A stretch of DNA of 64,000 nt. Source: Candidatus Saccharimonadota bacterium. GTDB taxonomy: Bacteria > Patescibacteriota > Saccharimonadia > Saccharimonadales > Saccharimonadaceae. Numbering within the stretch: position 1 is the first letter of the stretch; the number at the start of each line of letters is the position of its first letter. The position numbers and the translations under genes are program-made. This document shows positions 1-64,000 of this stretch, in pieces. The stretch is taken from the NCBI GenBank assembly GCA_028286365.1, contig JAQBRR010000001.1, forward strand, positions 478,582 through 542,581. The letters run 5' to 3'. The notes under the pieces were generated by a model, which saw only the letters and a list, made by a program, of their open reading frames with translations, searched no databases and was not told the origin of the DNA.

Positions 1-500
1 ATAGCACCGTCATTAATGCGCTACTTGCGTCGAAACAGCTTGCACAAGGTATCCAAGCGATTTATGAATCAGCTGGGGAGAGCTCAGCTCGTCGTAATGC
101 GCAGTGGTTTGTGAGTGCAGTTGGTCCAGATGACACTGAGTCTGCCGTAAAAGCTATCACGTATTTGCCCGAGCGATTTGTAGAGCTCGCAGCGATGGTC
201 GATACAAATGAACTTTCGAGTACGGCGGCAAAAACCATCTTTTCTGAATTACTAACGGGTGCAAAGTCCGCCCGTGCTGTAGCCGAAGACAAGAACTTAT
301 TGCAGGTAAGTGATGACGGCGCTATCGCTGTGATTGTTGATGAAGTTCTGGCTGATCCAGCATCAGCTCAGGCTGTGAAAGATCTCAAGGATGGCAACGA
401 TAAGGTGATCGGATTCCTCGTAGGACAAGTAATGAAAAAGTCACAGGGTAAAGCTAATCCAGAACTCGCTCAAAAATTAATACGAGAAAGAGTACAATAG
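1..500 (+). CDS. gatB: Asp/Glu-tRNA amidotransferase subunit B, C-terminal part (partial at window start)
   Basis: Open frame from window edge; C-terminus ...GFLVGQVMKKSQGKANPELAQKLIRERVQ typical of GatB/YqeY tail. Confidence 0.85.
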   Translation, partial: STVINALLASKQLAQGIQAIYESAGESSARRNAQWFVSAVGPDDTESAVKAITYLPERFVELAAMVDTNELSSTAAKTIFSELLTGAKSARAVAEDKNLLQVSDDGAIAVIVDEVLADPASAQAVKDLKDGNDKVIGFLVGQVMKKSQGKANPELAQKLIRERVQ

Positions 501-1384
501 TGACTATGAAACAACCAACCAAAGCTATTATTTGTGCCGCTGGGCTAGGAACTCGCTTCCTACCTCAAACTAAAGCAATGCCAAAGGAGATGTTACCACT
601 TATTGATAAGCCTGTTATTCAATTAATTGTTGAAGAGGCAGTCGCTGCGGGTGTAACCGACATTATTATCGTAACTGGTAGTACTAAACGTGCGATCGAA
701 GACCACTTTGACCGTTCAGACGAGCTAGAAGCTGAACTACGTGAGCGTGGTAAAGCTGATAAAGCTGACCAAATCAAGTCAATTGCCGAAATGGCTAACT
801 TTATCTACCTTCGCCAAAAGGGTACACCAAAGGGTAATGCTCGACCTATCCTCAATGCTAGGCATTTAATCAAGGACGATGAGCCATTCTTTGTGTTCTT
901 TGCTGACGATCTATTTCGTAGTGAGGTCCCCAGGGCTGTTCAGCTTCTCGAGGCATACCAAAAAACTGGTAAATCAGTTATGTCGTTTGCCGAAGTTGAT
1001 GCGGACTTAGTCGATCAATATGGTATGGCTGACCCGGGTGAATACCTTGATGAGAATACTTTCCTTGTTAAGAGTCTGATTGAAAAACCAAGTAAAGAAT
1101 CTTCACCAAGCCGCTTTGCTCAAACGGGTTGTTATCTTCTGACGCCTGAAATTCTGCCAATTCTTTCGAAAGAGCTTGTTAATCCGAGTAGCGGAGAGAT
1201 TGTTCTTGGGGATAGTCTCAATGAACTTGCAAGTCAAGGTCAGGTATACGGACGCAGAATAGAGGGCGTATGGCATGATACAGGTGATCCATTTAGATAC
1301 CTCAAGGCAGTGACTGATATTGCACTCGAAAGTCCAGAATATGGTGAGAAGTTCAGAGAGTTCCTTAAAAACCGCTTACGTTAA
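500..1384 (+). CDS. galU: UTP-glucose-1-phosphate uridylyltransferase (ATG at 506 is an alternative start)
   Basis: KAIICAAGLGTRFLPQTKAMPKEMLPLIDKPVIQ motif. Confidence 0.95.
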   Translation: MTMKQPTKAIICAAGLGTRFLPQTKAMPKEMLPLIDKPVIQLIVEEAVAAGVTDIIIVTGSTKRAIEDHFDRSDELEAELRERGKADKADQIKSIAEMANFIYLRQKGTPKGNARPILNARHLIKDDEPFFVFFADDLFRSEVPRAVQLLEAYQKTGKSVMSFAEVDADLVDQYGMADPGEYLDENTFLVKSLIEKPSKESSPSRFAQTGCYLLTPEILPILSKELVNPSSGEIVLGDSLNELASQGQVYGRRIEGVWHDTGDPFRYLKAVTDIALESPEYGEKFREFLKNRLR

Positions 1385-1462
1385 GATTGTGTCACTCGGC
1401 AATACGTGATATAATAAGTACAGAATTAAACAAAAACAAAATAAATATAGGAGTGCTACAAA

Positions 1463-1720
1463 ATGAATACAGCATCAGAAATTCTTGTCATCATTCTATC
1501 TATCTTCCTAGCTGTGTTTTTAATACTTGGAATTATTCTTAGTATTTACCTGATTAAATTAACTCGTGATATCCGCGCGGTAACAAAATCTGCCGGTCGC
1601 ACTGTTGGTCATATTGAATCAGCCGTATCTGGCGTAGCGAAGCTCACCTCACCTCTGTTTATAGCGGAAATAATCGGTCGTTATATTAAGAAATTTAATA
1701 AGAAAAGAAAAGGAGAATAG
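1463..1720 (+). CDS. small membrane protein (DUF948-like)
   Basis: N-terminal TM segment; SD-like aggag upstream. Confidence 0.6.
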   Translation: MNTASEILVIILSIFLAVFLILGIILSIYLIKLTRDIRAVTKSAGRTVGHIESAVSGVAKLTSPLFIAEIIGRYIKKFNKKRKGE

Positions 1721-1723
1721 GTC

Positions 1724-1999
1724 ATGTCAAAAGGAAAAGTTGCATTAGGAGCAGTAATTGGTGCAGCCGCAGGACTTGTTGCGGGAATTTTGACAGCTCC
1801 AAAGAGCGGTAAAGAAACACGAGCTGACATTAAAGAGAAAGCTGGTGAAGTAAAAGCCAAGGCAACCGCAAAGGCCACACAGGCAAAGACCAAGGCAACA
1901 GAAGTTAAGGAAGACGTTGAAGCAAAGGCGAAAGATCTAAAATTACGTACTGAGCGTGCTGTTGAAGGTGCAAAAAAAGGTTTTAACAGCAAAAAATAA
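1724..1999 (+). CDS. YtxH-like general stress/envelope protein
   Basis: GAVIGAAAGLVAGILTAPKSGKETR followed by Lys/Ala-rich coiled coil. Confidence 0.75.
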   Translation: MSKGKVALGAVIGAAAGLVAGILTAPKSGKETRADIKEKAGEVKAKATAKATQAKTKATEVKEDVEAKAKDLKLRTERAVEGAKKGFNSKK

Positions 2000-2010
2000 C
2001 CTCCACCAGG

Positions 2011-2271
2011 ATGATAAACAAAATAAAAAAAGATAATGAAGTTGGTTCACGTCGAGCAATTCTCGAAGACCTTTTCTATGATTTTCACTCAAGCCGTCGG
2101 CAAGTATACTGGATGAACTTCACAAGGGGCATATTCTTTGGTGTCGGAAGTGTTGTGGGCGGTACGATCGTTATCGCCATTCTCATATGGGTGCTTAGTC
2201 ATCTCGTTGATTTGCCTGGCGGCGTCGGTAACTTTATCCAATATATTGTTGATACCGTCCAGAAACGTTAA
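2011..2271 (+). CDS. small membrane protein (DUF5665-like)
   Basis: Single TM with GVGSVVGGT motif, downstream of YtxH-like gene. Confidence 0.5.
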   Translation: MINKIKKDNEVGSRRAILEDLFYDFHSSRRQVYWMNFTRGIFFGVGSVVGGTIVIAILIWVLSHLVDLPGGVGNFIQYIVDTVQKR

Positions 2272-2326
2272 AGCTCATTTTACTACAGACACATGAGGGG
2301 TAAGGCTAGTATACTAGAGAGTAGCT

Positions 2327-5300
2327 ATGGGGGTTACATTACAGCGATCAGATTATGTACATTTGCATAATCATACGCATTACAGCTTGCTCGATGGATT
2401 AACAAAAATACCTGATCTTATTAGCGCTGTATCTGCGATGGGTATGGACGCAATTGCAATTACAGATCACGGTACTATGTCTGGTGTTGTTGAGTTTTAT
2501 AAAACAGCCAAGGCAGCTGAAATTAAACCAGTTATTGGCCTTGAGACGTATGTTGCGACTCGGTCTCGCTTTGATCGTGATCCTCAAAAGGACAAAGGTC
2601 GCTATCACCTTACTGTACTTGCTATGAATAATGAGGGTTATAAGAACCTCATGCTACTTAGTTCGCTCGCTAACCTAGAAGGTATGTATTACAAACCTCG
2701 TATAGATCATGAGCTACTCGAGAAACATAATGCAGGCCTGATTATTTTGTCGGGTTGTGCCAGTAGTGAACTAGGTGAAAACTTAAAAGCCGATAATTAC
2801 GAAGAGGCTAAGAAAATTGCCTCGTGGTACAAGTCAATCTTTGGGGATCGATATTACCTAGAGATGCAGGATCATGGGCACCCAGATTATCCTCATCCGT
2901 GGGAAGTCCAAACTAAGATTAATGGATATCTGCGTCAATTATCAAAGGATCTTGATATTCCACTTGTTGTCACGAGTGATGGTCACTATCTGACACACGA
3001 TGACCAAGAGGCACATGAAATTCTGTTATGTGTGGGGACGGGTGCATTCTTAGCTGATGAAAAACGAATGTCATTAAAGGATTTTGATCTACATGTCACA
3101 GATCCTGAAGAGATTATAGCCAGGTGGGGGGCAGAAGATGCTGATGCTATTCGTACCACGCGCCAGATTGCTGATCGCTGTGATGTAGAGCTTAGCCTTG
3201 GAGGAATACTCATTCCGACTTTTCCGACACCAAAGGGAGAGTCAGAAAAAACCTATCTTGATATTTTAGTATATCGAGGGCTAGCTTGGCGTTATGGTGA
3301 TCTTGATCAGCCAGATACCGTTAATTTGACGGTTGAAGAGTCAAAGACACATATCCCTGAAGAGGTTTTGGAACGTGCTGCCTACGAATTATCAGTCATT
3401 GACCGAATGGGCTTTAACGGTTACTTCCTGATTATTCAAGACTTCATTAACTGGGGTAAGAATCGTGGCATTATTTTCGGACCTGGGCGTGGAAGTGCTG
3501 CAGGATCAATTATCTCCTACGCGCTTCGTATTACTGAACTTGATCCGTTAGATTATGATCTACTATTCGAGAGGTTTCTAAACCCAGATCGAATCAGTAT
3601 GCCAGATGTGGATATTGATATTCAAGATACACGTCGTGATGAGGTTATTGCTTATTGTACCGATAAATATGGTGTCGATCGTGTGGCGAATATTGTGACA
3701 TTTGGTAAGATGGCGGCTCGTGCTGCCGTCCGCGACGTAGCAAGGGTGCTTCAAGTGCCATATGCAGAGGCTGATCGTTTCTCCAAAATGATTCCACCGC
3801 CCGTTCAAGGGCGACATATTCCTTTGAAAGTCAGCGTCGTGAATGACCCAGATCTAAAACGTGAATATGAGACAAATCCTACCGCTAAGCGTGTGTTTGA
3901 TTATGCAATTCGTCTCGAGGGTACAATTCGCTCACATGGTATTCATGCAGCTGGAGTCGTGATTGCCCCCGATGACATTGTGAAATTTGCACCGCTTGAA
4001 ATGGCGCAAAAAGGTGTCGTGGCAACCCAGTATCCAATGGGCCCAATCGAAGAGCTCGGTCTTCTTAAGATGGACTTTTTGGGTCTCTCAAACCTGACGA
4101 CTATTAATAACGCCTTAAGGATAATCAAGAAAGTCTACGGCGAGGATATTGATATAGATAATCTGCCACTTAATGACCCTGAGACGTTTGCTTTGTTTCA
4201 ACGTGGCGATACCACCGGTGTATTTCAGCTTGAATCTGCCGGGATGAAGCGATACTTACGCGAGCTCAAACCATCTGTTTTTGAGGACATTATTGCGATG
4301 GTTGCTCTATATCGGCCTGGTCCAATGCAGTTTATTGACAGTTTCATTAAACGAAAACATGGTGAAGAGACAATTACCTATCTGCACCCAAAGTTTGAGA
4401 ATGCGCTCAAAGAAACGTACGGAACGCTTGTTTATCAAGAGCAATTTATGCAAATATCCAAGGATTTTGCAGGTTTTACCGGTGGGCAGGCCGATACACT
4501 CCGAAAAGCTGTTGGTAAAAAGAATATTGATATGATGCGCAAAGTACGTGTTGATTTTGTCCAGGGCGCAGTTGATTACAGCGGAGCAGATCCGAAACTC
4601 GCTGAAAAATTCTGGGATCAGTTGGAAGAGTTCGCAAATTACTGTTTTAATAAATCTCACGCAGCCTGCTACGGGCTTATCTCGTACTGGACTGCATATT
4701 TGAAGGCTCATTATCCTGATGCCTTTATGGCGGCACTTATGACCAGTGACCAAAACGATATCGATCGACTTGCGATTGAAATTACCGAATGCAAACATAT
4801 GGGAATTACGGTACTTTCTCCAGATGTGAACGAAAGTTTTGTCGAATTTGCCGTTGTTAAAGATAAGAAGCAAATTCGTTTCGGCATGGCAGCAGTTAAA
4901 GGGGTTGGCGTCGCGGCAGTTGAAGAGGTTCTGCGTGCTCGAGCAGCTGACGGGCCGTTTAAGAATATTGAAGATTTCGCTCGTCGTGTCAACGTCTCTA
5001 AATTTAATAAAAAGGCCTGGGACTCACTTATTAAATCAGGGGGATTCGATGCGATGGGAGATCGATCTGACCTTCTATTTAACCTAGAGACACTTCAGGG
5101 TTTCGCGAGTAAACTACAAAAAGAAACACTTAGTGGACAGACTGATCTATTTGGTGGACTTTCAAGCATTGCTTCAATTCAGCCAACAATTATCATACAA
5201 CCTGCGCCGGTTAAACATACTGACAAGGAACGCCTGGTATGGGAAAGAGAACTGCTCGGGCTATATATTAGTGCGCACCCGCTCGATAACTATGATGCTT

Positions 5301-6037
5301 ACTTCGAGGAGCAAGTGGTTCCATTAATGCAGGTCAACGCTGAAGTTGATGGTAAGCGTGCGACTATTGGTGGTCTTGTCTCAACAGTAAGGACGATTAT
5401 TACAAAGAGTGGAAGTAAAATGGCATTTGTTGGTATTGAGGATAAGACGGGTGAAGCTGAGGTTATTGTCTTTCCTAGCCTATATGCTCAGGTTAGCGCT
5501 CAGCTGGTTCAAGATAGTGTTATTCGTGCAACCGGTAAAATTAGTGCTCGTGATAAGGACGGCAATTTAGTGAGCGAGGCAAAAATGATTGCTGATGATA
5601 TACAATTCGTGACTGACCAGGAACTAAATGGCTATGAGTCAACGGGAACTAAAATGCGTAAACCTAAACCTAGCAAAAAAGTTGTCGCAACACGAATCTC
5701 GAGTACTAAGGACGCTTCGTCGGCACCAGCTAAAACCTCAACTGAACAAGATAGCTCTACTGGTCACATTGACGTTGCTCTTTTAACAGATCAAGATACT
5801 GCCCTAAAAAATAGCATCAAAAAATTATTTGTACATATAAAGAATCCTGATGATCATGATGCATTGTTGCTTCTCAAGCAGGTGTGTAGCCAATATATCG
5901 GTATGACGGATATTGTTTTGGTACTCGGTGCAAATAAAAAATCGGCTATTAAACTACCATTCAGAGTTGATGCAGGCGATGCACTTGTTGGTGCACTGGT
6001 TAAAATCCTTGGTGAAGACGCAGTTGTTCTTAAATAG
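2327..6037 (+). CDS. dnaE: DNA polymerase III subunit alpha
   Basis: PHP domain HLHNHTHYSLLDG; GPGRGSAAGS; PDVDIDI. Confidence 0.97.
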   Translation: MGVTLQRSDYVHLHNHTHYSLLDGLTKIPDLISAVSAMGMDAIAITDHGTMSGVVEFYKTAKAAEIKPVIGLETYVATRSRFDRDPQKDKGRYHLTVLAMNNEGYKNLMLLSSLANLEGMYYKPRIDHELLEKHNAGLIILSGCASSELGENLKADNYEEAKKIASWYKSIFGDRYYLEMQDHGHPDYPHPWEVQTKINGYLRQLSKDLDIPLVVTSDGHYLTHDDQEAHEILLCVGTGAFLADEKRMSLKDFDLHVTDPEEIIARWGAEDADAIRTTRQIADRCDVELSLGGILIPTFPTPKGESEKTYLDILVYRGLAWRYGDLDQPDTVNLTVEESKTHIPEEVLERAAYELSVIDRMGFNGYFLIIQDFINWGKNRGIIFGPGRGSAAGSIISYALRITELDPLDYDLLFERFLNPDRISMPDVDIDIQDTRRDEVIAYCTDKYGVDRVANIVTFGKMAARAAVRDVARVLQVPYAEADRFSKMIPPPVQGRHIPLKVSVVNDPDLKREYETNPTAKRVFDYAIRLEGTIRSHGIHAAGVVIAPDDIVKFAPLEMAQKGVVATQYPMGPIEELGLLKMDFLGLSNLTTINNALRIIKKVYGEDIDIDNLPLNDPETFALFQRGDTTGVFQLESAGMKRYLRELKPSVFEDIIAMVALYRPGPMQFIDSFIKRKHGEETITYLHPKFENALKETYGTLVYQEQFMQISKDFAGFTGGQADTLRKAVGKKNIDMMRKVRVDFVQGAVDYSGADPKLAEKFWDQLEEFANYCFNKSHAACYGLISYWTAYLKAHYPDAFMAALMTSDQNDIDRLAIEITECKHMGITVLSPDVNESFVEFAVVKDKKQIRFGMAAVKGVGVAAVEEVLRARAADGPFKNIEDFARRVNVSKFNKKAWDSLIKSGGFDAMGDRSDLLFNLETLQGFASKLQKETLSGQTDLFGGLSSIASIQPTIIIQPAPVKHTDKERLVWERELLGLYISAHPLDNYDAYFEEQVVPLMQVNAEVDGKRATIGGLVSTVRTIITKSGSKMAFVGIEDKTGEAEVIVFPSLYAQVSAQLVQDSVIRATGKISARDKDGNLVSEAKMIADDIQFVTDQELNGYESTGTKMRKPKPSKKVVATRISSTKDASSAPAKTSTEQDSSTGHIDVALLTDQDTALKNSIKKLFVHIKNPDDHDALLLLKQVCSQYIGMTDIVLVLGANKKSAIKLPFRVDAGDALVGALVKILGEDAVVLK

Positions 6038-6515
6038 TCAGTGCGTATAGCGCAATACCAGTTGCGACGCTGACATTAAATGATTCTTTTTTACCAACCA
6101 TAGCGATTTCAAGTAGGTCGTCACATTGGCTGAGTAGCTCTGCTGTAATGCCTTCAACCTCTTCACCAAGTAACAATACAATTTTATCGGGAGGAGTATA
6201 GTCACTCATCATAATCGAGCGTTTGTTTTGTTCTAGTCCTACAATTCTATAGCCTTGTTCTTGGAGTGCATCTAAATCTGGCTCTATTTGGTATTCAAAT
6301 GGCACCATTGTCTCCGCACCTAATGCGGTTTTATGAATTTGTCCCGTTAGCTTATTCGCAATATGAGGAAGTCTCTCATCTGACTCAGTCAATGGGTACG
6401 GTGTGTAGCCGCTAAGAATAATTTTGGAGACACCGAATCCTTCGCTCGTGCGAAAGATGGATCCGACATTGTGAGTGGACCTAATGTTATGGGCGATGAC
6501 GATGATTTCTGGCAT
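6030..6515 (-). CDS. TrmH/SpoU-family RNA methyltransferase
   Basis: NIRSTHNVGSIFRTSEGFG, LLLGEEVEGI, ESFNVSVATGIALY. Confidence 0.9.
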   Translation of the reverse strand: MPEIIVIAHNIRSTHNVGSIFRTSEGFGVSKIILSGYTPYPLTESDERLPHIANKLTGQIHKTALGAETMVPFEYQIEPDLDALQEQGYRIVGLEQNKRSIMMSDYTPPDKIVLLLGEEVEGITAELLSQCDDLLEIAMVGKKESFNVSVATGIALYALTI

Positions 6516-6571
6516 TACCCATTATTGTACCATCTATAAAATGGTTATGTTTTCTGCTATGATACAAGATA

Positions 6572-8194
6572 ATGGACGAAGAAAGAATACAGCAAAATCG
6601 TCGCAATGATGACGAGAAGGCAACTCAGGAGCGCGCGGCAATTCTTGGCCTGCAGTATATTGACCTACGCGAGTCTGAAAAGAGCCTCGCGCTCGTCGTG
6701 GGTATCATGGATGTTGTTACGATGCATAAAAATCGTATTGTGCCACTCGAGGCACAAAAGGAGTCTATGGTGTGGACGTTTGGTATTACGACACAAACAC
6801 CACAGTCATTCGTTGTTGATCTACAAAAAAACTATGATGAGCAGGGTAAAACTGCACAGTTCTTCCTAATTAGTAATGGTTGTTTCCAGGTATTAATGAC
6901 TCGTTACGATCCTCCAAGAGAGGTAAAATATGATAACATTCAGATCGCTAAAGCGGGTGACAGTGACACGCTCGCACAAGTCAGTGAGACGCTCAACTCT
7001 GTTGGCAGTGATCAAGTTTTTGACTTCTTGGTTGAACAGGCCGACCGGATAGGGGCAAGTGACATTCATATTGAAAACCAACTTAATGGTATTCGAATTA
7101 GAATGCGTATTGACGGTGCACTTCACCCGGTTGCTGAACTTAATTCTGATCGTTACCGTGTGATTCTAGGTGCTCTTGGCTCACGCGCCAATATATCAAC
7201 GGCAGCAACAGAGCCACAGTCTGGTCACATGCAAAAAGAAATTACGCGTGATGGTGTGACTCATATGTTGAACTTACGTGTTGAAACGGTACCGACGATG
7301 TACGGCCAGGATGCTGTGCTGCGTTTGTTTAACTTTGATGAATCAATGTTGAATCTGGATAACCTAAGACTCGGCGCTAGTGAGCGAGCTGAGATTGACG
7401 AAGTGATTAGTCACCCACGAGGAATGGTCCTGACGGTTGGTCCAACAGGAAGTGGTAAATCGACAACTCTTTACAGCATTATTAATGCTCTTAATAGAAC
7501 TGATCGAAAGATCATCACACTGGAAGATCCAATCGAATATGGCATTCCTGGTGTGACACAAATACCAATTGATACTACAAATGGACAAAGTTTTGCCGAT
7601 GGTTTACGCTCAGTGTTGCGCCAAGACCCTGATGTTGTCATGGTTGGTGAGATTCGTGACGCTGATACTGCTAAGACAGCCATACAGGCATCAATTACTG
7701 GCCACTTGGTGCTCTCGAGCTTCCACGCCATAGATACATCCTCGGCCTTTAGTCGCATGATTGACTTGATTGGCGTGAATCCTATTTTTAGTACGGCCAT
7801 TCGTCTCGTTATTGCTCAGCGTTTAGTACGACGATTAGATGATAGTACTAAGGAAGAATATGAGCCTGACGAGGCTACTAAGACATGGGTTCAGACAGTT
7901 CTTCAAGATCTTCCGTCACATATTGAAAAGCCAGATTTAATAAACTTTAAATTATGGAAGCCTGTCGTGTCGGCTGCGTCACCTTTTGGTTTTACTGGAC
8001 GTGTTGTGATCATGGAGCAAATGGTTGTCACTGATGAGATTCAGAAGTTTCTACGCGGGGACATCAAGGACGTCAATGCTGACGCAATCGCAAAAGCAGC
8101 TCGCGCTGAGGGAATGGTGACACTTCTAGAGCGCGGTGTACTCGCAGCACTACATGGTGAAACAACACTCGATGAGATTAACCGGGTTATTTAG
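6572..8194 (+). CDS. type IV pilus / type II secretion assembly ATPase (PilB/GspE)
   Basis: VGPTGSGKSTTLYSIINALN, Asp-box, GEIRDADTAKTAIQASITGHLVLSSFHA. Confidence 0.93.
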   Translation: MDEERIQQNRRNDDEKATQERAAILGLQYIDLRESEKSLALVVGIMDVVTMHKNRIVPLEAQKESMVWTFGITTQTPQSFVVDLQKNYDEQGKTAQFFLISNGCFQVLMTRYDPPREVKYDNIQIAKAGDSDTLAQVSETLNSVGSDQVFDFLVEQADRIGASDIHIENQLNGIRIRMRIDGALHPVAELNSDRYRVILGALGSRANISTAATEPQSGHMQKEITRDGVTHMLNLRVETVPTMYGQDAVLRLFNFDESMLNLDNLRLGASERAEIDEVISHPRGMVLTVGPTGSGKSTTLYSIINALNRTDRKIITLEDPIEYGIPGVTQIPIDTTNGQSFADGLRSVLRQDPDVVMVGEIRDADTAKTAIQASITGHLVLSSFHAIDTSSAFSRMIDLIGVNPIFSTAIRLVIAQRLVRRLDDSTKEEYEPDEATKTWVQTVLQDLPSHIEKPDLINFKLWKPVVSAASPFGFTGRVVIMEQMVVTDEIQKFLRGDIKDVNADAIAKAARAEGMVTLLERGVLAALHGETTLDEINRVI

Positions 8195-8273
8195 CAAATA
8201 ACCCTTTCAAAATTAGTAATACTATGGTAAAGTTAATAGCTGATTGTATTATAAATGTAAAAGTGAGACGAAA

Positions 8274-8798
8274 ATGAGTTTTGAACTAATTAAGAAAGTA
8301 AATGATGCCCAAAAGAAAGCCAGCGTAGTTGATGCGCGCAGTGGTGATACCGTTCGTGTGCACCAGAAAATTAAAGAAGGCGCTAAAGAGCGTATTCAGA
8401 TTTTTGAAGGTGTCGTTATTCGTACAGATCGCAAAGCTTCACACACGTCTCGCATCACGGTTCGCAAAATCGCAAGTGGTGTTGGTGTTGAAAAAGGTTT
8501 CATGATTCATAGCCCGCTTGTTGAAAAAATTGAGATCGTACGTCGTGCAAAAGTTCGTCGTAACTATCTTTCATTCCTACGTAACCGTAGTGGTAAAAGT
8601 GCTCGTCTTACAGGTGTTAACTTCGACCGTGAAGGTGTTAACGATGTTCGCGATGAGGCGTTTGAAGCTGAAGAAGCTCGTATGAAGGAAGAAGCTAAAG
8701 CCGCTGCCGAAGCAAAACAAGCTGAAAAAGCAGCAGAAAATGCTGAGCTCGAAGCAAAACAAGCTGAAGTAGAAGCTCGTCACGAAGAAGAAGTATAA
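8274..8798 (+). CDS. rplS: 50S ribosomal protein L19 with long acidic/Ala-Lys C-terminal tail
   Basis: GDTVRVHQKIKEGAKERIQIFEGVVI; true start likely internal ATG 8274. Confidence 0.95.
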   Translation: MSFELIKKVNDAQKKASVVDARSGDTVRVHQKIKEGAKERIQIFEGVVIRTDRKASHTSRITVRKIASGVGVEKGFMIHSPLVEKIEIVRRAKVRRNYLSFLRNRSGKSARLTGVNFDREGVNDVRDEAFEAEEARMKEEAKAAAEAKQAEKAAENAELEAKQAEVEARHEEEV

Positions 8799-8815
8799 AT
8801 TCATTGATCATAATT

Positions 8816-8839
8816 AACGCCCCGCATCGGGGCGTTTTT
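8816..8839 (+). terminator. intrinsic terminator after rplS
   Basis: AACGCCCC-gcatc-GGGGCGTT followed by T-tract. Confidence 0.9.
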
Positions 8840-8856
8840 GTTGTTACAATAAGGCT

Positions 8857-9816
8857 ATGATTCTGGGTATTGATGAAGTAGGACGCGGTCCATGGGCGGG
8901 ACCATTAGTCGTTGGTGCTGTGGTACTAGGCGGTGCTCAGATTGAAGGTCTGACTGATAGTAAAAAACTTACAAAAAAGCGTAGAGAAGAACTCGATATA
9001 GTAATCCGTGAACGTGCCAGTGGGATCGGTCTCGGTTGGGTTGAGGCAAGTATTATTGACGAAGTAGGACTTTCGCAGGCGCTTATACTTGCAACAAAGA
9101 GAGCAGTTGAACAAATCACAGCACCGTATCACGAGATTATTATTGATGGTACCATTAACTTTTTAAAGGATACAAATAAGGGCCAGTATGTAACGACTAT
9201 GAAGAAGGCCGATCTGTTAGTGCCGGCAGTCTCAGCCGCCTCGATTGTCGCTAAGGTTGCGCGTGATGCCTATATGACAGAGCAGGCTACTATATATCCT
9301 GGGTATGGTTTTGACGCGCATGTCGGCTATGGAACAACAGCCCATAGTAATGCTATTAATCGTTTAGGTATAACTCCACTGCATCGATTGTCATTTGCGC
9401 CACTCGCAAAATATCGCAAAAAAACTATTATGTCACAAACACCAGCACATCAAGGTCCGTCCTCTGTAAATAAAACCACTAAGCAAATTGGTGATAGTGC
9501 CGAGACGGTCGCTGCTAATCATTTAGTTCAACTCGGACATACTATAATTGATCGTAATTGGAAGACTAAATTTTGTGAGATCGATATAATTTCGACTAAA
9601 AACAAAACAATTTATTTTACTGAGGTTAAATATCGTAAAACACTCCAGCAAGGTGGCGGAATCGCCGCCATTACGCCGAAGAAATTACGGCAAATGAAAT
9701 TTGCAGTTGAACTATATACTCTCAAAAATAAAATATCCGATGTTAACTTACGGCTCTTGGGGATTTCAGTAACGGGTATTCCGCCAATCGTAGAAGATTT
9801 TTTAGAGGTCGTTTAG
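8857..9816 (+). CDS. rnhB: RNase HII fused to YraN/UPF0102-type endonuclease domain
   Basis: N-term MILGIDEVGRGPWAGPLVVGAV (RNase HII); C-term GDSAETVAANHLVQLGHTIIDRNWKTKFCEIDIIS...FTEVKYRK (YraN). Confidence 0.92.
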   Translation: MILGIDEVGRGPWAGPLVVGAVVLGGAQIEGLTDSKKLTKKRREELDIVIRERASGIGLGWVEASIIDEVGLSQALILATKRAVEQITAPYHEIIIDGTINFLKDTNKGQYVTTMKKADLLVPAVSAASIVAKVARDAYMTEQATIYPGYGFDAHVGYGTTAHSNAINRLGITPLHRLSFAPLAKYRKKTIMSQTPAHQGPSSVNKTTKQIGDSAETVAANHLVQLGHTIIDRNWKTKFCEIDIISTKNKTIYFTEVKYRKTLQQGGGIAAITPKKLRQMKFAVELYTLKNKISDVNLRLLGISVTGIPPIVEDFLEVV

Positions 9817-12324
9817 GGCCTTAATAACTGCTACACCATCCCGCTCAATTAACTCAACGCGACCCTCGATCTCGCTAATTCCCATAGAAATTGCTCGCGA
9901 AAGTGCAATGTCATTTTTAAGAGGCGTAAAGAAATCAATATATTCTTGGAGTTGCTTCTTCGTTGAAAGAGCCGTTGCTGTATAACGAGGATATTCGTCA
10001 TAGCTTTTACCACTAGAAAACGTATCCATAACCCATTGCCAGTTGTCACGAATCCACTGCCATGTCACATCGCGACTATCACGTCCTCGGATCATGTAAA
10101 TAAACCAACGGGCGGCATCTTGTGGGCGAACGATATCTGCATCTTTAATGATCTCAAGTAGTCCATTGATTTTCTCTGGGATACGTGTACTCGTGATACC
10201 AACGGAGATATCTTGACGAAGCTCACCTGAGGATGATTTTTTATATGTTGCAAGGAGCTCATCAACAATTGCAGCATCGCCATTTCTTACAACTGTACTA
10301 ATGATGAGCGGTCGTAGTTCAGCATCTAGCTTATCCAGATCTGTTGTTTCGTAAATTGTACGAGCTGTATTAATAACGTCCGGTGCCTCACCGTAAAGCG
10401 TCAAACTCAGGATTGTCCCACGAAGTTTGGAGTCTTCTTCATCCTCGTTCTCAGCAGCAACCCATCCCAAACGTTCGTACTCAACGCGGGCGATTTCGGC
10501 TGAAAAAGCACGTAGTTTTTTCTCAGCTATTGGGTCATCCTCTACAAATTTACGTAATTCGCTAAGAGCAAGGAAAATAATAGTCCAGACTTGTTCGCTT
10601 GTTTCGTGCCGATACGCATCAATCAACTTTAGGATACGTGAACTTGGCAGAATATTACCACGCACAAGTAGAATGGCTTCATCCAGTAGTTGGAGGCGAT
10701 CAAGAGGATTCAGTGTGCCTGCTTTAACCTGCGCTAAGAGCGCTTGTAGCGTTACGTCGTCGTAATGAGTAATAAAATGTGCGGTATCACCGATATTAAG
10801 ACGAAGGGGCGCATTACTATTAGTTGCTATGCTGATTTCTTTTGTAGAAAACAGTGCTGGTAAACTATCGTCTGAAGCGTTGAGTGGTATTGGCCATAGT
10901 CGGTCAGATGAACTATGCGGTCCTACGAAGAACTGTTCTTGTGAAAGTGAAATTGTTTGCTCGGTTCGGGTGACATGTACAACGGGATAACCGGGTTGGG
11001 AAAGCCATGCATGCATAAGTCCTACGATATCTTTATTACTGGCTTGTGCGATTGCGCCCCATAGATCATCAGCTTCAGTATTATGATAGGCATGATCTTT
11101 AAAATACTGCTTGAGGCCAGCTTGAAAACTCTCATTGCCAACGTAGAATTGCAACATGCGTAATAGGCGAGCACCCTTTGCGTAGACAATTGCTCCATCA
11201 AATATCGTGCCAATTTCATCAGGATGGTTAACGTCTGTTTGGACTGATTGAACACCGTCAATACTATCGCGACGAAGTGCAAGAATACTTTCGTTAGTCG
11301 AAAAGTCGAGCCACATATTCCATTCAGGATGGATAGCATCGATCGCCAAGTACTCCATAAGGGTTGCAAAACTTTCATTAAGCCACAGATTATTCCACCA
11401 GCGCATCGTAACAAGGTTACCAAACCATTGATGAGCGAGTTCATGGGCAATGACGAGCGCTACATACTGCTTACTACTAATACTAATCGTTTCTGGTTCG
11501 GCTAATAGAGTCGTCTCGCGATAGGTGATAAGTCCCCAGTTCTCCATGGCACCAAACGCGAAATCAGGTAGTGCGACGTGATCAGACTTAGGAAGCGGGT
11601 ACTGTGTACCAAAGAACTCTTCATAAAAGTCGATGGCCTTAGTCGCAACGTCAAGTGCAAAATCAAAGCTACTTGCTGGTTGCGAGGGCGTTGCCCAAAC
11701 GTTTACTTCAACACCACGCTTGGTCATTGCGGTCTTTTTATGCATTTCACCAACTACCCATGCAACCAGGTAGGTACTCATTCGAGGAGTTGTCTCAAAG
11801 CGAGTTACAAGAAGATCGTCTTCCGTTGTTTGTTTAGCGATAGGCATATTACCCAGTACCGTAATATCTTGTTCGGTTGTAAGGGTAACGTCAAACGTTG
11901 CCTTTGCCTCAGGCTCATCAATACAGGGAAAGGCTTCACGGGCATAGTGGCTCTCGAATTGTGTTGCAAGGAGTTGTTTTTTGATACCGTCGTGTTCAAA
12001 GTAGCATGGATAAATTCCCTGCATTGCATCAGTGATTTTGCCACTAAACGCGACAACGATAATGTGCCTACCTGGTTTTAAATCCTTGTGTGTTATCACT
12101 AGCTCGTCGTGTATGTCAGTTTTAAAGTCGGCTTTTTTACCGTCGAAAGTGACTGATTGTATAGCGAGATATTTTGCGTGTAACCTAATTGCGGTAGCCT
12201 CAGGTGTGCTGACGCCGTCAATTGTGACGAGTCCACTAAATGTTCGCTCGACCCGATTCAGTGTCACTGAAAGACTGTAATGTTCTGGAATATATTGGTC
12301 GATCAGCCGTTTTACAATCTGCAT
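9802..12324 (-). CDS. M1 family aminopeptidase
   Basis: GAMENWGLITYRE and HELAHQWFGNLVTMRWWNNLWLNESFA. Confidence 0.96.
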   Translation of the reverse strand: MQIVKRLIDQYIPEHYSLSVTLNRVERTFSGLVTIDGVSTPEATAIRLHAKYLAIQSVTFDGKKADFKTDIHDELVITHKDLKPGRHIIVVAFSGKITDAMQGIYPCYFEHDGIKKQLLATQFESHYAREAFPCIDEPEAKATFDVTLTTEQDITVLGNMPIAKQTTEDDLLVTRFETTPRMSTYLVAWVVGEMHKKTAMTKRGVEVNVWATPSQPASSFDFALDVATKAIDFYEEFFGTQYPLPKSDHVALPDFAFGAMENWGLITYRETTLLAEPETISISSKQYVALVIAHELAHQWFGNLVTMRWWNNLWLNESFATLMEYLAIDAIHPEWNMWLDFSTNESILALRRDSIDGVQSVQTDVNHPDEIGTIFDGAIVYAKGARLLRMLQFYVGNESFQAGLKQYFKDHAYHNTEADDLWGAIAQASNKDIVGLMHAWLSQPGYPVVHVTRTEQTISLSQEQFFVGPHSSSDRLWPIPLNASDDSLPALFSTKEISIATNSNAPLRLNIGDTAHFITHYDDVTLQALLAQVKAGTLNPLDRLQLLDEAILLVRGNILPSSRILKLIDAYRHETSEQVWTIIFLALSELRKFVEDDPIAEKKLRAFSAEIARVEYERLGWVAAENEDEEDSKLRGTILSLTLYGEAPDVINTARTIYETTDLDKLDAELRPLIISTVVRNGDAAIVDELLATYKKSSSGELRQDISVGITSTRIPEKINGLLEIIKDADIVRPQDAARWFIYMIRGRDSRDVTWQWIRDNWQWVMDTFSSGKSYDEYPRYTATALSTKKQLQEYIDFFTPLKNDIALSRAISMGISEIEGRVELIERDGVAVIKALNDL

Positions 12325-12405
12325 ATATCTTATTGTACCAGAGATGAGACATCAGAGGGTAGTATTGAATTCTTTATGAATATATGCTATAATATATAAT
12401 TAATA

Positions 12406-12945
12406 ATGATACAACCTAGATTTCTTGGCACCGAACGGGATGGTGTGATTTTAAAGCGCCTCACTCTTGATGATGCTCCCGTTCTATTTGATACGATTGA
12501 TGCAAATCGCGAACATCTTAGTCAGTACGGCGAACCAACGTCACGAAATAATCCTACGCTCGATTATGTGACCGATTCGATTGTTGCACCAGATCCACCC
12601 GATGCGCTACAGATGGGAATATGGGATAGAGACGAGTTTGTGGGAGTTATTAATGCGACACCGGGTCCAAACAATATTGCAACCATAGGATACTGGGTTG
12701 CCGAAGAAAATCAGAAAAACGGTTATGCAACCATTGCAACAAGGTCTATGGCTGAATTTGCGCGTGGAGAATTTAGGGGCGTTCAGGCACAGGTTGCACC
12801 CGAAAATAATAGAAGTAAAAGAGTCCTAGCTCGCAGTGGGTTTATGTTTTTGTTTCCTATGCATACAAGCCAGGGAATAATCGAACTATTTCATTTTATT
12901 GGTGTGCCAGCCAATCTTGATAGCAGCCTAAAAAGTACACAATAG
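12406..12945 (+). CDS. GNAT acetyltransferase (RimJ/RimL-like)
   Basis: IGYWVAEENQKNGYATIATRSMAEFA...PENNRSKRVLARSGF. Confidence 0.88.
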   Translation: MIQPRFLGTERDGVILKRLTLDDAPVLFDTIDANREHLSQYGEPTSRNNPTLDYVTDSIVAPDPPDALQMGIWDRDEFVGVINATPGPNNIATIGYWVAEENQKNGYATIATRSMAEFARGEFRGVQAQVAPENNRSKRVLARSGFMFLFPMHTSQGIIELFHFIGVPANLDSSLKSTQ

Positions 12946-12957
12946 TATAATGGCCAT

Positions 12958-13662
12958 ATGCCTAATGTATATAGACTGCGACGTCTCGTAACGGTTAGTT
13001 TAATACTTATCATTTTGATAGCAGTTCTAATTATGAATTTTTCGAACAATACGCTTACACAAAAAATAAATACAAAGATTCATACGGCGGTTTCAAATGG
13101 AAGTTTGGCTATCGACGAGCTACAAAAGTTAGCGATTAAAGGCCGTGCTCCGAAGACCGGATACACAAGAGCACAATTTGGTGACGGTTGGACGACGACG
13201 AAGGGTTGCGATACGCGCAATATTATCTTGCATAGAGACCTAACAGATACGCAAGTTGATCAGAAATGTGATGTGGTGAGCGGTACTTTGAACGACCCTT
13301 ATACAGGGAAAACAATTAACTTTGTGTGGGGAGGTACGACAAGTGCTGATGTACAGATCGATCATGTCGTCGCACTTTCTGATGCGTGGCAGAAGGGTGC
13401 ACAGCAAATGACGAAGAATCAACGAATTACACTTGCAAACGACCCACTCGAACTACTTGCCGTTGATGGACCCGCGAACCAGCAAAAGTCAGATGGTGAT
13501 GCAGCGACCTGGTTACCTTTCTATAAACCATTTCGATGTCAGTATGTTGCCAGGCAGATTGCAGTTAAACAGAAGTATGCATTGTGGGTCACGCAGGCCG
13601 AAAAGGACGCCATGTCTAGTATTTTGTCGACTTGCGCTACACAGATGCTCCCATCAAAATAG
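12958..13662 (+). CDS. secreted/membrane-anchored HNH nuclease (DUF1524-like)
   Basis: N-terminal TM/signal; VQIDHVVALSDAWQKGA...NDPLELLAVDGPANQQKSD. Confidence 0.85.
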   Translation: MPNVYRLRRLVTVSLILIILIAVLIMNFSNNTLTQKINTKIHTAVSNGSLAIDELQKLAIKGRAPKTGYTRAQFGDGWTTTKGCDTRNIILHRDLTDTQVDQKCDVVSGTLNDPYTGKTINFVWGGTTSADVQIDHVVALSDAWQKGAQQMTKNQRITLANDPLELLAVDGPANQQKSDGDAATWLPFYKPFRCQYVARQIAVKQKYALWVTQAEKDAMSSILSTCATQMLPSK

Positions 13663-13691
13663 TTGCAGGATTGGTCCATGTTTGTTAGAAT
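13663..13691 (+). promoter_or_regulatory. predicted nusA promoter
   Basis: TTGCAG - 17 nt - TAGAAT. Confidence 0.6.
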
Positions 13692-13705
13692 AAAGGTAGT
13701 ACATT

Positions 13706-13729
13706 TCCGGCCGGCAGGTCGGATTTTTT
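13706..13729 (+). terminator. intrinsic terminator hairpin inside predicted nusA leader
   Basis: TCCGGCC-GGCA-GGTCGGA then TTTTTT, about 8 nt after predicted TSS and 29 nt before nusA ATG. Confidence 0.8.
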
Positions 13730-13757
13730 CATAGAAGCATTATAAGGAGAAAATAAT

Positions 13758-14879
13758 ATGGATGAAATCAACGTTAAACAATTGAGCCTAGCAGTTCGAA
13801 CAATTGCCGAGGAAAAGAACTTACCAGAAGAAACAGTATTATCTGTTATTGAGCAAGCAATCGCAGCCGCATGGCGTCGTGATAACGGTGAGCGCGACCA
13901 GGAAGTTCGTAGTGAACTTAATGTTAACGATGGAACTGCCAACGTCTTTGTTGGTCGTGAGGTTGTTGAAGAAGTTGGTAGCGACGCTGTTGAGATTAGC
14001 CTGAGCGATGCCAAGAAGATCAAAAAAGATGCAGTACTTGGCGATATTATTGAAGAGAAACACGAAGTTACCAGTTTTGGACGTGTCGCTGCTCAGACTG
14101 CTAAGCAGGTCGTTTTGCAGCGCCTCCGTGAAGCAGAGCGTGAAGTAGTCCTTGAAGAGTACGAGGACAAGATCGGCACTGTTGTTAACGGTACCGTACA
14201 ACGAGTTGAGCCACGTGTTATCCGCGTAGAGCTCGGTAAAGCTACTGGTATTATCCCCCAGAGTGAGCAAATCCAAGGTGAATTCTACAATATCGGCAGT
14301 CGTATTAAGGTATTCATTAAAGACATTGAACGAGATAATCGTGGTCCACAACTGATTCTGAGCCGTGGTAACGAACAGTTTGTTGAATATCTTTTCCGTC
14401 AGGAAGTCCCTGAGCTTGAAACTGGTGCTGTTGAAATTAAGGCGATTGCGCGTGAAGCTGGACGCCGTACCAAATTGGCTGTTGCGAGTACTGTACCCGG
14501 TGTTGATCCAGTTGGAACGTTCGTTGGTGGCCATGGAACACGTGTCCAGGCAGTTATGAATGAAATCGGTGACATGGAGAAAATCGATATTATCACTTTC
14601 GACGATAATAAAGAACAATTTATCAAGAATGCGCTGAGTCCTGCTGAAGTTGCCAAGGTTGTAATTAACGAGAAGGACAAGCGTGCAACCGTCTATGTCA
14701 ACGAAGACCAGCAGTCTATCGCTATCGGTCGTGCTGGACAAAATGTTCGCCTTGCGAGCCGTCTTACAGGTTACGAGCTAGATATTGAACAGTCAGCACC
14801 AACAAAGGCTGCCGCGCCTGCACCTAGGAAAGATATCGAAGATAGTCTTCTTGACGCTGTTGAAGAATCTGCTGAATAA
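13758..14879 (+). CDS. nusA: transcription termination/antitermination protein NusA
   Basis: S1/KH domain protein: RVEPRVIRVELGKATGIIPQSEQI; AIGRAGQNVRLASRLTGYELDI; SD aaggag. Confidence 0.96.
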   Translation: MDEINVKQLSLAVRTIAEEKNLPEETVLSVIEQAIAAAWRRDNGERDQEVRSELNVNDGTANVFVGREVVEEVGSDAVEISLSDAKKIKKDAVLGDIIEEKHEVTSFGRVAAQTAKQVVLQRLREAEREVVLEEYEDKIGTVVNGTVQRVEPRVIRVELGKATGIIPQSEQIQGEFYNIGSRIKVFIKDIERDNRGPQLILSRGNEQFVEYLFRQEVPELETGAVEIKAIAREAGRRTKLAVASTVPGVDPVGTFVGGHGTRVQAVMNEIGDMEKIDIITFDDNKEQFIKNALSPAEVAKVVINEKDKRATVYVNEDQQSIAIGRAGQNVRLASRLTGYELDIEQSAPTKAAAPAPRKDIEDSLLDAVEESAE

Positions 14880-14930
14880 CCATTCATAGTTCGTTTGTGT
14901 TACCTAGGAGGCGTATAGTAAGTAAGTATT

Positions 14931-16670
14931 ATGCGTAAACTCTTACCGTATCTTGTTCCCTATATTCCCTGGTTTTTAATCCTTGTTGGGTTTGTGTATG
15001 GTCAAACTGTCGTCACATTGAGCCTTCCTGACTATATGGCAGACATAATAAACAAAGGTATTCTCAATATGAATATTGGGTATATTTGGCAGACTGGTCT
15101 ATGGATGTTATTTATTACACTACTCGGTGGGCTTTGTACGGTTGGTGTGGGCTTTAGTGCTTCCCGTATTGCAACCGGCTTCGTCAGGCGTCTGCGCATA
15201 GGCTTGTTCACGACAATCGAAAGCTTTTCGATGCAAGAGTTTAATGATTTCTCAACTGCGTCTCTAATTACTAGATCTACAAATGATATGCAACAACTGC
15301 AGCAAACGTTTGTGCTTCTTTTAAGGATGGCACTCGTCGCGCCGTTTATGGGCATTGGTGCAATTATTAAAGCCTACCAGCTGTCACCTAACATGTCGTG
15401 GATTATGGTTATCTCAATTGCAATCCTTGTTGCAATTATTGTCGTTCTCTTTATTATCGTCGTTCCAAAATTCCAGCAGATTCAAAAACTTGTGGATCGT
15501 CTGGGTCTGCTAACTCGTGAGATGCTCACTGGTATGCGTGTTATTCGAGCGTTCCACAAAGAGTCGACAGAAGAGACGAAATTCGATAAAGCTAACCATG
15601 ATTCAATGACGTTAAATTTGTTTATAAATCGAGCGATGGTTATTTTGCAGCCTAGTATGATGCTTATCATGAGCTTTACGTCGCTCGCTGTCATTTGGAT
15701 TGGTGCACACTATATTGATATTGGTAGCCTGCAAATTGGAAGTTTGCTGGCATTTATGCAATATGCTGTCCAAGCCGTAATGTCATTCCTCATGCTCTCG
15801 TTTATTTTTATACTTGTTCCTCGTGCGGTTGTCTCGGCGAGCCGTATTAATGCTGTGCTTGCAAGTAAGCCGACTATCAAAGACCCAAAGGAACCAGTTA
15901 TTTTGCCTAAATCTGGTCAGGGTAAATTAGAGTTTCGTGATGTAACGTTTGGTTATCATGACTCACAGGAGCCCATTCTAGACCATATATCTTTTGTCGC
16001 GCGACCGGGTGAAGTGACAGCGATTGTTGGAGGAACAGGTAGTGGAAAGACGACACTCGTGTCACTTATTCCACGTCTATATGATGTTACGGGTGGGAAG
16101 ATATTGTTAGATAATATTGATATTCGTACTGTAACGCAAGCAGATCTAAGAGTAAAAATTGGCTATGTTTCGCAAAAGGCTACACTTTTTTCGGGCACTA
16201 TCGCTACCAACATTGGGTACGGTGGTCACTACTCAAAAGTCCAGCTAAAACACGCTGCAGATGTCGCCCAAGCAACAGAATTTATCAAAGACTTACCTAA
16301 AAAGTTTGATAGTGAAATTACGCAGGGTGGTACAAATTTATCAGGTGGTCAAAAGCAGCGTATTTCTATTGCACGTGCTATCGTCAAGCGTCCAAGCATC
16401 TACGTATTCGATGATAGCTTTTCAGCACTAGACCTTAAGACTGACTCAGCGCTAAGACAGGCATTAGCCGTTGAAACAAAGGCTAGAACGATGATTATCG
16501 TTGCACAGCGCATCAGTACAATTATTCAGGCAGACTCAATCGTTGTTCTTGATAATGGCAAAGTTGTGGGCGTAGGCACACATCAAACACTTATGAAGTC
16601 CTCAAAAGTATATCGAGAAATAGCGCAGTCGCAACTTTCCGAAGCAGAACTTAAGGAGGTGTCCTCATGA
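14931..16670 (+). CDS. ABC exporter half-transporter A (degenerate catalytic Glu: VFDDS)
   Basis: Walker A GGTGSGKTT, LSGGQKQR, Walker B IYVFDDSFSALD. Confidence 0.93.
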   Translation: MRKLLPYLVPYIPWFLILVGFVYGQTVVTLSLPDYMADIINKGILNMNIGYIWQTGLWMLFITLLGGLCTVGVGFSASRIATGFVRRLRIGLFTTIESFSMQEFNDFSTASLITRSTNDMQQLQQTFVLLLRMALVAPFMGIGAIIKAYQLSPNMSWIMVISIAILVAIIVVLFIIVVPKFQQIQKLVDRLGLLTREMLTGMRVIRAFHKESTEETKFDKANHDSMTLNLFINRAMVILQPSMMLIMSFTSLAVIWIGAHYIDIGSLQIGSLLAFMQYAVQAVMSFLMLSFIFILVPRAVVSASRINAVLASKPTIKDPKEPVILPKSGQGKLEFRDVTFGYHDSQEPILDHISFVARPGEVTAIVGGTGSGKTTLVSLIPRLYDVTGGKILLDNIDIRTVTQADLRVKIGYVSQKATLFSGTIATNIGYGGHYSKVQLKHAADVAQATEFIKDLPKKFDSEITQGGTNLSGGQKQRISIARAIVKRPSIYVFDDSFSALDLKTDSALRQALAVETKARTMIIVAQRISTIIQADSIVVLDNGKVVGVGTHQTLMKSSKVYREIAQSQLSEAELKEVSS

Positions 16671-18673
16671 AGCCGCAGACACCGCAACCAGTAATGCGTG
16701 GGCTCGGCAGAGGTGGACCTGGTTCTCTTGTTGGTGGACCGGTTGAAAAACCAAAACACCTAAAAAAGACATTACTGACTATTTTACGCTACCTTAAACC
16801 GTATCGTGTTCGGCTCATTATTGTTATTTTATTTGCTATTTTAAGTACTATCTTTACGATTTTGACTCCTCGAATTCTCGGTAATATGACAAATGATATC
16901 GTCGATGGATATGTGGCAGGCCAAGCCTATGATAGTGTTATAAAGTCTCTACCGAAGGGCACGTCGCTACCTGCTGGTACGACAGGCAAAATACTTCTTG
17001 CGGAGATGCCTGATTCGATCAAAAGTAAAATTCCATCAGCACAACAAAAAACACTAGCAACGATCGATTTTTCTAAGGGTAGACCAGCAATAGACTTCAA
17101 GGCAATTATGATCATTGGTCTATGGTTGATCGGACTCTACTTGATGAGTGCATTCTTCTCATTTTTGCAAAGTTGGATTATGACGACGATTACGCAGAGG
17201 CTCGTGTATCGTCTGCGTAAGGATATCTCGCAAAAGATTAATCGTATGCCTCTTAGCTACTTTGATCATCACCCACATGGTGAAGTGATCAGCCGAGTTA
17301 CTAATGATATAGACACAATCGGACAGAGCCTTAACCAAAGTGCGACACAGATTATTACTTCGGTTGCAACAATCCTCGGCATCCTAATCATGATGTTGAC
17401 TATCAGCTGGCAGCTAACGCTTGTTGCTGTTGTTGTGCTTCCGCTTAGTCTCGGGTTTGTATCCTTCATTGTAAAGATGTCGCAGAAATATTTCTACGGA
17501 CAGCAAAATAGCCTTGGAAAGCTGAATGGGCATGTCGAAGAGATGCTATCCGGTCATGCGATCATGCGTGCCTATAACGGTGAGAAGAAATCGATTGAAA
17601 AGTTTTCGCAAACAAACCAGCAATTATTCACAAATGGGTGGAAGTCGCAATTTATTTCAGGACTCCTTATGCCAATTATGCAATTTATCGGTAACCTGGG
17701 GTATGTTGGAGTCGCGATCGTAGGCGGCTTACTAGCGATCAGCGGTGGTCTTAACATCGGCGATATTCAAGCATTTATTCAGTACATGACTCAGTTCACG
17801 CAACCAATTATGCAAACCGCGAACGTCGCGAATGTTATGCAGGTGATTGCAGCGGCTTCTGAACGTGTCTTCGATTTTCTTGAAGAGCCTGAGGAATCTG
17901 GCGAAAAGAATGCTCTTAAGCTACGTAAAAAGATTAAAGGTTCGGTTGTATTTAATGACGTCAACTTTAGCTATACACCCGGAGTGCCGATCATTAAGAA
18001 GTTTAATGCCACGATTAAACCAGGGCAGTCAGTTGCTATTGTGGGCCCCACGGGTGCTGGGAAAACGACGATAGTCAATCTATTGATGCGTTTTTACGAT
18101 ATAAAGAAAGGTGAAATACTTGTAGATGATATCAATACGCAGGAAGCATCTCGCTCTGATGTACGTGGACTATTCGGGATGGTTCTTCAGGATACGTGGC
18201 TATTTAATGGTACTATTGCTGAAAATATCACCTATGGAAAAGCAAATGCGACAAAAGAACGGATGATAAGAGCCGCAAAGGCTGCACATATCGATCACTT
18301 TATTCGTACGCTTCCGCAGGGTTATGATACGATTCTTGGAGAAGAAGCAGACAATATATCAGCTGGTGAAAAGCAGCTGCTGACAATCGCACGAGCAATG
18401 CTCGCAGATGCGCCAATGCTAATTCTTGATGAGGCAACGAGCTCAGTCGATACACGTACTGAGCTTTTGATTCAATCGGCCATGGATAAACTCACTGTCG
18501 GACGAACGAGCTTTATCATTGCACATCGTTTATCGACGATACGAAGTGCCGATTTAATATTAGTAATGAGGTCAGGTAATATTGTTGAACAGGGAACGCA
18601 TGATGAACTTGTTCAAGCAGGTGGCTTTTACTACTCACTTTACAATAGTCAGTTCAACGAAATAATTTCTTAA
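16667..18673 (+). CDS. ABC exporter half-transporter B
   Basis: Walker A GPTGAGKTT, signature ISAGEKQ, LILDEATSSVD; overlaps previous gene (ATGA-type). Confidence 0.93.
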   Translation: MKPQTPQPVMRGLGRGGPGSLVGGPVEKPKHLKKTLLTILRYLKPYRVRLIIVILFAILSTIFTILTPRILGNMTNDIVDGYVAGQAYDSVIKSLPKGTSLPAGTTGKILLAEMPDSIKSKIPSAQQKTLATIDFSKGRPAIDFKAIMIIGLWLIGLYLMSAFFSFLQSWIMTTITQRLVYRLRKDISQKINRMPLSYFDHHPHGEVISRVTNDIDTIGQSLNQSATQIITSVATILGILIMMLTISWQLTLVAVVVLPLSLGFVSFIVKMSQKYFYGQQNSLGKLNGHVEEMLSGHAIMRAYNGEKKSIEKFSQTNQQLFTNGWKSQFISGLLMPIMQFIGNLGYVGVAIVGGLLAISGGLNIGDIQAFIQYMTQFTQPIMQTANVANVMQVIAAASERVFDFLEEPEESGEKNALKLRKKIKGSVVFNDVNFSYTPGVPIIKKFNATIKPGQSVAIVGPTGAGKTTIVNLLMRFYDIKKGEILVDDINTQEASRSDVRGLFGMVLQDTWLFNGTIAENITYGKANATKERMIRAAKAAHIDHFIRTLPQGYDTILGEEADNISAGEKQLLTIARAMLADAPMLILDEATSSVDTRTELLIQSAMDKLTVGRTSFIIAHRLSTIRSADLILVMRSGNIVEQGTHDELVQAGGFYYSLYNSQFNEIIS

Positions 18674-18700
18674 TTAGCACTCACTTGACCCGAGTGCTAA
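18674..18700 (+). promoter_or_regulatory. CIRCE operator (HrcA site) upstream of clpC
   Basis: Perfect TTAGCACTC-N9-GAGTGCTAA; overlaps -35 TTGACC of a TTGACC-16-TATACT promoter. Confidence 0.96.
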
Positions 18701-18784
18701 TTTTGCTATACTAGGTATAGAGAAAGTGCATTCAAAAACAAGAATACGCTTGCGCTCGACTACAGGAGGATAGATAATATAATT

Positions 18785-21262
18785 ATGGCAGATGATTTCG
18801 CAGAATTTGTATCTCATCTTACCGATAATGCTCGGACAAGCCTGCATCACGCCAACGTGATTGCACAGGGCTACGGCAGTCCGTACGTGGGAACAGAACA
18901 CTTATTACTTGGGGTTCTCGCACAAGGTTCGTCAGTTGGCGCTAAGTTACTCGCTGACGCTGGTGTGACGCTAGAGCGTGCCCAAATGGCACTTAATTTG
19001 GTACCCCTCACTACCGTTATAACAGTAGGTGCTAAGGGTCTTAGTGAGACTGCTAAGTTGACACTTAAAATGAGTTGGGAAATTGCACAAGAGTTTCACC
19101 AAGATTATTTAGGTACTGAGCACATTTTGTACAGTATTTTGAGCCAGAAAAATGCCCGCGCGACAGTATTACTACGTGATATGAACGTAGACCTAAGTGA
19201 GCTAACCGCAGAACTTGAAGAGTTCTTTGATAGGCAGAACGATATGTATCAGGACGTCGACGCCAATCCTGAGACGACAATAAAAAAGCCAGCGCCACGT
19301 AAGGGTGCGTTAGAAACATTTGGTACAGACCTGACGGCTATGGCAAAGGCTGGCAAGCTCGATCCAGTCATTGGGCGTGACGGTGAAGAAGAACGAATGG
19401 TAACGATTCTCAGTCGTCGTACCAAGAATAATCCGGTTCTGATCGGTGAGCCTGGTGTTGGTAAGACCGCCATCGTCGAGGGTCTCGCACAGCGTATCGT
19501 TCGCGAGGATGTGCCTGATCACCTTCTTGATAAGCGCGTCATCCAGTTAGATCTTGCCAGTATGATCGCAGGTACTAAATACCGTGGTGAATTCGAAGAG
19601 CGCCTGAAGCGTGTGATGAGTGAGCTACAAGAGCAAAAGAATGTCATTGTCTTTATCGATGAGCTCCACCTGTTAGTTGGGGCAGGCGCAGCCGAGGGAG
19701 CACTTGATGCTGCTAACATGCTCAAACCTGCGCTTGCACGCGGAGAAATGCACCTAATTGGCGCAACGACACTTGAGGAATACCGTAAACATATAGAGAA
19801 AGATACCGCACTGGAGCGGCGCCTGCAAACAATTGTTGTACCAGAGCCAAAGTTAACAGATACAATTGCGATATTAAAAGGTCTTCGTGGTCATTATGAA
19901 GCGCATCATGGTGTCAGTATGAGCGATGAAGTGCTTGAGGATGCAGTCTATATGGCTGATCGATATGTTAGCGAGCGCTTTATGCCAGATAAAGCAATTG
20001 ATGTCATTGATGAAGCTGCTGCGCTCGTTCGTGTTAAGTCAGGACGTAAGCCAAGTAAGCTTCGTGATTTCGTGAAACAGCTCAATAATCTTAACGAAAA
20101 GATGGACGAAGCAGTTGCTAACGAAGATTACGAGCGAGCCGCATTATATAAAACACGCATTAGCCAAATATCGACTCGACTTGAGGAGACACGCGAGGCT
20201 TTTGAAAAGAAGACGCCAATTGTATTAACTGATGACGATGTAGCCCATGCGATTGCGACTATGACAGGTATCCCTGTTAAGCGTGTTCAAAAGTCTGAAG
20301 CGAAACTGCTTCGTAATCTCGAGAAGCACTTATCTAAATTTGTCATTGGTCAAAAAGAAGCAGTTGAAAAAGTATCAAGTGCATTGAGGCGTAGCCGAAG
20401 TGGTGTTGCGAGTAGCAAGCGTCCAATTGGATCATTCGTCTTTATGGGTCCGACAGGTGTGGGTAAAACAGAACTTGCCAAAGTCCTCGCGCGTGAAGTG
20501 TTTGGCAGTGAGGAATCGCTTATTAAGATTGATATGAGCGAATTCGGCCAACAGCATAATACCAGCCGTTTACTTGGCGCTCCCGCCGGCTACGTTGGTT
20601 ATGAAGATGGCGGTCAGTTAACTGACAAAATTAAACGTCAGCCCTACAGCGTGGTCCTGTTTGATGAGATCGAAAAGGCTCATCCTGATGTATTTCATTT
20701 ACTCCTACAGATTTTGGAAGACGGTTCACTGACTGATGCCAAGGGGCATAAAGTTGATTTTAGTAATACGATTGTTATATTGACAAGCAATCTCGGTGCA
20801 AATCGTATGATGAAGGAATCGAGTCTTGGATTCCATGCCGCGAGTATATCTGACAAGAAGAAGCTCGATGAAGTCCATGATGAAAATGCTGTTGCAACAA
20901 AAGAAGCACTTAGTAAAATGATGCGCCCCGAGCTCATTAATCGCTTTGATGCAATCGTAACATTTAGGGCACTTACTCGGAGTGAAATCGGTAGTATATT
21001 TGATAATCTCATCGACGAACTTCAAGGAAGACTCATCCGCAAAGGTATTCATTTGGTGATTAAAACTGCAGCGAAACACCTGATTATTGATAAAGGTTAT
21101 GATGAAAAGTTTGGTGCTCGTCCACTTCGCCGTGCTATCCAAGACATGCTAGAACACAAGCTCGCAGATGGTATACTATCAGGAGAATATGAAAAAGGAA
21201 CGGTCTTAACGGTGAATGCGCTAAAGGGTGAAATAGCGATCAATGTTGAACAAGAGGCGTAG
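18785..21262 (+). CDS. clpC: ATP-dependent Clp protease ATPase subunit ClpC
   Basis: Clp_N repeats, [21 protein letters not shown]-type middle region, [15 protein letters not shown]. Confidence 0.95.
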
Positions 21263-22247
21263 TGCTCTTTCTGCGATAGTTAGTATCGCCTTTACGGTTG
21301 CTGTTTTGGCTGCAGTCGGCTGGGTCGTTTTAAATCGTCAGTTTGTGCTCGACCAACTCAACGTCTGGTGGTACAAACCAACAGGTGATGTAAGCACAAT
21401 TATTAATCGTGCAGGCATATCAGATCAAGGACGTTTTTACTACTACGCATCACAGCCAGCAATTGAAACATCTACCCAGTTTAATAATGACTGTGTTCGT
21501 CAAGAGACGGGAAGTGCAATCCTTGGTTGCTACGTTAATAAGCGCATCTATGTATATGATGTCACCAATACGCAACTTGATGGTGTAGAGGAGGTGACGG
21601 CAGCTCACGAAACACTTCATGCAATCTGGGATAGGATGAGCGATAGTGACAAGGCATCGGTCGGTGCGCTACTCGAAGCGGCGTTTACCAAGATTAATGA
21701 TCCAAAGCTCAACGACCGTATGTCGTACTATAGTAGGACCGAACCAGGTGAACGCTTGAATGAACTTCACAGTATTTTGGGGACTGAATATTCTAATCTT
21801 GGACCAGCTCTCGAGGCTCACTATGCTAAATATTTTAGTGATCGCAGTAAAGTCGTCGCACTTCATACAAGTTATGAGTCGGTATTTGATAGCTTAAAGG
21901 CACAGTCTGATGCCTTATCAGCACAACTCGATACATTGAAGGGCTCAATTGATACTAAAACAAAGCAGTACAACACTGAAGCAGTATCAATTAATAACGA
22001 TGCGATTGCGCTTAAGAATAGTTCGAGCTCTGTTGATCGAACCAGTGCAGCGCAGGTTAATGCCTATAATGCTCAGCGTCAGGCGCTCCTCGACCGATTG
22101 GACGCTCTCAATACTTTACGAACTGAAATCAATTCAGAAACTGATGATTATAATGCAAAAGTAACCCAATATAACAATATTGTGACGAGTACCAACAACC
22201 TTAATAAGAGTCTTGATAGTACGCTTGCACCCGCGCCGAGCGTATAG
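21243..22247 (+). CDS. membrane-anchored protein with HExxH motif and C-terminal coiled coil
   Basis: N-terminal TM; VTAAHETLHAIWDRM; long coiled-coil tail. Confidence 0.55.
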   Translation: MLNKRRSALSAIVSIAFTVAVLAAVGWVVLNRQFVLDQLNVWWYKPTGDVSTIINRAGISDQGRFYYYASQPAIETSTQFNNDCVRQETGSAILGCYVNKRIYVYDVTNTQLDGVEEVTAAHETLHAIWDRMSDSDKASVGALLEAAFTKINDPKLNDRMSYYSRTEPGERLNELHSILGTEYSNLGPALEAHYAKYFSDRSKVVALHTSYESVFDSLKAQSDALSAQLDTLKGSIDTKTKQYNTEAVSINNDAIALKNSSSSVDRTSAAQVNAYNAQRQALLDRLDALNTLRTEINSETDDYNAKVTQYNNIVTSTNNLNKSLDSTLAPAPSV

Positions 22248-22270
22248 ACGTCAGTGGTATAATAAGGTTA

Positions 22271-23626
22271 ATGGTGAAGTCTAAAACTCAGTTTGTCTGT
22301 CAAAATTGCGGTGCGAGTTACGGCAAGTGGACTGGTAAATGCGAAAATTGTGGAGAGTGGAACACACTTGTTGAACAAGCTGCCGTCAGTCAGGGAAAAT
22401 CAGCTGTCGCAAGGAGTGCTTCCTCTGGTCGCGTCTTAATACCACAGACGATGCGTTCAATCAGTGCCCAGGATAGCGTTAAAAGACTAGATACTGGCTT
22501 TAAAGATCTCGATGATGTGCTCGGTGGGGGCATATTACCTGGTGGTGTCGTTTTGATCGCAGGTCAGCCTGGTATCGGTAAAAGTACGCTCCTACTTCAA
22601 GTTACCGCTCACGTCGCCAAAAATATTCCGGTCCTTTATGCGAGTGGCGAAGAATCAGCTAGTCAGGTTAAGTTACGCGCTGAACGACTCGGGGCCGAAA
22701 AAAGTGAACAGCTAAACTTTATCGCAAGTACCAGTGCAGATGATATTGCCGCGACGATCCGATCGGGCACGTACAAGCTTATCATTATTGATTCGATCCA
22801 AACTTTGGCACTTGATGAAATCACGTCTGCTCCCGGCACTGTGAGCCAAATCACTAATAGTAGTAATGTCATTATTCGTGCAGCCAAGGAAGCCGGTGCT
22901 GCAGTTGTGCTCGTTGGGCATGTTACAAAAGGGGGTAGTATCGCAGGGCCAAAAGTACTTGAGCACCTTGTTGATGTTGTCCTGCAATTTGAAGGTGATC
23001 GTTATGGTGGATTTAAGGTCGTCAGGGCATCGAAGAATCGTTTTGGATCAACCAGTGAGGCGGCGATTTTTGAAATGTTCGAGGAGGGTCTCAGGCTCGT
23101 TGAAAATCCTTCTGCAGCGCTACTCGCTGAACGACAAGATGCTGACGGTTCGGTCGTACTCGCAACCCTAGAAGGCACTAGGCCGCTACTCGTCGAGATT
23201 CAGGCGCTTGTAAATCCGACTAGTTTCGGCTATCCTAAGCGTACAGCCTCGGGTTTTGACCTCAATCGCTTGAATTTACTCATTGCAGTACTTGAACGGC
23301 GAACAAAGTTGAATTTATCGGACAAAGATATTTATATCAATGTGGTTGGAGGGTTACGTCTTAGCGATCAAGCGGCCGATCTTGCCATATGCATGGCGAT
23401 TGCCAGTGCTGCTGCAGGACGAAAACTAGACGAAGGAGTAGTGGTGTTTGGTGAGGTAGGACTTGGCGGCGAGATTCGCTCAGCCATAGGTGCTGATAGG
23501 CGAGTATCAGAAGCTAAGAAACTCGGATTCACTCAGGCAATTGCTCCAACGAGCCAAAACAAGAATTCATTTATTAAAGGTGTGAAAGATCTGCGCAGTG
23601 CGCTTATCGATTACCTACAAAAGTAA
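22271..23626 (+). CDS. radA: DNA repair protein RadA
   Basis: CxxC zinc finger CQNCGASYGKWTGKCENCGEWNT; GQPGIGKSTLLLQ; KNRFG motif. Confidence 0.97.
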   Translation: MVKSKTQFVCQNCGASYGKWTGKCENCGEWNTLVEQAAVSQGKSAVARSASSGRVLIPQTMRSISAQDSVKRLDTGFKDLDDVLGGGILPGGVVLIAGQPGIGKSTLLLQVTAHVAKNIPVLYASGEESASQVKLRAERLGAEKSEQLNFIASTSADDIAATIRSGTYKLIIIDSIQTLALDEITSAPGTVSQITNSSNVIIRAAKEAGAAVVLVGHVTKGGSIAGPKVLEHLVDVVLQFEGDRYGGFKVVRASKNRFGSTSEAAIFEMFEEGLRLVENPSAALLAERQDADGSVVLATLEGTRPLLVEIQALVNPTSFGYPKRTASGFDLNRLNLLIAVLERRTKLNLSDKDIYINVVGGLRLSDQAADLAICMAIASAAAGRKLDEGVVVFGEVGLGGEIRSAIGADRRVSEAKKLGFTQAIAPTSQNKNSFIKGVKDLRSALIDYLQK

Positions 23627-23634
23627 GGACTAAC

Positions 23635-24654
23635 ATGGAAATACTCATGATCATATTGCTGCTCATTATTGCAGCGGAGGCAACTTATTTGGTTGCAAAT
23701 GGAAATAAAAAACAAATTAATAAAAAAGCCGGACACCCGATCTTTGTCGATACCTCTGTTTTAATTGATGGTCGTATTATCGCCGTCGCACAGTCTGGAT
23801 TTATTGGAAGTGACACGCTCTTTATTCCACGCAGTGTTATTGGCGAATTACAGTTCCTTGCCGATAGCGGTGACGGTGACAAACGCACCCGTGCTCGTCA
23901 TGGACTTGACCTCGTATCGGAACTTCAAGCAATGGCTGGTGTGAAGGTTGAGATCTTTCAGGATGGAAGCAAAGCCGAAGAGGGCGTTGACGAACGTTTG
24001 TTAAAGCTGGCAAAGCAATACCACGGTGCTATTTGTACGATTGATTATAATCTCAACAAAGTTGCACAGGTTGAAAATATTAAAGTCTTGAACGTGAATG
24101 ATCTTGCGATGAGTCTTCGGATGGCATATCTACCTGGCGAGAAAATGATGCTAGAACTCACACAAAAAGGCCAAGATAGTCATCAGGCGGTTGGGCATCT
24201 AACTGATGGAACGATGGTTGTCGTCGAGCATGCCAGCAAATTAATCGGTAAAACTGCTGAAATCGAATTTATTCGTAGCCTTCAAACTGCCGCCGGTAAA
24301 ATGATGTTTGCAAAACTAGCTGAAAGCAATCCTCAGCCAAAGACTCCTATTAATAAACCGTCCAAAAGTACTCGTGGTACTCGATCGGCTCAAGTTGCGC
24401 CAGTTATTTCTACACCAGTCGAAGCACCAGCAGTAGTTGTTGTATCTAAGCCTGTTGCGACATTTCATAGTGACCGTAACGATCAACGTCTTGCGTCGCG
24501 AACTAATACGCCTAATACACCGCGTAAGCCATATCAGCCTCGCCAGAAGCAAGAAAGCAACGCGAACGCTCCATATAAACAAACACCAAAGAAGCCTCGT
24601 ACATCAGCTCAGAACGAAGATGATTTGATTCGTATGCTTAACAGCCAAGACTAG
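23635..24654 (+). CDS. PIN-TRAM domain nuclease-like membrane protein (YacL-like)
   Basis: VDTSVLIDGRI...LFIPRSVIGELQFLADSGDGDKRTRARHGLD; TRAM GHLTDGTMVVVEHA; basic disordered tail. Confidence 0.88.
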   Translation: MEILMIILLLIIAAEATYLVANGNKKQINKKAGHPIFVDTSVLIDGRIIAVAQSGFIGSDTLFIPRSVIGELQFLADSGDGDKRTRARHGLDLVSELQAMAGVKVEIFQDGSKAEEGVDERLLKLAKQYHGAICTIDYNLNKVAQVENIKVLNVNDLAMSLRMAYLPGEKMMLELTQKGQDSHQAVGHLTDGTMVVVEHASKLIGKTAEIEFIRSLQTAAGKMMFAKLAESNPQPKTPINKPSKSTRGTRSAQVAPVISTPVEAPAVVVVSKPVATFHSDRNDQRLASRTNTPNTPRKPYQPRQKQESNANAPYKQTPKKPRTSAQNEDDLIRMLNSQD

Positions 24655-24671
24655 GCAGGATCTAACTAATC

Positions 24672-24701
24672 AAATAGCCCAAATAAATTTGGGCTATTTT
24701 T
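24672..24701. terminator. bidirectional-type intrinsic terminator between convergent genes
   Basis: AAATAGCCCAAAT-aa-ATTTGGGCTATTTTT. Confidence 0.9.
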
Positions 24702-24724
24702 GATGCTATTCTTAACAGATAAGT

Positions 24725-27514
24725 CTAGAATTTATTCGTTGCTTGGTTTGGAGGTGATGCCGAATCAGTAGCAGTTACATAGTCAGTGCCAGTGGTCGGG
24801 TTAGGCACACCTGTCGCCGTGTAGGTTGTACCATCACCACCAGCAGTACCTGGATAGTTTGTTCCGCCGATATTAAACGTAACACTAGTAATCGTGTTTC
24901 CTCCAGTTGCGCTCGCCGTCACCTGTACCTTATAAAGATTGCCAGAGATATGAGTAGCGGTTGGTGTTCCTAGCGTTATTGGTTGTGAACTGGTGGCCGC
25001 CGAGGTAGTATCAGTTGTACAGTCCGCCGAGCTATCAGTCAAACTTCCCGCAAGAGTATATGTTCCCTTAGGGTCGATGTACAGCGCTTGATTAGGAGCG
25101 ACAGACGAAACTAGCGGAAGTTTAATAACTGACACTGACACCTTTGAGCCACTCGGCGTACAGTCGGTCGCTAGCTTTTTCGTCGCACTATCGAAATCAA
25201 CGTTTAGGAGTCCTTGGGTGGCGTTCCAATAACTTGGATAGACTTCGCCACATGGCTGATCAGGTTTACCTGCTACAACCTTCAATGTGTTACCAGCGCT
25301 ACAGCCAACTCGTTGGACACCGACTGGCTGCGCAATCCAGTCGCCAGGTTTCCACTTACCAGCATTTTGGTAGTCTGTCTTATAAGCGTACTGCAAAACA
25401 GTATCAAGCATTGCTCCTGGCACAATTGACGTAGCGTTATTATTAAGTGGTGTAGTATCTGGATTACCTAGCCATACAGCCATCGTGAGGGCTTGTGAGT
25501 AGTTAACCATCCAGATGTCTTTAGGTGAACCGGCGGCATTGGTTGCGTTAGACGTACCGGTCTTAGCAGCTGAGTCGACGCCTGGGATGTACATACCGGT
25601 GCGGTGTGTACCAACAAAGGTTCGAGCATTGTCATCGTGCAAAATATCGCTTACAACGTAGGCGGCTTGAGGGCTAACAACCTGAGTACCAGCGGTATCT
25701 GTCCACTGCTTTAGAACGTCACCAGTACTATTTGTAACCTTCAATATGTCTGATTGTGGCTTGTAGACACCGCTGCGACCAAGAGAGGCGTAGGCATTTA
25801 CAAGGTCGGTTTGCTTGATACCACACCCACCAATGGCTGCAGCTAGCTGTACAGTCGTATCATTACCGACCGTACAATAACTTGTACCGCCAAGCGCACG
25901 GATTGTATTAATGGTTGGCTGAACGCCGTCAATCGCCATAGCCTCAACGGCTGGAATGTTCCAAGAGTTAGCAAGGCCTGTGCGAATGGGGGTAGCGCCG
26001 CTGTTTTCAGGGTCGCCATTTGCATTAGTAAGAGGGGCGCCATAGATGCCAGTGATGTCGTTGTTAATAAGCTTTGAACCACTTCCAAAATTGGCTGCAC
26101 CGGCTGCTTTCTGCTGGAAAAGCTGCGAGTAAACGAGGGGCTTAATAGTGGAACCTGGTTGAATATATGCGGTTGCAGCATTTACTTGTCCAAAACCTGG
26201 ATAGCTATAACCTCGTGAGCCCATCATGGCGACAATTTGCCCAGTCTGTGTATCTTCAACGGTTGCTGCTCCATTTGAGAAACCATATCTTGCAGGTGCA
26301 CCATTATTAAACTCTGTAGCCATGGCAGTTTCAAGCTGGTTTTGAATATCAAGATCTAATGTCGTTGTTACGGTTAGGCCACCTTGACCAACTGTTGTTG
26401 AACCAAGTTGTGATTGGAGTTCTGAGCGAACCATTTGGACAAAGTTACCAGCCTTAATATCAGTATATTGATCTGCTTCGGGGCGTAGAGTGTCGAGAAT
26501 TGGTACCTTTTTGGCATCGTCGGCCTGAGTCTTGGTAATCATACCTTGGTTGGCCATGTCATCGAGTACTGTATGTTGGCGGGCAATGAGTGCTGCGTTA
26601 CCGTCAACATTATATGGGTTGAATAGTGTTGGGTCCTGCGGAATAGCGGCAAGAAGTGCAGCTTGTGGCAGCGTAAGGTCTTTAGCTGATACACCAAAGT
26701 AGGTTTGAGCACCCGATTCAGCACCGTTACGACGACCACCATATGGGGACTCATTTAAGTATAGTGACAAAATCTGATCCTTATCATACATTCGCTCGAC
26801 TTCTACAGACAGAATAACTTCTTTAATTTTTCGAGGAATACCACTCAGACCGCGATCACTCGCCTGGTCAGCAAAAAAGACTTGTTTGACGAGCTGTTGC
26901 GTTAGTGTCGAGCCACCCTGAGTACTGTCACCGCTTAGGTTATTAAAGAACGCACGAAATAGTCCAGTGACGCTAACGCCTCCATGTTTGTAAAAGTCTT
27001 TGTCTTCGATTGCTACGGTTGCTTTTTTGAGGTTATCACTAAGGTCGGCACTCGGAACGACGAGTTTATAGTTGCCATCGCCCTTATCTTCCCAGAGAAC
27101 TTTACCGTTGCGATCAAGGTATGTCGTAACGGTTGTTTGGACGCTTTTAGCGAGTTGATCAGGTCGGATCGAATCAAGATCTTTACGGAAGTAAGCAAAC
27201 AAACCACCAAGTAGCAATGCAAGAACTAATAAGCCGATACCAGCAACTTTGAGTGCCATAAGACCGCCACGCTTGCTGAACCAATATCCCCAGAAGCGAC
27301 GTGGGTGCAACCGATATAGTAATCGTTTGACTGGATTCTTCGGCAACGTTGCAAGGTATTGGGCACGCGAACGGGCAGCCGCGTCTTTCTTAGCCTTACG
27401 GTTATGAGATAAATTTGAGTACACGCTTAATTTGCGCGAATGTGAGGATTTTTTGACCACAGTTATAATTTTCCCATAAGCAGTATTACCCACCATTATA
27501 GCATTAAATCTCAT
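24725..27514 (-). CDS. penicillin-binding protein 1A-like transglycosylase/transpeptidase
   Basis: GT51 motifs EDKDFYKHGGVSVTGLFRA, GGSTLTQQLVKQ; transpeptidase QPGSTIKPLVYS, KTGTSN. Confidence 0.95.
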   Translation of the reverse strand: MRFNAIMVGNTAYGKIITVVKKSSHSRKLSVYSNLSHNRKAKKDAAARSRAQYLATLPKNPVKRLLYRLHPRRFWGYWFSKRGGLMALKVAGIGLLVLALLLGGLFAYFRKDLDSIRPDQLAKSVQTTVTTYLDRNGKVLWEDKGDGNYKLVVPSADLSDNLKKATVAIEDKDFYKHGGVSVTGLFRAFFNNLSGDSTQGGSTLTQQLVKQVFFADQASDRGLSGIPRKIKEVILSVEVERMYDKDQILSLYLNESPYGGRRNGAESGAQTYFGVSAKDLTLPQAALLAAIPQDPTLFNPYNVDGNAALIARQHTVLDDMANQGMITKTQADDAKKVPILDTLRPEADQYTDIKAGNFVQMVRSELQSQLGSTTVGQGGLTVTTTLDLDIQNQLETAMATEFNNGAPARYGFSNGAATVEDTQTGQIVAMMGSRGYSYPGFGQVNAATAYIQPGSTIKPLVYSQLFQQKAAGAANFGSGSKLINNDITGIYGAPLTNANGDPENSGATPIRTGLANSWNIPAVEAMAIDGVQPTINTIRALGGTSYCTVGNDTTVQLAAAIGGCGIKQTDLVNAYASLGRSGVYKPQSDILKVTNSTGDVLKQWTDTAGTQVVSPQAAYVVSDILHDDNARTFVGTHRTGMYIPGVDSAAKTGTSNATNAAGSPKDIWMVNYSQALTMAVWLGNPDTTPLNNNATSIVPGAMLDTVLQYAYKTDYQNAGKWKPGDWIAQPVGVQRVGCSAGNTLKVVAGKPDQPCGEVYPSYWNATQGLLNVDFDSATKKLATDCTPSGSKVSVSVIKLPLVSSVAPNQALYIDPKGTYTLAGSLTDSSADCTTDTTSAATSSQPITLGTPTATHISGNLYKVQVTASATGGNTITSVTFNIGGTNYPGTAGGDGTTYTATGVPNPTTGTDYVTATDSASPPNQATNKF

Positions 27515-27580
27515 GCGAAAAGCCTAATATTTTGCTATACTGACAGAAGATAACAGATAACGAATAGATAGGATCTTAAA

Positions 27581-28816
27581 ATGACGCTTTCCGAAGAACT
27601 TGCTTGGCGCGGCTTTACGAATCAGACTACATATAAGGACGAATCGGCCCTCGACCAGGAATCTATTTCATTTTATTTCGGGGTTGACCCTAGTAGTGAC
27701 AGTATGACAATTGGCAACCTTGCTGCTGCAATGTTGGTTCGTCATTTTATCGATCATGGGCACAAGGCGTACTTACTTGTTGGTGGTGCGACTGGCATGA
27801 TCGGCGATCCAGATGGCAAAAAAGACGAGCGTAATCTATTAACACTCGATGATATTGCTCATAATAAAGAGGCCATCGCCGAGCAGTATAAGACAGTATT
27901 TGCTGGTAAAGAATTTAACGTCGTCGATAACTATGATTGGTTTAAGGACATTAACTACATAGACTTCCTGCGCACTGTTGGCAAGAATGTTCCTTTATCG
28001 CAGATGTTGGGACGAGACTTTGTACAGTCTCGTCTGGGAAGTGACGGTTCTGGTATTAGCTATGCAGAGTTTAGCTATTCTCTTATTCAGGGTTATGATT
28101 TTGTTCACCTGCAGAGAGAATACGGCGTTAGTTTACAACTGTGTGGTGCTGACCAATGGGGTAATTCTATCGCAGGTGTTGATCTGATCCGTAGGCTTGA
28201 TAACAAAGAAGCGCACGTCTATTCGACGCCTCTCATTATTAATAAGGCAACCGGACAAAAGTTCGGTAAGTCCGAGAATGGTGCTGTATGGCTCGACTCA
28301 AACAAGACAAGTGTTTATGCGTTCTATCAATTCTGGTTAAACGTGGATGACGAGAGTGTATACGACCTGTTGAAAATTTATACACTTCTATCTAAAGAAG
28401 AAATAGATAAGGTTCATTCAGAGTCTGAGATGAATTTGAGTAGCCGTAAATCTCAAAAGACTCTTGCACACGAAGTAACTATCTTAGTTCACGGTAAGGA
28501 AAGAGTAGAAAGTGTCGAGCGCGTTACTGGTGTACTATTTGGCAATACTGACTTTGCATCACTAGACGAAGATGATCTAGATATCTTGTCGGAAGAAATT
28601 CCGACAATTACAATTAATGATGATGGACCTACTGTTACTACAACCGTTGTTAATAGTTTGGTAGAATCTCAGGTTGCAAGTAGCAATGGCGAGGCGCGTC
28701 GCCTCATTGAAAGTGGTGCAATCTCTGTAAATGGTGTCAAAATTGATAAAGATAATTATATCGTGACTACCAGCCTAATCAAAAAAGGCAAAAATAATTT
28801 TATACTTGTCCGCTAA
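27581..28816 (+). CDS. tyrS: tyrosyl-tRNA synthetase
   Basis: FGVDPSSDSMTIGNLAAAM, QLCGADQWGNS, KFGKSENGAVW; S4 domain C-term. Confidence 0.96.
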   Translation: MTLSEELAWRGFTNQTTYKDESALDQESISFYFGVDPSSDSMTIGNLAAAMLVRHFIDHGHKAYLLVGGATGMIGDPDGKKDERNLLTLDDIAHNKEAIAEQYKTVFAGKEFNVVDNYDWFKDINYIDFLRTVGKNVPLSQMLGRDFVQSRLGSDGSGISYAEFSYSLIQGYDFVHLQREYGVSLQLCGADQWGNSIAGVDLIRRLDNKEAHVYSTPLIINKATGQKFGKSENGAVWLDSNKTSVYAFYQFWLNVDDESVYDLLKIYTLLSKEEIDKVHSESEMNLSSRKSQKTLAHEVTILVHGKERVESVERVTGVLFGNTDFASLDEDDLDILSEEIPTITINDDGPTVTTTVVNSLVESQVASSNGEARRLIESGAISVNGVKIDKDNYIVTTSLIKKGKNNFILVR

Positions 28817-28837
28817 ACGGCTGGTATAATAGTTATT

Positions 28838-29599
28838 ATGACTAAAAAACTTATCGCATTTGACCTAGACGACACATTAGCAATAACAAAATCTCCAATA
28901 TCAGATCGTATGAGTGAATTGTTCACCAAGCTGCTCGATAACTATCACCTTTGTGTAATATCAGGGGGTAAGATCGAACAGTTCCATGTACAAGTAGTTG
29001 ATCGCCTTGATGCGACAGATGAACAGCTTTCGCATCTTCATCTCATGCCAACTTGTGGTACGCGTTACTATCGATATGACGTTACGAACGAATCTTGGAA
29101 ACTGCAGTATGCCGAAGACTTAGAACCTGAGCAGAAAAAGCACATTATAGAAGTAATGGAACAGTCCGCCAAAGATCAAGGACTATGGGCTGAAGAACCA
29201 TATGGAGAGCTTATCGAAGACCGTAATAGTCAAATAACATATGCAGTTCTTGGTCAAGAAGCTCCAGCAGAAGTTAAGTATGCCTGGGCCGAGAAGAATG
29301 CAGAAACGAAACTAAAACTACGTGAACTTATTGCTGAGCGACTACCTGATTTTGAAGTTCGACTTGGTGGTACTACCAGTGTAGACGTAACACGTATTGG
29401 TATCGACAAAGCCTACGGTATGCGTAAGCTTATGGATGAGCTTAATATTAGTACTGATGAGATTCTCTTCTTTGGCGACAAACTTCAAGAGGGCGGTAAC
29501 GACTATCCCGTTAAAGCACTTGGTATCGATAGCATTGAAGTTGGAAAATGGGAAGATACTGCCTTTGCACTCGAAGGTATTCTGGGCGTTACCGTATAA
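28838..29599 (+). CDS. HAD hydrolase, eukaryotic-type phosphomannomutase-like
   Basis: AFDLDDTLA; LGGTTSVDVTRIGIDKAYGMRKL; FFGDKLQEGGNDYPV. Confidence 0.8.
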   Translation: MTKKLIAFDLDDTLAITKSPISDRMSELFTKLLDNYHLCVISGGKIEQFHVQVVDRLDATDEQLSHLHLMPTCGTRYYRYDVTNESWKLQYAEDLEPEQKKHIIEVMEQSAKDQGLWAEEPYGELIEDRNSQITYAVLGQEAPAEVKYAWAEKNAETKLKLRELIAERLPDFEVRLGGTTSVDVTRIGIDKAYGMRKLMDELNISTDEILFFGDKLQEGGNDYPVKALGIDSIEVGKWEDTAFALEGILGVTV

Positions 29600-29624
29600 T
29601 CTATAGTCTTGCTACACTAGAGAT

Positions 29625-31655
29625 ATGAATCTGTTATCTCCTCTGGAGAATGTAAAGGGTGTGGGCGGTAAGACTGGTGAGCAGTTTAGTCTTGCTGGCA
29701 TTCACACGGTTGGCGATCTTATTACATTTCTGCCGCGCACTCACGAGGATTTCTCACACATTACGACAATTGCTAATATCGCACCAGGCAAAGCGACCAT
29801 TAAGGCTAAATGTGAATCGATTACGACCCGTCCGGTTAGGCGAGGTCTCAGAATTACTACGGCAACACTCGCCGATGAGACAGGTAAATTGCAGGCAGTT
29901 TGGTTCAATCAGCCATATCGTGCTACTCAGTTAAAGCCTGACGAAGAATTTTATTTTTCGGGTGAATTTGAATTTAATTACAATCGTTATCAATTAACAA
30001 ATCCGAGCGCCGAGAAGGTCAGTGATATGCCTGTCCAAACAGATCGACTCCTACCCGTTTATAGGTCAATAAAAGGCCTAAAGACGACATTAGTTCGTAA
30101 GATTCTATCAGAGCTAAAGCCGCTAATTACAATGCTACCCGAGACGTTACCTAAAAAAACTGTATCTGATCAAAAACTAATTAGTCGATCGGATGCTTAT
30201 ATTGCCATGCATTTTCCGCGTACGAGCGAAGATATTGAAAATGCTCGTGAACGCTTGGGTTTTGAAGAATTGTTCGAACTGCTTCTTGCTAGTCAGTTAA
30301 ACCGCCAGGAGAACGCAAAGCTTACGGGTTGGCATATACCATTTGAGCAATCTGTTGTGAAGGAATTTGTGGCTCAATTACCGTTCGCACTAACTGGCGC
30401 ACAGCGACTTGCAGCGTGGGAAATTCTCCAAGATTTTGAAAAAGCCACTCCGATGAATCGACTCTTGCAGGGTGATGTTGGTTCAGGTAAGACTGTCGTA
30501 GCGGGGCTTGCTGCCAGACAGGCAGCTCACGAAGGTTTTCAGACTGCACTGATGGCGCCGACTGAAATCCTCGCCAGTCAACACGCTGAGACATTACAGA
30601 AATTATTATCGCCATTCGGGGTATCGGTAGGGCTGTTGACCGGTAGTGTGAAGGGTGAGGCGCGTAAGACTCTCTATAAAGCGATTGCCGATGGTTCTGT
30701 CCAGGTTGTTGTCGGAACTCATGCGTTAATTCAGGAGGCCGTACTGTTTCATAAGCTAGGCTTTGTCGTTATCGACGAACAACATCGCTTTGGCGTCAAG
30801 CAACGTCAGGAGCTACTAAAGAAATCACAATTTATGCCACACTTGCTGGCGATGACTGCAACTCCGATACCTCGTAGTTTGGCTCTTACTGTTTACGGAG
30901 AACTTGATATTTCAATACTTAATGAGCTACCGAAGGGCCGTAAACCGATCAAGACAAAGATCTGGTCACCTAATAGTCGTGCGCAGCTGTATGAACTTAT
31001 TGATAAGGAACTATCGGATGGTCGCCAGGCCTACGTGATCTGCAGTCTGATTGATAATAACCCAGACAACGAGCTAAAGAGTGTTCAGGTTGAGTATAAA
31101 AAATTACAGAACTCTGTGTTTAAACACCGCAAGATCGGATTGCTACACGGCAAAATGAAATCAGACGAGAAGGAAAGTGTCATGAGTGAGTTCGCGACAG
31201 GCAAAATTGATATCTTGGTAAGTACGACAGTTGTTGAGGTCGGCGTTGATGTACCGAACGCTACCGTCATGTTGATTGAAGACGCGGATCGGTTTGGCTT
31301 ATCTCAGCTACATCAGCTACGTGGTCGTGTGGGACGAAGTATCCACCAAAGCTATTGTTACCTTGTAACGAGTACGAGCGCTAAGCCATCAGAGCGTCTG
31401 CGCGAAGTCGAGAAAAGTAATGATGGCTTCTATCTCGCAGAGGTAGACCTAAAGCTCCGTGGTCCGGGTGAGATATATGGTCGTTCACAACACGGGGCGC
31501 TCAACCTTCAAATCGCAACGCTCGCAGATACAAAGCTAATCAAACGAGCGCAAGACGCTGCTAAGGCATTCGTTGCATCAGGCGATGACCTGGTAAACTA
31601 TAAAGAACTAGCGTCACAGGTTCGCTACAATCAAAGGTTAACAACTCTGAACTAA
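29625..31655 (+). CDS. recG: ATP-dependent DNA helicase RecG
   Basis: RLLQGDVGSGKTVVAGLAA, DEQHRFGV, MTATPIPRSLALTVYGELD, QLRGRVGRS. Confidence 0.97.
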   Translation: MNLLSPLENVKGVGGKTGEQFSLAGIHTVGDLITFLPRTHEDFSHITTIANIAPGKATIKAKCESITTRPVRRGLRITTATLADETGKLQAVWFNQPYRATQLKPDEEFYFSGEFEFNYNRYQLTNPSAEKVSDMPVQTDRLLPVYRSIKGLKTTLVRKILSELKPLITMLPETLPKKTVSDQKLISRSDAYIAMHFPRTSEDIENARERLGFEELFELLLASQLNRQENAKLTGWHIPFEQSVVKEFVAQLPFALTGAQRLAAWEILQDFEKATPMNRLLQGDVGSGKTVVAGLAARQAAHEGFQTALMAPTEILASQHAETLQKLLSPFGVSVGLLTGSVKGEARKTLYKAIADGSVQVVVGTHALIQEAVLFHKLGFVVIDEQHRFGVKQRQELLKKSQFMPHLLAMTATPIPRSLALTVYGELDISILNELPKGRKPIKTKIWSPNSRAQLYELIDKELSDGRQAYVICSLIDNNPDNELKSVQVEYKKLQNSVFKHRKIGLLHGKMKSDEKESVMSEFATGKIDILVSTTVVEVGVDVPNATVMLIEDADRFGLSQLHQLRGRVGRSIHQSYCYLVTSTSAKPSERLREVEKSNDGFYLAEVDLKLRGPGEIYGRSQHGALNLQIATLADTKLIKRAQDAAKAFVASGDDLVNYKELASQVRYNQRLTTLN

Positions 31656-31745
31656 AAAGGGAAAGGAGCAGCCAGTCCCGAGCGATTTACTCGCTCGCAC
31701 TGCGCGATGAGGAAAACCGTAGGTTTTCTCATAAGTGAAACGTTT

Positions 31746-32561
31746 ATGTATGCAGGAACAACATTTCGTCGTGACTCAGGCCGTATCGTTGGGGTGCATC
31801 AGAAGATTGATCGCATCGCTCGCCGTCAACTCAAGAAGTTGATTGGTAAGGATGCGCATTTTCCTACGAGTCGTGAAATTTTGCACTTTGAAGGAATAAA
31901 TGGTCCTGACGGTATCAAGCGCAAAAGTCCCTCCAAGGATGAGCCGTGGCATTATATTGATCCGACAAATGTCGAGGATCGCAGCCTTATTTCACTCATT
32001 AATGACCATATGGCTAACCTCATCGCAGCACTAATTAAAAACAATCAGCAACGCGCTGCTTTTGAGGCGTCCTGGTTGGCACATTCGATAGTTGATGGTC
32101 TGACGCCTGCGCATCATTATCCACTCAATGACAAGATCGAGGAGTTATGGGGTAAGCCTCATACCGAGCGACTAACCAAAAGGGACAAAACGATCATTAA
32201 GGGAATCAATCGCCGTGATACATTATCAAAAAACTGGCAATATTGGGGGGTTGGTGGCGTTTTCTCGGCTCACCTTGCCTTTGAATTAGGCGTTGCCTCA
32301 ACTATTGCGACACTCCGATTTAGTGATGCTTGTCCAAGTGCTGAGGATATTCTTGACTTAGAAAAAATAGGCTTTGAGGAAATGTTTGTTAAATCTATGC
32401 ATAAAATCTATGACATGCACATGTTCAATGAGTTCGGAAATCTGGGATGGACGCGCAGGCTGGCTAATCAAACCAGGAAAGCCTTGGTACCTGAAATTAT
32501 TAAAGTTGTGTGTCTGTCCTGGTATAACGCTGCAAACGAGGCTAAGATAAAGAGTATATGA
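31746..32561 (+). CDS. conserved protein, possible zinc-dependent phospholipase C/nuclease-like fold
   Basis: AHSIVDGLTPAHHYP His/Asp-rich motif; start likely ATG 31746 rather than 31707. Confidence 0.45.
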   Translation: MYAGTTFRRDSGRIVGVHQKIDRIARRQLKKLIGKDAHFPTSREILHFEGINGPDGIKRKSPSKDEPWHYIDPTNVEDRSLISLINDHMANLIAALIKNNQQRAAFEASWLAHSIVDGLTPAHHYPLNDKIEELWGKPHTERLTKRDKTIIKGINRRDTLSKNWQYWGVGGVFSAHLAFELGVASTIATLRFSDACPSAEDILDLEKIGFEEMFVKSMHKIYDMHMFNEFGNLGWTRRLANQTRKALVPEIIKVVCLSWYNAANEAKIKSI

Positions 32562-33100
32562 ATATACGAGTAATCGCTGGTAAATACGGCGGCCGCACTA
32601 TTGCTGCACCAAATGGCCATACAACTCACCCTATGAGCGAACGGATCCGTAACTCACTTTTTAATAGTATTGGTGATGAAATAAAGGATGCGGTTGTGCT
32701 TGATGCATTTGCTGGTTCTGGCTCAATTGGTATCGAAGCAATTAGCCGTGGGGCAGCCAGTGCGACATTTTTAGATAAAGATCCACTTGCTGGACGAATC
32801 CTGGAAGAGAATATCAAAACACTCGGTATCGAGGCGCAGGCAACGACATTTCACGGGGGCGTAGGGGCCTGGACAACACGTACAAATGTTCGCTACGACA
32901 TTATTATTGCCGACCCACCATACAACAATATGCAGTTATCCACAGTCGTGAAATTATTTAAGCTATTGAAACCCAATGGGCTTATGGTATTATCATACCC
33001 AGGTAGGGGTGAGTCGCCGCCCGGCACTAATGGAGTTGTTGTGGTGGACAATCGTAGTTACGGAACAGCGGCCCTCACGTTCTACCGCCTGGTAGTATAG
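32558..33100 (+). CDS. rsmD: 16S rRNA (guanine966-N2)-methyltransferase RsmD
   Basis: MNIRVIAGKYGGR; DAFAGSGSIGIEAISRGA; IIADPPYNN. Confidence 0.94.
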   Translation: MNIRVIAGKYGGRTIAAPNGHTTHPMSERIRNSLFNSIGDEIKDAVVLDAFAGSGSIGIEAISRGAASATFLDKDPLAGRILEENIKTLGIEAQATTFHGGVGAWTTRTNVRYDIIIADPPYNNMQLSTVVKLFKLLKPNGLMVLSYPGRGESPPGTNGVVVVDNRSYGTAALTFYRLVV

Positions 33101-33139
33101 TGTCGTTTTTCTCATTTACCCCGTGCTATACTCGTTTTT

Positions 33140-33955
33140 ATGACAGAACTTATTCCTAAGGGATTTATATATGACAAAGCCTCTGACCTGGAGGCTAAAA
33201 TTATTGGTTTTAAAAAAGCTGGGACTGACCAGCTACAACTCGTTTTGGATTTTGATCGAACCCTTACCGAGAAAAGTGACGAGAATAGCACATCATGGCA
33301 ACTGATGCGTAATCACCTACCGCCAGAAGGCAAGATTGAAGCACAGCAAGTATACGAACACTATCGTGCACTTGAAGTGGCCGAGAAATTATCACCAGAG
33401 GACGCAACTACTTGGTGGACAACCTCGATGGCAATTATTGCGAAACATCATCTTGATATGAACGCCGTTGAAAGAGAGTTTTTGTCTCACGCTACAATTC
33501 GAGCGGGAACAAGGGAGTTATTCGAACTCTGCACCAAGCACAATATCCCTACGATTATCATGTCCGCTGGTATCAAAGACGTTATCAATCTATGGTGTAA
33601 AGCGTACGATATACATCCAACGATTATTCTTTCAACCGAGTTAATGGTTGATGAGGAAAATCGAGTTACGGGCTGGAAAGGCTCTAGTATAGTCCATATG
33701 TTCAACAAGCACGAACTTGACCATCCTGAGCTATCTAGGATTCGAGCTGAGCGCTCGCATACGATCCTAGCTGGCGATAGCCTGCACGATTACAATATGG
33801 CCGAGGGCACAGATACGGTAATGCGTGTTCGTATTCTCGATACAGATACGGATCAAGAAGCTGCTCACAAAGATACATTCGAGGTCTTCGATGCAATTAT
33901 CGAAGATGGAACTCTAAATCCGCTCATAGACCTGATCAAACAAATCATCGAGTAA
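33140..33955 (+). CDS. cytosolic 5'-nucleotidase III (UMPH-1)-like HAD phosphatase
   Basis: LQLVLDFDRTLTEK, IIMSAGIKDVI, ILAGDSLHDYNMAEG. Confidence 0.75.
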   Translation: MTELIPKGFIYDKASDLEAKIIGFKKAGTDQLQLVLDFDRTLTEKSDENSTSWQLMRNHLPPEGKIEAQQVYEHYRALEVAEKLSPEDATTWWTTSMAIIAKHHLDMNAVEREFLSHATIRAGTRELFELCTKHNIPTIIMSAGIKDVINLWCKAYDIHPTIILSTELMVDEENRVTGWKGSSIVHMFNKHELDHPELSRIRAERSHTILAGDSLHDYNMAEGTDTVMRVRILDTDTDQEAAHKDTFEVFDAIIEDGTLNPLIDLIKQIIE

Positions 33956-33958
33956 CTT

Positions 33959-33974
33959 TGCAGAGGACGGACCT
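33959..33974 (+). repeat. 16-bp intergenic repeat copy 1 TGCAGAGGACGGACCT
   Basis: Identical to 34805-34820 and 38865-38880. Confidence 0.95.
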
Positions 33975-34003
33975 TCAGTATTAATAACTGGTAAAATTAG
34001 ATT

Positions 34004-34789
34004 ATGGCGAAACCACCCTACTACCGCATTTTCATAAAAGAAGGCTCAAATACCTATCTATTGTGCCGCCTTTGGCAGCAGAAGTCGGATGAAAGTCTAA
34101 TGTTGCAAATGCAACCAGGTAAGCACTCATCAGGCGGAAAAGTCGGTAGGATTGAAATTACTGGAGATACTTTTGATATTAACTACGACGCAATAGACAC
34201 ACCTGCCGAAATTGAACATACGACCATTCATGCTAGTGGTCAGTCGCACACAAACTTGAAAGATGGTACAAGAAGTATCAACTACGACAAAGACCACGCT
34301 GGTATACCACTCAAAGACCTGAAGACCGTAAAACATTTAGGTACGTTATTAAGCCGTGATATGACTGAAGATGATGCGGTAAAAGCAGAACGAGCAAGTG
34401 ATGTATCGATTGAGCGGAATATCGGACAGAAGTTCAGCGTTCTTGATATCCTAGCCGTACCGAAAGGTATAAATCTTAACTTCAATTTTGAATGGGATAT
34501 GGAAAATGAGAGACAAGTACAGATGAATGTTGGTGTCCACAGGCTCGGTTTTAATGGCTTTGATGTCTATATCTTCACCAGAAGCAGTGACCAGTTCGAT
34601 AAAGTTCCAAACAAGACGCTACACCTACCCGATATGAATAACATCGTACCTTTTGTCGTAAAATTGGACGAAAAGAAAGCAACTGTTAAGTTATCTACGC
34701 TCACTTTTGATGAAGTCGCTAAACCACAAGACCCAAATGACCCTTTTGCAGGTTTTAATGTCCTGACTGCTACTAATAAATACTTATAG
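34004..34789 (+). CDS. hypothetical protein (orphan, flanked by repeats)
   Basis: Long ORF with TAAAAT 6 nt upstream of ATG; no recognised family. Confidence 0.65.
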   Translation: MAKPPYYRIFIKEGSNTYLLCRLWQQKSDESLMLQMQPGKHSSGGKVGRIEITGDTFDINYDAIDTPAEIEHTTIHASGQSHTNLKDGTRSINYDKDHAGIPLKDLKTVKHLGTLLSRDMTEDDAVKAERASDVSIERNIGQKFSVLDILAVPKGINLNFNFEWDMENERQVQMNVGVHRLGFNGFDVYIFTRSSDQFDKVPNKTLHLPDMNNIVPFVVKLDEKKATVKLSTLTFDEVAKPQDPNDPFAGFNVLTATNKYL

Positions 34790-34804
34790 TTTACGAGTTA
34801 TCAC

Positions 34805-34820
34805 TGCAGAGGACGGACCT
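34805..34820 (+). repeat. 16-bp intergenic repeat copy 2
   Basis: TGCAGAGGACGGACCT, 15 nt downstream of a stop codon. Confidence 0.95.
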
Positions 34821-34847
34821 TGGCAGATAATAAAACGGGACAAAATC

Positions 34848-34885
34848 AAATTAAAAAGCAAGCCAGCCGACTTGCTTTTTAATTT
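34848..34885. terminator. terminator hairpin downstream of tRNA-Leu(TAG)
   Basis: AAATTAAAAAGCAAG-ccagccga-CTTGCTTTTTAATTT, 15-bp perfect stem; A/T tracts allow either direction. Confidence 0.8.
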
Positions 34886-34969
34886 GGTACGGATGAAAGG
34901 ACTTGAACCTTCACGCCCGGAGGCACTAGCTCCTAAGGCTAGCGTGTCTACCAATTCCACCACATCCGC
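34885..34969 (-). tRNA. tRNA-Leu (anticodon TAG)
   Basis: Reverse complement GCGGATGTGGTGGAATTGGTAGACACGCTAGCCTTAGGAGCTAGTGCC...GGTTCAAGTCCTTTCATCCGTACCA; long variable arm; encoded CCA. Confidence 0.95.
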
Positions 34970-35176
34970 ATATGTTGCGTGCGTTATAGCGTGTCTACGA
35001 TTTACCATAGGCCACGACATCCGCATATACTTTATATACTTTTTGGTAACCGATGTATTATACCAAAAAAGCATTAACAGATAAAGACCAATGTTTTAAA
35101 GTCTCACGTGGCTCACTTAAGTCGCTTGTGCTATCATAAATATATACATAGAAAGACAGACGGGGACTAGAGTGTA

Positions 35177-36802
35177 ATGAGTAAAATTGCAAAGTACTTA
35201 AACGAACATATCTTAGGTGAGATTACCGGATCTAAAGCCGTCCGAGAGCGTTTCTCGCGCGATCGTAGTGTCCTCTCTATCAAGCCTGAACTTGTCATGT
35301 TCCCCCGTGTCACTAATGACATTCGTAAAGCCGCTCGTTTTTCATGGCAGCTTGCCGAAAAAGGCCATGTCTTACCGTTAACTGTTCGTGGCGCCGGGTC
35401 TGATGAGACAGGTGCTGCCGTTGGTAAGGGCCTTATTATCAATACAACAACTCACTTAAATGACATTATTTACATGGCATTAAAGGACAAGGATCACTTT
35501 GTTCATGTTCAGCCAGGTGTAACATTCAAAGCCCTCAATGACGCACTTAGCTGGCACGGACTTTCAATTCCAACGTTCCCAGCATCGGCTGCCTACAGTA
35601 CGATTGGTGGTGCTGTTGCAAGTAACACTGGTGGACAATTCTCTGGCAAGGCAGGACTTACTGGTGATTGGGTGAAGCGCCTCGAAGTAGTTCTGGCGAA
35701 CGGTGACTTAATTGAGACGACGAGACTTCGTAAACACGAATTTAGTAAGAAGATTGGCCTGCAGACATTTGAGGGTGAGATCTACCGCAAACTTGATGGA
35801 TTAATCGAGGATAATCAGGCTCTCATCAATGAAAAAATCTCGAGTGATATCACTGATAATACGGGGTATGCACGTATAGCCCAGGTTAAACATAAGGATG
35901 GCTCATTTGACCTAACCCCACTTATGATCGGTAGTCAGGGCACGCTTGGAATTATGTCCGAAATTGTCCTAAGGACTGATTATGTGAGCAAAGACCAGGT
36001 TGCACTCGCTGCGGTGGTGAGTTCAAGTGACGCTGCCCGTGATGCTGCCGATGCGCTTCGAGGACTTGATCCAGACTCACTTGAGACGCTCGACGGTCCG
36101 CTGTTTGATCAGGCTCGTGCAGCTGGTAAATCATATCCATTCTTTAGTACGACCGATAGCGACAATGCAATCGGAGCTGTCATATATGTTCAATTTAACG
36201 ATTTCAACGATCATGTTCGTGAACGTAAACTAAAGAAAGCAATCAAGATTCTTGGCAAATTCAATGCGATTATAATTACCTCTGACCAACATTCCATGGA
36301 AGAGCTATCCGCGATTCGAGACGTCGCTAGTTCAATCTACAGCGGTGATAATGGTGATGATTCATATCCACCCCTTCTTGATGGTGCATATGTGCCGACT
36401 GCTCGTCGGGAAGAATTCAGTATTGCCGTGACTGAACTTGCGCTCAAGCACCATGTGACGCTACCGTTACATATCCGTGTGCTGGATGGAATTGTCTTTA
36501 CACGTCCAGCATTGCAGCTTGATAAACTAGGTGACAAGCAAAAAGTATTTAAACTTGTGACTGAATACGCTCAATTGGTTGATAAATGTGGCGGAGTATT
36601 CCTAGCTGATTCAAGCGAAGGGCGCCTGAAGGCAAACGCGGCCTATAATGTCCTCGACGACGATGTTCACCAATTGTATGAGCAAATTCGTGCAATATTT
36701 GATCCATTTGGTACGCTTAATCCTGGTGTAAAACAAACGTCAGATATTAAAACATTGGTTGAATCACTTCGTTCGTCGTACGACAGCGCTGACTTCGTCT
36801 AG
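35177..36802 (+). CDS. FAD-binding oxidase (GlcD-like)
   Basis: PLTVRGAGSDETGAAVGKGLIINT; IGGAVASNTGG; C-term DPFGTLNPGVK. Confidence 0.88.
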   Translation: MSKIAKYLNEHILGEITGSKAVRERFSRDRSVLSIKPELVMFPRVTNDIRKAARFSWQLAEKGHVLPLTVRGAGSDETGAAVGKGLIINTTTHLNDIIYMALKDKDHFVHVQPGVTFKALNDALSWHGLSIPTFPASAAYSTIGGAVASNTGGQFSGKAGLTGDWVKRLEVVLANGDLIETTRLRKHEFSKKIGLQTFEGEIYRKLDGLIEDNQALINEKISSDITDNTGYARIAQVKHKDGSFDLTPLMIGSQGTLGIMSEIVLRTDYVSKDQVALAAVVSSSDAARDAADALRGLDPDSLETLDGPLFDQARAAGKSYPFFSTTDSDNAIGAVIYVQFNDFNDHVRERKLKKAIKILGKFNAIIITSDQHSMEELSAIRDVASSIYSGDNGDDSYPPLLDGAYVPTARREEFSIAVTELALKHHVTLPLHIRVLDGIVFTRPALQLDKLGDKQKVFKLVTEYAQLVDKCGGVFLADSSEGRLKANAAYNVLDDDVHQLYEQIRAIFDPFGTLNPGVKQTSDIKTLVESLRSSYDSADFV

Positions 36803-36823
36803 ATCTGATATAATTGTTTTCAA

Positions 36824-36873
36824 GCGCGAGTGGCGTCAAATACGGTAATCGTAGACGCGCTGCGCGATGCAGG
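36824..36873 (+). pseudogene. truncated tRNA-Leu copy (acceptor/D-arm portion)
   Basis: GCGCGAGTGGCG and GTAGACGCGCT shared with intact tRNA 54 bp downstream; no variable arm or T-arm. Confidence 0.6.
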
Positions 36874-36877
36874 ATAT

Positions 36878-36963
36878 GCGCGAGTGGCGGAATGGTAGAC
36901 GCGCTAGCTTCAGGTGCTAGTGTCCTTCGGGATGTGGAAGTTCGAGTCTTCTCTCGCGTACCA
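36878..36963 (+). tRNA. tRNA-Leu (anticodon CAG)
   Basis: GCGCGAGTGGCGGAATGGTAGACGCGCTAGCTTCAGGTGCTAGTGTCCTTCGGGATGTGGAAGTTCGAGTCTTCTCTCGCGTACCA; long variable arm; CCA encoded. Confidence 0.95.
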
Positions 36964-36964
36964 C

Positions 36965-36997
36965 AGCAAAGTCCCGGCCATTTGGTCGGGTTTTTGC
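36965..36997 (+). terminator. intrinsic terminator after tRNA-Leu(CAG)
   Basis: CCCGGCC-attt-GGTCGGG followed by TTTTT, flanked by AGCAAA/TTTGCT. Confidence 0.85.
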
Positions 36998-37020
36998 TTA
37001 GAATGAACCATAGGGGATAT

Positions 37021-38790
37021 ATGGCCAAATCAAAGAATACGATATTCAAAGGATTGCTAAAAACTCTCGATACTTTGTCGAGCAAAAGAGTAGCACTCAT
37101 TTTTGCTGCTATTGGTTTTATTACATTCATCGTATGCCTCAACAATCCATTTCAGGGTGATGACATTACTCAGATTGTCGAGAATCTTCCGGTACACTTC
37201 ATTCAGAATATCGGTTATTTCTTTACCTCAAGCACGTTCTATAACGGACAGAACCTTGTTGGAACCTACTATCGACCACTTATGACGACGGCATTCTCGA
37301 TTCTCTATACGCTCTTTCAAACATCAACAGCTGGATATCATATTTTTCAAATCGCCCTATTTAGTAGTGGAGCGTTCGTTCTCTTCCTGGTACTGAAACG
37401 ATTCGTCAGACAATGGTTAGCGCTGTTACTCGCACTGATATTTTTGGTCCATCCAATGAATTCACAGATTGTTTTCTCGATTGCCTGTTTGCAGGACACA
37501 CTGATGTTCTTCTTTGGCATCTTGGCTTTATATGTGCTCATTACACGTACGTCTTGGCGCAGTATGATTGTTGTTGCCGTCCTGTTGCTTCTAACACTAT
37601 TTTGTAAAGAATCAGGCCTCGCATACGTTGTTATGTCCTTTGCATACCTAGGGTTCTTTGACCGCAAACGAATCTGGAAATTGATAGTCGTGATGGCTGG
37701 GCCGGTTGTTCTTTACTTGACACTCAAAGCTCTGGCCGTGGGGCTACTCGTCGGTAATGCTAATGGTGCACCAATTGACCATCTGAGTTTCGGTGTGCGC
37801 TTACTGACATCCCCATCAATCGTGCAGTTTTATTTTGGTAAGTTTGTCTTTCCGCTGAGTTTATCGACATGTTGGTACTGGACCGAACAACACTTCAGTA
37901 CTCTAGGCGTATTAATTCCTTTCCTTGTTGATCTTGCGATTGCGGCTGTATTTGTATGGCTCGGACGGTTTGTTAAGCGCTATGGCAAGAGGAAGGATCT
38001 CTATGCTTATATATTCTTTGCATGCTGGACTGTTCTCGGAATTATCCCATATTTACAAATTACGCCACTTGATATGACGGCCTGTGAAACCTGGTTTTGC
38101 TTTTCGATGATTGGAGTCCTCGCTATGTTAGGACTGTCATTACCACTTGTGAAGATCGGTCGATGGAAAATAAACCTATCCTGGGTGTTGATTGTTTTAA
38201 TCATTGCCGTCAGCGCATTCGCTGTTCGGACTATCGTTCGTGGCACTAATTACAGTAGCCAGTACAATATCGCAGTCCACGATCTAGCCGTATCGCAAAA
38301 CGATTACTCGGCTCTTAACAACATTGCACAGTATATGATCGACAATCAGCGCTATGTGGAAGCAAAGCAATATGCACAAAAATCAATCGCTATCTTCCCG
38401 GGACTTGGTAACTATGACAATCTTGGTGTTGCGCATCAGCAGATGGGCGATTACAAACAAGCTATCGATTCGTACAATACTGCACTGAGCTACGGAAGTA
38501 TGGATTTTGTCTATGAAAATTTAGCTCAGATCTATTTGGCAAAATGGCAAGATCCAACAACAGAAAAATTTCTCCAAAAAGCACTTACTCAGTATCCGCA
38601 GGATTATAAGCTGCTAACCTATATGGCAATATTAAAAGGAGCACAAGGTAATAACACAAGTGCTCAGGGGTATATTACCAAGGCAGCACAGTACGGAGCG
38701 GTTCCTCAGTTACTGTACGATAGGATCGTGCAAAATCAACCATTGGTGTTCAGTATCCCAACCTCAATCGAGCCAATCATCCTAAAGTAA
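37021..38790 (+). CDS. polytopic membrane protein with C-terminal TPR repeats (O-mannosyltransferase/TMTC-like architecture)
   Basis: Multiple TM segments then TPR-like ALNNIAQYMIDNQRYVEAKQYAQKSIAIFPGLGNYDNLGVAHQQMGDYKQAIDSYNTAL; start trimmed to avoid the tRNA. Confidence 0.7.
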   Translation: MAKSKNTIFKGLLKTLDTLSSKRVALIFAAIGFITFIVCLNNPFQGDDITQIVENLPVHFIQNIGYFFTSSTFYNGQNLVGTYYRPLMTTAFSILYTLFQTSTAGYHIFQIALFSSGAFVLFLVLKRFVRQWLALLLALIFLVHPMNSQIVFSIACLQDTLMFFFGILALYVLITRTSWRSMIVVAVLLLLTLFCKESGLAYVVMSFAYLGFFDRKRIWKLIVVMAGPVVLYLTLKALAVGLLVGNANGAPIDHLSFGVRLLTSPSIVQFYFGKFVFPLSLSTCWYWTEQHFSTLGVLIPFLVDLAIAAVFVWLGRFVKRYGKRKDLYAYIFFACWTVLGIIPYLQITPLDMTACETWFCFSMIGVLAMLGLSLPLVKIGRWKINLSWVLIVLIIAVSAFAVRTIVRGTNYSSQYNIAVHDLAVSQNDYSALNNIAQYMIDNQRYVEAKQYAQKSIAIFPGLGNYDNLGVAHQQMGDYKQAIDSYNTALSYGSMDFVYENLAQIYLAKWQDPTTEKFLQKALTQYPQDYKLLTYMAILKGAQGNNTSAQGYITKAAQYGAVPQLLYDRIVQNQPLVFSIPTSIEPIILK

Positions 38791-38842
38791 TGTGTATCTC
38801 TCTAATTAGCTTATTGAATCAGCTATAAAAACTTCAAATTTG

Positions 38843-38865
38843 ACAATATCACACATTGATATTGT
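38843..38865. repeat. inverted repeat/hairpin
   Basis: ACAATATCA-cacat-TGATATTGT, 9-bp stem immediately before repeat copy 3. Confidence 0.8.
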
Positions 38866-38880
38866 GCAGAGGACGGACCT
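38865..38880 (+). repeat. 16-bp intergenic repeat copy 3
   Basis: TGCAGAGGACGGACCT; here extends to a perfect hairpin GCAGAGG-ACGGA-CCTCTGC (38866-38884). Confidence 0.95.
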
Positions 38881-39034
38881 CTGCTCAGGTAATTCTCAGA
38901 ATGCAGCGTGAATTTACTTGTTCGACCTGGTATAAAGTAAAGGCGAGAATAAGAGTTAAGAGTAAGACAAGGATTATTGACAGATAAGTATAAGCGCGAT
39001 AATCTATCTTTAATACAATAAAAAGGAAAAACAA

Positions 39035-39277
39035 ATGTTTAAAGCATATAAAAAGTTCAAAAGTCAAAAGATTAACGATGTCCGTCGTGAGTTAGCACGC
39101 GCTCATCTCATTATTGGCATGCTGTCATTTGTCACGATTGTGCTCCTTTTACAAGAGGCGGCTCTGGTTGCTGATCTCAATACGGTCTTCACAACGATCG
39201 CGATTACGTTACTCGCAATTGTTGCGGTGATATCTGTCGCGATTTCTATAACATTATTCACTGTCACGAAGAAATAA
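39035..39277 (+). CDS. small two-TM membrane protein
   Basis: Two hydrophobic segments; SD aaaaggaaa upstream. Confidence 0.55.
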   Translation: MFKAYKKFKSQKINDVRRELARAHLIIGMLSFVTIVLLLQEAALVADLNTVFTTIAITLLAIVAVISVAISITLFTVTKK

Positions 39278-39337
39278 CCACATTCAAATAGCGAAACAGC
39301 TCTAACCTGCGGAATTGGTTAGATTTCTTGAGATCGA

Positions 39338-40039
39338 TTAATCAACCTTAGTAAGCATATTAACAGTAATACCTGGGTCATACTCATCATCAATTCGCGC
39401 GTCTAATTTGGCTGTATTAACCGTATAATATTTTTGTCTCACAGATATGACTTTCTCTTCTTTAAGTTTTTTAAGCTCTAAAGTCGTTGTCTCGCGAGTT
39501 AGTCCCGTGGTATTGGCAATTTCTTGTTGGGTAAGTGGAACATATATTTTTACTAAATCTTTCTTGATATCGCGGCCATATCTTAAACAGAGGTAGCGGA
39601 AAGTATAGATTAGCTTTGTGTAGGCTCGTGTTTTCTCGAGAGCATCCACCTGTAACATATTACCAATATATGAACCTACTTGGCGACTGAGCATTGCATT
39701 GGCAAATCCTACATTCTCGGCGCTGTGGGACTCGAAGGCGTCCTTACTCATTATGTACAACTCACAATCCGTGTAGGCTTGATAATAGAACAGTGCTTTA
39801 GTTGTTTTCGAAAACGCCCAACATATGGGTACAATATCATCAATAATTTCAAAAGATATGAGCTGATCGTCGCCCTCTGCACTAATGTTCGAGACTTTTA
39901 TCACACCATTTTTAATGGCATATACGCAGGAAGGGGCTTCATTTTGATGAAAAACGACTTCACCCTTGGCAAACTTAATTGTCGGATATGTTCGGTAAAA
40001 TGACCTTAGCTCGTTCACCGCGGTCTCCTTAAGCGACAT
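39338..40039 (-). CDS. Crp/Fnr family transcriptional regulator
   Basis: cNMP-like N-domain FAKGEVVFHQNEAPSCVYAIKNGVIKVS; HTH PLTQQEIANTTGLTRETTTLELKKLKEE. Confidence 0.92.
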   Translation of the reverse strand: MSLKETAVNELRSFYRTYPTIKFAKGEVVFHQNEAPSCVYAIKNGVIKVSNISAEGDDQLISFEIIDDIVPICWAFSKTTKALFYYQAYTDCELYIMSKDAFESHSAENVGFANAMLSRQVGSYIGNMLQVDALEKTRAYTKLIYTFRYLCLRYGRDIKKDLVKIYVPLTQQEIANTTGLTRETTTLELKKLKEEKVISVRQKYYTVNTAKLDARIDDEYDPGITVNMLTKVD

Positions 40040-40104
40040 TTACATTATGCATATGCTTGATTCTATAATACCATCTCTGTTTCAAGAGCCAAAATGATTC
40101 ATTA

Positions 40105-40120
40105 TGTGAGGAATCTCACA
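40105..40120. promoter_or_regulatory. Crp/Fnr-type operator
   Basis: Perfect TGTGA-GGAATC-TCACA in the divergent intergenic region next to the Crp/Fnr gene. Confidence 0.8.
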
Positions 40121-40185
40121 GTCTCATATCAGTAACTTCTATAGAATAAATAATGTAACAACTTTAAGTGGGGAGGGTACATAAA

Positions 40186-40464
40186 ATGAATTATCAATAT
40201 ATAGACCACAAGCCATCGAGAAGGGACTTTAAAATCAACAAACATGGTCTAGACAGAATCAAGCGACGGCTAGACAGAATTCGCGCTGAACAATCCGAGA
40301 TCTATACTCGTTTTAAAAAGAAATATTATCGTCACCAATTAGAAAATATTATTTCGGAAGAAGAGCTCCAAGACCTTCATCAAGAAATGCTTGAATCGGG
40401 TAATATTTCCAGCGCGATTAGCCTGATTGAGGCAGGAAAAGGTAGGCGGTTTAGTTACCTATAG
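40186..40464 (+). CDS. hypothetical small charged protein
   Basis: SD ggggagg before ATG 40186 (upstream GTG/ATG-less start at 40168 less likely). Confidence 0.6.
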   Translation: MNYQYIDHKPSRRDFKINKHGLDRIKRRLDRIRAEQSEIYTRFKKKYYRHQLENIISEEELQDLHQEMLESGNISSAISLIEAGKGRRFSYL

Positions 40465-40502
40465 GCAACTAAAGTAATTAATGTTTAACCAAGGAGAGTG
40501 GT

Positions 40503-40691
40503 ATGAACGTAACAGAAGATGTAAAAAATGAAGCACGACATGTTAATGATAAAGCTCAAAAGTTGATGCATGAAGGTAAAGAAAAAATGAAAGAAACATC
40601 CACCGATATAAGACAGGCTGGCAAAGGGGTTGCTGGTGATGTAAAAGATCGGGCGGTAGAGCTAAAACATAACCTCACGCATAAACAATAA
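40503..40691 (+). CDS. small CsbD/YtxH-like stress protein
   Basis: Lys/Glu-rich amphipathic protein; SD aaggag. Confidence 0.55.
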   Translation: MNVTEDVKNEARHVNDKAQKLMHEGKEKMKETSTDIRQAGKGVAGDVKDRAVELKHNLTHKQ

Positions 40692-40700
40692 TTCATTTCT

Positions 40701-40726
40701 GTGGCTATCATCTAGGTGGTAGCCAC
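40701..40726. terminator. hairpin, possible weak terminator
   Basis: GTGGCTATCA-tctagg-TGGTAGCCAC, short T-tract. Confidence 0.5.
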
Positions 40727-40750
40727 TTTAAGCGATAAGGAGTTCTCTCC

Positions 40751-40924
40751 ATGGCGAAATATAGTGAAGCAGCTCAGGAAAAAGTTCACAAAGTGCTCCA
40801 TGAAATGGAAGAAGGAGAATTAAGAAATGGCAAAAATGGTAAAAAGGTTACCAACCGTAAACAAGCAATTGCTATTGGACTCAGTGAAGCCCGTAGTCGC
40901 GGTGATAAGGTTCCCAAGAAATAA
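40751..40924 (+). CDS. small DUF6496-like protein (57 aa, not in supplied ORF track)
   Basis: MAKYSEAAQEKVHKVLHEMEEGELRNGKNGKKVTNRKQAIAIGLSEARSRGDKVPKK; SD aaggag. Confidence 0.75.
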   Translation: MAKYSEAAQEKVHKVLHEMEEGELRNGKNGKKVTNRKQAIAIGLSEARSRGDKVPKK

Positions 40925-40958
40925 TCGCAGAGCTGGTATATTTAGCTAAATGTTCTAA

Positions 40959-41000
40959 TAACATAATCAACCCTGTTCACCTGCATGGTTGATTATGTTA
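40959..41000. repeat. 14-bp perfect inverted repeat (hairpin)
   Basis: TAACATAATCAACC-N14-GGTTGATTATGTTA. Confidence 0.9.
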
Positions 41001-41027
41001 CTATTGGCTAGCACATTAATTAATCAG

Positions 41028-41140
41028 CGTATTCAGAGTACAGCGAGAGAACTAGCTCTATGACCTGTCAGCAACCAGCCTCTTGAGCAATCAATGCATA
41101 AATGGTGCTACTTCTAGCCCATATGGGAAAGATAAGATAT
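41028..41140 (+). ncRNA. SAM riboswitch (SAM-I clan) aptamer upstream of metK
   Basis: SAM-I core-like CAGAG..CAGCGAGAGAACTAGCTCTATGACCTGTCAGCAACC...GGTGCTACTTCTAGCCCATATGGGAAAGATAAG. Confidence 0.85.
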
Positions 41141-41144
41141 TGTA

Positions 41145-41189
41145 ACTCCTTTATTTTTCCTGTCGGGCGGAAAGATACGTAAAAGGAGT
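41145..41189 (+). promoter_or_regulatory. SD-sequestering expression platform
   Basis: ACTCCTTT (41145-41152) complementary to SD AAAGGAGT (41182-41189); inner TTCC/GGAA. Confidence 0.75.
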
Positions 41190-41196
41190 ATTTTTT

Positions 41197-42168
41197 ATGT
41201 CAATTTTTAGAACGGCCGAAAGTGTTTCGCCTAAACACCCAGACAAAATTTGTGATCAGATATCTGACGCTATATTAGATGCGCATCTTGCTCAGGATCC
41301 TGAGGCACGCGTTGCTATCGACGTTGCGGGTGGACATGGAACAGTTTTTGTAACTGGTGAAGTCACTTCGCGTGCCAAGAACGTTGACGTTAACGCTATT
41401 GTAAAGCGTCTAGCGGGTGATGTAACGGTAATTGAACATATAGCCGCCCAAAGCACTGAAATCGCTGCAGGCGTTGATATTGGCGGCGCTGGCGATCAAG
41501 GTATTATGGTTGGCTATGCTAGCGATGAAACGCCTGAGCTGTTGCCACTTGAGGTTGTATTGGCTCGTAAACTAAATCAGTACATATATAAAAAGTGGCC
41601 CTATGATGGCAAGACACAAGTGACGCTTAAGGACGGAGAAATCGTTTCCGTTGTTGCAAGTTTTCAGCACGCGGCAAAGGATCAATTAACTGCACTAGTC
41701 AAACGTTGGCTACGCACGCAGAAATTAGCTGAACTTGGTGTACTTGATCTGCATATTAATCCTGCAGGTGATTGGAACGTAGGTGGCTTTGATGCCGACG
41801 CAGGACTGACCGGACGTAAGCTCATCGTTGATAACTATGGACCACGTGTCCCGATTGGTGGCGGAGCATTTAGCGGTAAAGATCCGAGTAAAGTTGACCG
41901 CTCGGCTGCCTATATGGCTCGTAAAATTGCAATTGATTATCTCAAGAAGCGTCACGCGAAAGAAGTATTTGTACATTTAGCCTATGCAATTGGATACGAT
42001 CAGGCGCTTGAGGCGACGGTCAGCGTAGACGGCGTTCAGGAACAGGTTGTTGGCTATAATCTATCACCAAATGGAATTATCAAATTCCTTGATTTAAAGC
42101 GACCTATTTATGAAAAGACCGCGCAGTACGGACATTTTGGCCACCCAGGGCTTACCTGGGAAGTGTAG
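41197..42168 (+). CDS. metK: S-adenosylmethionine synthetase, short form (323 aa)
   Basis: ESVSPKHPDKICDQISDAILDA, GAGDQGIMVGYASDET, GGGAFSGKDPSKVDRSAAYMAR. Confidence 0.95.
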   Translation: MSIFRTAESVSPKHPDKICDQISDAILDAHLAQDPEARVAIDVAGGHGTVFVTGEVTSRAKNVDVNAIVKRLAGDVTVIEHIAAQSTEIAAGVDIGGAGDQGIMVGYASDETPELLPLEVVLARKLNQYIYKKWPYDGKTQVTLKDGEIVSVVASFQHAAKDQLTALVKRWLRTQKLAELGVLDLHINPAGDWNVGGFDADAGLTGRKLIVDNYGPRVPIGGGAFSGKDPSKVDRSAAYMARKIAIDYLKKRHAKEVFVHLAYAIGYDQALEATVSVDGVQEQVVGYNLSPNGIIKFLDLKRPIYEKTAQYGHFGHPGLTWEV

Positions 42169-42212
42169 CTTATGCTTGCCAGCTCTATTGACGCGCACTA
42201 CAATTACCTCCA

Positions 42213-42806
42213 ATGATTTTTCCTACTGAAGCAAAATTTGATGAAGGTATCAAAGAAATACTTGAGAACGACGTACGAGGTCGTTCACTCGACCATTTGA
42301 AAATACTTGCCATGCAACTTGTTGTTGATGGACTTCGCGAGGCACAAGCAAATTTCTCTGATGATACAAATAAGTCGCAGATACGCAGAGATATTACTGG
42401 CCACTTGATTGATTCCTTTGCAGGCGATACGGAATTTAGTATTGGCAACGAAATAGAAATTACTGATCGGGGTTACTATCTACTACATGATGTTATGACG
42501 AATTATTTCGTTGTGGCTCGCCTAGAAGACGAGCAAAAGTTGGCTGGCGTAGTCGAAACAACAGTCGCAATTAACAGTGAAGGCCTAACTGACATCGAAA
42601 GCAAGGTAGGCCAGGTCGTAGAAGTAGGAGGTGAAACCCTCGCTGACACACCGGCAATACTACTGGGCGATTTGCGCTTCGTGACTTCAATGGGCAAAGC
42701 GCATGCTATAAAACCTCAATATCGCGCATTAATAGTTCTTAACAAAAATGGACCAACACCACGACAAGCCGTTCCGCAGGAAAGTAACGCGTTTTTTACG
42801 GCGTAA
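42213..42806 (+). CDS. hypothetical protein
   Basis: Long ORF, no recognised family. Confidence 0.55.
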   Translation: MIFPTEAKFDEGIKEILENDVRGRSLDHLKILAMQLVVDGLREAQANFSDDTNKSQIRRDITGHLIDSFAGDTEFSIGNEIEITDRGYYLLHDVMTNYFVVARLEDEQKLAGVVETTVAINSEGLTDIESKVGQVVEVGGETLADTPAILLGDLRFVTSMGKAHAIKPQYRALIVLNKNGPTPRQAVPQESNAFFTA

Positions 42807-42810
42807 ACCG

Positions 42811-43746
42811 CTATCTATATTGCTCGAGCCCATATCGTGCACCAATAAGGCCGAATGAACTGACAAGGTGTTTAGGCACGTAACTGACCTTTGGAACTTC
42901 GGTCATACCATTTAAGATAACGGCATTATCTACGAGAGCTGTATGAAGCGCTTCTTCGAGACTTTCTTCGTAGCGGTCATGATCGCGTGATACACCACCA
43001 CCAATAACAACGTGGTCCATGCCAATACTTGGTACGAATGATGCAATTGCTTGACCAAAGACACGACCAACGTGCTCCCATGCGTCATTGCTCTCATGTG
43101 TATATAGCTGACCTAATTCTTGCGGAGTGGATCCATTACCGAATCGTCGCTCGATAGCTGGGCCTGCAATCAGACTCTCTAGTGTGCCTTTGCTACGGTC
43201 AACATCCATCGGGATATGACCATATTCACCAAGCTGTCCTGTAAGGCGACTAGCTATTTTGTGGCCACGGATAATATCTGCACCAATACCAGTACTATGC
43301 GTAAAGTACATAAGTGGTTGAGTATTTTTGGGATCGGCGCCAGGTACGAATGGCGCTGCGTGAGTAGCAGCTTCGGCATCATTTAGTGCGGTAAGGCGGA
43401 TTTTTTTCAATCGCGAATCTTCTTCTCCTAAGCGCTCATTCAAATCAAATACATCGGTCAGACCTGAAATGTTTGTTAGCGGTCCGACCAGCATGCGGTC
43501 ACCATCGTGTACAACCTTGCCGGGGAAACCGATAACACCATCGCGAAGCTCAGGATTCGCCTCAAGAAGTAGGACAAGAGAGCGAGCCATTGACTGGAAG
43601 AACGGATCAGGACGGGAAGGCGTTGGCTCAATGATCGGTTCGCCAATAAACTCTACGTCGTTTGTCTTTGTACTTATTTCAGCGATAGCTGTTCGTAGAT
43701 TGCTTCCGCCGATGTCGCCCACGAACGCGCGATTAGGATGTGACAT
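42811..43746 (-). CDS. ROK/glucokinase-like sugar kinase
   Basis: FVGDIGGSNLRTAIAEI; HSTGIGADIIRGHKI; start trimmed to MSHPNRAF. Confidence 0.7.
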   Translation of the reverse strand: MSHPNRAFVGDIGGSNLRTAIAEISTKTNDVEFIGEPIIEPTPSRPDPFFQSMARSLVLLLEANPELRDGVIGFPGKVVHDGDRMLVGPLTNISGLTDVFDLNERLGEEDSRLKKIRLTALNDAEAATHAAPFVPGADPKNTQPLMYFTHSTGIGADIIRGHKIASRLTGQLGEYGHIPMDVDRSKGTLESLIAGPAIERRFGNGSTPQELGQLYTHESNDAWEHVGRVFGQAIASFVPSIGMDHVVIGGGVSRDHDRYEESLEEALHTALVDNAVILNGMTEVPKVSYVPKHLVSSFGLIGARYGLEQYR

Positions 43747-43876
43747 GTATTTCTCCGTAATTAATAAATTGCATTGTACAGTAAGCCTACTAGAGGTGAA
43801 AGCATAGGCTCTATTAGTCTTAGCGTTCAACCGTTAATTAAAGTGTAAAGCATCCAGGTGGTATAGGTAGCGTACA

Positions 43877-44491
43877 ATGAACGATATGATAATTGAAACG
43901 ATAGGTGTTGGTCCGCACCCAGAGCCATGGCCAACTGATCCAAAATATGATCCAGAACTTCTCGCAAATGGAGATACTCGTAATGTCCTGGACAAGTATC
44001 GCTACTGGACCGTCGAGGCAATTAAGGCAGACTTAGATATTTCACGATTTGATTTGCATATCGCAATCGAAAATTGGCAACATGACCTCAATATCGGCAC
44101 AATTGTGCGTAATGCTAATGCATTCAATGTATCGGCAGTTCACATTATTGGCAAGCGCCACTGGAATAGGCGAGGTGCAATGGTGACAGATCGCTATTTG
44201 GATATATTTCAGCACAGTACAGTCGATGAGTTCGTAAAAGCGATTGGTGATCGCCACATCATTGCGATCGATAACTTACCTGGAAGTATTGCGCTATCAG
44301 AGACAAACTTACCCAAAAACGTCGTACTAGTATTTGGTGGTGAAGGACCAGGACTCTCGGATGAAATGGTGTCTGCGAGCGAAAAAATGGTTTATATTGA
44401 ACAATTTGGTTCGACTCGATCAGTGAATGTGGGTGTTGCATCAGGTATTGCGATGTATGCGTGGTTACAGCAACATATCTTGAACAAATAG
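43877..44491 (+). CDS. TrmH/SpoU-family RNA methyltransferase
   Basis: NIGTIVRNANAFNVSAVHIIG; LVFGGEGPGLSDEM; SVNVGVASGIAMYAWL; ATG 43886 is an alternative start. Confidence 0.88.
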   Translation: MNDMIIETIGVGPHPEPWPTDPKYDPELLANGDTRNVLDKYRYWTVEAIKADLDISRFDLHIAIENWQHDLNIGTIVRNANAFNVSAVHIIGKRHWNRRGAMVTDRYLDIFQHSTVDEFVKAIGDRHIIAIDNLPGSIALSETNLPKNVVLVFGGEGPGLSDEMVSASEKMVYIEQFGSTRSVNVGVASGIAMYAWLQQHILNK

Positions 44492-44518
44492 ACTATATAT
44501 GCTATAATATAGAGATAT

Positions 44519-45118
44519 ATGGCTGCAAATTATGAATCAAGCCCAAAAGTAATCACGCGTCTGAAGTTTCAAGCAGCTAGTCCCTTAGATGCGCAGATAA
44601 AAAAGTTGATGACGCTCGAGACTCGTGAAGCGGTCGCACACCATGCACAAATGACTGGCAAAACTCCTAGAATTGCGTTTCACACGGTACACAATCGCGC
44701 ATTAAACCTCGGTCCGACTGTAGAAAGTAGAGGCAAGGACACACTCGCGGATGAGCGGTATAGTGACTATATTGCATTGTCGCAAGACCATTTTTTTCAG
44801 CTTAAAAAAGCAATTACAATGAAAGACCAAAGTGATTATATTGAGCTTGGAGTAAATCTACATTTGCTCGGCGGTGAGAAAAAATTATTAATTGGTACGC
44901 CTTTATTCGCACCAAATCACGATACCGGCTTTGAACTGTATACGCGTATCCAGCGCAAAAATCTTTTAGCAGGTACAGCACTTGATCATGCATATGATCT
45001 TCTTGAAAACAGTATGACCATAGGTGCGGTTGATGAGATGGCCAGTTGGAATATGCAGGTGCATGGTGTAGAAGTTGAACACGAATGGCCTAGCCTTCGC
45101 CCCGTCTCTAACGAATAA
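44519..45118 (+). CDS. hypothetical protein
   Basis: ORF behind TTGAAC-17-TATAAT promoter; no family recognised. Confidence 0.55.
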   Translation: MAANYESSPKVITRLKFQAASPLDAQIKKLMTLETREAVAHHAQMTGKTPRIAFHTVHNRALNLGPTVESRGKDTLADERYSDYIALSQDHFFQLKKAITMKDQSDYIELGVNLHLLGGEKKLLIGTPLFAPNHDTGFELYTRIQRKNLLAGTALDHAYDLLENSMTIGAVDEMASWNMQVHGVEVEHEWPSLRPVSNE

Positions 45119-45120
45119 TC

Positions 45121-45150
45121 TTGGACAATTAAACGTGCATATGCTATAAT
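45121..45150 (+). promoter_or_regulatory. promoter, extended -10
   Basis: TTGGAC - 18 nt - TATAAT preceded by TGC. Confidence 0.8.
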
Positions 45151-45156
45151 AAAATT

Positions 45157-45210
45157 ATGGTATACAGCCAATCTAACCATCTACATATTCTGCCGGAGCG
45201 AATCGGTTAG
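45157..45210 (+). CDS. predicted leader peptide MVYSQSNHLHILPERIG
   Basis: ATG 6 nt after TATAAT (leaderless); His codons at 45178 and 45184; followed by intrinsic terminator. Confidence 0.55.
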   Translation: MVYSQSNHLHILPERIG

Positions 45211-45238
45211 TTTTCTTTTGTAATCTTTCATAAAAAAT

Positions 45239-45265
45239 AACGCCGAACATCGCTTCGGCGTTTTT
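45239..45265 (+). terminator. intrinsic terminator (candidate attenuator)
   Basis: AACGCCGAA-catcgc-TTCGGCGTT then TTT. Confidence 0.9.
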
Positions 45266-45296
45266 CGTTATTAAAAATATTTTATGGAGAATTACT

Positions 45297-45995
45297 ATGA
45301 TTGAAATTTATGAAAATTTGGAAAAGTCGATGCTAAGTATTGTCGATTATAAGAACATCCTCGTTATAGATAACGAGGAGCCACTCGTGCCAATTATTGA
45401 TGATAACAATCTAACCGCTAAGCAGCGGGGTGAAGACATGAAAGAATATACAGGTGATGTTGTATATGTTCGTCAGGGTACTGCACTACGGCTTGGAAGG
45501 GCAGCGGATTTACTTGTGACCGTAGAACCAGACATCGCTTTGAATGTTACGTACGGTTACCGGGCTCTACAGGTTCAAACTAAGAGATTTGAGACTGTCA
45601 AACGTGATCTTGAAATGCAGTTTTCTGGTGAGGAGCTTGATATGGCCGCTCACCGCCGGGTAGCACGTCCTGATGTTGCCGGACATCCCACTGGTGGAGC
45701 AGTCGACATACAGATAACACGCCAGGGTGAGGCTGTAGATTTTGGAACAAGAATTGGTGAATTTGTCCCCGACACCTATACGTTTTCGCCGTATGTCAGT
45801 ATGGAAGCAATGAGAAACCGAATGTTACTTCGAACGGTCATGATGGCAGCAGGCTTTGCCCCCTTTGACGGTGAGTGGTGGCACTTCTCATATGGCGACA
45901 AAGAATGGGCTAGGTATACTAAGCAACCAAATGCCGTCTATAAACAACTCAATTTTGGATCAAGTATATTTGAGAATACAGGAGAACAAGAATGA
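45297..45995 (+). CDS. D-alanyl-D-alanine dipeptidase-like (VanX/DdpX, M15D)
   Basis: GHPTGGAVDIQI and EWWHFSYGDKEWA metal-binding motifs. Confidence 0.85.
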   Translation: MIEIYENLEKSMLSIVDYKNILVIDNEEPLVPIIDDNNLTAKQRGEDMKEYTGDVVYVRQGTALRLGRAADLLVTVEPDIALNVTYGYRALQVQTKRFETVKRDLEMQFSGEELDMAAHRRVARPDVAGHPTGGAVDIQITRQGEAVDFGTRIGEFVPDTYTFSPYVSMEAMRNRMLLRTVMMAAGFAPFDGEWWHFSYGDKEWARYTKQPNAVYKQLNFGSSIFENTGEQE

Positions 45996-47389
45996 TAAAC
46001 CCAGATATGGACGTGCGCTTGCAGCGCATAGATAATGATGAGACAATTAGGTCAATGAGCGCATTGTCATCACAGCCCTATAAAGGAACACGCGACTACT
46101 ATCCAGAACAGAAGCGTATCCAAAACTACATTTTTGCAACGTGGCGCCGAGTTTCAGAGCGCTTTGGCTACGAAGAATATGGTGCACCGACACTTGAACC
46201 ACTCGAGGTCTATGCAGCAAAGAGTGGTGATGAGTTAGCTAACGAACAAACGTATACGTTTACTGATAGGGGCGGGCGCATCGTCGCAATTCGTCCTGAG
46301 ATGACACCGACGATTAGTCGTATGGTAGCCGCCAGGCGTCAAGAATTGGCGTACCCAGCTCGTTTATATAGCGTAGCCAATTTCATGCGTTACGAACGTC
46401 CTCAGCGTGGTCGTGAGCGAGAGTTCTGGCAACTGAATGTTGATGTTTTTGGACTTGATGAAGTTACGGCTGACGCAGAAATAATTACCATGGCTGATTC
46501 GTTGATGAAAGAATTTGGCGCTAAGGACAAAGATTTTGTGATTCGGATCAATAATCGCCAATTAGTGAATTTTGTTATGGTCCAATATCTTGGTCTTGAT
46601 GAAACACAGGCGCATCTGATGGTGAAATTATTTGATCGTAAGGACAAGATTGCCGAGGCTGAGTTTAATGATCAAGCAGGTGATATCCTCGGTAACAATG
46701 CGAAGGAAGGTATCGCAAAGCTACAATCTCTGATGAGTGCAAAGACAGTAAATGATTTGCCAACTGAGATCAAGACAAGTCTTGCAGCAGTTGAACTCGG
46801 TGAAGTATTTGAACTTCTCGAGCAAGCAGGTGTAAAAAGTGCCAAGTTTGATATGACGTTGATGCGTGGACTCGATTACTACACCGGAACCGTCTTTGAA
46901 GTATTTGATACGGATCCCGACAATAACCGGTCGGTACTTGGTGGTGGGCGATATGACGGCCTTGTGGGCATGTTTGGTGCGGAACCAATATCTGCTGTCG
47001 GTATGGCTCAGGGTGGCACGACAATCGAGAACTTCCTAGAAGTACACAAATTGCTGCCAAACCTAGCATCAACAACGGATATCTACATTGTGGTTCTTGG
47101 TGGAGTACAAAATGCAGCGAATAAGCTTGCTCGACATCTACGGAGTGAGGGCGTTAATGTCGAATTAGATACAACTGATCGCAAACTTGATCGTCAGATT
47201 AAGACAGCGGTTAAAAAGAGTATTCCATACATTTTGTTTATCGGCGATGACGAGGTTCGGGACGAAGTCTACACGCTAAAGGATACCTCAAGTACCGAAG
47301 AGCAAAAGATCGGTTTCTCGAGGATTGTGAGCCTGATGCGCGATCGTCGACGCGCCCCGCGCGATGACGACATCCCTGATTTGGATTAG
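45992..47389 (+). CDS. hisS: histidyl-tRNA synthetase
   Basis: KGTRDYYPEQKRIQNYIF, RPEMTPTISRMVA, GLDYYTGTVFEVF; overlaps upstream gene (ATGA); first residues may be extra (ATG 46055). Confidence 0.95.
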   Translation: MINPDMDVRLQRIDNDETIRSMSALSSQPYKGTRDYYPEQKRIQNYIFATWRRVSERFGYEEYGAPTLEPLEVYAAKSGDELANEQTYTFTDRGGRIVAIRPEMTPTISRMVAARRQELAYPARLYSVANFMRYERPQRGREREFWQLNVDVFGLDEVTADAEIITMADSLMKEFGAKDKDFVIRINNRQLVNFVMVQYLGLDETQAHLMVKLFDRKDKIAEAEFNDQAGDILGNNAKEGIAKLQSLMSAKTVNDLPTEIKTSLAAVELGEVFELLEQAGVKSAKFDMTLMRGLDYYTGTVFEVFDTDPDNNRSVLGGGRYDGLVGMFGAEPISAVGMAQGGTTIENFLEVHKLLPNLASTTDIYIVVLGGVQNAANKLARHLRSEGVNVELDTTDRKLDRQIKTAVKKSIPYILFIGDDEVRDEVYTLKDTSSTEEQKIGFSRIVSLMRDRRRAPRDDDIPDLD

Positions 47390-47418
47390 ATTCGACCCTC
47401 TGATATACTCGTTTGAGT

Positions 47419-48708
47419 ATGAAAACCACCATTAAACACCTATCAGATACCAAAGTAGAACTAACTATTAGCCTGACGCCGGCCGAATTAGCTGACGCCG
47501 AAAAGGTTGCGCTCGTAAAGCTATCCAAGGACGTAAAAGTCGCTGGATTTCGTAAAGGAAAAGTACCTCTAGTTGTCGCACAAAAGAATGTTGACCCATT
47601 AAAGCTACAAGAGCAGGCTCTTGATGACGCTGTTAGCAAGGCTGTTGCCAGCGCCTTTATCGAAGAGAAAATCCAAGCACTTGATCGTCCAGCTGTTGAG
47701 ATCAAGAAATTTGTTCCAGGCGAAACACTCGAATTTACCGCTGAGGCTGAGATACTGCCTAAAGTCACACTAGGTGATTACAAGAAGCTAAAAGCGACAG
47801 CAAGCGAAAAAGTCGCCATCAGCGCAAAAGAAGTTGATGCGGTTATCGAGCGTATGCGTGAGGGCATGGGCGAGAAGAAGGACGTTAAACGCGAAGCCAA
47901 AGAGGGTGATGAGACAGTTATCGACTTCATTGGTAAGAAAGATGACGTCGCTTTTGACGGTGGAACTGGCAACGATTACTCACTCACACTCGGTAGCAAG
48001 TCATTTATTCCAGGTTTTGAAGAAGCAATTATTGGCCATAAACCAGGCGAGACATTTGATATTGATCTGATGTTCCCAACGGATTACCACGTTGACGAGC
48101 TAAAGGGTGCACCTGTGACTTTCACGACAACCCTTAAAGCAATTAAAGAAATTGTGCCAGCAACGATCGATGACGAGTTTGCGGCTAAGAATGGTCCATT
48201 TACGACTGTTGCTGAGATGAAAGCTGACATCAAAAAAGGCCTTACTGAGCAAAAACAACGTGAAATTACTGAGAAGTTAAAAGACGACTTGGTCACTCAG
48301 CTGATTGAGGCTAGTACCATTCCTGTCCCTCAAATATTAATTGAGGATCAGACCAAGTCTATTGAGCAAGATTTTGAGCGTAACCTGATGTATCAAGGAC
48401 TTTCTATTGATGAGTATCTGACGACGCAGAAATTTAAGTATCGAGACGAATGGATTGAAAAAGAAGTAAAACCAACAGCTATGAAGCGTGTTCAGGCAGG
48501 ACTTGCTCTCGCAGAACTCAGCAAAGTGGAAAAGATTGATGCCACAACGGATGAGCTTCAAGAGCATATTGAGTTATATAAGAAGCAATACGGTAACAAT
48601 CCAGAAGCTCTAAAGCAGTTCGATGAACCAGAGGTTCAGCGTGATATCGCCAACCGTCTGTTAACCGAAAAAACAGTTGAACGTTTAGTTGAGCTAAACA
48701 AAAAATAA
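47419..48708 (+). CDS. tig: trigger factor
   Basis: VAGFRKGKVP; PPIase-like DGGTGNDYSLTLGSKSFIPGFEEAIIGHKPGE. Confidence 0.93.
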   Translation: MKTTIKHLSDTKVELTISLTPAELADAEKVALVKLSKDVKVAGFRKGKVPLVVAQKNVDPLKLQEQALDDAVSKAVASAFIEEKIQALDRPAVEIKKFVPGETLEFTAEAEILPKVTLGDYKKLKATASEKVAISAKEVDAVIERMREGMGEKKDVKREAKEGDETVIDFIGKKDDVAFDGGTGNDYSLTLGSKSFIPGFEEAIIGHKPGETFDIDLMFPTDYHVDELKGAPVTFTTTLKAIKEIVPATIDDEFAAKNGPFTTVAEMKADIKKGLTEQKQREITEKLKDDLVTQLIEASTIPVPQILIEDQTKSIEQDFERNLMYQGLSIDEYLTTQKFKYRDEWIEKEVKPTAMKRVQAGLALAELSKVEKIDATTDELQEHIELYKKQYGNNPEALKQFDEPEVQRDIANRLLTEKTVERLVELNKK

Positions 48709-48727
48709 ACGTTAGCAAAATTAATTA

Positions 48728-48754
48728 TTAGCACTCACTTGCAACGAGTGCTAA
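48728..48754 (+). promoter_or_regulatory. CIRCE operator (HrcA site) upstream of clpP
   Basis: Perfect TTAGCACTC-N9-GAGTGCTAA overlapping TTGCAA-17-TACAAT promoter. Confidence 0.96.
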
Positions 48755-48773
48755 TTTTATATACAATTGATGT

Positions 48774-49370
48774 ATGAGTAAGCCATCAAACTATTTAGTA
48801 CCAACGGTGATTGAAAAAACTTTTGAGGGTGAGCGTGCCTTTGATATCTATTCACGCCTGTTAAATGAACGAATTATCTTTTTGGGTGAGCAAGTAAACG
48901 AACATACGGCTAACTTGGTTGTTGCGCAGCTACTTCATCTTGCCTACGAGGACCCAAAAAAGGACATCAAGCTCTACATTAATAGCCCTGGCGGTAGCGT
49001 CTATGACGGTATGGCTATTTATGACACCATTCAATTCATAACTCCAGATGTCCAGACGATCGGAATTGGCTTACAGGCGAGCATGGGAGCATTTCTATTA
49101 TCAAGTGGTACGAAAGGTAAACGATTCGCTTTGCCTCATGCTAAGGTAATGATTCATCAGCCAAGCAGCGGTACGCAGGGTAAAGTTACTGATATGGAAA
49201 TCGACCTTAAAGAAGGTCTCGCGGTGAAAGAAATGCTTGCAGAACTTCTTGCAAAAAATACTGGTCAAAAGATTTCAAAGATCAAACTCGACATGGAGCG
49301 CGATTATTGGATGGCACCACAAGAGGCAAAAGCGTACGGTCTGATTGACGAAGTAATTACGAAAGCATAA
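48774..49370 (+). CDS. clpP: ATP-dependent Clp protease proteolytic subunit
   Basis: [46 protein letters not shown]. Confidence 0.97.
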
Positions 49371-49380
49371 GGAGTAAAAA

Positions 49381-49746
49381 ATGCCCAAAGGTGAAATAGA
49401 ATACAGACTCGATATGGATGAATTTCCTGCCCAGGATTATGGACTTGTCATTGCTGAGGCAAAACAGCTCACTCGGGAGCTTAATGAGGGCAATGCTTCA
49501 CTCCCAGGAGAACTTAACGGCGAGGCTGTTTATTCAGCTAATTTAAGGAATTCACTTTTTCTTGTACTCGGTATAGACAGGCCGCTGCCGACGCCTAGTG
49601 CTGCATCATTCGGAGATGAACTAGATGGTGTTCAGATGGCTTTTGAGAGTCGTTTTGATGGTCAAACAACCGAAAAGCTTGTTGAGGCGCGTGGTGGATG
49701 GTATATAAGTGGTCCAGGTTTAGGCAACATCCCAGACACAGATTAA
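49381..49746 (+). CDS. hypothetical protein
   Basis: ORF immediately after clpP with SD aaggagt. Confidence 0.55.
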   Translation: MPKGEIEYRLDMDEFPAQDYGLVIAEAKQLTRELNEGNASLPGELNGEAVYSANLRNSLFLVLGIDRPLPTPSAASFGDELDGVQMAFESRFDGQTTEKLVEARGGWYISGPGLGNIPDTD

Positions 49747-49795
49747 CTGCTAAAAGCATAGACATAATACCCTAAACATGCTATAATATAGTTAA

Positions 49796-50413
49796 ATGAC
49801 AGAAATCTTACCAATTGAAAATAATACCGGCAGGTACAACCTTGATAATGCGCGAACGTTTGTTCGTCTTAGAGCTGATGTACTGATGAATGAAGGTGTC
49901 AGCAGGGCAAGATTGAATGCGTATGATATTGATGATGAGAATAGGGTTGATCAGTACCGACAAGCTCGCTTACAGGCAGCTGCGATTCTTGAAGAAGAAC
50001 ATGATTTTTTGGGTGCATTTCAAGATGGCGTGATGATTGGTGCAGTTGAGAAGCGACCATGGACCCATAAGGACGAATTGCCTTATTTTTCCCTTTTTGA
50101 TAGGTATGTAGCGCGCAAAGTAACTCTCCTCGGTTCTGATCAAGCAAAGCCCCAACCGATTGGCATATTTGCACTTTTAGCTGAAAAGACCGATAAGCAA
50201 ACAGAGGTTTTTGAGAGTTTACTCGATCATGTAACAAAGGATCAAGATAAAAATGACTTTCTGCTACCTTTAACTGCACACCATCCTGCGCTGTTGGTAG
50301 CAGCTGAGTATGGGTTTGAAAGTACAGGCAAATTTGCACGGCAATTTGGCGCCTTGCACGAGTTGTATATTCGTGAAGGTGAAGCGCCTACGTCTACAGA
50401 GTCAGCAGCCTAG
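49796..50413 (+). CDS. hypothetical, GNAT-like protein
   Basis: FLGAFQDGVMIGAVEKRPW; TAHHPALLVAAEYGFESTGKF; TAGACA-17-TATAAT promoter, leaderless. Confidence 0.6.
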   Translation: MTEILPIENNTGRYNLDNARTFVRLRADVLMNEGVSRARLNAYDIDDENRVDQYRQARLQAAAILEEEHDFLGAFQDGVMIGAVEKRPWTHKDELPYFSLFDRYVARKVTLLGSDQAKPQPIGIFALLAEKTDKQTEVFESLLDHVTKDQDKNDFLLPLTAHHPALLVAAEYGFESTGKFARQFGALHELYIREGEAPTSTESAA

Positions 50414-50604
50414 ATTAAAGCCTTCATTTATACTTGACTATTTATAGCTAAACCCTCACAATAGGTAACAAGAAGTAGAGTAGCTGTGGTTATCTATGTC
50501 TTGTTGTCGGAGTGGCATTTGCAACAGACTAACCTTGCTCAGGGAATCTTCGGCGCCAAAGAACCCCTATCAACAATTCGTTTTCTTGATCAGAAGCGAA
50601 ACCC

Positions 50605-50624
50605 TTCCATTGTAATCAATGGAA
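50605..50624 (+). other. hairpin in rpoB leader
   Basis: TTCCATTG-TAAT-CAATGGAA. Confidence 0.8.
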
Positions 50625-50658
50625 AGATCTAACTAACCATGCGAGGAGCATTGCATAA

Positions 50659-53600
50659 ATGGCAAAAACTAAGCCTGATACTGCAAAGCGTGTTTTCTTT
50701 ACAAAGGATGACACTGCATTGCCTTTACCAAATTTAATTGCTCACCAAAAGGACAGCTGGCGTGAATTCGTCGAAACTGGCCTAAGTGAGATTTTTGCGG
50801 AGTTAAACCCAATCGATGACTATACTGGTCAAAAATTGGCTCTTCGTTTCAAGGAATACAAATTTCAAGATCCAAAGTCAACTGAGCAAAATGCCAAGGA
50901 AAACAACCTGACATTTGACGCGCCACTGCACGCCAATGTTGAGCTAACAAACAAAGTAACTGGTGAAGTTAAAGAACAGGAAATCTACCTCGGTGATTAC
51001 CCTTGGATGACTGACCGCGGTACTTTTATTATTAACGGTACTGAGCGTGTTGTTGTTTCTCAGCTTATTCGTAGTGCAGGTGTCTTTTTCACTGCCGATA
51101 AAGCTGCCACTCGTAATTTCTACGGTGCAAAATTGATTCCAGGCCGTGGTGCATGGTTAGAGTTTGAAACCGCTAGTAACGGTGCTATTTACGTTAAAAT
51201 CGACCGCCGTCGTAAACTGCCAATTACGACACTTTTCCGTGCACTTGGTCACAGTAAAACCTCTGAGATTAAGAGTCTGTTTGCTGATGTTGATACCGGT
51301 GAACTGAAATATATCGATGCCACTCTCGAAAAAGATCCATCACGTGGAGCAAACGAGGCCCTAATCGAAGTGTACCGCCGTCTTCGTCCAGGTGATCTTG
51401 CCACTGTTGATAACGCCCGTTCAATGATTGAGCGAATGTTCTTTGACTTCAAGCGATTCGACTACAGCCGCGTCGGACGTTACAAGTTGAACCAACGTCT
51501 TGGTCTTACGGTACCTAACACTACTGAAAACCGTGTATTCCAGTTAAGCGACCTGATTGCGATTGTTCGTGAGATTATTCGTTTGAACAATACTCAGGAT
51601 CCTCAAGATGATATCGACGCACTTTCAAACCGTCGTATTAAGTTAGTTGGTGAATTAGTTGCTCGTCAGTTCCGCGTTGGTATGCTTCGTATGCAGCGTA
51701 ACGCCATGGACCGCATGTCTATGTCTGATATCGAGAACGTAACTCCTGGTCAGCTGATCAATGCTCGTCCAGTCGTTGCTGCTGTTCGTGAATTCTTTGC
51801 AAGTTCACAACTTTCACAGTTGATGGACGAGACAAACCCACTTGCAGAGCTTTCTCACAAGCGTCGCCTTAGTTCAATGGGTCCTGGTGGACTTTCACGC
51901 GAGCGTGCAGGCTTTGACGTTCGTGATGCTCACCCAACTCACTACGGACGTTTGTGTGTTGTTGAGACTCCAGAAGGTGCCAACATTGGTTTGGTACTTA
52001 ACCTTGCAGCCTACGCTCGTGTAAACGAGTACGGTTTCATCGAAACTCCATACCTAAAGGTTGTGAAGGGTAAAGTTACTGACGAAGTAGTCTACCTCGA
52101 TGCATCACAAGAAATCACTGAAGTTATTGCTGATGCTAGCGTCAAACTTAAAGACGACGGATCATTCATCGACGAGCGTGTTAGTGCCCGAAACGGCCTC
52201 CTACCAGAGCAAGTTGATGCCAGTGAAGTTACTTACGTTGACGCCGCTCACAAGCAGATCCTTGGTTCTTCCGCTGCCTTGATTCCATTCATCGAGAAAA
52301 ACCGTGTCGACCGTTCACTAACTGGTTCTGCCATGCAGAAGCAAGCAGTGCCACTTCTTATTCCTGAATCACCTGTTGTAGGAACTGGAATTGAAGGCGA
52401 AATCGCCAAAAACACCAGTCAACTTGTTGTTGCTGAAGGTGCTGGTGAAGTCGTTCGTGCTGATGGTGACGAAGTACATGTTGCCTACAAGGACGGAACA
52501 AAGATTTACGAAGTCATTCACTTTACAAAGAGTAATGATGATCGTTCAATCAACCAAAAAGTTCGCGTCGAACGTGGCCAAAAAGTTAAAGCCGGCGATA
52601 TTCTTATCGAAGGTGCCTCAATTGCTGATGGTGAACTAGCTCTCGGTCGTGACCTAACTGTGGCCTTCATGCCATGGGGTGGTTACAACATGGACGACGC
52701 AATCGTGCTCTCAAGCCGCGTTGTTCAAGATGACACACTGACAAGCATCAATATCAAGGACTACACAGTAGAAGTTCGTGAAACGAAGCTTGGTCCTGAG
52801 ATCGTAACTCGCGATATTCCAAATGTATCTGAAGAGTCACTTCGTCACCTCGATGAGAGTGGTATTGTACAGCTTGGTTCAGAAGTTAAAGCCGGTGATG
52901 TACTGGTGGGTAAGATTACCCCTAAGGGTGAACAAGAGCTATCAAGCGAAGAGCGCTTGCTCCGTGCGATCTTTGGTGAAAAAGCCAAGGATGTTCGCGA
53001 TACCTCACAGCGTATGAACAATGCAGGTGGTGGTAAGGTTGTTGGCGTTAAGATCTTTAGCCGTGAAAATGGTCACGAACTTAAGGCTGGTGTTCTTATG
53101 CAGATTCAGATCTTCGTTGCACAGCTTCGCAAGATCTCAGTTGGTGACAAGTTAGCTGGACGACACGGTAACAAGGGTGTTGTTGCTCGAATTTTGCCAG
53201 TCGAGGATATGCCATTCATGGAAGACGGAACTGCAGTTGATGTAGTCTTGAACCCACTTGGTGTACCATCTCGTATGAATATCGGACAGCTGTTTGAGAC
53301 TCACCTTGGTATGGCCGCTCGTGCACTTGGTTACAAGGTAGCGACTCCACCATTCAACGGTGTTCCAAATGATGTCATTAGTAGTGAACTTGTTAAAGCA
53401 GGATTTGCCAGTGATGGTAAGTTCCAACTATTCGACGGCCGTGACGGTAATCCATTTGAAGAGCGCACCACTGTTGGTGTCATGCACATGATCAAGCTAC
53501 ACCACATGGTTAGCGACAAGATCCACGCCCGTTCAACTGGTCCATACACAATGGTCACCCAGCAGCCACTCGGTGGTAAGGCACAAAATGGTGGTCAGCG

Positions 53601-54021
53601 ATTCGGAGAAATGGAAGTCTGGGCCCTTGAAGCCTATGGTGCTGCTGCAACACTTCAGGAAATGATTACGATCAAATCTGATGATGTCTACGGACGCGCA
53701 AAGGCCTACGAGTCAATCATTAAGGACGAGCCAATTGTTGGTCCAAAACTTCCAGAGTCATTCAACGTCTTAGTTAAAGAACTTCAAGGTCTTGGACTTC
53801 GTGTCGATTTGCTTGATGAGTCTGAAGACGCGATTATTGATGCCGAGCAAGTTATTGGAAGTGTCATCAACGGTGAACCAGTTGCTGCCATTCCTGACCT
53901 TGGTGAAGATGGTGAAGTTGAAGAAACTATTATCGACGAAGCAGATGACTTCGGAGACCTCGGTGATGGTGTCACGATTCAGGATATAGACGAAGTAGAA
54001 GAAATCAAGGAGGAGGCGTAA
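50659..54021 (+). CDS. rpoB: RNA polymerase subunit beta
   Basis: LSHKRRLSSMGPGGLSRERAGFDVRDAHPTHYGRLC; GDKLAGRHGNKG. Confidence 0.99.
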   Translation: MAKTKPDTAKRVFFTKDDTALPLPNLIAHQKDSWREFVETGLSEIFAELNPIDDYTGQKLALRFKEYKFQDPKSTEQNAKENNLTFDAPLHANVELTNKVTGEVKEQEIYLGDYPWMTDRGTFIINGTERVVVSQLIRSAGVFFTADKAATRNFYGAKLIPGRGAWLEFETASNGAIYVKIDRRRKLPITTLFRALGHSKTSEIKSLFADVDTGELKYIDATLEKDPSRGANEALIEVYRRLRPGDLATVDNARSMIERMFFDFKRFDYSRVGRYKLNQRLGLTVPNTTENRVFQLSDLIAIVREIIRLNNTQDPQDDIDALSNRRIKLVGELVARQFRVGMLRMQRNAMDRMSMSDIENVTPGQLINARPVVAAVREFFASSQLSQLMDETNPLAELSHKRRLSSMGPGGLSRERAGFDVRDAHPTHYGRLCVVETPEGANIGLVLNLAAYARVNEYGFIETPYLKVVKGKVTDEVVYLDASQEITEVIADASVKLKDDGSFIDERVSARNGLLPEQVDASEVTYVDAAHKQILGSSAALIPFIEKNRVDRSLTGSAMQKQAVPLLIPESPVVGTGIEGEIAKNTSQLVVAEGAGEVVRADGDEVHVAYKDGTKIYEVIHFTKSNDDRSINQKVRVERGQKVKAGDILIEGASIADGELALGRDLTVAFMPWGGYNMDDAIVLSSRVVQDDTLTSINIKDYTVEVRETKLGPEIVTRDIPNVSEESLRHLDESGIVQLGSEVKAGDVLVGKITPKGEQELSSEERLLRAIFGEKAKDVRDTSQRMNNAGGGKVVGVKIFSRENGHELKAGVLMQIQIFVAQLRKISVGDKLAGRHGNKGVVARILPVEDMPFMEDGTAVDVVLNPLGVPSRMNIGQLFETHLGMAARALGYKVATPPFNGVPNDVISSELVKAGFASDGKFQLFDGRDGNPFEERTTVGVMHMIKLHHMVSDKIHARSTGPYTMVTQQPLGGKAQNGGQRFGEMEVWALEAYGAAATLQEMITIKSDDVYGRAKAYESIIKDEPIVGPKLPESFNVLVKELQGLGLRVDLLDESEDAIIDAEQVIGSVINGEPVAAIPDLGEDGEVEETIIDEADDFGDLGDGVTIQDIDEVEEIKEEA

Positions 54022-54022
54022 T

Positions 54023-57000
54023 ATGAGTCGCATTTTAGCAAACAACGGAATTGCAGACTTTGACGCAGTTCGCCTCGCAGTTGCGAGTCCCGAGGACATC
54101 CTGAAATGGAGCCACGGTGAAGTTACAAAACCAGAGACAATTAACTATCGTACCCAAAAACCAGAGCGTGATGGACTGTTTTGTGAAAGAATCTTTGGCC
54201 CAGTCAAAGATATCAATCCACACGACAACAAGCTAAAGGGTGTTCGCTCTCGCGAAGCTGCGATCGACAAGAATGGTGACCTCGTTACCAAATCTATCGT
54301 TCGTCGTGAGCGCATGGCGCACATTACCTTGGCTGCACCTGTTGCGCACATCTGGTTCATGCGTGGTACACCGTCAGCAATGTCGCTACTACTTGGCATT
54401 ACTGTTCGTAACCTAGAACGTATTGCATACTTTGCAACCTACGTCATCCTAAAATCTGACGATACAAAGCGCGATCAGTACATTGCAGACCTCGAAGCAG
54501 AGACCGAAGCTGGACGTGCTGCGATCAAAATTCGTTACGAACGTGAAGCTGGAACAGATGAGGAAACTCCTGATCCATCAATCGACGTAAAGGCACTAGC
54601 TGAAGCTATGTCACGCGAAGTTGAAGAACTGAACGAAACATACCAAGTTAAGAAAGCTCAACTCGATAGCCTCGTAAAGGGTGCATTAATTAACGAAGTT
54701 GATTACCGTAGTCTTCCTGAAGAATACGAAGATCTTGTTGAAGTTGGTATGGGTGGCCTTGCACTTAAGGCACTTCTTGATGAAATCAAGTTGCCTGAGC
54801 TTATCAAGCAACTTAGTGACGAAGTCGCTGGTGCAAAGGGTCAACGTGAGAAGAAACTCCTTAAGCGCCTCAAGGTACTTGAAGGTATGGCAGCTGCAGG
54901 TATTAAACCATCAAGCCTGACGCTTACTGTTCTACCTGTGATTCCTCCAGACCTTCGCCCTATGGTTCAGCTAACCGGTGGACGTTTTGCAACATCAGAT
55001 CTAAACGACCTTTACCGTCGTGTGATTAACCGTAACAACCGTCTTAAGAAACTGATTGACCTCAACGCTCCTGAAGTGATTCGTCGTAACGAAATGCGAA
55101 TGCTCCAAGAAGCAGTTGATGCCTTGATTGATAACTCTGCCGCTCGTGGTGGCCGTGCCGTCAATGCAACTGGTGGCCGTCGTCGTCTTAAGTCAATTAG
55201 CGACATGCTAAAGGGTAAGCAGGGGCGATTCCGTCAGAACCTTCTTGGTAAGCGTGTGGACTACTCAGGTCGTTCAGTAATTGTTGTCGGTCCAAAGCTT
55301 AAGATCAACCAGTGTGGTCTACCAAAGCAAATGGCACTTGAACTATTCAAGCCATTCGTTATTAGCTGGTTGATTCGTGGAGAGTATGCTCACAACATCC
55401 GTTCTGCTACTCGTTTGATCGAAGCAGGTGACGCACTTGTATGGGACGCACTTGACGCTGTTATTGAAGGCAAGTACGTACTTCTAAACCGTGCACCGTC
55501 GCTTCACCGTTTGTCTATCCAGGCATTCCAACCAAAATTGGTTGAAGGTAAAGCGATCCACTTGCACCCACTTGTCGCTAACGGATTCAACGCCGACTAC
55601 GATGGTGACCAGATGGCTGTTCACTTGCCACTCTCTAACGACGCGCAGCGTGAAGCTCGCGAACTTATGAGCGCAACGAACAACCTCTTGAAGCCTGCTG
55701 ATGGCGCGCCAGTCCTTAACATTGGACAGGACGTTGTGCTTGGTAATTACTACCTAACATACAACAAGCCAAGTGCTCAGACTGATAAGGTTAAAGCCTA
55801 CAGCTCTGTTTACGAAGCTGAAATGGCATACGACAGTAAGAACATTCAACTTCAGACTCCAATTCGCGTTCTTGCGAAGGGTGAAATTCGTGATACAACT
55901 CTTGGACGTGTATTCTTTAACGAAATTTTGCCTAAGGATTTCCCTTATGACAACAATGTTCAGTCAAAGAAGCAACTCAAGAAAGTTCTTGCCAAGATCT
56001 TTAACGACTACGACGCTGAAACGACTGCCCAAACTGCTGACCGTATGAAAGGTCTTGCCTTCCGATTTGCAACAATTGCTGCTGTATCGACTGGTAAAGA
56101 TGACTACCTACATTTTGACGAAATCGCTGAGTTCGTTGCCGAAGGTGATGCAAAGACTGCACTGATCTCAGAGCAATTCGACCAAGGTTTGATCACGGAA
56201 GAAGAGCGTTACAGTCTAACTGTTGCCTCATGGCGTGCAGTTGACCGTAATGTAACTGATTTCTTGCAGGGTGAGCTCAAGAACATGGATACCAGCATTA
56301 GTGTGATGGTTAACTCCGGAGCCCGTGGTGATATTTCAAACGTTAAGCTAGCCTCAGCCATGGTGGGAATCATGGTGGATGCAGCCAACCGCGAAATTGA
56401 GCTACCTATCCGAAGCAACTACCGTGACGGTCTTAGCTCCCTTGAGCAATTCGTGGCAACACGTGGTGCTCGTAAGGGTCTGATTGACACCGCACTTAAG
56501 ACTGCCGACTCAGGTTACCTAACTCGTCGTTTAGTTGATGTATCTCAAGATGTATTCACCGTTGAAGACACCCCTGATAACGACGATGGATTCAACATCT
56601 ACCGTTCTGAATCAGAACTTACGATGATTGATTTCGGCAACCGTCTATTTGGACGATTTACTGCCGAGGCTATTCCTGGTCACATCGGGACTGACGAGCT
56701 CATTACTCGTGAAATCGCTGACAAGCTTGAATCAGATCCTGCAATTACTGCAGTTAAGATTCAATCAGTTCTGACGACCAAGAACCTCCGTGGTATTCCT
56801 CAGAAGAGCTACGGTATCGACATGGCGTCTGGCAAGCTCGTCAGTGTTGCTCAACCAGTCGGAGTCATCGCAGCGCAATCTGTCGGTGAGCCTGGTACAC
56901 AGCTAACACTAAAGACTTTCCACGCTGGTGGTGTAGCTGGTGGAGACATTACTCAGGGTCTACCTCGTGTTGAAGAGTTGTTCGAAGCTCGTTCTCCAAA

Positions 57001-57883
57001 GGGACAAGCATTCGTTACAGAACTAACAGGACTCGTTGATGTATGGGAAGATGGCAAGAAATATGTCGTCCAAGTTACTCCAGAAGCTGGTCACGTTGAA
57101 CGCCTCGAGCTTGAAGGTCGCACAGCGACTGTCAAATCTGGCAGCAATGTAAAGGTTGGCGATGTTCTGGCGACAGGTGAGAGCGAATCGAAGCCACTTG
57201 TTGCACCGTTCGACGGACTGATCGAAGTAACCAAGAAGATGATTATCATTGCAGCGAACGCAAGTTCACCTGTGAAGTATGAAATTCCTGGTAACACTCA
57301 GCTGACGGTTAAAGCTGGTGATGTTGTTGAAGCGGGTGACCGCCTGACAATTGGTTCACTTAACCTACACGATCAAATGCGCCTAAAGGGTACTGAATCA
57401 GCACAACGTTACATCATTAACGAAGTGCTTCGTATCTATGCTGCACAGGGTCAAGACGTTGCTGACAAGCACCTTGAGATCATTGTGCGCCAGATGTTCA
57501 GCCGTGTTCAGATCGAGGACCCAGGAGACAGCACGTTTGTAACTGGCGATATCGTTTCTAAGGCTGCAGTGGTGGAAGCAAACGCTATCCTAGCTGCTGA
57601 TAAGAAAGAGCTCGTGAGCTACACTCAATTGTTACTTGGTATCACCAAAGTATCAATCTGGTCAGATAGCTTCCTGTCTGCTGCATCGTTCCAGGACACG
57701 ACTCGTGTACTGATCAACGCTGCTGTATCAGGTCGTATCGACCGACTGCACGGCCTAAAGGAAAATGTGATCATTGGTCGCAAGATCCCAGTTGGTACTG
57801 GTGCACGTCGTCCTGACGGTTCACTACAAAGTGATGATGAATTGGTTACTGAAATCACTGAGGATATTGAACTCGCCGCGTAG
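54023..57883 (+). CDS. rpoC: RNA polymerase subunit beta'
   Basis: NADYDGDQMAVHLPLS; VGEPGTQLTLKTFHAGG. Confidence 0.99.
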   Translation: MSRILANNGIADFDAVRLAVASPEDILKWSHGEVTKPETINYRTQKPERDGLFCERIFGPVKDINPHDNKLKGVRSREAAIDKNGDLVTKSIVRRERMAHITLAAPVAHIWFMRGTPSAMSLLLGITVRNLERIAYFATYVILKSDDTKRDQYIADLEAETEAGRAAIKIRYEREAGTDEETPDPSIDVKALAEAMSREVEELNETYQVKKAQLDSLVKGALINEVDYRSLPEEYEDLVEVGMGGLALKALLDEIKLPELIKQLSDEVAGAKGQREKKLLKRLKVLEGMAAAGIKPSSLTLTVLPVIPPDLRPMVQLTGGRFATSDLNDLYRRVINRNNRLKKLIDLNAPEVIRRNEMRMLQEAVDALIDNSAARGGRAVNATGGRRRLKSISDMLKGKQGRFRQNLLGKRVDYSGRSVIVVGPKLKINQCGLPKQMALELFKPFVISWLIRGEYAHNIRSATRLIEAGDALVWDALDAVIEGKYVLLNRAPSLHRLSIQAFQPKLVEGKAIHLHPLVANGFNADYDGDQMAVHLPLSNDAQREARELMSATNNLLKPADGAPVLNIGQDVVLGNYYLTYNKPSAQTDKVKAYSSVYEAEMAYDSKNIQLQTPIRVLAKGEIRDTTLGRVFFNEILPKDFPYDNNVQSKKQLKKVLAKIFNDYDAETTAQTADRMKGLAFRFATIAAVSTGKDDYLHFDEIAEFVAEGDAKTALISEQFDQGLITEEERYSLTVASWRAVDRNVTDFLQGELKNMDTSISVMVNSGARGDISNVKLASAMVGIMVDAANREIELPIRSNYRDGLSSLEQFVATRGARKGLIDTALKTADSGYLTRRLVDVSQDVFTVEDTPDNDDGFNIYRSESELTMIDFGNRLFGRFTAEAIPGHIGTDELITREIADKLESDPAITAVKIQSVLTTKNLRGIPQKSYGIDMASGKLVSVAQPVGVIAAQSVGEPGTQLTLKTFHAGGVAGGDITQGLPRVEELFEARSPKGQAFVTELTGLVDVWEDGKKYVVQVTPEAGHVERLELEGRTATVKSGSNVKVGDVLATGESESKPLVAPFDGLIEVTKKMIIIAANASSPVKYEIPGNTQLTVKAGDVVEAGDRLTIGSLNLHDQMRLKGTESAQRYIINEVLRIYAAQGQDVADKHLEIIVRQMFSRVQIEDPGDSTFVTGDIVSKAAVVEANAILAADKKELVSYTQLLLGITKVSIWSDSFLSAASFQDTTRVLINAAVSGRIDRLHGLKENVIIGRKIPVGTGARRPDGSLQSDDELVTEITEDIELAA

Positions 57884-57897
57884 TCGAATCTCAACGA

Positions 57898-57926
57898 GAA
57901 AAGCCTCGCAGCTCGCGGGGCTTTTC
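57898..57926 (+). terminator. intrinsic terminator after rpoC
   Basis: GAAAAGCCTCGC-agctc-GCGGGGCTTTTC then TT. Confidence 0.88.
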
Positions 57927-57997
57927 TTATGGGTGACAAATATTCATCAAGAGGGGATAACAATTCCTCAAAAACACATCTAAATAACCAGTTCAAG

Positions 57998-58026
57998 AAT
58001 CTTCCAAGGTTGAACCTTGGAAGATT
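57998..58026. repeat. 14-bp perfect palindrome with 1-nt centre
   Basis: AATCTTCCAAGGTT-g-AACCTTGGAAGATT. Confidence 0.9.
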
Positions 58027-58109
58027 GGGTAAGATAGCTATTAAATAATCACGCTTATGCTTGAAGCAGCAAAACAGAGGTGATATTCTATAGCAAAATA
58101 AGGAGCAAT

Positions 58110-58397
58110 ATGACTAATTCGACTGAAACCTGTCCAGCAACTGGTGAAACCTGTGTTTTTGTAAAAGAGGCTAAAATCTTATATACAGGCAATCACGATC
58201 ACGTTGCACCAGAAATCGTTATGGATGATGATGCGCTTTACGTGTCGGCAATGAGACAGCATGCAACATTACTTGAAGATAAAGGCGACACAACTGGTCC
58301 TACTGGCGATAGATGTCCCGTACACGAGCGTCCAGCAGGTAGGCGTGCTGTTGGCCATGTTGTTAATGACGCCTTCTCGCGACCACATTCAATCTAG
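58110..58397 (+). CDS. hypothetical small protein
   Basis: SD aaggagc before ATG 58110. Confidence 0.5.
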   Translation: MTNSTETCPATGETCVFVKEAKILYTGNHDHVAPEIVMDDDALYVSAMRQHATLLEDKGDTTGPTGDRCPVHERPAGRRAVGHVVNDAFSRPHSI

Positions 58398-58637
58398 CGT
58401 ACGCTCTCGACAACTTCGGCGTAATTTGCTATACTACTAGGTGAGTTTCCTCTTACGAAACGTGTGAGTTATTTGAATGTGTACAAATTCATACGCGATA
58501 GTAAGTATGACACAGGGCGGATATGCTGAATCCAATCTGTAAAATAGTAATAGAACGCTGAAGATATTTGAAACAAACGTTTCATTTATGGATTGCATCG
58601 TTCTGAATTTAATTGTAAATCTAAACCTGGAGTATTA

Positions 58638-59051
58638 ATGCCAACAATCAATCAATTAGTACGCAAGCCTCGCAAGACTGCTGGTAAGAAAAGTAAGTCA
58701 CCTGCGCTCGGACGTATTTATAACGCACTTAAAACTCGTTATACCAACCAAGACGGCCCACTAAAACGTGGTGTTTGTATCAAGGTAACCACTAAGACAC
58801 CAAAGAAACCTAACTCTGCGCTTCGTAAAGTTGCTCGTGTTCGTTTAACTAACGGCCAAGAAGTTTGGGCTTACATTGGTGGCGAAGGTCACAACCTACA
58901 GGAACACGCCGTTGTACTCGTTCGTGGTGGTCGTGTGCCAGATCTTCCAGGTGTTCGTTACCATATCGTTCGTGGCGCCCTTGATCTTCAAGGTGTTGCA
59001 AAGCGTCAACAAGGCCGTAGCAAATACGGTGCTAAAAAAGAGGCTAAATAA
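58638..59051 (+). CDS. rpsL: 30S ribosomal protein S12
   Basis: [33 protein letters not shown]. Confidence 0.98.
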
Positions 59052-59281
59052 TGCCAGGACCAGACTTTGGTCGTTTAGCTGAAGCAGGTTATTTTCCTGA
59101 CGTTATTGGTCAACAGTCTGTTGAGCCAAGTGCTGATGTCAAGCACGACATTGGACACATCGCAGACCTCCTAGACGTCATTACTCAACCCATTCGAATC
59201 GTTGATGTGAATGAGCACGGATATCCTACAACGAAACCACTTCCAATTATTAAATCAGAACAAATCGCAGGAGAACTATAA
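59051..59281 (+). CDS. small hypothetical protein between rpsL and rpsG
   Basis: TAATG overlap with rpsL stop; 1 nt before rpsG ATG; contains rpsG SD. Confidence 0.6.
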   Translation: MPGPDFGRLAEAGYFPDVIGQQSVEPSADVKHDIGHIADLLDVITQPIRIVDVNEHGYPTTKPLPIIKSEQIAGEL

Positions 59282-59282
59282 G

Positions 59283-59762
59283 ATGCCACGTAAAGTAACC
59301 GCAAGCTTGCAACGCAAGCTGAACCCAGACCGCAAGTACCAAAGCGTACTTGTGCAGCGCCTGATCAACAAATCAATGTTGGACGGCAAAAAACTGATTG
59401 CTGAGCGAGCTGTCTATGCTGCCCTAGAAACAGCTGCTAAGAAGCTTAACAGTGAAGAGCCACTCGAAGTATTCGAGCGTGCGCTTAAGAATGTTTCACC
59501 AAACTTTGAGGTTAAATCTCGTCGTGTCGGTGGTGCAAACTACCAAATCCCATTCCCAGTCGCTGGCCACCGTCAATTGCATTATGCTTTTTCATGGCTT
59601 GTTCAATCTGCACGTGCTCGTAAGGGAATCCCATACGCACAGTGTTTGGCACTCGAAATTGTCGATGCGCACAACGAAGCTGGTGCTGCCTTCAAGAAGA
59701 AGGAAGACACTCACAAGATGGCTGAAGCTAACCGAGCCTTTGCTCACTTTGCAAGGGGTTAG
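59283..59762 (+). CDS. rpsG: 30S ribosomal protein S7
   Basis: [37 protein letters not shown]. Confidence 0.97.
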
Positions 59763-59764
59763 TC

Positions 59765-61861
59765 ATGGCTGAACGAAACGTCGCCCTTAAAGATCTTCGA
59801 AATATCGGTATTATCGCGCACATTGACGCAGGTAAAACGACGACAACCGAGGGTATTCTTTATCGTACTGGTATTAATCACAAAATTGGTGAAGTCCGTG
59901 GTGCTAACGGTGACAGTGCGACAACTGACTGGATGGCTCAGGAAAAAGAGCGCGGAATTACCATCACCAGTGCTGCGGTTACGTGTTTCTGGAAAGATCA
60001 CAAGATTAACATCATTGATACTCCAGGACACATCGACTTTACTGCAGAGGTAGAGCGTTCACTTCGCGTGCTTGATGGTGCAGTAACTATTTTCGATGGC
60101 AAAATGGGTGTTGAAGCTCAGTCAGAAACCGTATGGCGTCAGGCCAACAAGTACGGCGTTCCTCGTATCTGTTTTATCAACAAGATTAACCAAACTGGCG
60201 GTGACTTCTACAAATCACTTGATACAATTCATGCTCGTCTTTCTAAGCAAGCTTTGCCTGTTCACCTTCCTATTGGTTTTGAAAAAGACATCAATGGTGT
60301 TGTTGACCTCGTTGATATGAAGGCATACACCTACACTGATTACGCCGATCACGAATTAGTTCAAGGTGAAATTCCTGCAGATATGCTTGAAAAAGCAAAG
60401 AATGCACGTAGCCTCCTCGTTGAAGCTGCGGTTGAGGCTGACGATGAATTATTCGAACGATTCCTAGACCAAGGCGAAGACTCAATTACAGAGTCTGAGC
60501 TAAAAGCAGCTCTACGTAAGCGCGTTCTTGCTGGTAACTTCTTCTTAGTTAGTGGTGGAGATGGACGTGGTGTTATCGTTGAAAAACTTCTTGATATCAT
60601 GGTTGACTACCTTCCGTCGCCACTCGACGTTGATGGAATTTGGGGTGTTAACCCTAAAACAGGTGATGAGATTGAACGTAAACCTTCTGAGAGTGAACCT
60701 CTTGCAGGTCTCGCTTTCAAGATTGCAACCGACCCATTTGTTGGTAAGTTGATCTTTGTTCGTGTCTACAGCGGTAAATTAGCTGCTGGATCATACGTTC
60801 TTAATACAACCACAGGTGAAAAAGAGCGTGTAGGCCGTATTGTTCGTATGCACGCCGATAAGCGTGAAGAGATTGATTCTGTGACCGCTGGTGATATTGC
60901 TGCCGTTATCGGCCTTAAAGATACCTTCACTGGTCATACACTCTCTGATCCTGCACATCCAATTGCCTTAGAGAGCATTACATTCCCAGATCCTCCTGTC
61001 TCAATTGCCGTCGAGCCTAAGACTAAGGCTGACCAAGAGAAGATGGGTGTTGCACTGCAGCGACTAGCCGAGGAAGACCCAACTTTCCGTGTACACACTG
61101 ACGACGAAACCGGTCAGACGATTATGTCAGGAATGGGTGAGTTACACCTTGATATCCTGATTGACCGTATGCGCCGCGAGTTTAACGTTGAAGCAAATAT
61201 TGGTGAACCGCAAGTTGCCTTCCGTGAGTCGATCAAGGGCACATCTGAAGTTCAAGGTAAGCACGCCAAGCAATCTGGTGGACGTGGTCAATACGGTGAC
61301 GTTTGGGTTCGATTTGAGCCGAATGAAGTCGGTAAAGGCTTTGAGTTCTTTGACGCTGTTAAGGGTGGTGTTGTTCCTAAGGAATACATCAAACCTGTTG
61401 AACAAGGTATCAAGGAAACACTTCTAAGTGGAGTTATTGCTGGCTACCCTGTAGTAGACGTTAAAGCGACACTTTACGATGGTAGTTACCATGATGTGGA
61501 CTCAAGCGAACTTGCTTTCAAATTGGCAGGAGCTCTCGCTACTCGTGAAGGTATTCGCCAAGCGAAACCAATCCTACTCGAACCCGTTATGCGTCTTGAG
61601 GCGACAACCCCTGAAGAATTCATGGGTGACGTGATTGGTGACATTAACTCTCGTCGTGGACGAATCGAGGCTATGGAAGACCTTAGTGGTGGTGCCAAGC
61701 TAATCAAGGCGATCGTTCCACTTTCAACTATGTTTGGTTACACGAATGACCTTCGCTCAATGAGCCAAGGACGTGCAGCAAGCTCTATGGAGCTCGCGCA
61801 GTACGAAGAAGTACCGCCAAACGTTGCACAAGAGATCATCGAAAAACGATCAAGCAAATAA
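59765..61861 (+). CDS. fusA: elongation factor G
   Basis: [38 protein letters not shown]. Confidence 0.98.
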
Positions 61862-61941
61862 GCTGATAACTTATATACTTACCCTGCCTTGTAAAGAGGT
61901 GGGGTATTGTATTTATATAGTACTTATGCTATAATATAATT

Positions 61942-62487
61942 ATGGTTGCGGTATACAAATTGCCGGTAGAAAAGGATATAAGAAATCCAAATCTTAGATA
62001 TGAGTCTTTTTTTGATGCCAGGGACGATCTGGTTGATTTTGGGACAGATGCCACTCGCGCATTATTTAAAGCAGCACACATAGCATTTAGCGTAAATTAT
62101 TCTTCGGCCGCGGCTAATCCTGTCGAGCACGATAGGGTCTTTTTAGAAACTCTGTCGAATATACGCTACGGTAAAATTGTTTTGGCTGGTGAAACAGATA
62201 ATGTCGACGACATCGCTGCCGTAGGAGTATATAGCCGACCCTCGATGGGACCTAGGCGCAACGTTGCTGAGTTAGAACATTTAGCAGTGCTTCCTGACTA
62301 CCAACGCAAAGGCTTGGGGCTTGGCTCTGCCATATTACAATACGTCGAAACAGAACTTACACACGAAGGTGCGACGACGTTACAGCTTATACCATCACAT
62401 ACTGCTGTCGCGTTTTATGAGAAATATGGCTATCTGCCCAAAGGGGGTACAGGCCCTAAAATGACCAAAGATTTATCAGCGGTATAA
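61942..62487 (+). CDS. GNAT acetyltransferase
   Basis: AELEHLAVLPDYQRKGLGLGSAILQYVE...FYEKYGYLPKG; leaderless TTGTAT-17-TATAAT. Confidence 0.88.
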   Translation: MVAVYKLPVEKDIRNPNLRYESFFDARDDLVDFGTDATRALFKAAHIAFSVNYSSAAANPVEHDRVFLETLSNIRYGKIVLAGETDNVDDIAAVGVYSRPSMGPRRNVAELEHLAVLPDYQRKGLGLGSAILQYVETELTHEGATTLQLIPSHTAVAFYEKYGYLPKGGTGPKMTKDLSAV

Positions 62488-62598
62488 TGTACCTCAAATC
62501 TCTTTACGTACAGTAATAAAAGCTGTATAATCGATCTCATACGTCGTGAGGTGGCTATTATCCTCATGCGAAAATAATTTAAAGGAGAATTAACTAAA

Positions 62599-63780
62599 AT
62601 GGCAGATTTCGATCGAACCAAGCCTCACGTCAACGTTGGTACTATGGGTCACGTTGACCACGGTAAAACAACTCTAACTGCAGCTATCACAGCTGTACTT
62701 GCTAAGCGTCTTCCTAGCGACGTTAACAAAGCTGTCGCCTACGCACAAATTGACAACGCGCCTGAAGAGCGTGCACGTGGTATTACCATTGCATCTTCTC
62801 ACCAGGAATATGAGTCAGAGAACCGTCACTATGCTCACGTTGATATGCCAGGTCACGCCGACTACGTCAAGAACATGATTACCGGTGCTGCACAAATCGA
62901 CGGCGCAATCCTTGTGGTTGCTGCAAACGATGGTCCACTTCCTCAGACTCGTGAGCACGTCCTTCTTGCAAAGCAAGTTGGTGTGCCAAAGATCCTTGTT
63001 TTCCTTAACAAGATGGACCTTGCTGACCCTGAACTCGTTGAACTCGTTGAAATGGACATTCGTGAGCTACTTGCAAAGAATGGCTTTGACGAAGACGCTC
63101 CTATTATCAAGGGTTCTGCTACTAAGGCACTTGAAGGCGATCCTGCATCAGAAGATGCAATCATGGAACTCGTTGCTGCACTTGATAGCTACGTTCCAGA
63201 ACCAATTCGTGACCTAGACAAGCCATTCCTAATGCCTATTGAGGACGTTTTCTCAATCAAGGGTCGTGGAACTGTTGCTACTGGTCGTATCGAACAGGGT
63301 ATTGTTAAGATCAACGACCCAGTTGAAATTATCGGTATTCACCCAGTACAAAACACTGTTGTTACTGGTATCGAAGCTTTCAAAAAGAACCTTAACCAAG
63401 GTCAGGCTGGCGACAACGCTGGACTCCTTCTTCGTGGTATTGAGCGCGAGCAAGTTGAACGTGGTCAGGTTATTGCAAAGCCAGGTTCAATTACTCCACA
63501 CACAGAGTTTGAAGCTGAAGTTTACATCCTGAAAAAAGAAGAAGGTGGTCGTCACACACCATTTTCAAAGGGTTACAAACCACAGTTTTACTTCCGTACA
63601 ACTGATGTTACTGGTGAAGTTGAACTTCCAGCTGACAAGGAACTTGTTATCCCTGGCGATACACTTACTTTCACCGTTAAACTTCTTGCACCTATTGCAA
63701 TGGAGCAAGGTCTTAACTTCGCAATTCGCGAAGGTGGTAAGACAGTTGGTGCCGGTGTGGTTACCAAAATCGTTGCCTAG
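62599..63780 (+). CDS. tuf: elongation factor Tu
   Basis: [40 protein letters not shown]. Confidence 0.98.
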
Positions 63781-63810
63781 TTATTAAGTAGTTCTCCTAC
63801 CTGATACAAT

Positions 63811-63841
63811 AAAATACCCTCGTGCAAACGAGGGTATTTTT
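63811..63841 (+). terminator. intrinsic terminator after tuf
   Basis: AAAATACCCTCGT-gcaa-ACGAGGGTATTTT then T. Confidence 0.92.
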
Positions 63842-63858
63842 GTGTATAGTAACATTTA

Positions 63859-64000
63859 ATGGACGAAGACATTCAGAAACGTTGGATCAAGCTGCCGGAG
63901 GTAAGGATTGAAGATGAACGTATCTTAATGATCAACAATAAAATAGTCGAAATACCAGACATTTCTTCAGCCGTATTTTTAGATTATTTACTGCTCGGTC
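63859..64000 (+). CDS. hypothetical protein, partial at window end
   Basis: TATAGT 8 nt before ATG; open frame MDEDIQKRWIKLPEVRIEDERILMINNKIVEI... Confidence 0.5.
   Translation, partial: MDEDIQKRWIKLPEVRIEDERILMINNKIVEIPDISSAVFLDYLLLG

Follow-up and report, generated by a model that had tools for sequence, protein, structure and literature searches.

The window (the whole stretch of 64,000 nucleotides analysed here, from a Candidatus Saccharimonadota bacterium) contains two overlapping genes, for a dipeptidase family protein and a histidyl-tRNA synthetase, preceded by a promoter, a short open reading frame (ORF) with histidine codons and, between this ORF and the structural genes, an intrinsic terminator (Table 1). 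The preceding ORF ends at 45118. An earlier sequence-only reading of the locus had described the promoter with its 18-nt spacer and an ATG 6 nt after the -10, the small ORF with two histidine codons, the complementarity of CTAACC to GGTTAG, the terminator stem with its T-tract and the ATGA overlap of the dipeptidase ORF with hisS, and all of these were seen again at the same positions. It had also noticed no clear second -10 before the next gene, and no second sigma-70-like promoter was found within 44900-45500. The pairing of segments 2 and 3 that it proposed as an antiterminator exists but was described too short: in addition to 45203-45206 with 45243-45246, positions 45192-45201 pair with 45250-45259, and both arms of the terminator as well as its loop are engaged. 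The leader RNA had a folding z-score of -4.6 relative to shuffled sequences.

Table 1. Features of the hisS leader region and the genes behind it (positions in the window).
Feature	Position	Strand	Remarks
Sigma-70-type promoter	45121-45150	+	TTGGAC (45121-45126), 18 nt, TATAAT (45145-45150); extended -10 TG
Putative leaderless leader peptide ORF, MVYSQSNHLHILPERIG and stop	45157-45210	+	ATG 6 nt past the -10; His-to-stop distances conserved
HxH sensor codons (candidate), CAT CTA CAT	45178-45186	+	His at 45178 and 45184
Predicted effective stall site, first His codon	45178-45180	+	Ribosome-position folding
Segment 1, CTAACC	45173-45178	+	Pairs with GGTTAG 45205-45210 (1:2 protector); covariation z = -6.5
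Segment 2, antiterminator 5' arm	45192-45206	+	Folding and covariation
Segment 3, terminator 5' arm	45239-45247	+	Its 45243-45246 has a second partner, 45203-45206
Segment 4, terminator loop and 3' arm (45254-45262)	45250-45262	+	45250-45259 is the antiterminator 3' arm
Intrinsic terminator T-tract	45261-45265	+	First two T also close the stem
Putative regulated gene 1, M15 (VanX-like) D-Ala-D-Ala dipeptidase family protein, 232 aa	45297-45995	+	PF01427, E 1.4e-16; GGAG Shine-Dalgarno upstream
Putative regulated gene 2, hisS, histidyl-tRNA synthetase, 465 aa	45992-47389	+	TIGR00442 above cut-off; PF13393

Rfam matches in the window were limited to two tRNAs and a SAM riboswitch, with no T-box, His_leader or other family matched at the leader locus; the gathering threshold was not reached and the element is therefore not filed as a His_leader member. 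The SAM riboswitch (RF00162, 48 bits, 41026-41138, plus strand) lies upstream of a metK-like ORF (41197-42168). A scan of 847.8 kb of sequence fetched from the 850.7-kb genome, in overlapping stretches that included the window and covered all but the last 11 kb or so of contig 2, recovered only eight places with a -10, an ATG at 5-7 nt, a small ORF and a terminator. Among them the hisS leader stood alone in antiterminator energy, at -26.8 kcal/mol where the runner-up had -11.1, and no second comparable attenuator was found in the sequence scanned.

By its closest named relatives, the window belongs to a Saccharibacteria genome. A DNA search of 100 relatives located homologous leaders before hisS operons in genomes of the same genus, the same family and the same order. 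A first covariance model, built from nine of these homologous leaders, matched 69 of 298 genomes and 51 of 143 genera of the Saccharibacteria order. A second, built from 71 sequences, reached E < 1e-5 at 22 of 80 named hisS loci, in every case on the strand that carries hisS. Good matches were restricted to the order when 389 genomes of the phylum were searched by model; the weak matches outside it (E 1e-5 to 0.009) had no His leader and look like chance. Most hisS genes in the window's own genus were without a detectable leader, so the leader is dispensable or replaced there. Outside the order but within the phylum, one genome (L258 in G562) carries a small ORF that looks leaderless, MNLLQMQSSTKKSRPVVG, together with a terminator and a complementary segment; the ORF has no histidine and the element is perhaps an attenuator for another signal.

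The sequence-only reading would have been undermined by homologous loci lacking the small ORF or the alternative pairings. The homologues instead keep the ORF, the histidine codons and the three helices, with compensatory changes. Covariation was measured on 63 leaders by asking how well, in duplex energy, the segments of one leader pair with each other compared with segments swapped in from other leaders (20,000 permutations). For the antiterminator, cognate pairs gave -25.7 kcal/mol against -18.0 for swapped pairs (z = -13.7, 0 of 20,000 permutations); the terminator 3:4 helix (z = -13.5) and the 1:2 helix (z = -6.5) were likewise never equalled in 20,000 permutations. Kinship among the leaders inflates these z-scores, while control segments were null under equal kinship (z = -0.7 and +2.0). 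Compensatory changes could be read directly, as in the 1:2 helix (CTAACC:GGTTAG versus CTATCC:GGATAG) and in the segment 2 pairings CTTAGGTCGG with CCGACCTAA (G111) and GTGGTCGGA with TCCGACCA (G115). Alignment column pair counts agreed with the swap tests; of the two alignments, A2 was fitted to the antiterminator and A1 was not. The 1:2, 2:3 and 3:4 helices are mutually exclusive and backed by covariation, and this covariation and the conserved histidine codons are what the earlier reading had proposed to look for in related genomes.

Of 67 leaders, 53 have a histidine codon 8 codons ahead of the stop, 50 have one at distance 10 and 37 at distance 11, with synonymous exchange between CAT and CAC. 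That every leader contains histidine is partly selection, at least one His having been required when leader ORFs were picked. The genes downstream of 69 leaders, with families confirmed on representatives, were hisS (48), hisG (13), hisD (7) and hisI (7), placing the targets in the histidine pathway; the leader also heads genes for an M15 peptidase and an AstE/AspA-like hydrolase. Ten of the 69 loci lacked any searched gene, and six of these ten have less than 1 kb of sequence. Of 60 relatives searched, only the closest, G023, has a hisD, which is there the second gene under the leader in an operon hisG-hisD-hisI-hisS, and no copy was detectable in the window's genome. Because histidine-biosynthesis genes stand under the leader in 14 of the 69 loci, histidine is indicated as the signal, which goes against the proline, leucine or general translation-rate signal that had been offered as an alternative. 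We also considered the dipeptidase as a conserved partner and rejected it: a relative of this protein was found in only 15 of 100 genomes, which marks it as variable cargo, and M15 homologues head the operon elsewhere.

Two further arrangements were observed among these loci. A pair encoding a protein of about 220 aa without Pfam match and an AstE/AspA-like hydrolase of about 235 aa recurs under the leader (L093, L139, L140 and others). Three loci (L123, L125 and L128, in G093, G113 and G123) have variant leaders ending in HHDHL, and their antiterminator segment begins just past the stop codon.

The effect of ribosome position was modelled by folding only the RNA that lies 13 nt or more beyond the first base of the codon in the A site, a textbook figure for the ribosome footprint. 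The terminator was lost in 98% of leaders when 10 codons separated the A site from the stop and in 43% when 9 did; at 8 codons it was kept in 87%. Since the loss of the terminator switches between 10 and 8 codons, the likely sensors in this model are the first histidine of HxH (position 10) and, where present, the extra histidine at 11. In the window, the antiterminator formed with P = 1.0 when the first His codon (45178) was in the A site, and the terminator formed with P = 1.0 when the ribosome was at the stop; in this folding a stall at the first His codon would free segment 2, whereas at the stop the ribosome would hide it, the latter as the earlier reading had it. That reading placed the decisive stall at the second His codon (45184). 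This codon sits beyond the folding switch: 45197 onward is free and the terminator still wins at equilibrium (P = 0.95), with a footprint one or two nucleotides smaller giving a mixed or favourable outcome in a scan of the first free base, and the second codon was rejected as the main sensor at equilibrium. The 1:2 hairpin was favoured before synthesis of the terminator (P = 0.78). The full ribosome-free RNA preferred the antiterminator at equilibrium (-30.7 versus -22.3 kcal/mol). The resting state would therefore be set by kinetics, and termination at the basal level requires that the 1:2 helix folds during transcription or that translation is fast.

In 39 of 53 leaderless homologues the distance from the end of the -10 hexamer to the start codon is 6 or 7 nt, and on this positional evidence the leader appears to be translated from a leaderless mRNA. 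The fetched genome sequence contains 772 ORFs of 120 aa or longer; in front of their ATG, hexamers resembling a -10 peaked at 6 nt (78), 7 nt (41) and 8 nt (40) over a background of about 8. Leaderless mRNAs thus appear common in this genome, given the sharpness of the peak.

The leader ORF, its histidine codons, the helices, the promoter spacing and the target genes find support in the comparison of sequences, and the element is very probably a transcription attenuator of the his/trp type that responds to histidine through a translating ribosome and whose leader peptide is leaderless. The earlier reading, a his-type attenuator with a leaderless leader before a dipeptidase-hisS operon, was largely right, with support from homologues, covariation and targets. 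From the sequence we infer the transcription start, the stalling of the ribosome and the sign of regulation as follows. RNA polymerase would start at or beside the A of the ATG at 45157, and the ribosome would load straight onto the 5' end of the mRNA. When His-tRNA(His) is scarce, the ribosome would stall once the codon at 45178, for the first histidine of HxH, has entered the A site, and leave 45191 onward free; segment 2 would pair with the terminator arms and the polymerase would enter the dipeptidase gene and hisS. When His-tRNA is plentiful, the ribosome would reach the stop and cover segment 2, and the terminator (45239-45265) would form. Without translation the 1:2 hairpin would form first and termination would be favoured.

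An incidental small ORF, with the upstream gene's ordinary terminator lying beside a weak promoter and the pairings arising by chance, would fit the frequency of intrinsic terminators after genes and the end of an ORF directly upstream. However, the -10 and the leader separate that gene from the terminator, the locus is unique genome-wide by antiterminator energy, and three exclusive, covarying helices are conserved across the order before hisS or hisGDI; helix covariation and target genes contradict chance, and we regard this explanation as extremely improbable. A leader that senses proline, leucine or the general rate of translation through conserved L-P-E residues gains something from the Pro codon found a few codons ahead of the stop in most leaders. 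Yet G121 (SHTSLELAG) and G190 (HTHITSARAA) keep histidine without proline, and the Pro/Glu codons coincide with GCCGGAG, which is obliged to pair with the terminator, and change along with it (PE to PA in the class described below). With the folding switch at the His codons and his genes as targets, we rejected this signal, to which we give very little probability.

hisS is a T-box target in Firmicutes, and a protein- or ligand-dependent riboswitch or T-box might act here in place of ribosome stalling. The locus has no Rfam match, though, is too short for a T-box at about 110 nt, and carries in-frame His codons that vary synonymously at a fixed distance from the stop, which makes such a device most unlikely. 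The leader might also, or mainly, act in trans, its terminated RNA or peptide regulating other mRNAs in the manner reported for rnTrpL/peTrpL of S. meliloti (PMC7298713). A leaderless terminated RNA of this size does resemble rnTrpL, but the cis pairings account for the conservation, and we consider action in trans improbable.

A second class comprises at least 16 loci of relatives (the 16 listed include near-identical copies, with 14 left after their removal; L244 and L246 are further cases) that lack the small ORF. Here an ORF of about 110 aa ends in the His motif, HHxHxxPARAD or a variant of it. This ORF encodes a TrpR-related protein of the YerC/YecD type (TIGR02531, 60.4 bits for one representative against a cut-off of 42.2; PF01371), a family that has been named HisR (PMC9413887). 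The promoters of 16 of 16 loci (14 without near-identical copies) carry TTTAnnnnnnTAAA, which matches the core of the published HisR motif cacTTTAnnnnnnTAAAgtg (PMC9413887); TTTACTTTGGTAAA is a putative operator of this class. Most of these promoters, with spacing read by eye, have the form TTGACA-17-TAAAgT-6/7-ATG, and for this reason the fused genes look leaderless too. Their antiterminators covary (z = -4.3, 14 of 20,000 permutations). Downstream lie hisI-hisG-hisD-hisS (G270), hisG-hisD (G089, G190) or, by inspection, hisI-hisG (G066, L244). One genome (G050) has both classes of leader; a search of the window's own genome for hisR found none.

We consider it likely that a single leaderless gene, whose -35 and -10 flank a HisR operator, would here encode a repressor whose tail codons measure His-tRNA and gate the downstream hisG, hisD, hisI, hisS or hydrolase gene, the repressor gene being its own attenuator leader; repression by HisR and sensing by its tail are both predicted from sequence. 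Free-standing leaders in G001 (of the window's genus) and G234 share a PARA-like tail, which suggests that either class can turn into the other as the HisR core is lost or gained. Two loci of the window's genus (L249 in G021, L250 in G020) have more distant TrpR/HisR-like ORFs with the HHH tails MHHHSTNQSRRV and LHHHSNSSQLRRELS, each tail followed by a hairpin complementary to its codons and then by a 295-aa ORF; these are possibly an independent fusion. At L247 (G085) a HisR-like ORF ending in SDSEHHS lies directly upstream of a 429-aa HisRS-like ORF, with a long hairpin and no clear T-tract.

The his operon of enterobacteria has an attenuator of its own. That system (His_leader, hisL of E. 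coli and Salmonella; PMC9413887) has in common with the present one a leader with His codons, the 1:2/2:3/3:4 logic, an intrinsic terminator and histidine-biosynthesis targets. The Saccharibacteria form differs in being apparently leaderless, in having HxH or HHxH and no tandem His run, in targets that include hisS and a peptidase, in a segment 2 that pairs with both terminator arms, and in having no Rfam match. Candidate his attenuators of the Bacillus cereus group, Eubacteriales and Erysipelotrichales (PMC9413887) share a predicted His leader with terminator and antiterminator before his genes; they have three to five consecutive His codons and occur in lineages without HisR, whereas many Saccharibacteria relatives unite HisR and a putative attenuator in one gene. 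The leaderless leader peptide of the earlier reading has precedents elsewhere in trpL of S. meliloti (PMC7298713) and in ilvBNC of C. glutamicum, whose leader has no ribosome binding site (Morbach 2000, in PMC4046766). In both, a leader translated from the 5' end or without a Shine-Dalgarno sequence controls attenuation, for other amino acids and in other phyla. For the tRNA synthetase genes trpS and leuS of Streptomyces, attenuation mediated by the ribosome has been predicted (PMC1262725); these differ in amino acid and phylum, with no mention of leaderless starts there.

The fused class shares with the HisR regulons (PMC9413887) a TIGR02531/PF01371 protein and the TTTAnnnnnnTAAA operator at its own promoter; it differs in a C-terminal extension whose His codons would serve as attenuator leader, and Patescibacteria are not among the phyla listed there. 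In YtgCR of Chlamydia trachomatis (PMC7755916) codons inside a repressor gene likewise sense an amino acid and alter transcription. Limitation at WWW in YtgCR promotes termination of the repressor gene itself, whereas stalling in the Saccharibacteria tail is predicted to prevent termination before the downstream genes. The his/trp attenuation logic, leaderless leaders, synthetase attenuators and HisR are thus each known separately (PMC9413887; PMC7298713; PMC4046766; PMC1262725). The occurrence in Saccharibacteria, the leaderless HxH form before hisS and the HisR-tail form are apparently new as far as we found: a literature search returned nothing on histidine attenuators in Saccharibacteria and nothing on a leader fused to HisR, which is weak evidence given that subscription papers were outside its scope.

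For a phylum that depends on hosts and is largely uncultured, and for which we found no attenuator described, the element offers a histidine-sensing switch with a readable mechanism. The window's organism, with no hisD found, apparently cannot make histidine; the element suggests that bacteria of this kind sense it all the same. The leader also provides a genomic tag for a histidine regulon that is so far unannotated, with the M15 peptidase, the AstE/AspA-like hydrolase and the protein of about 220 aa without Pfam match. If the HisR-tail form is true, the last codons of a transcription factor's own gene would be the sensor of an attenuator, joining two layers of histidine control that are normally separate.
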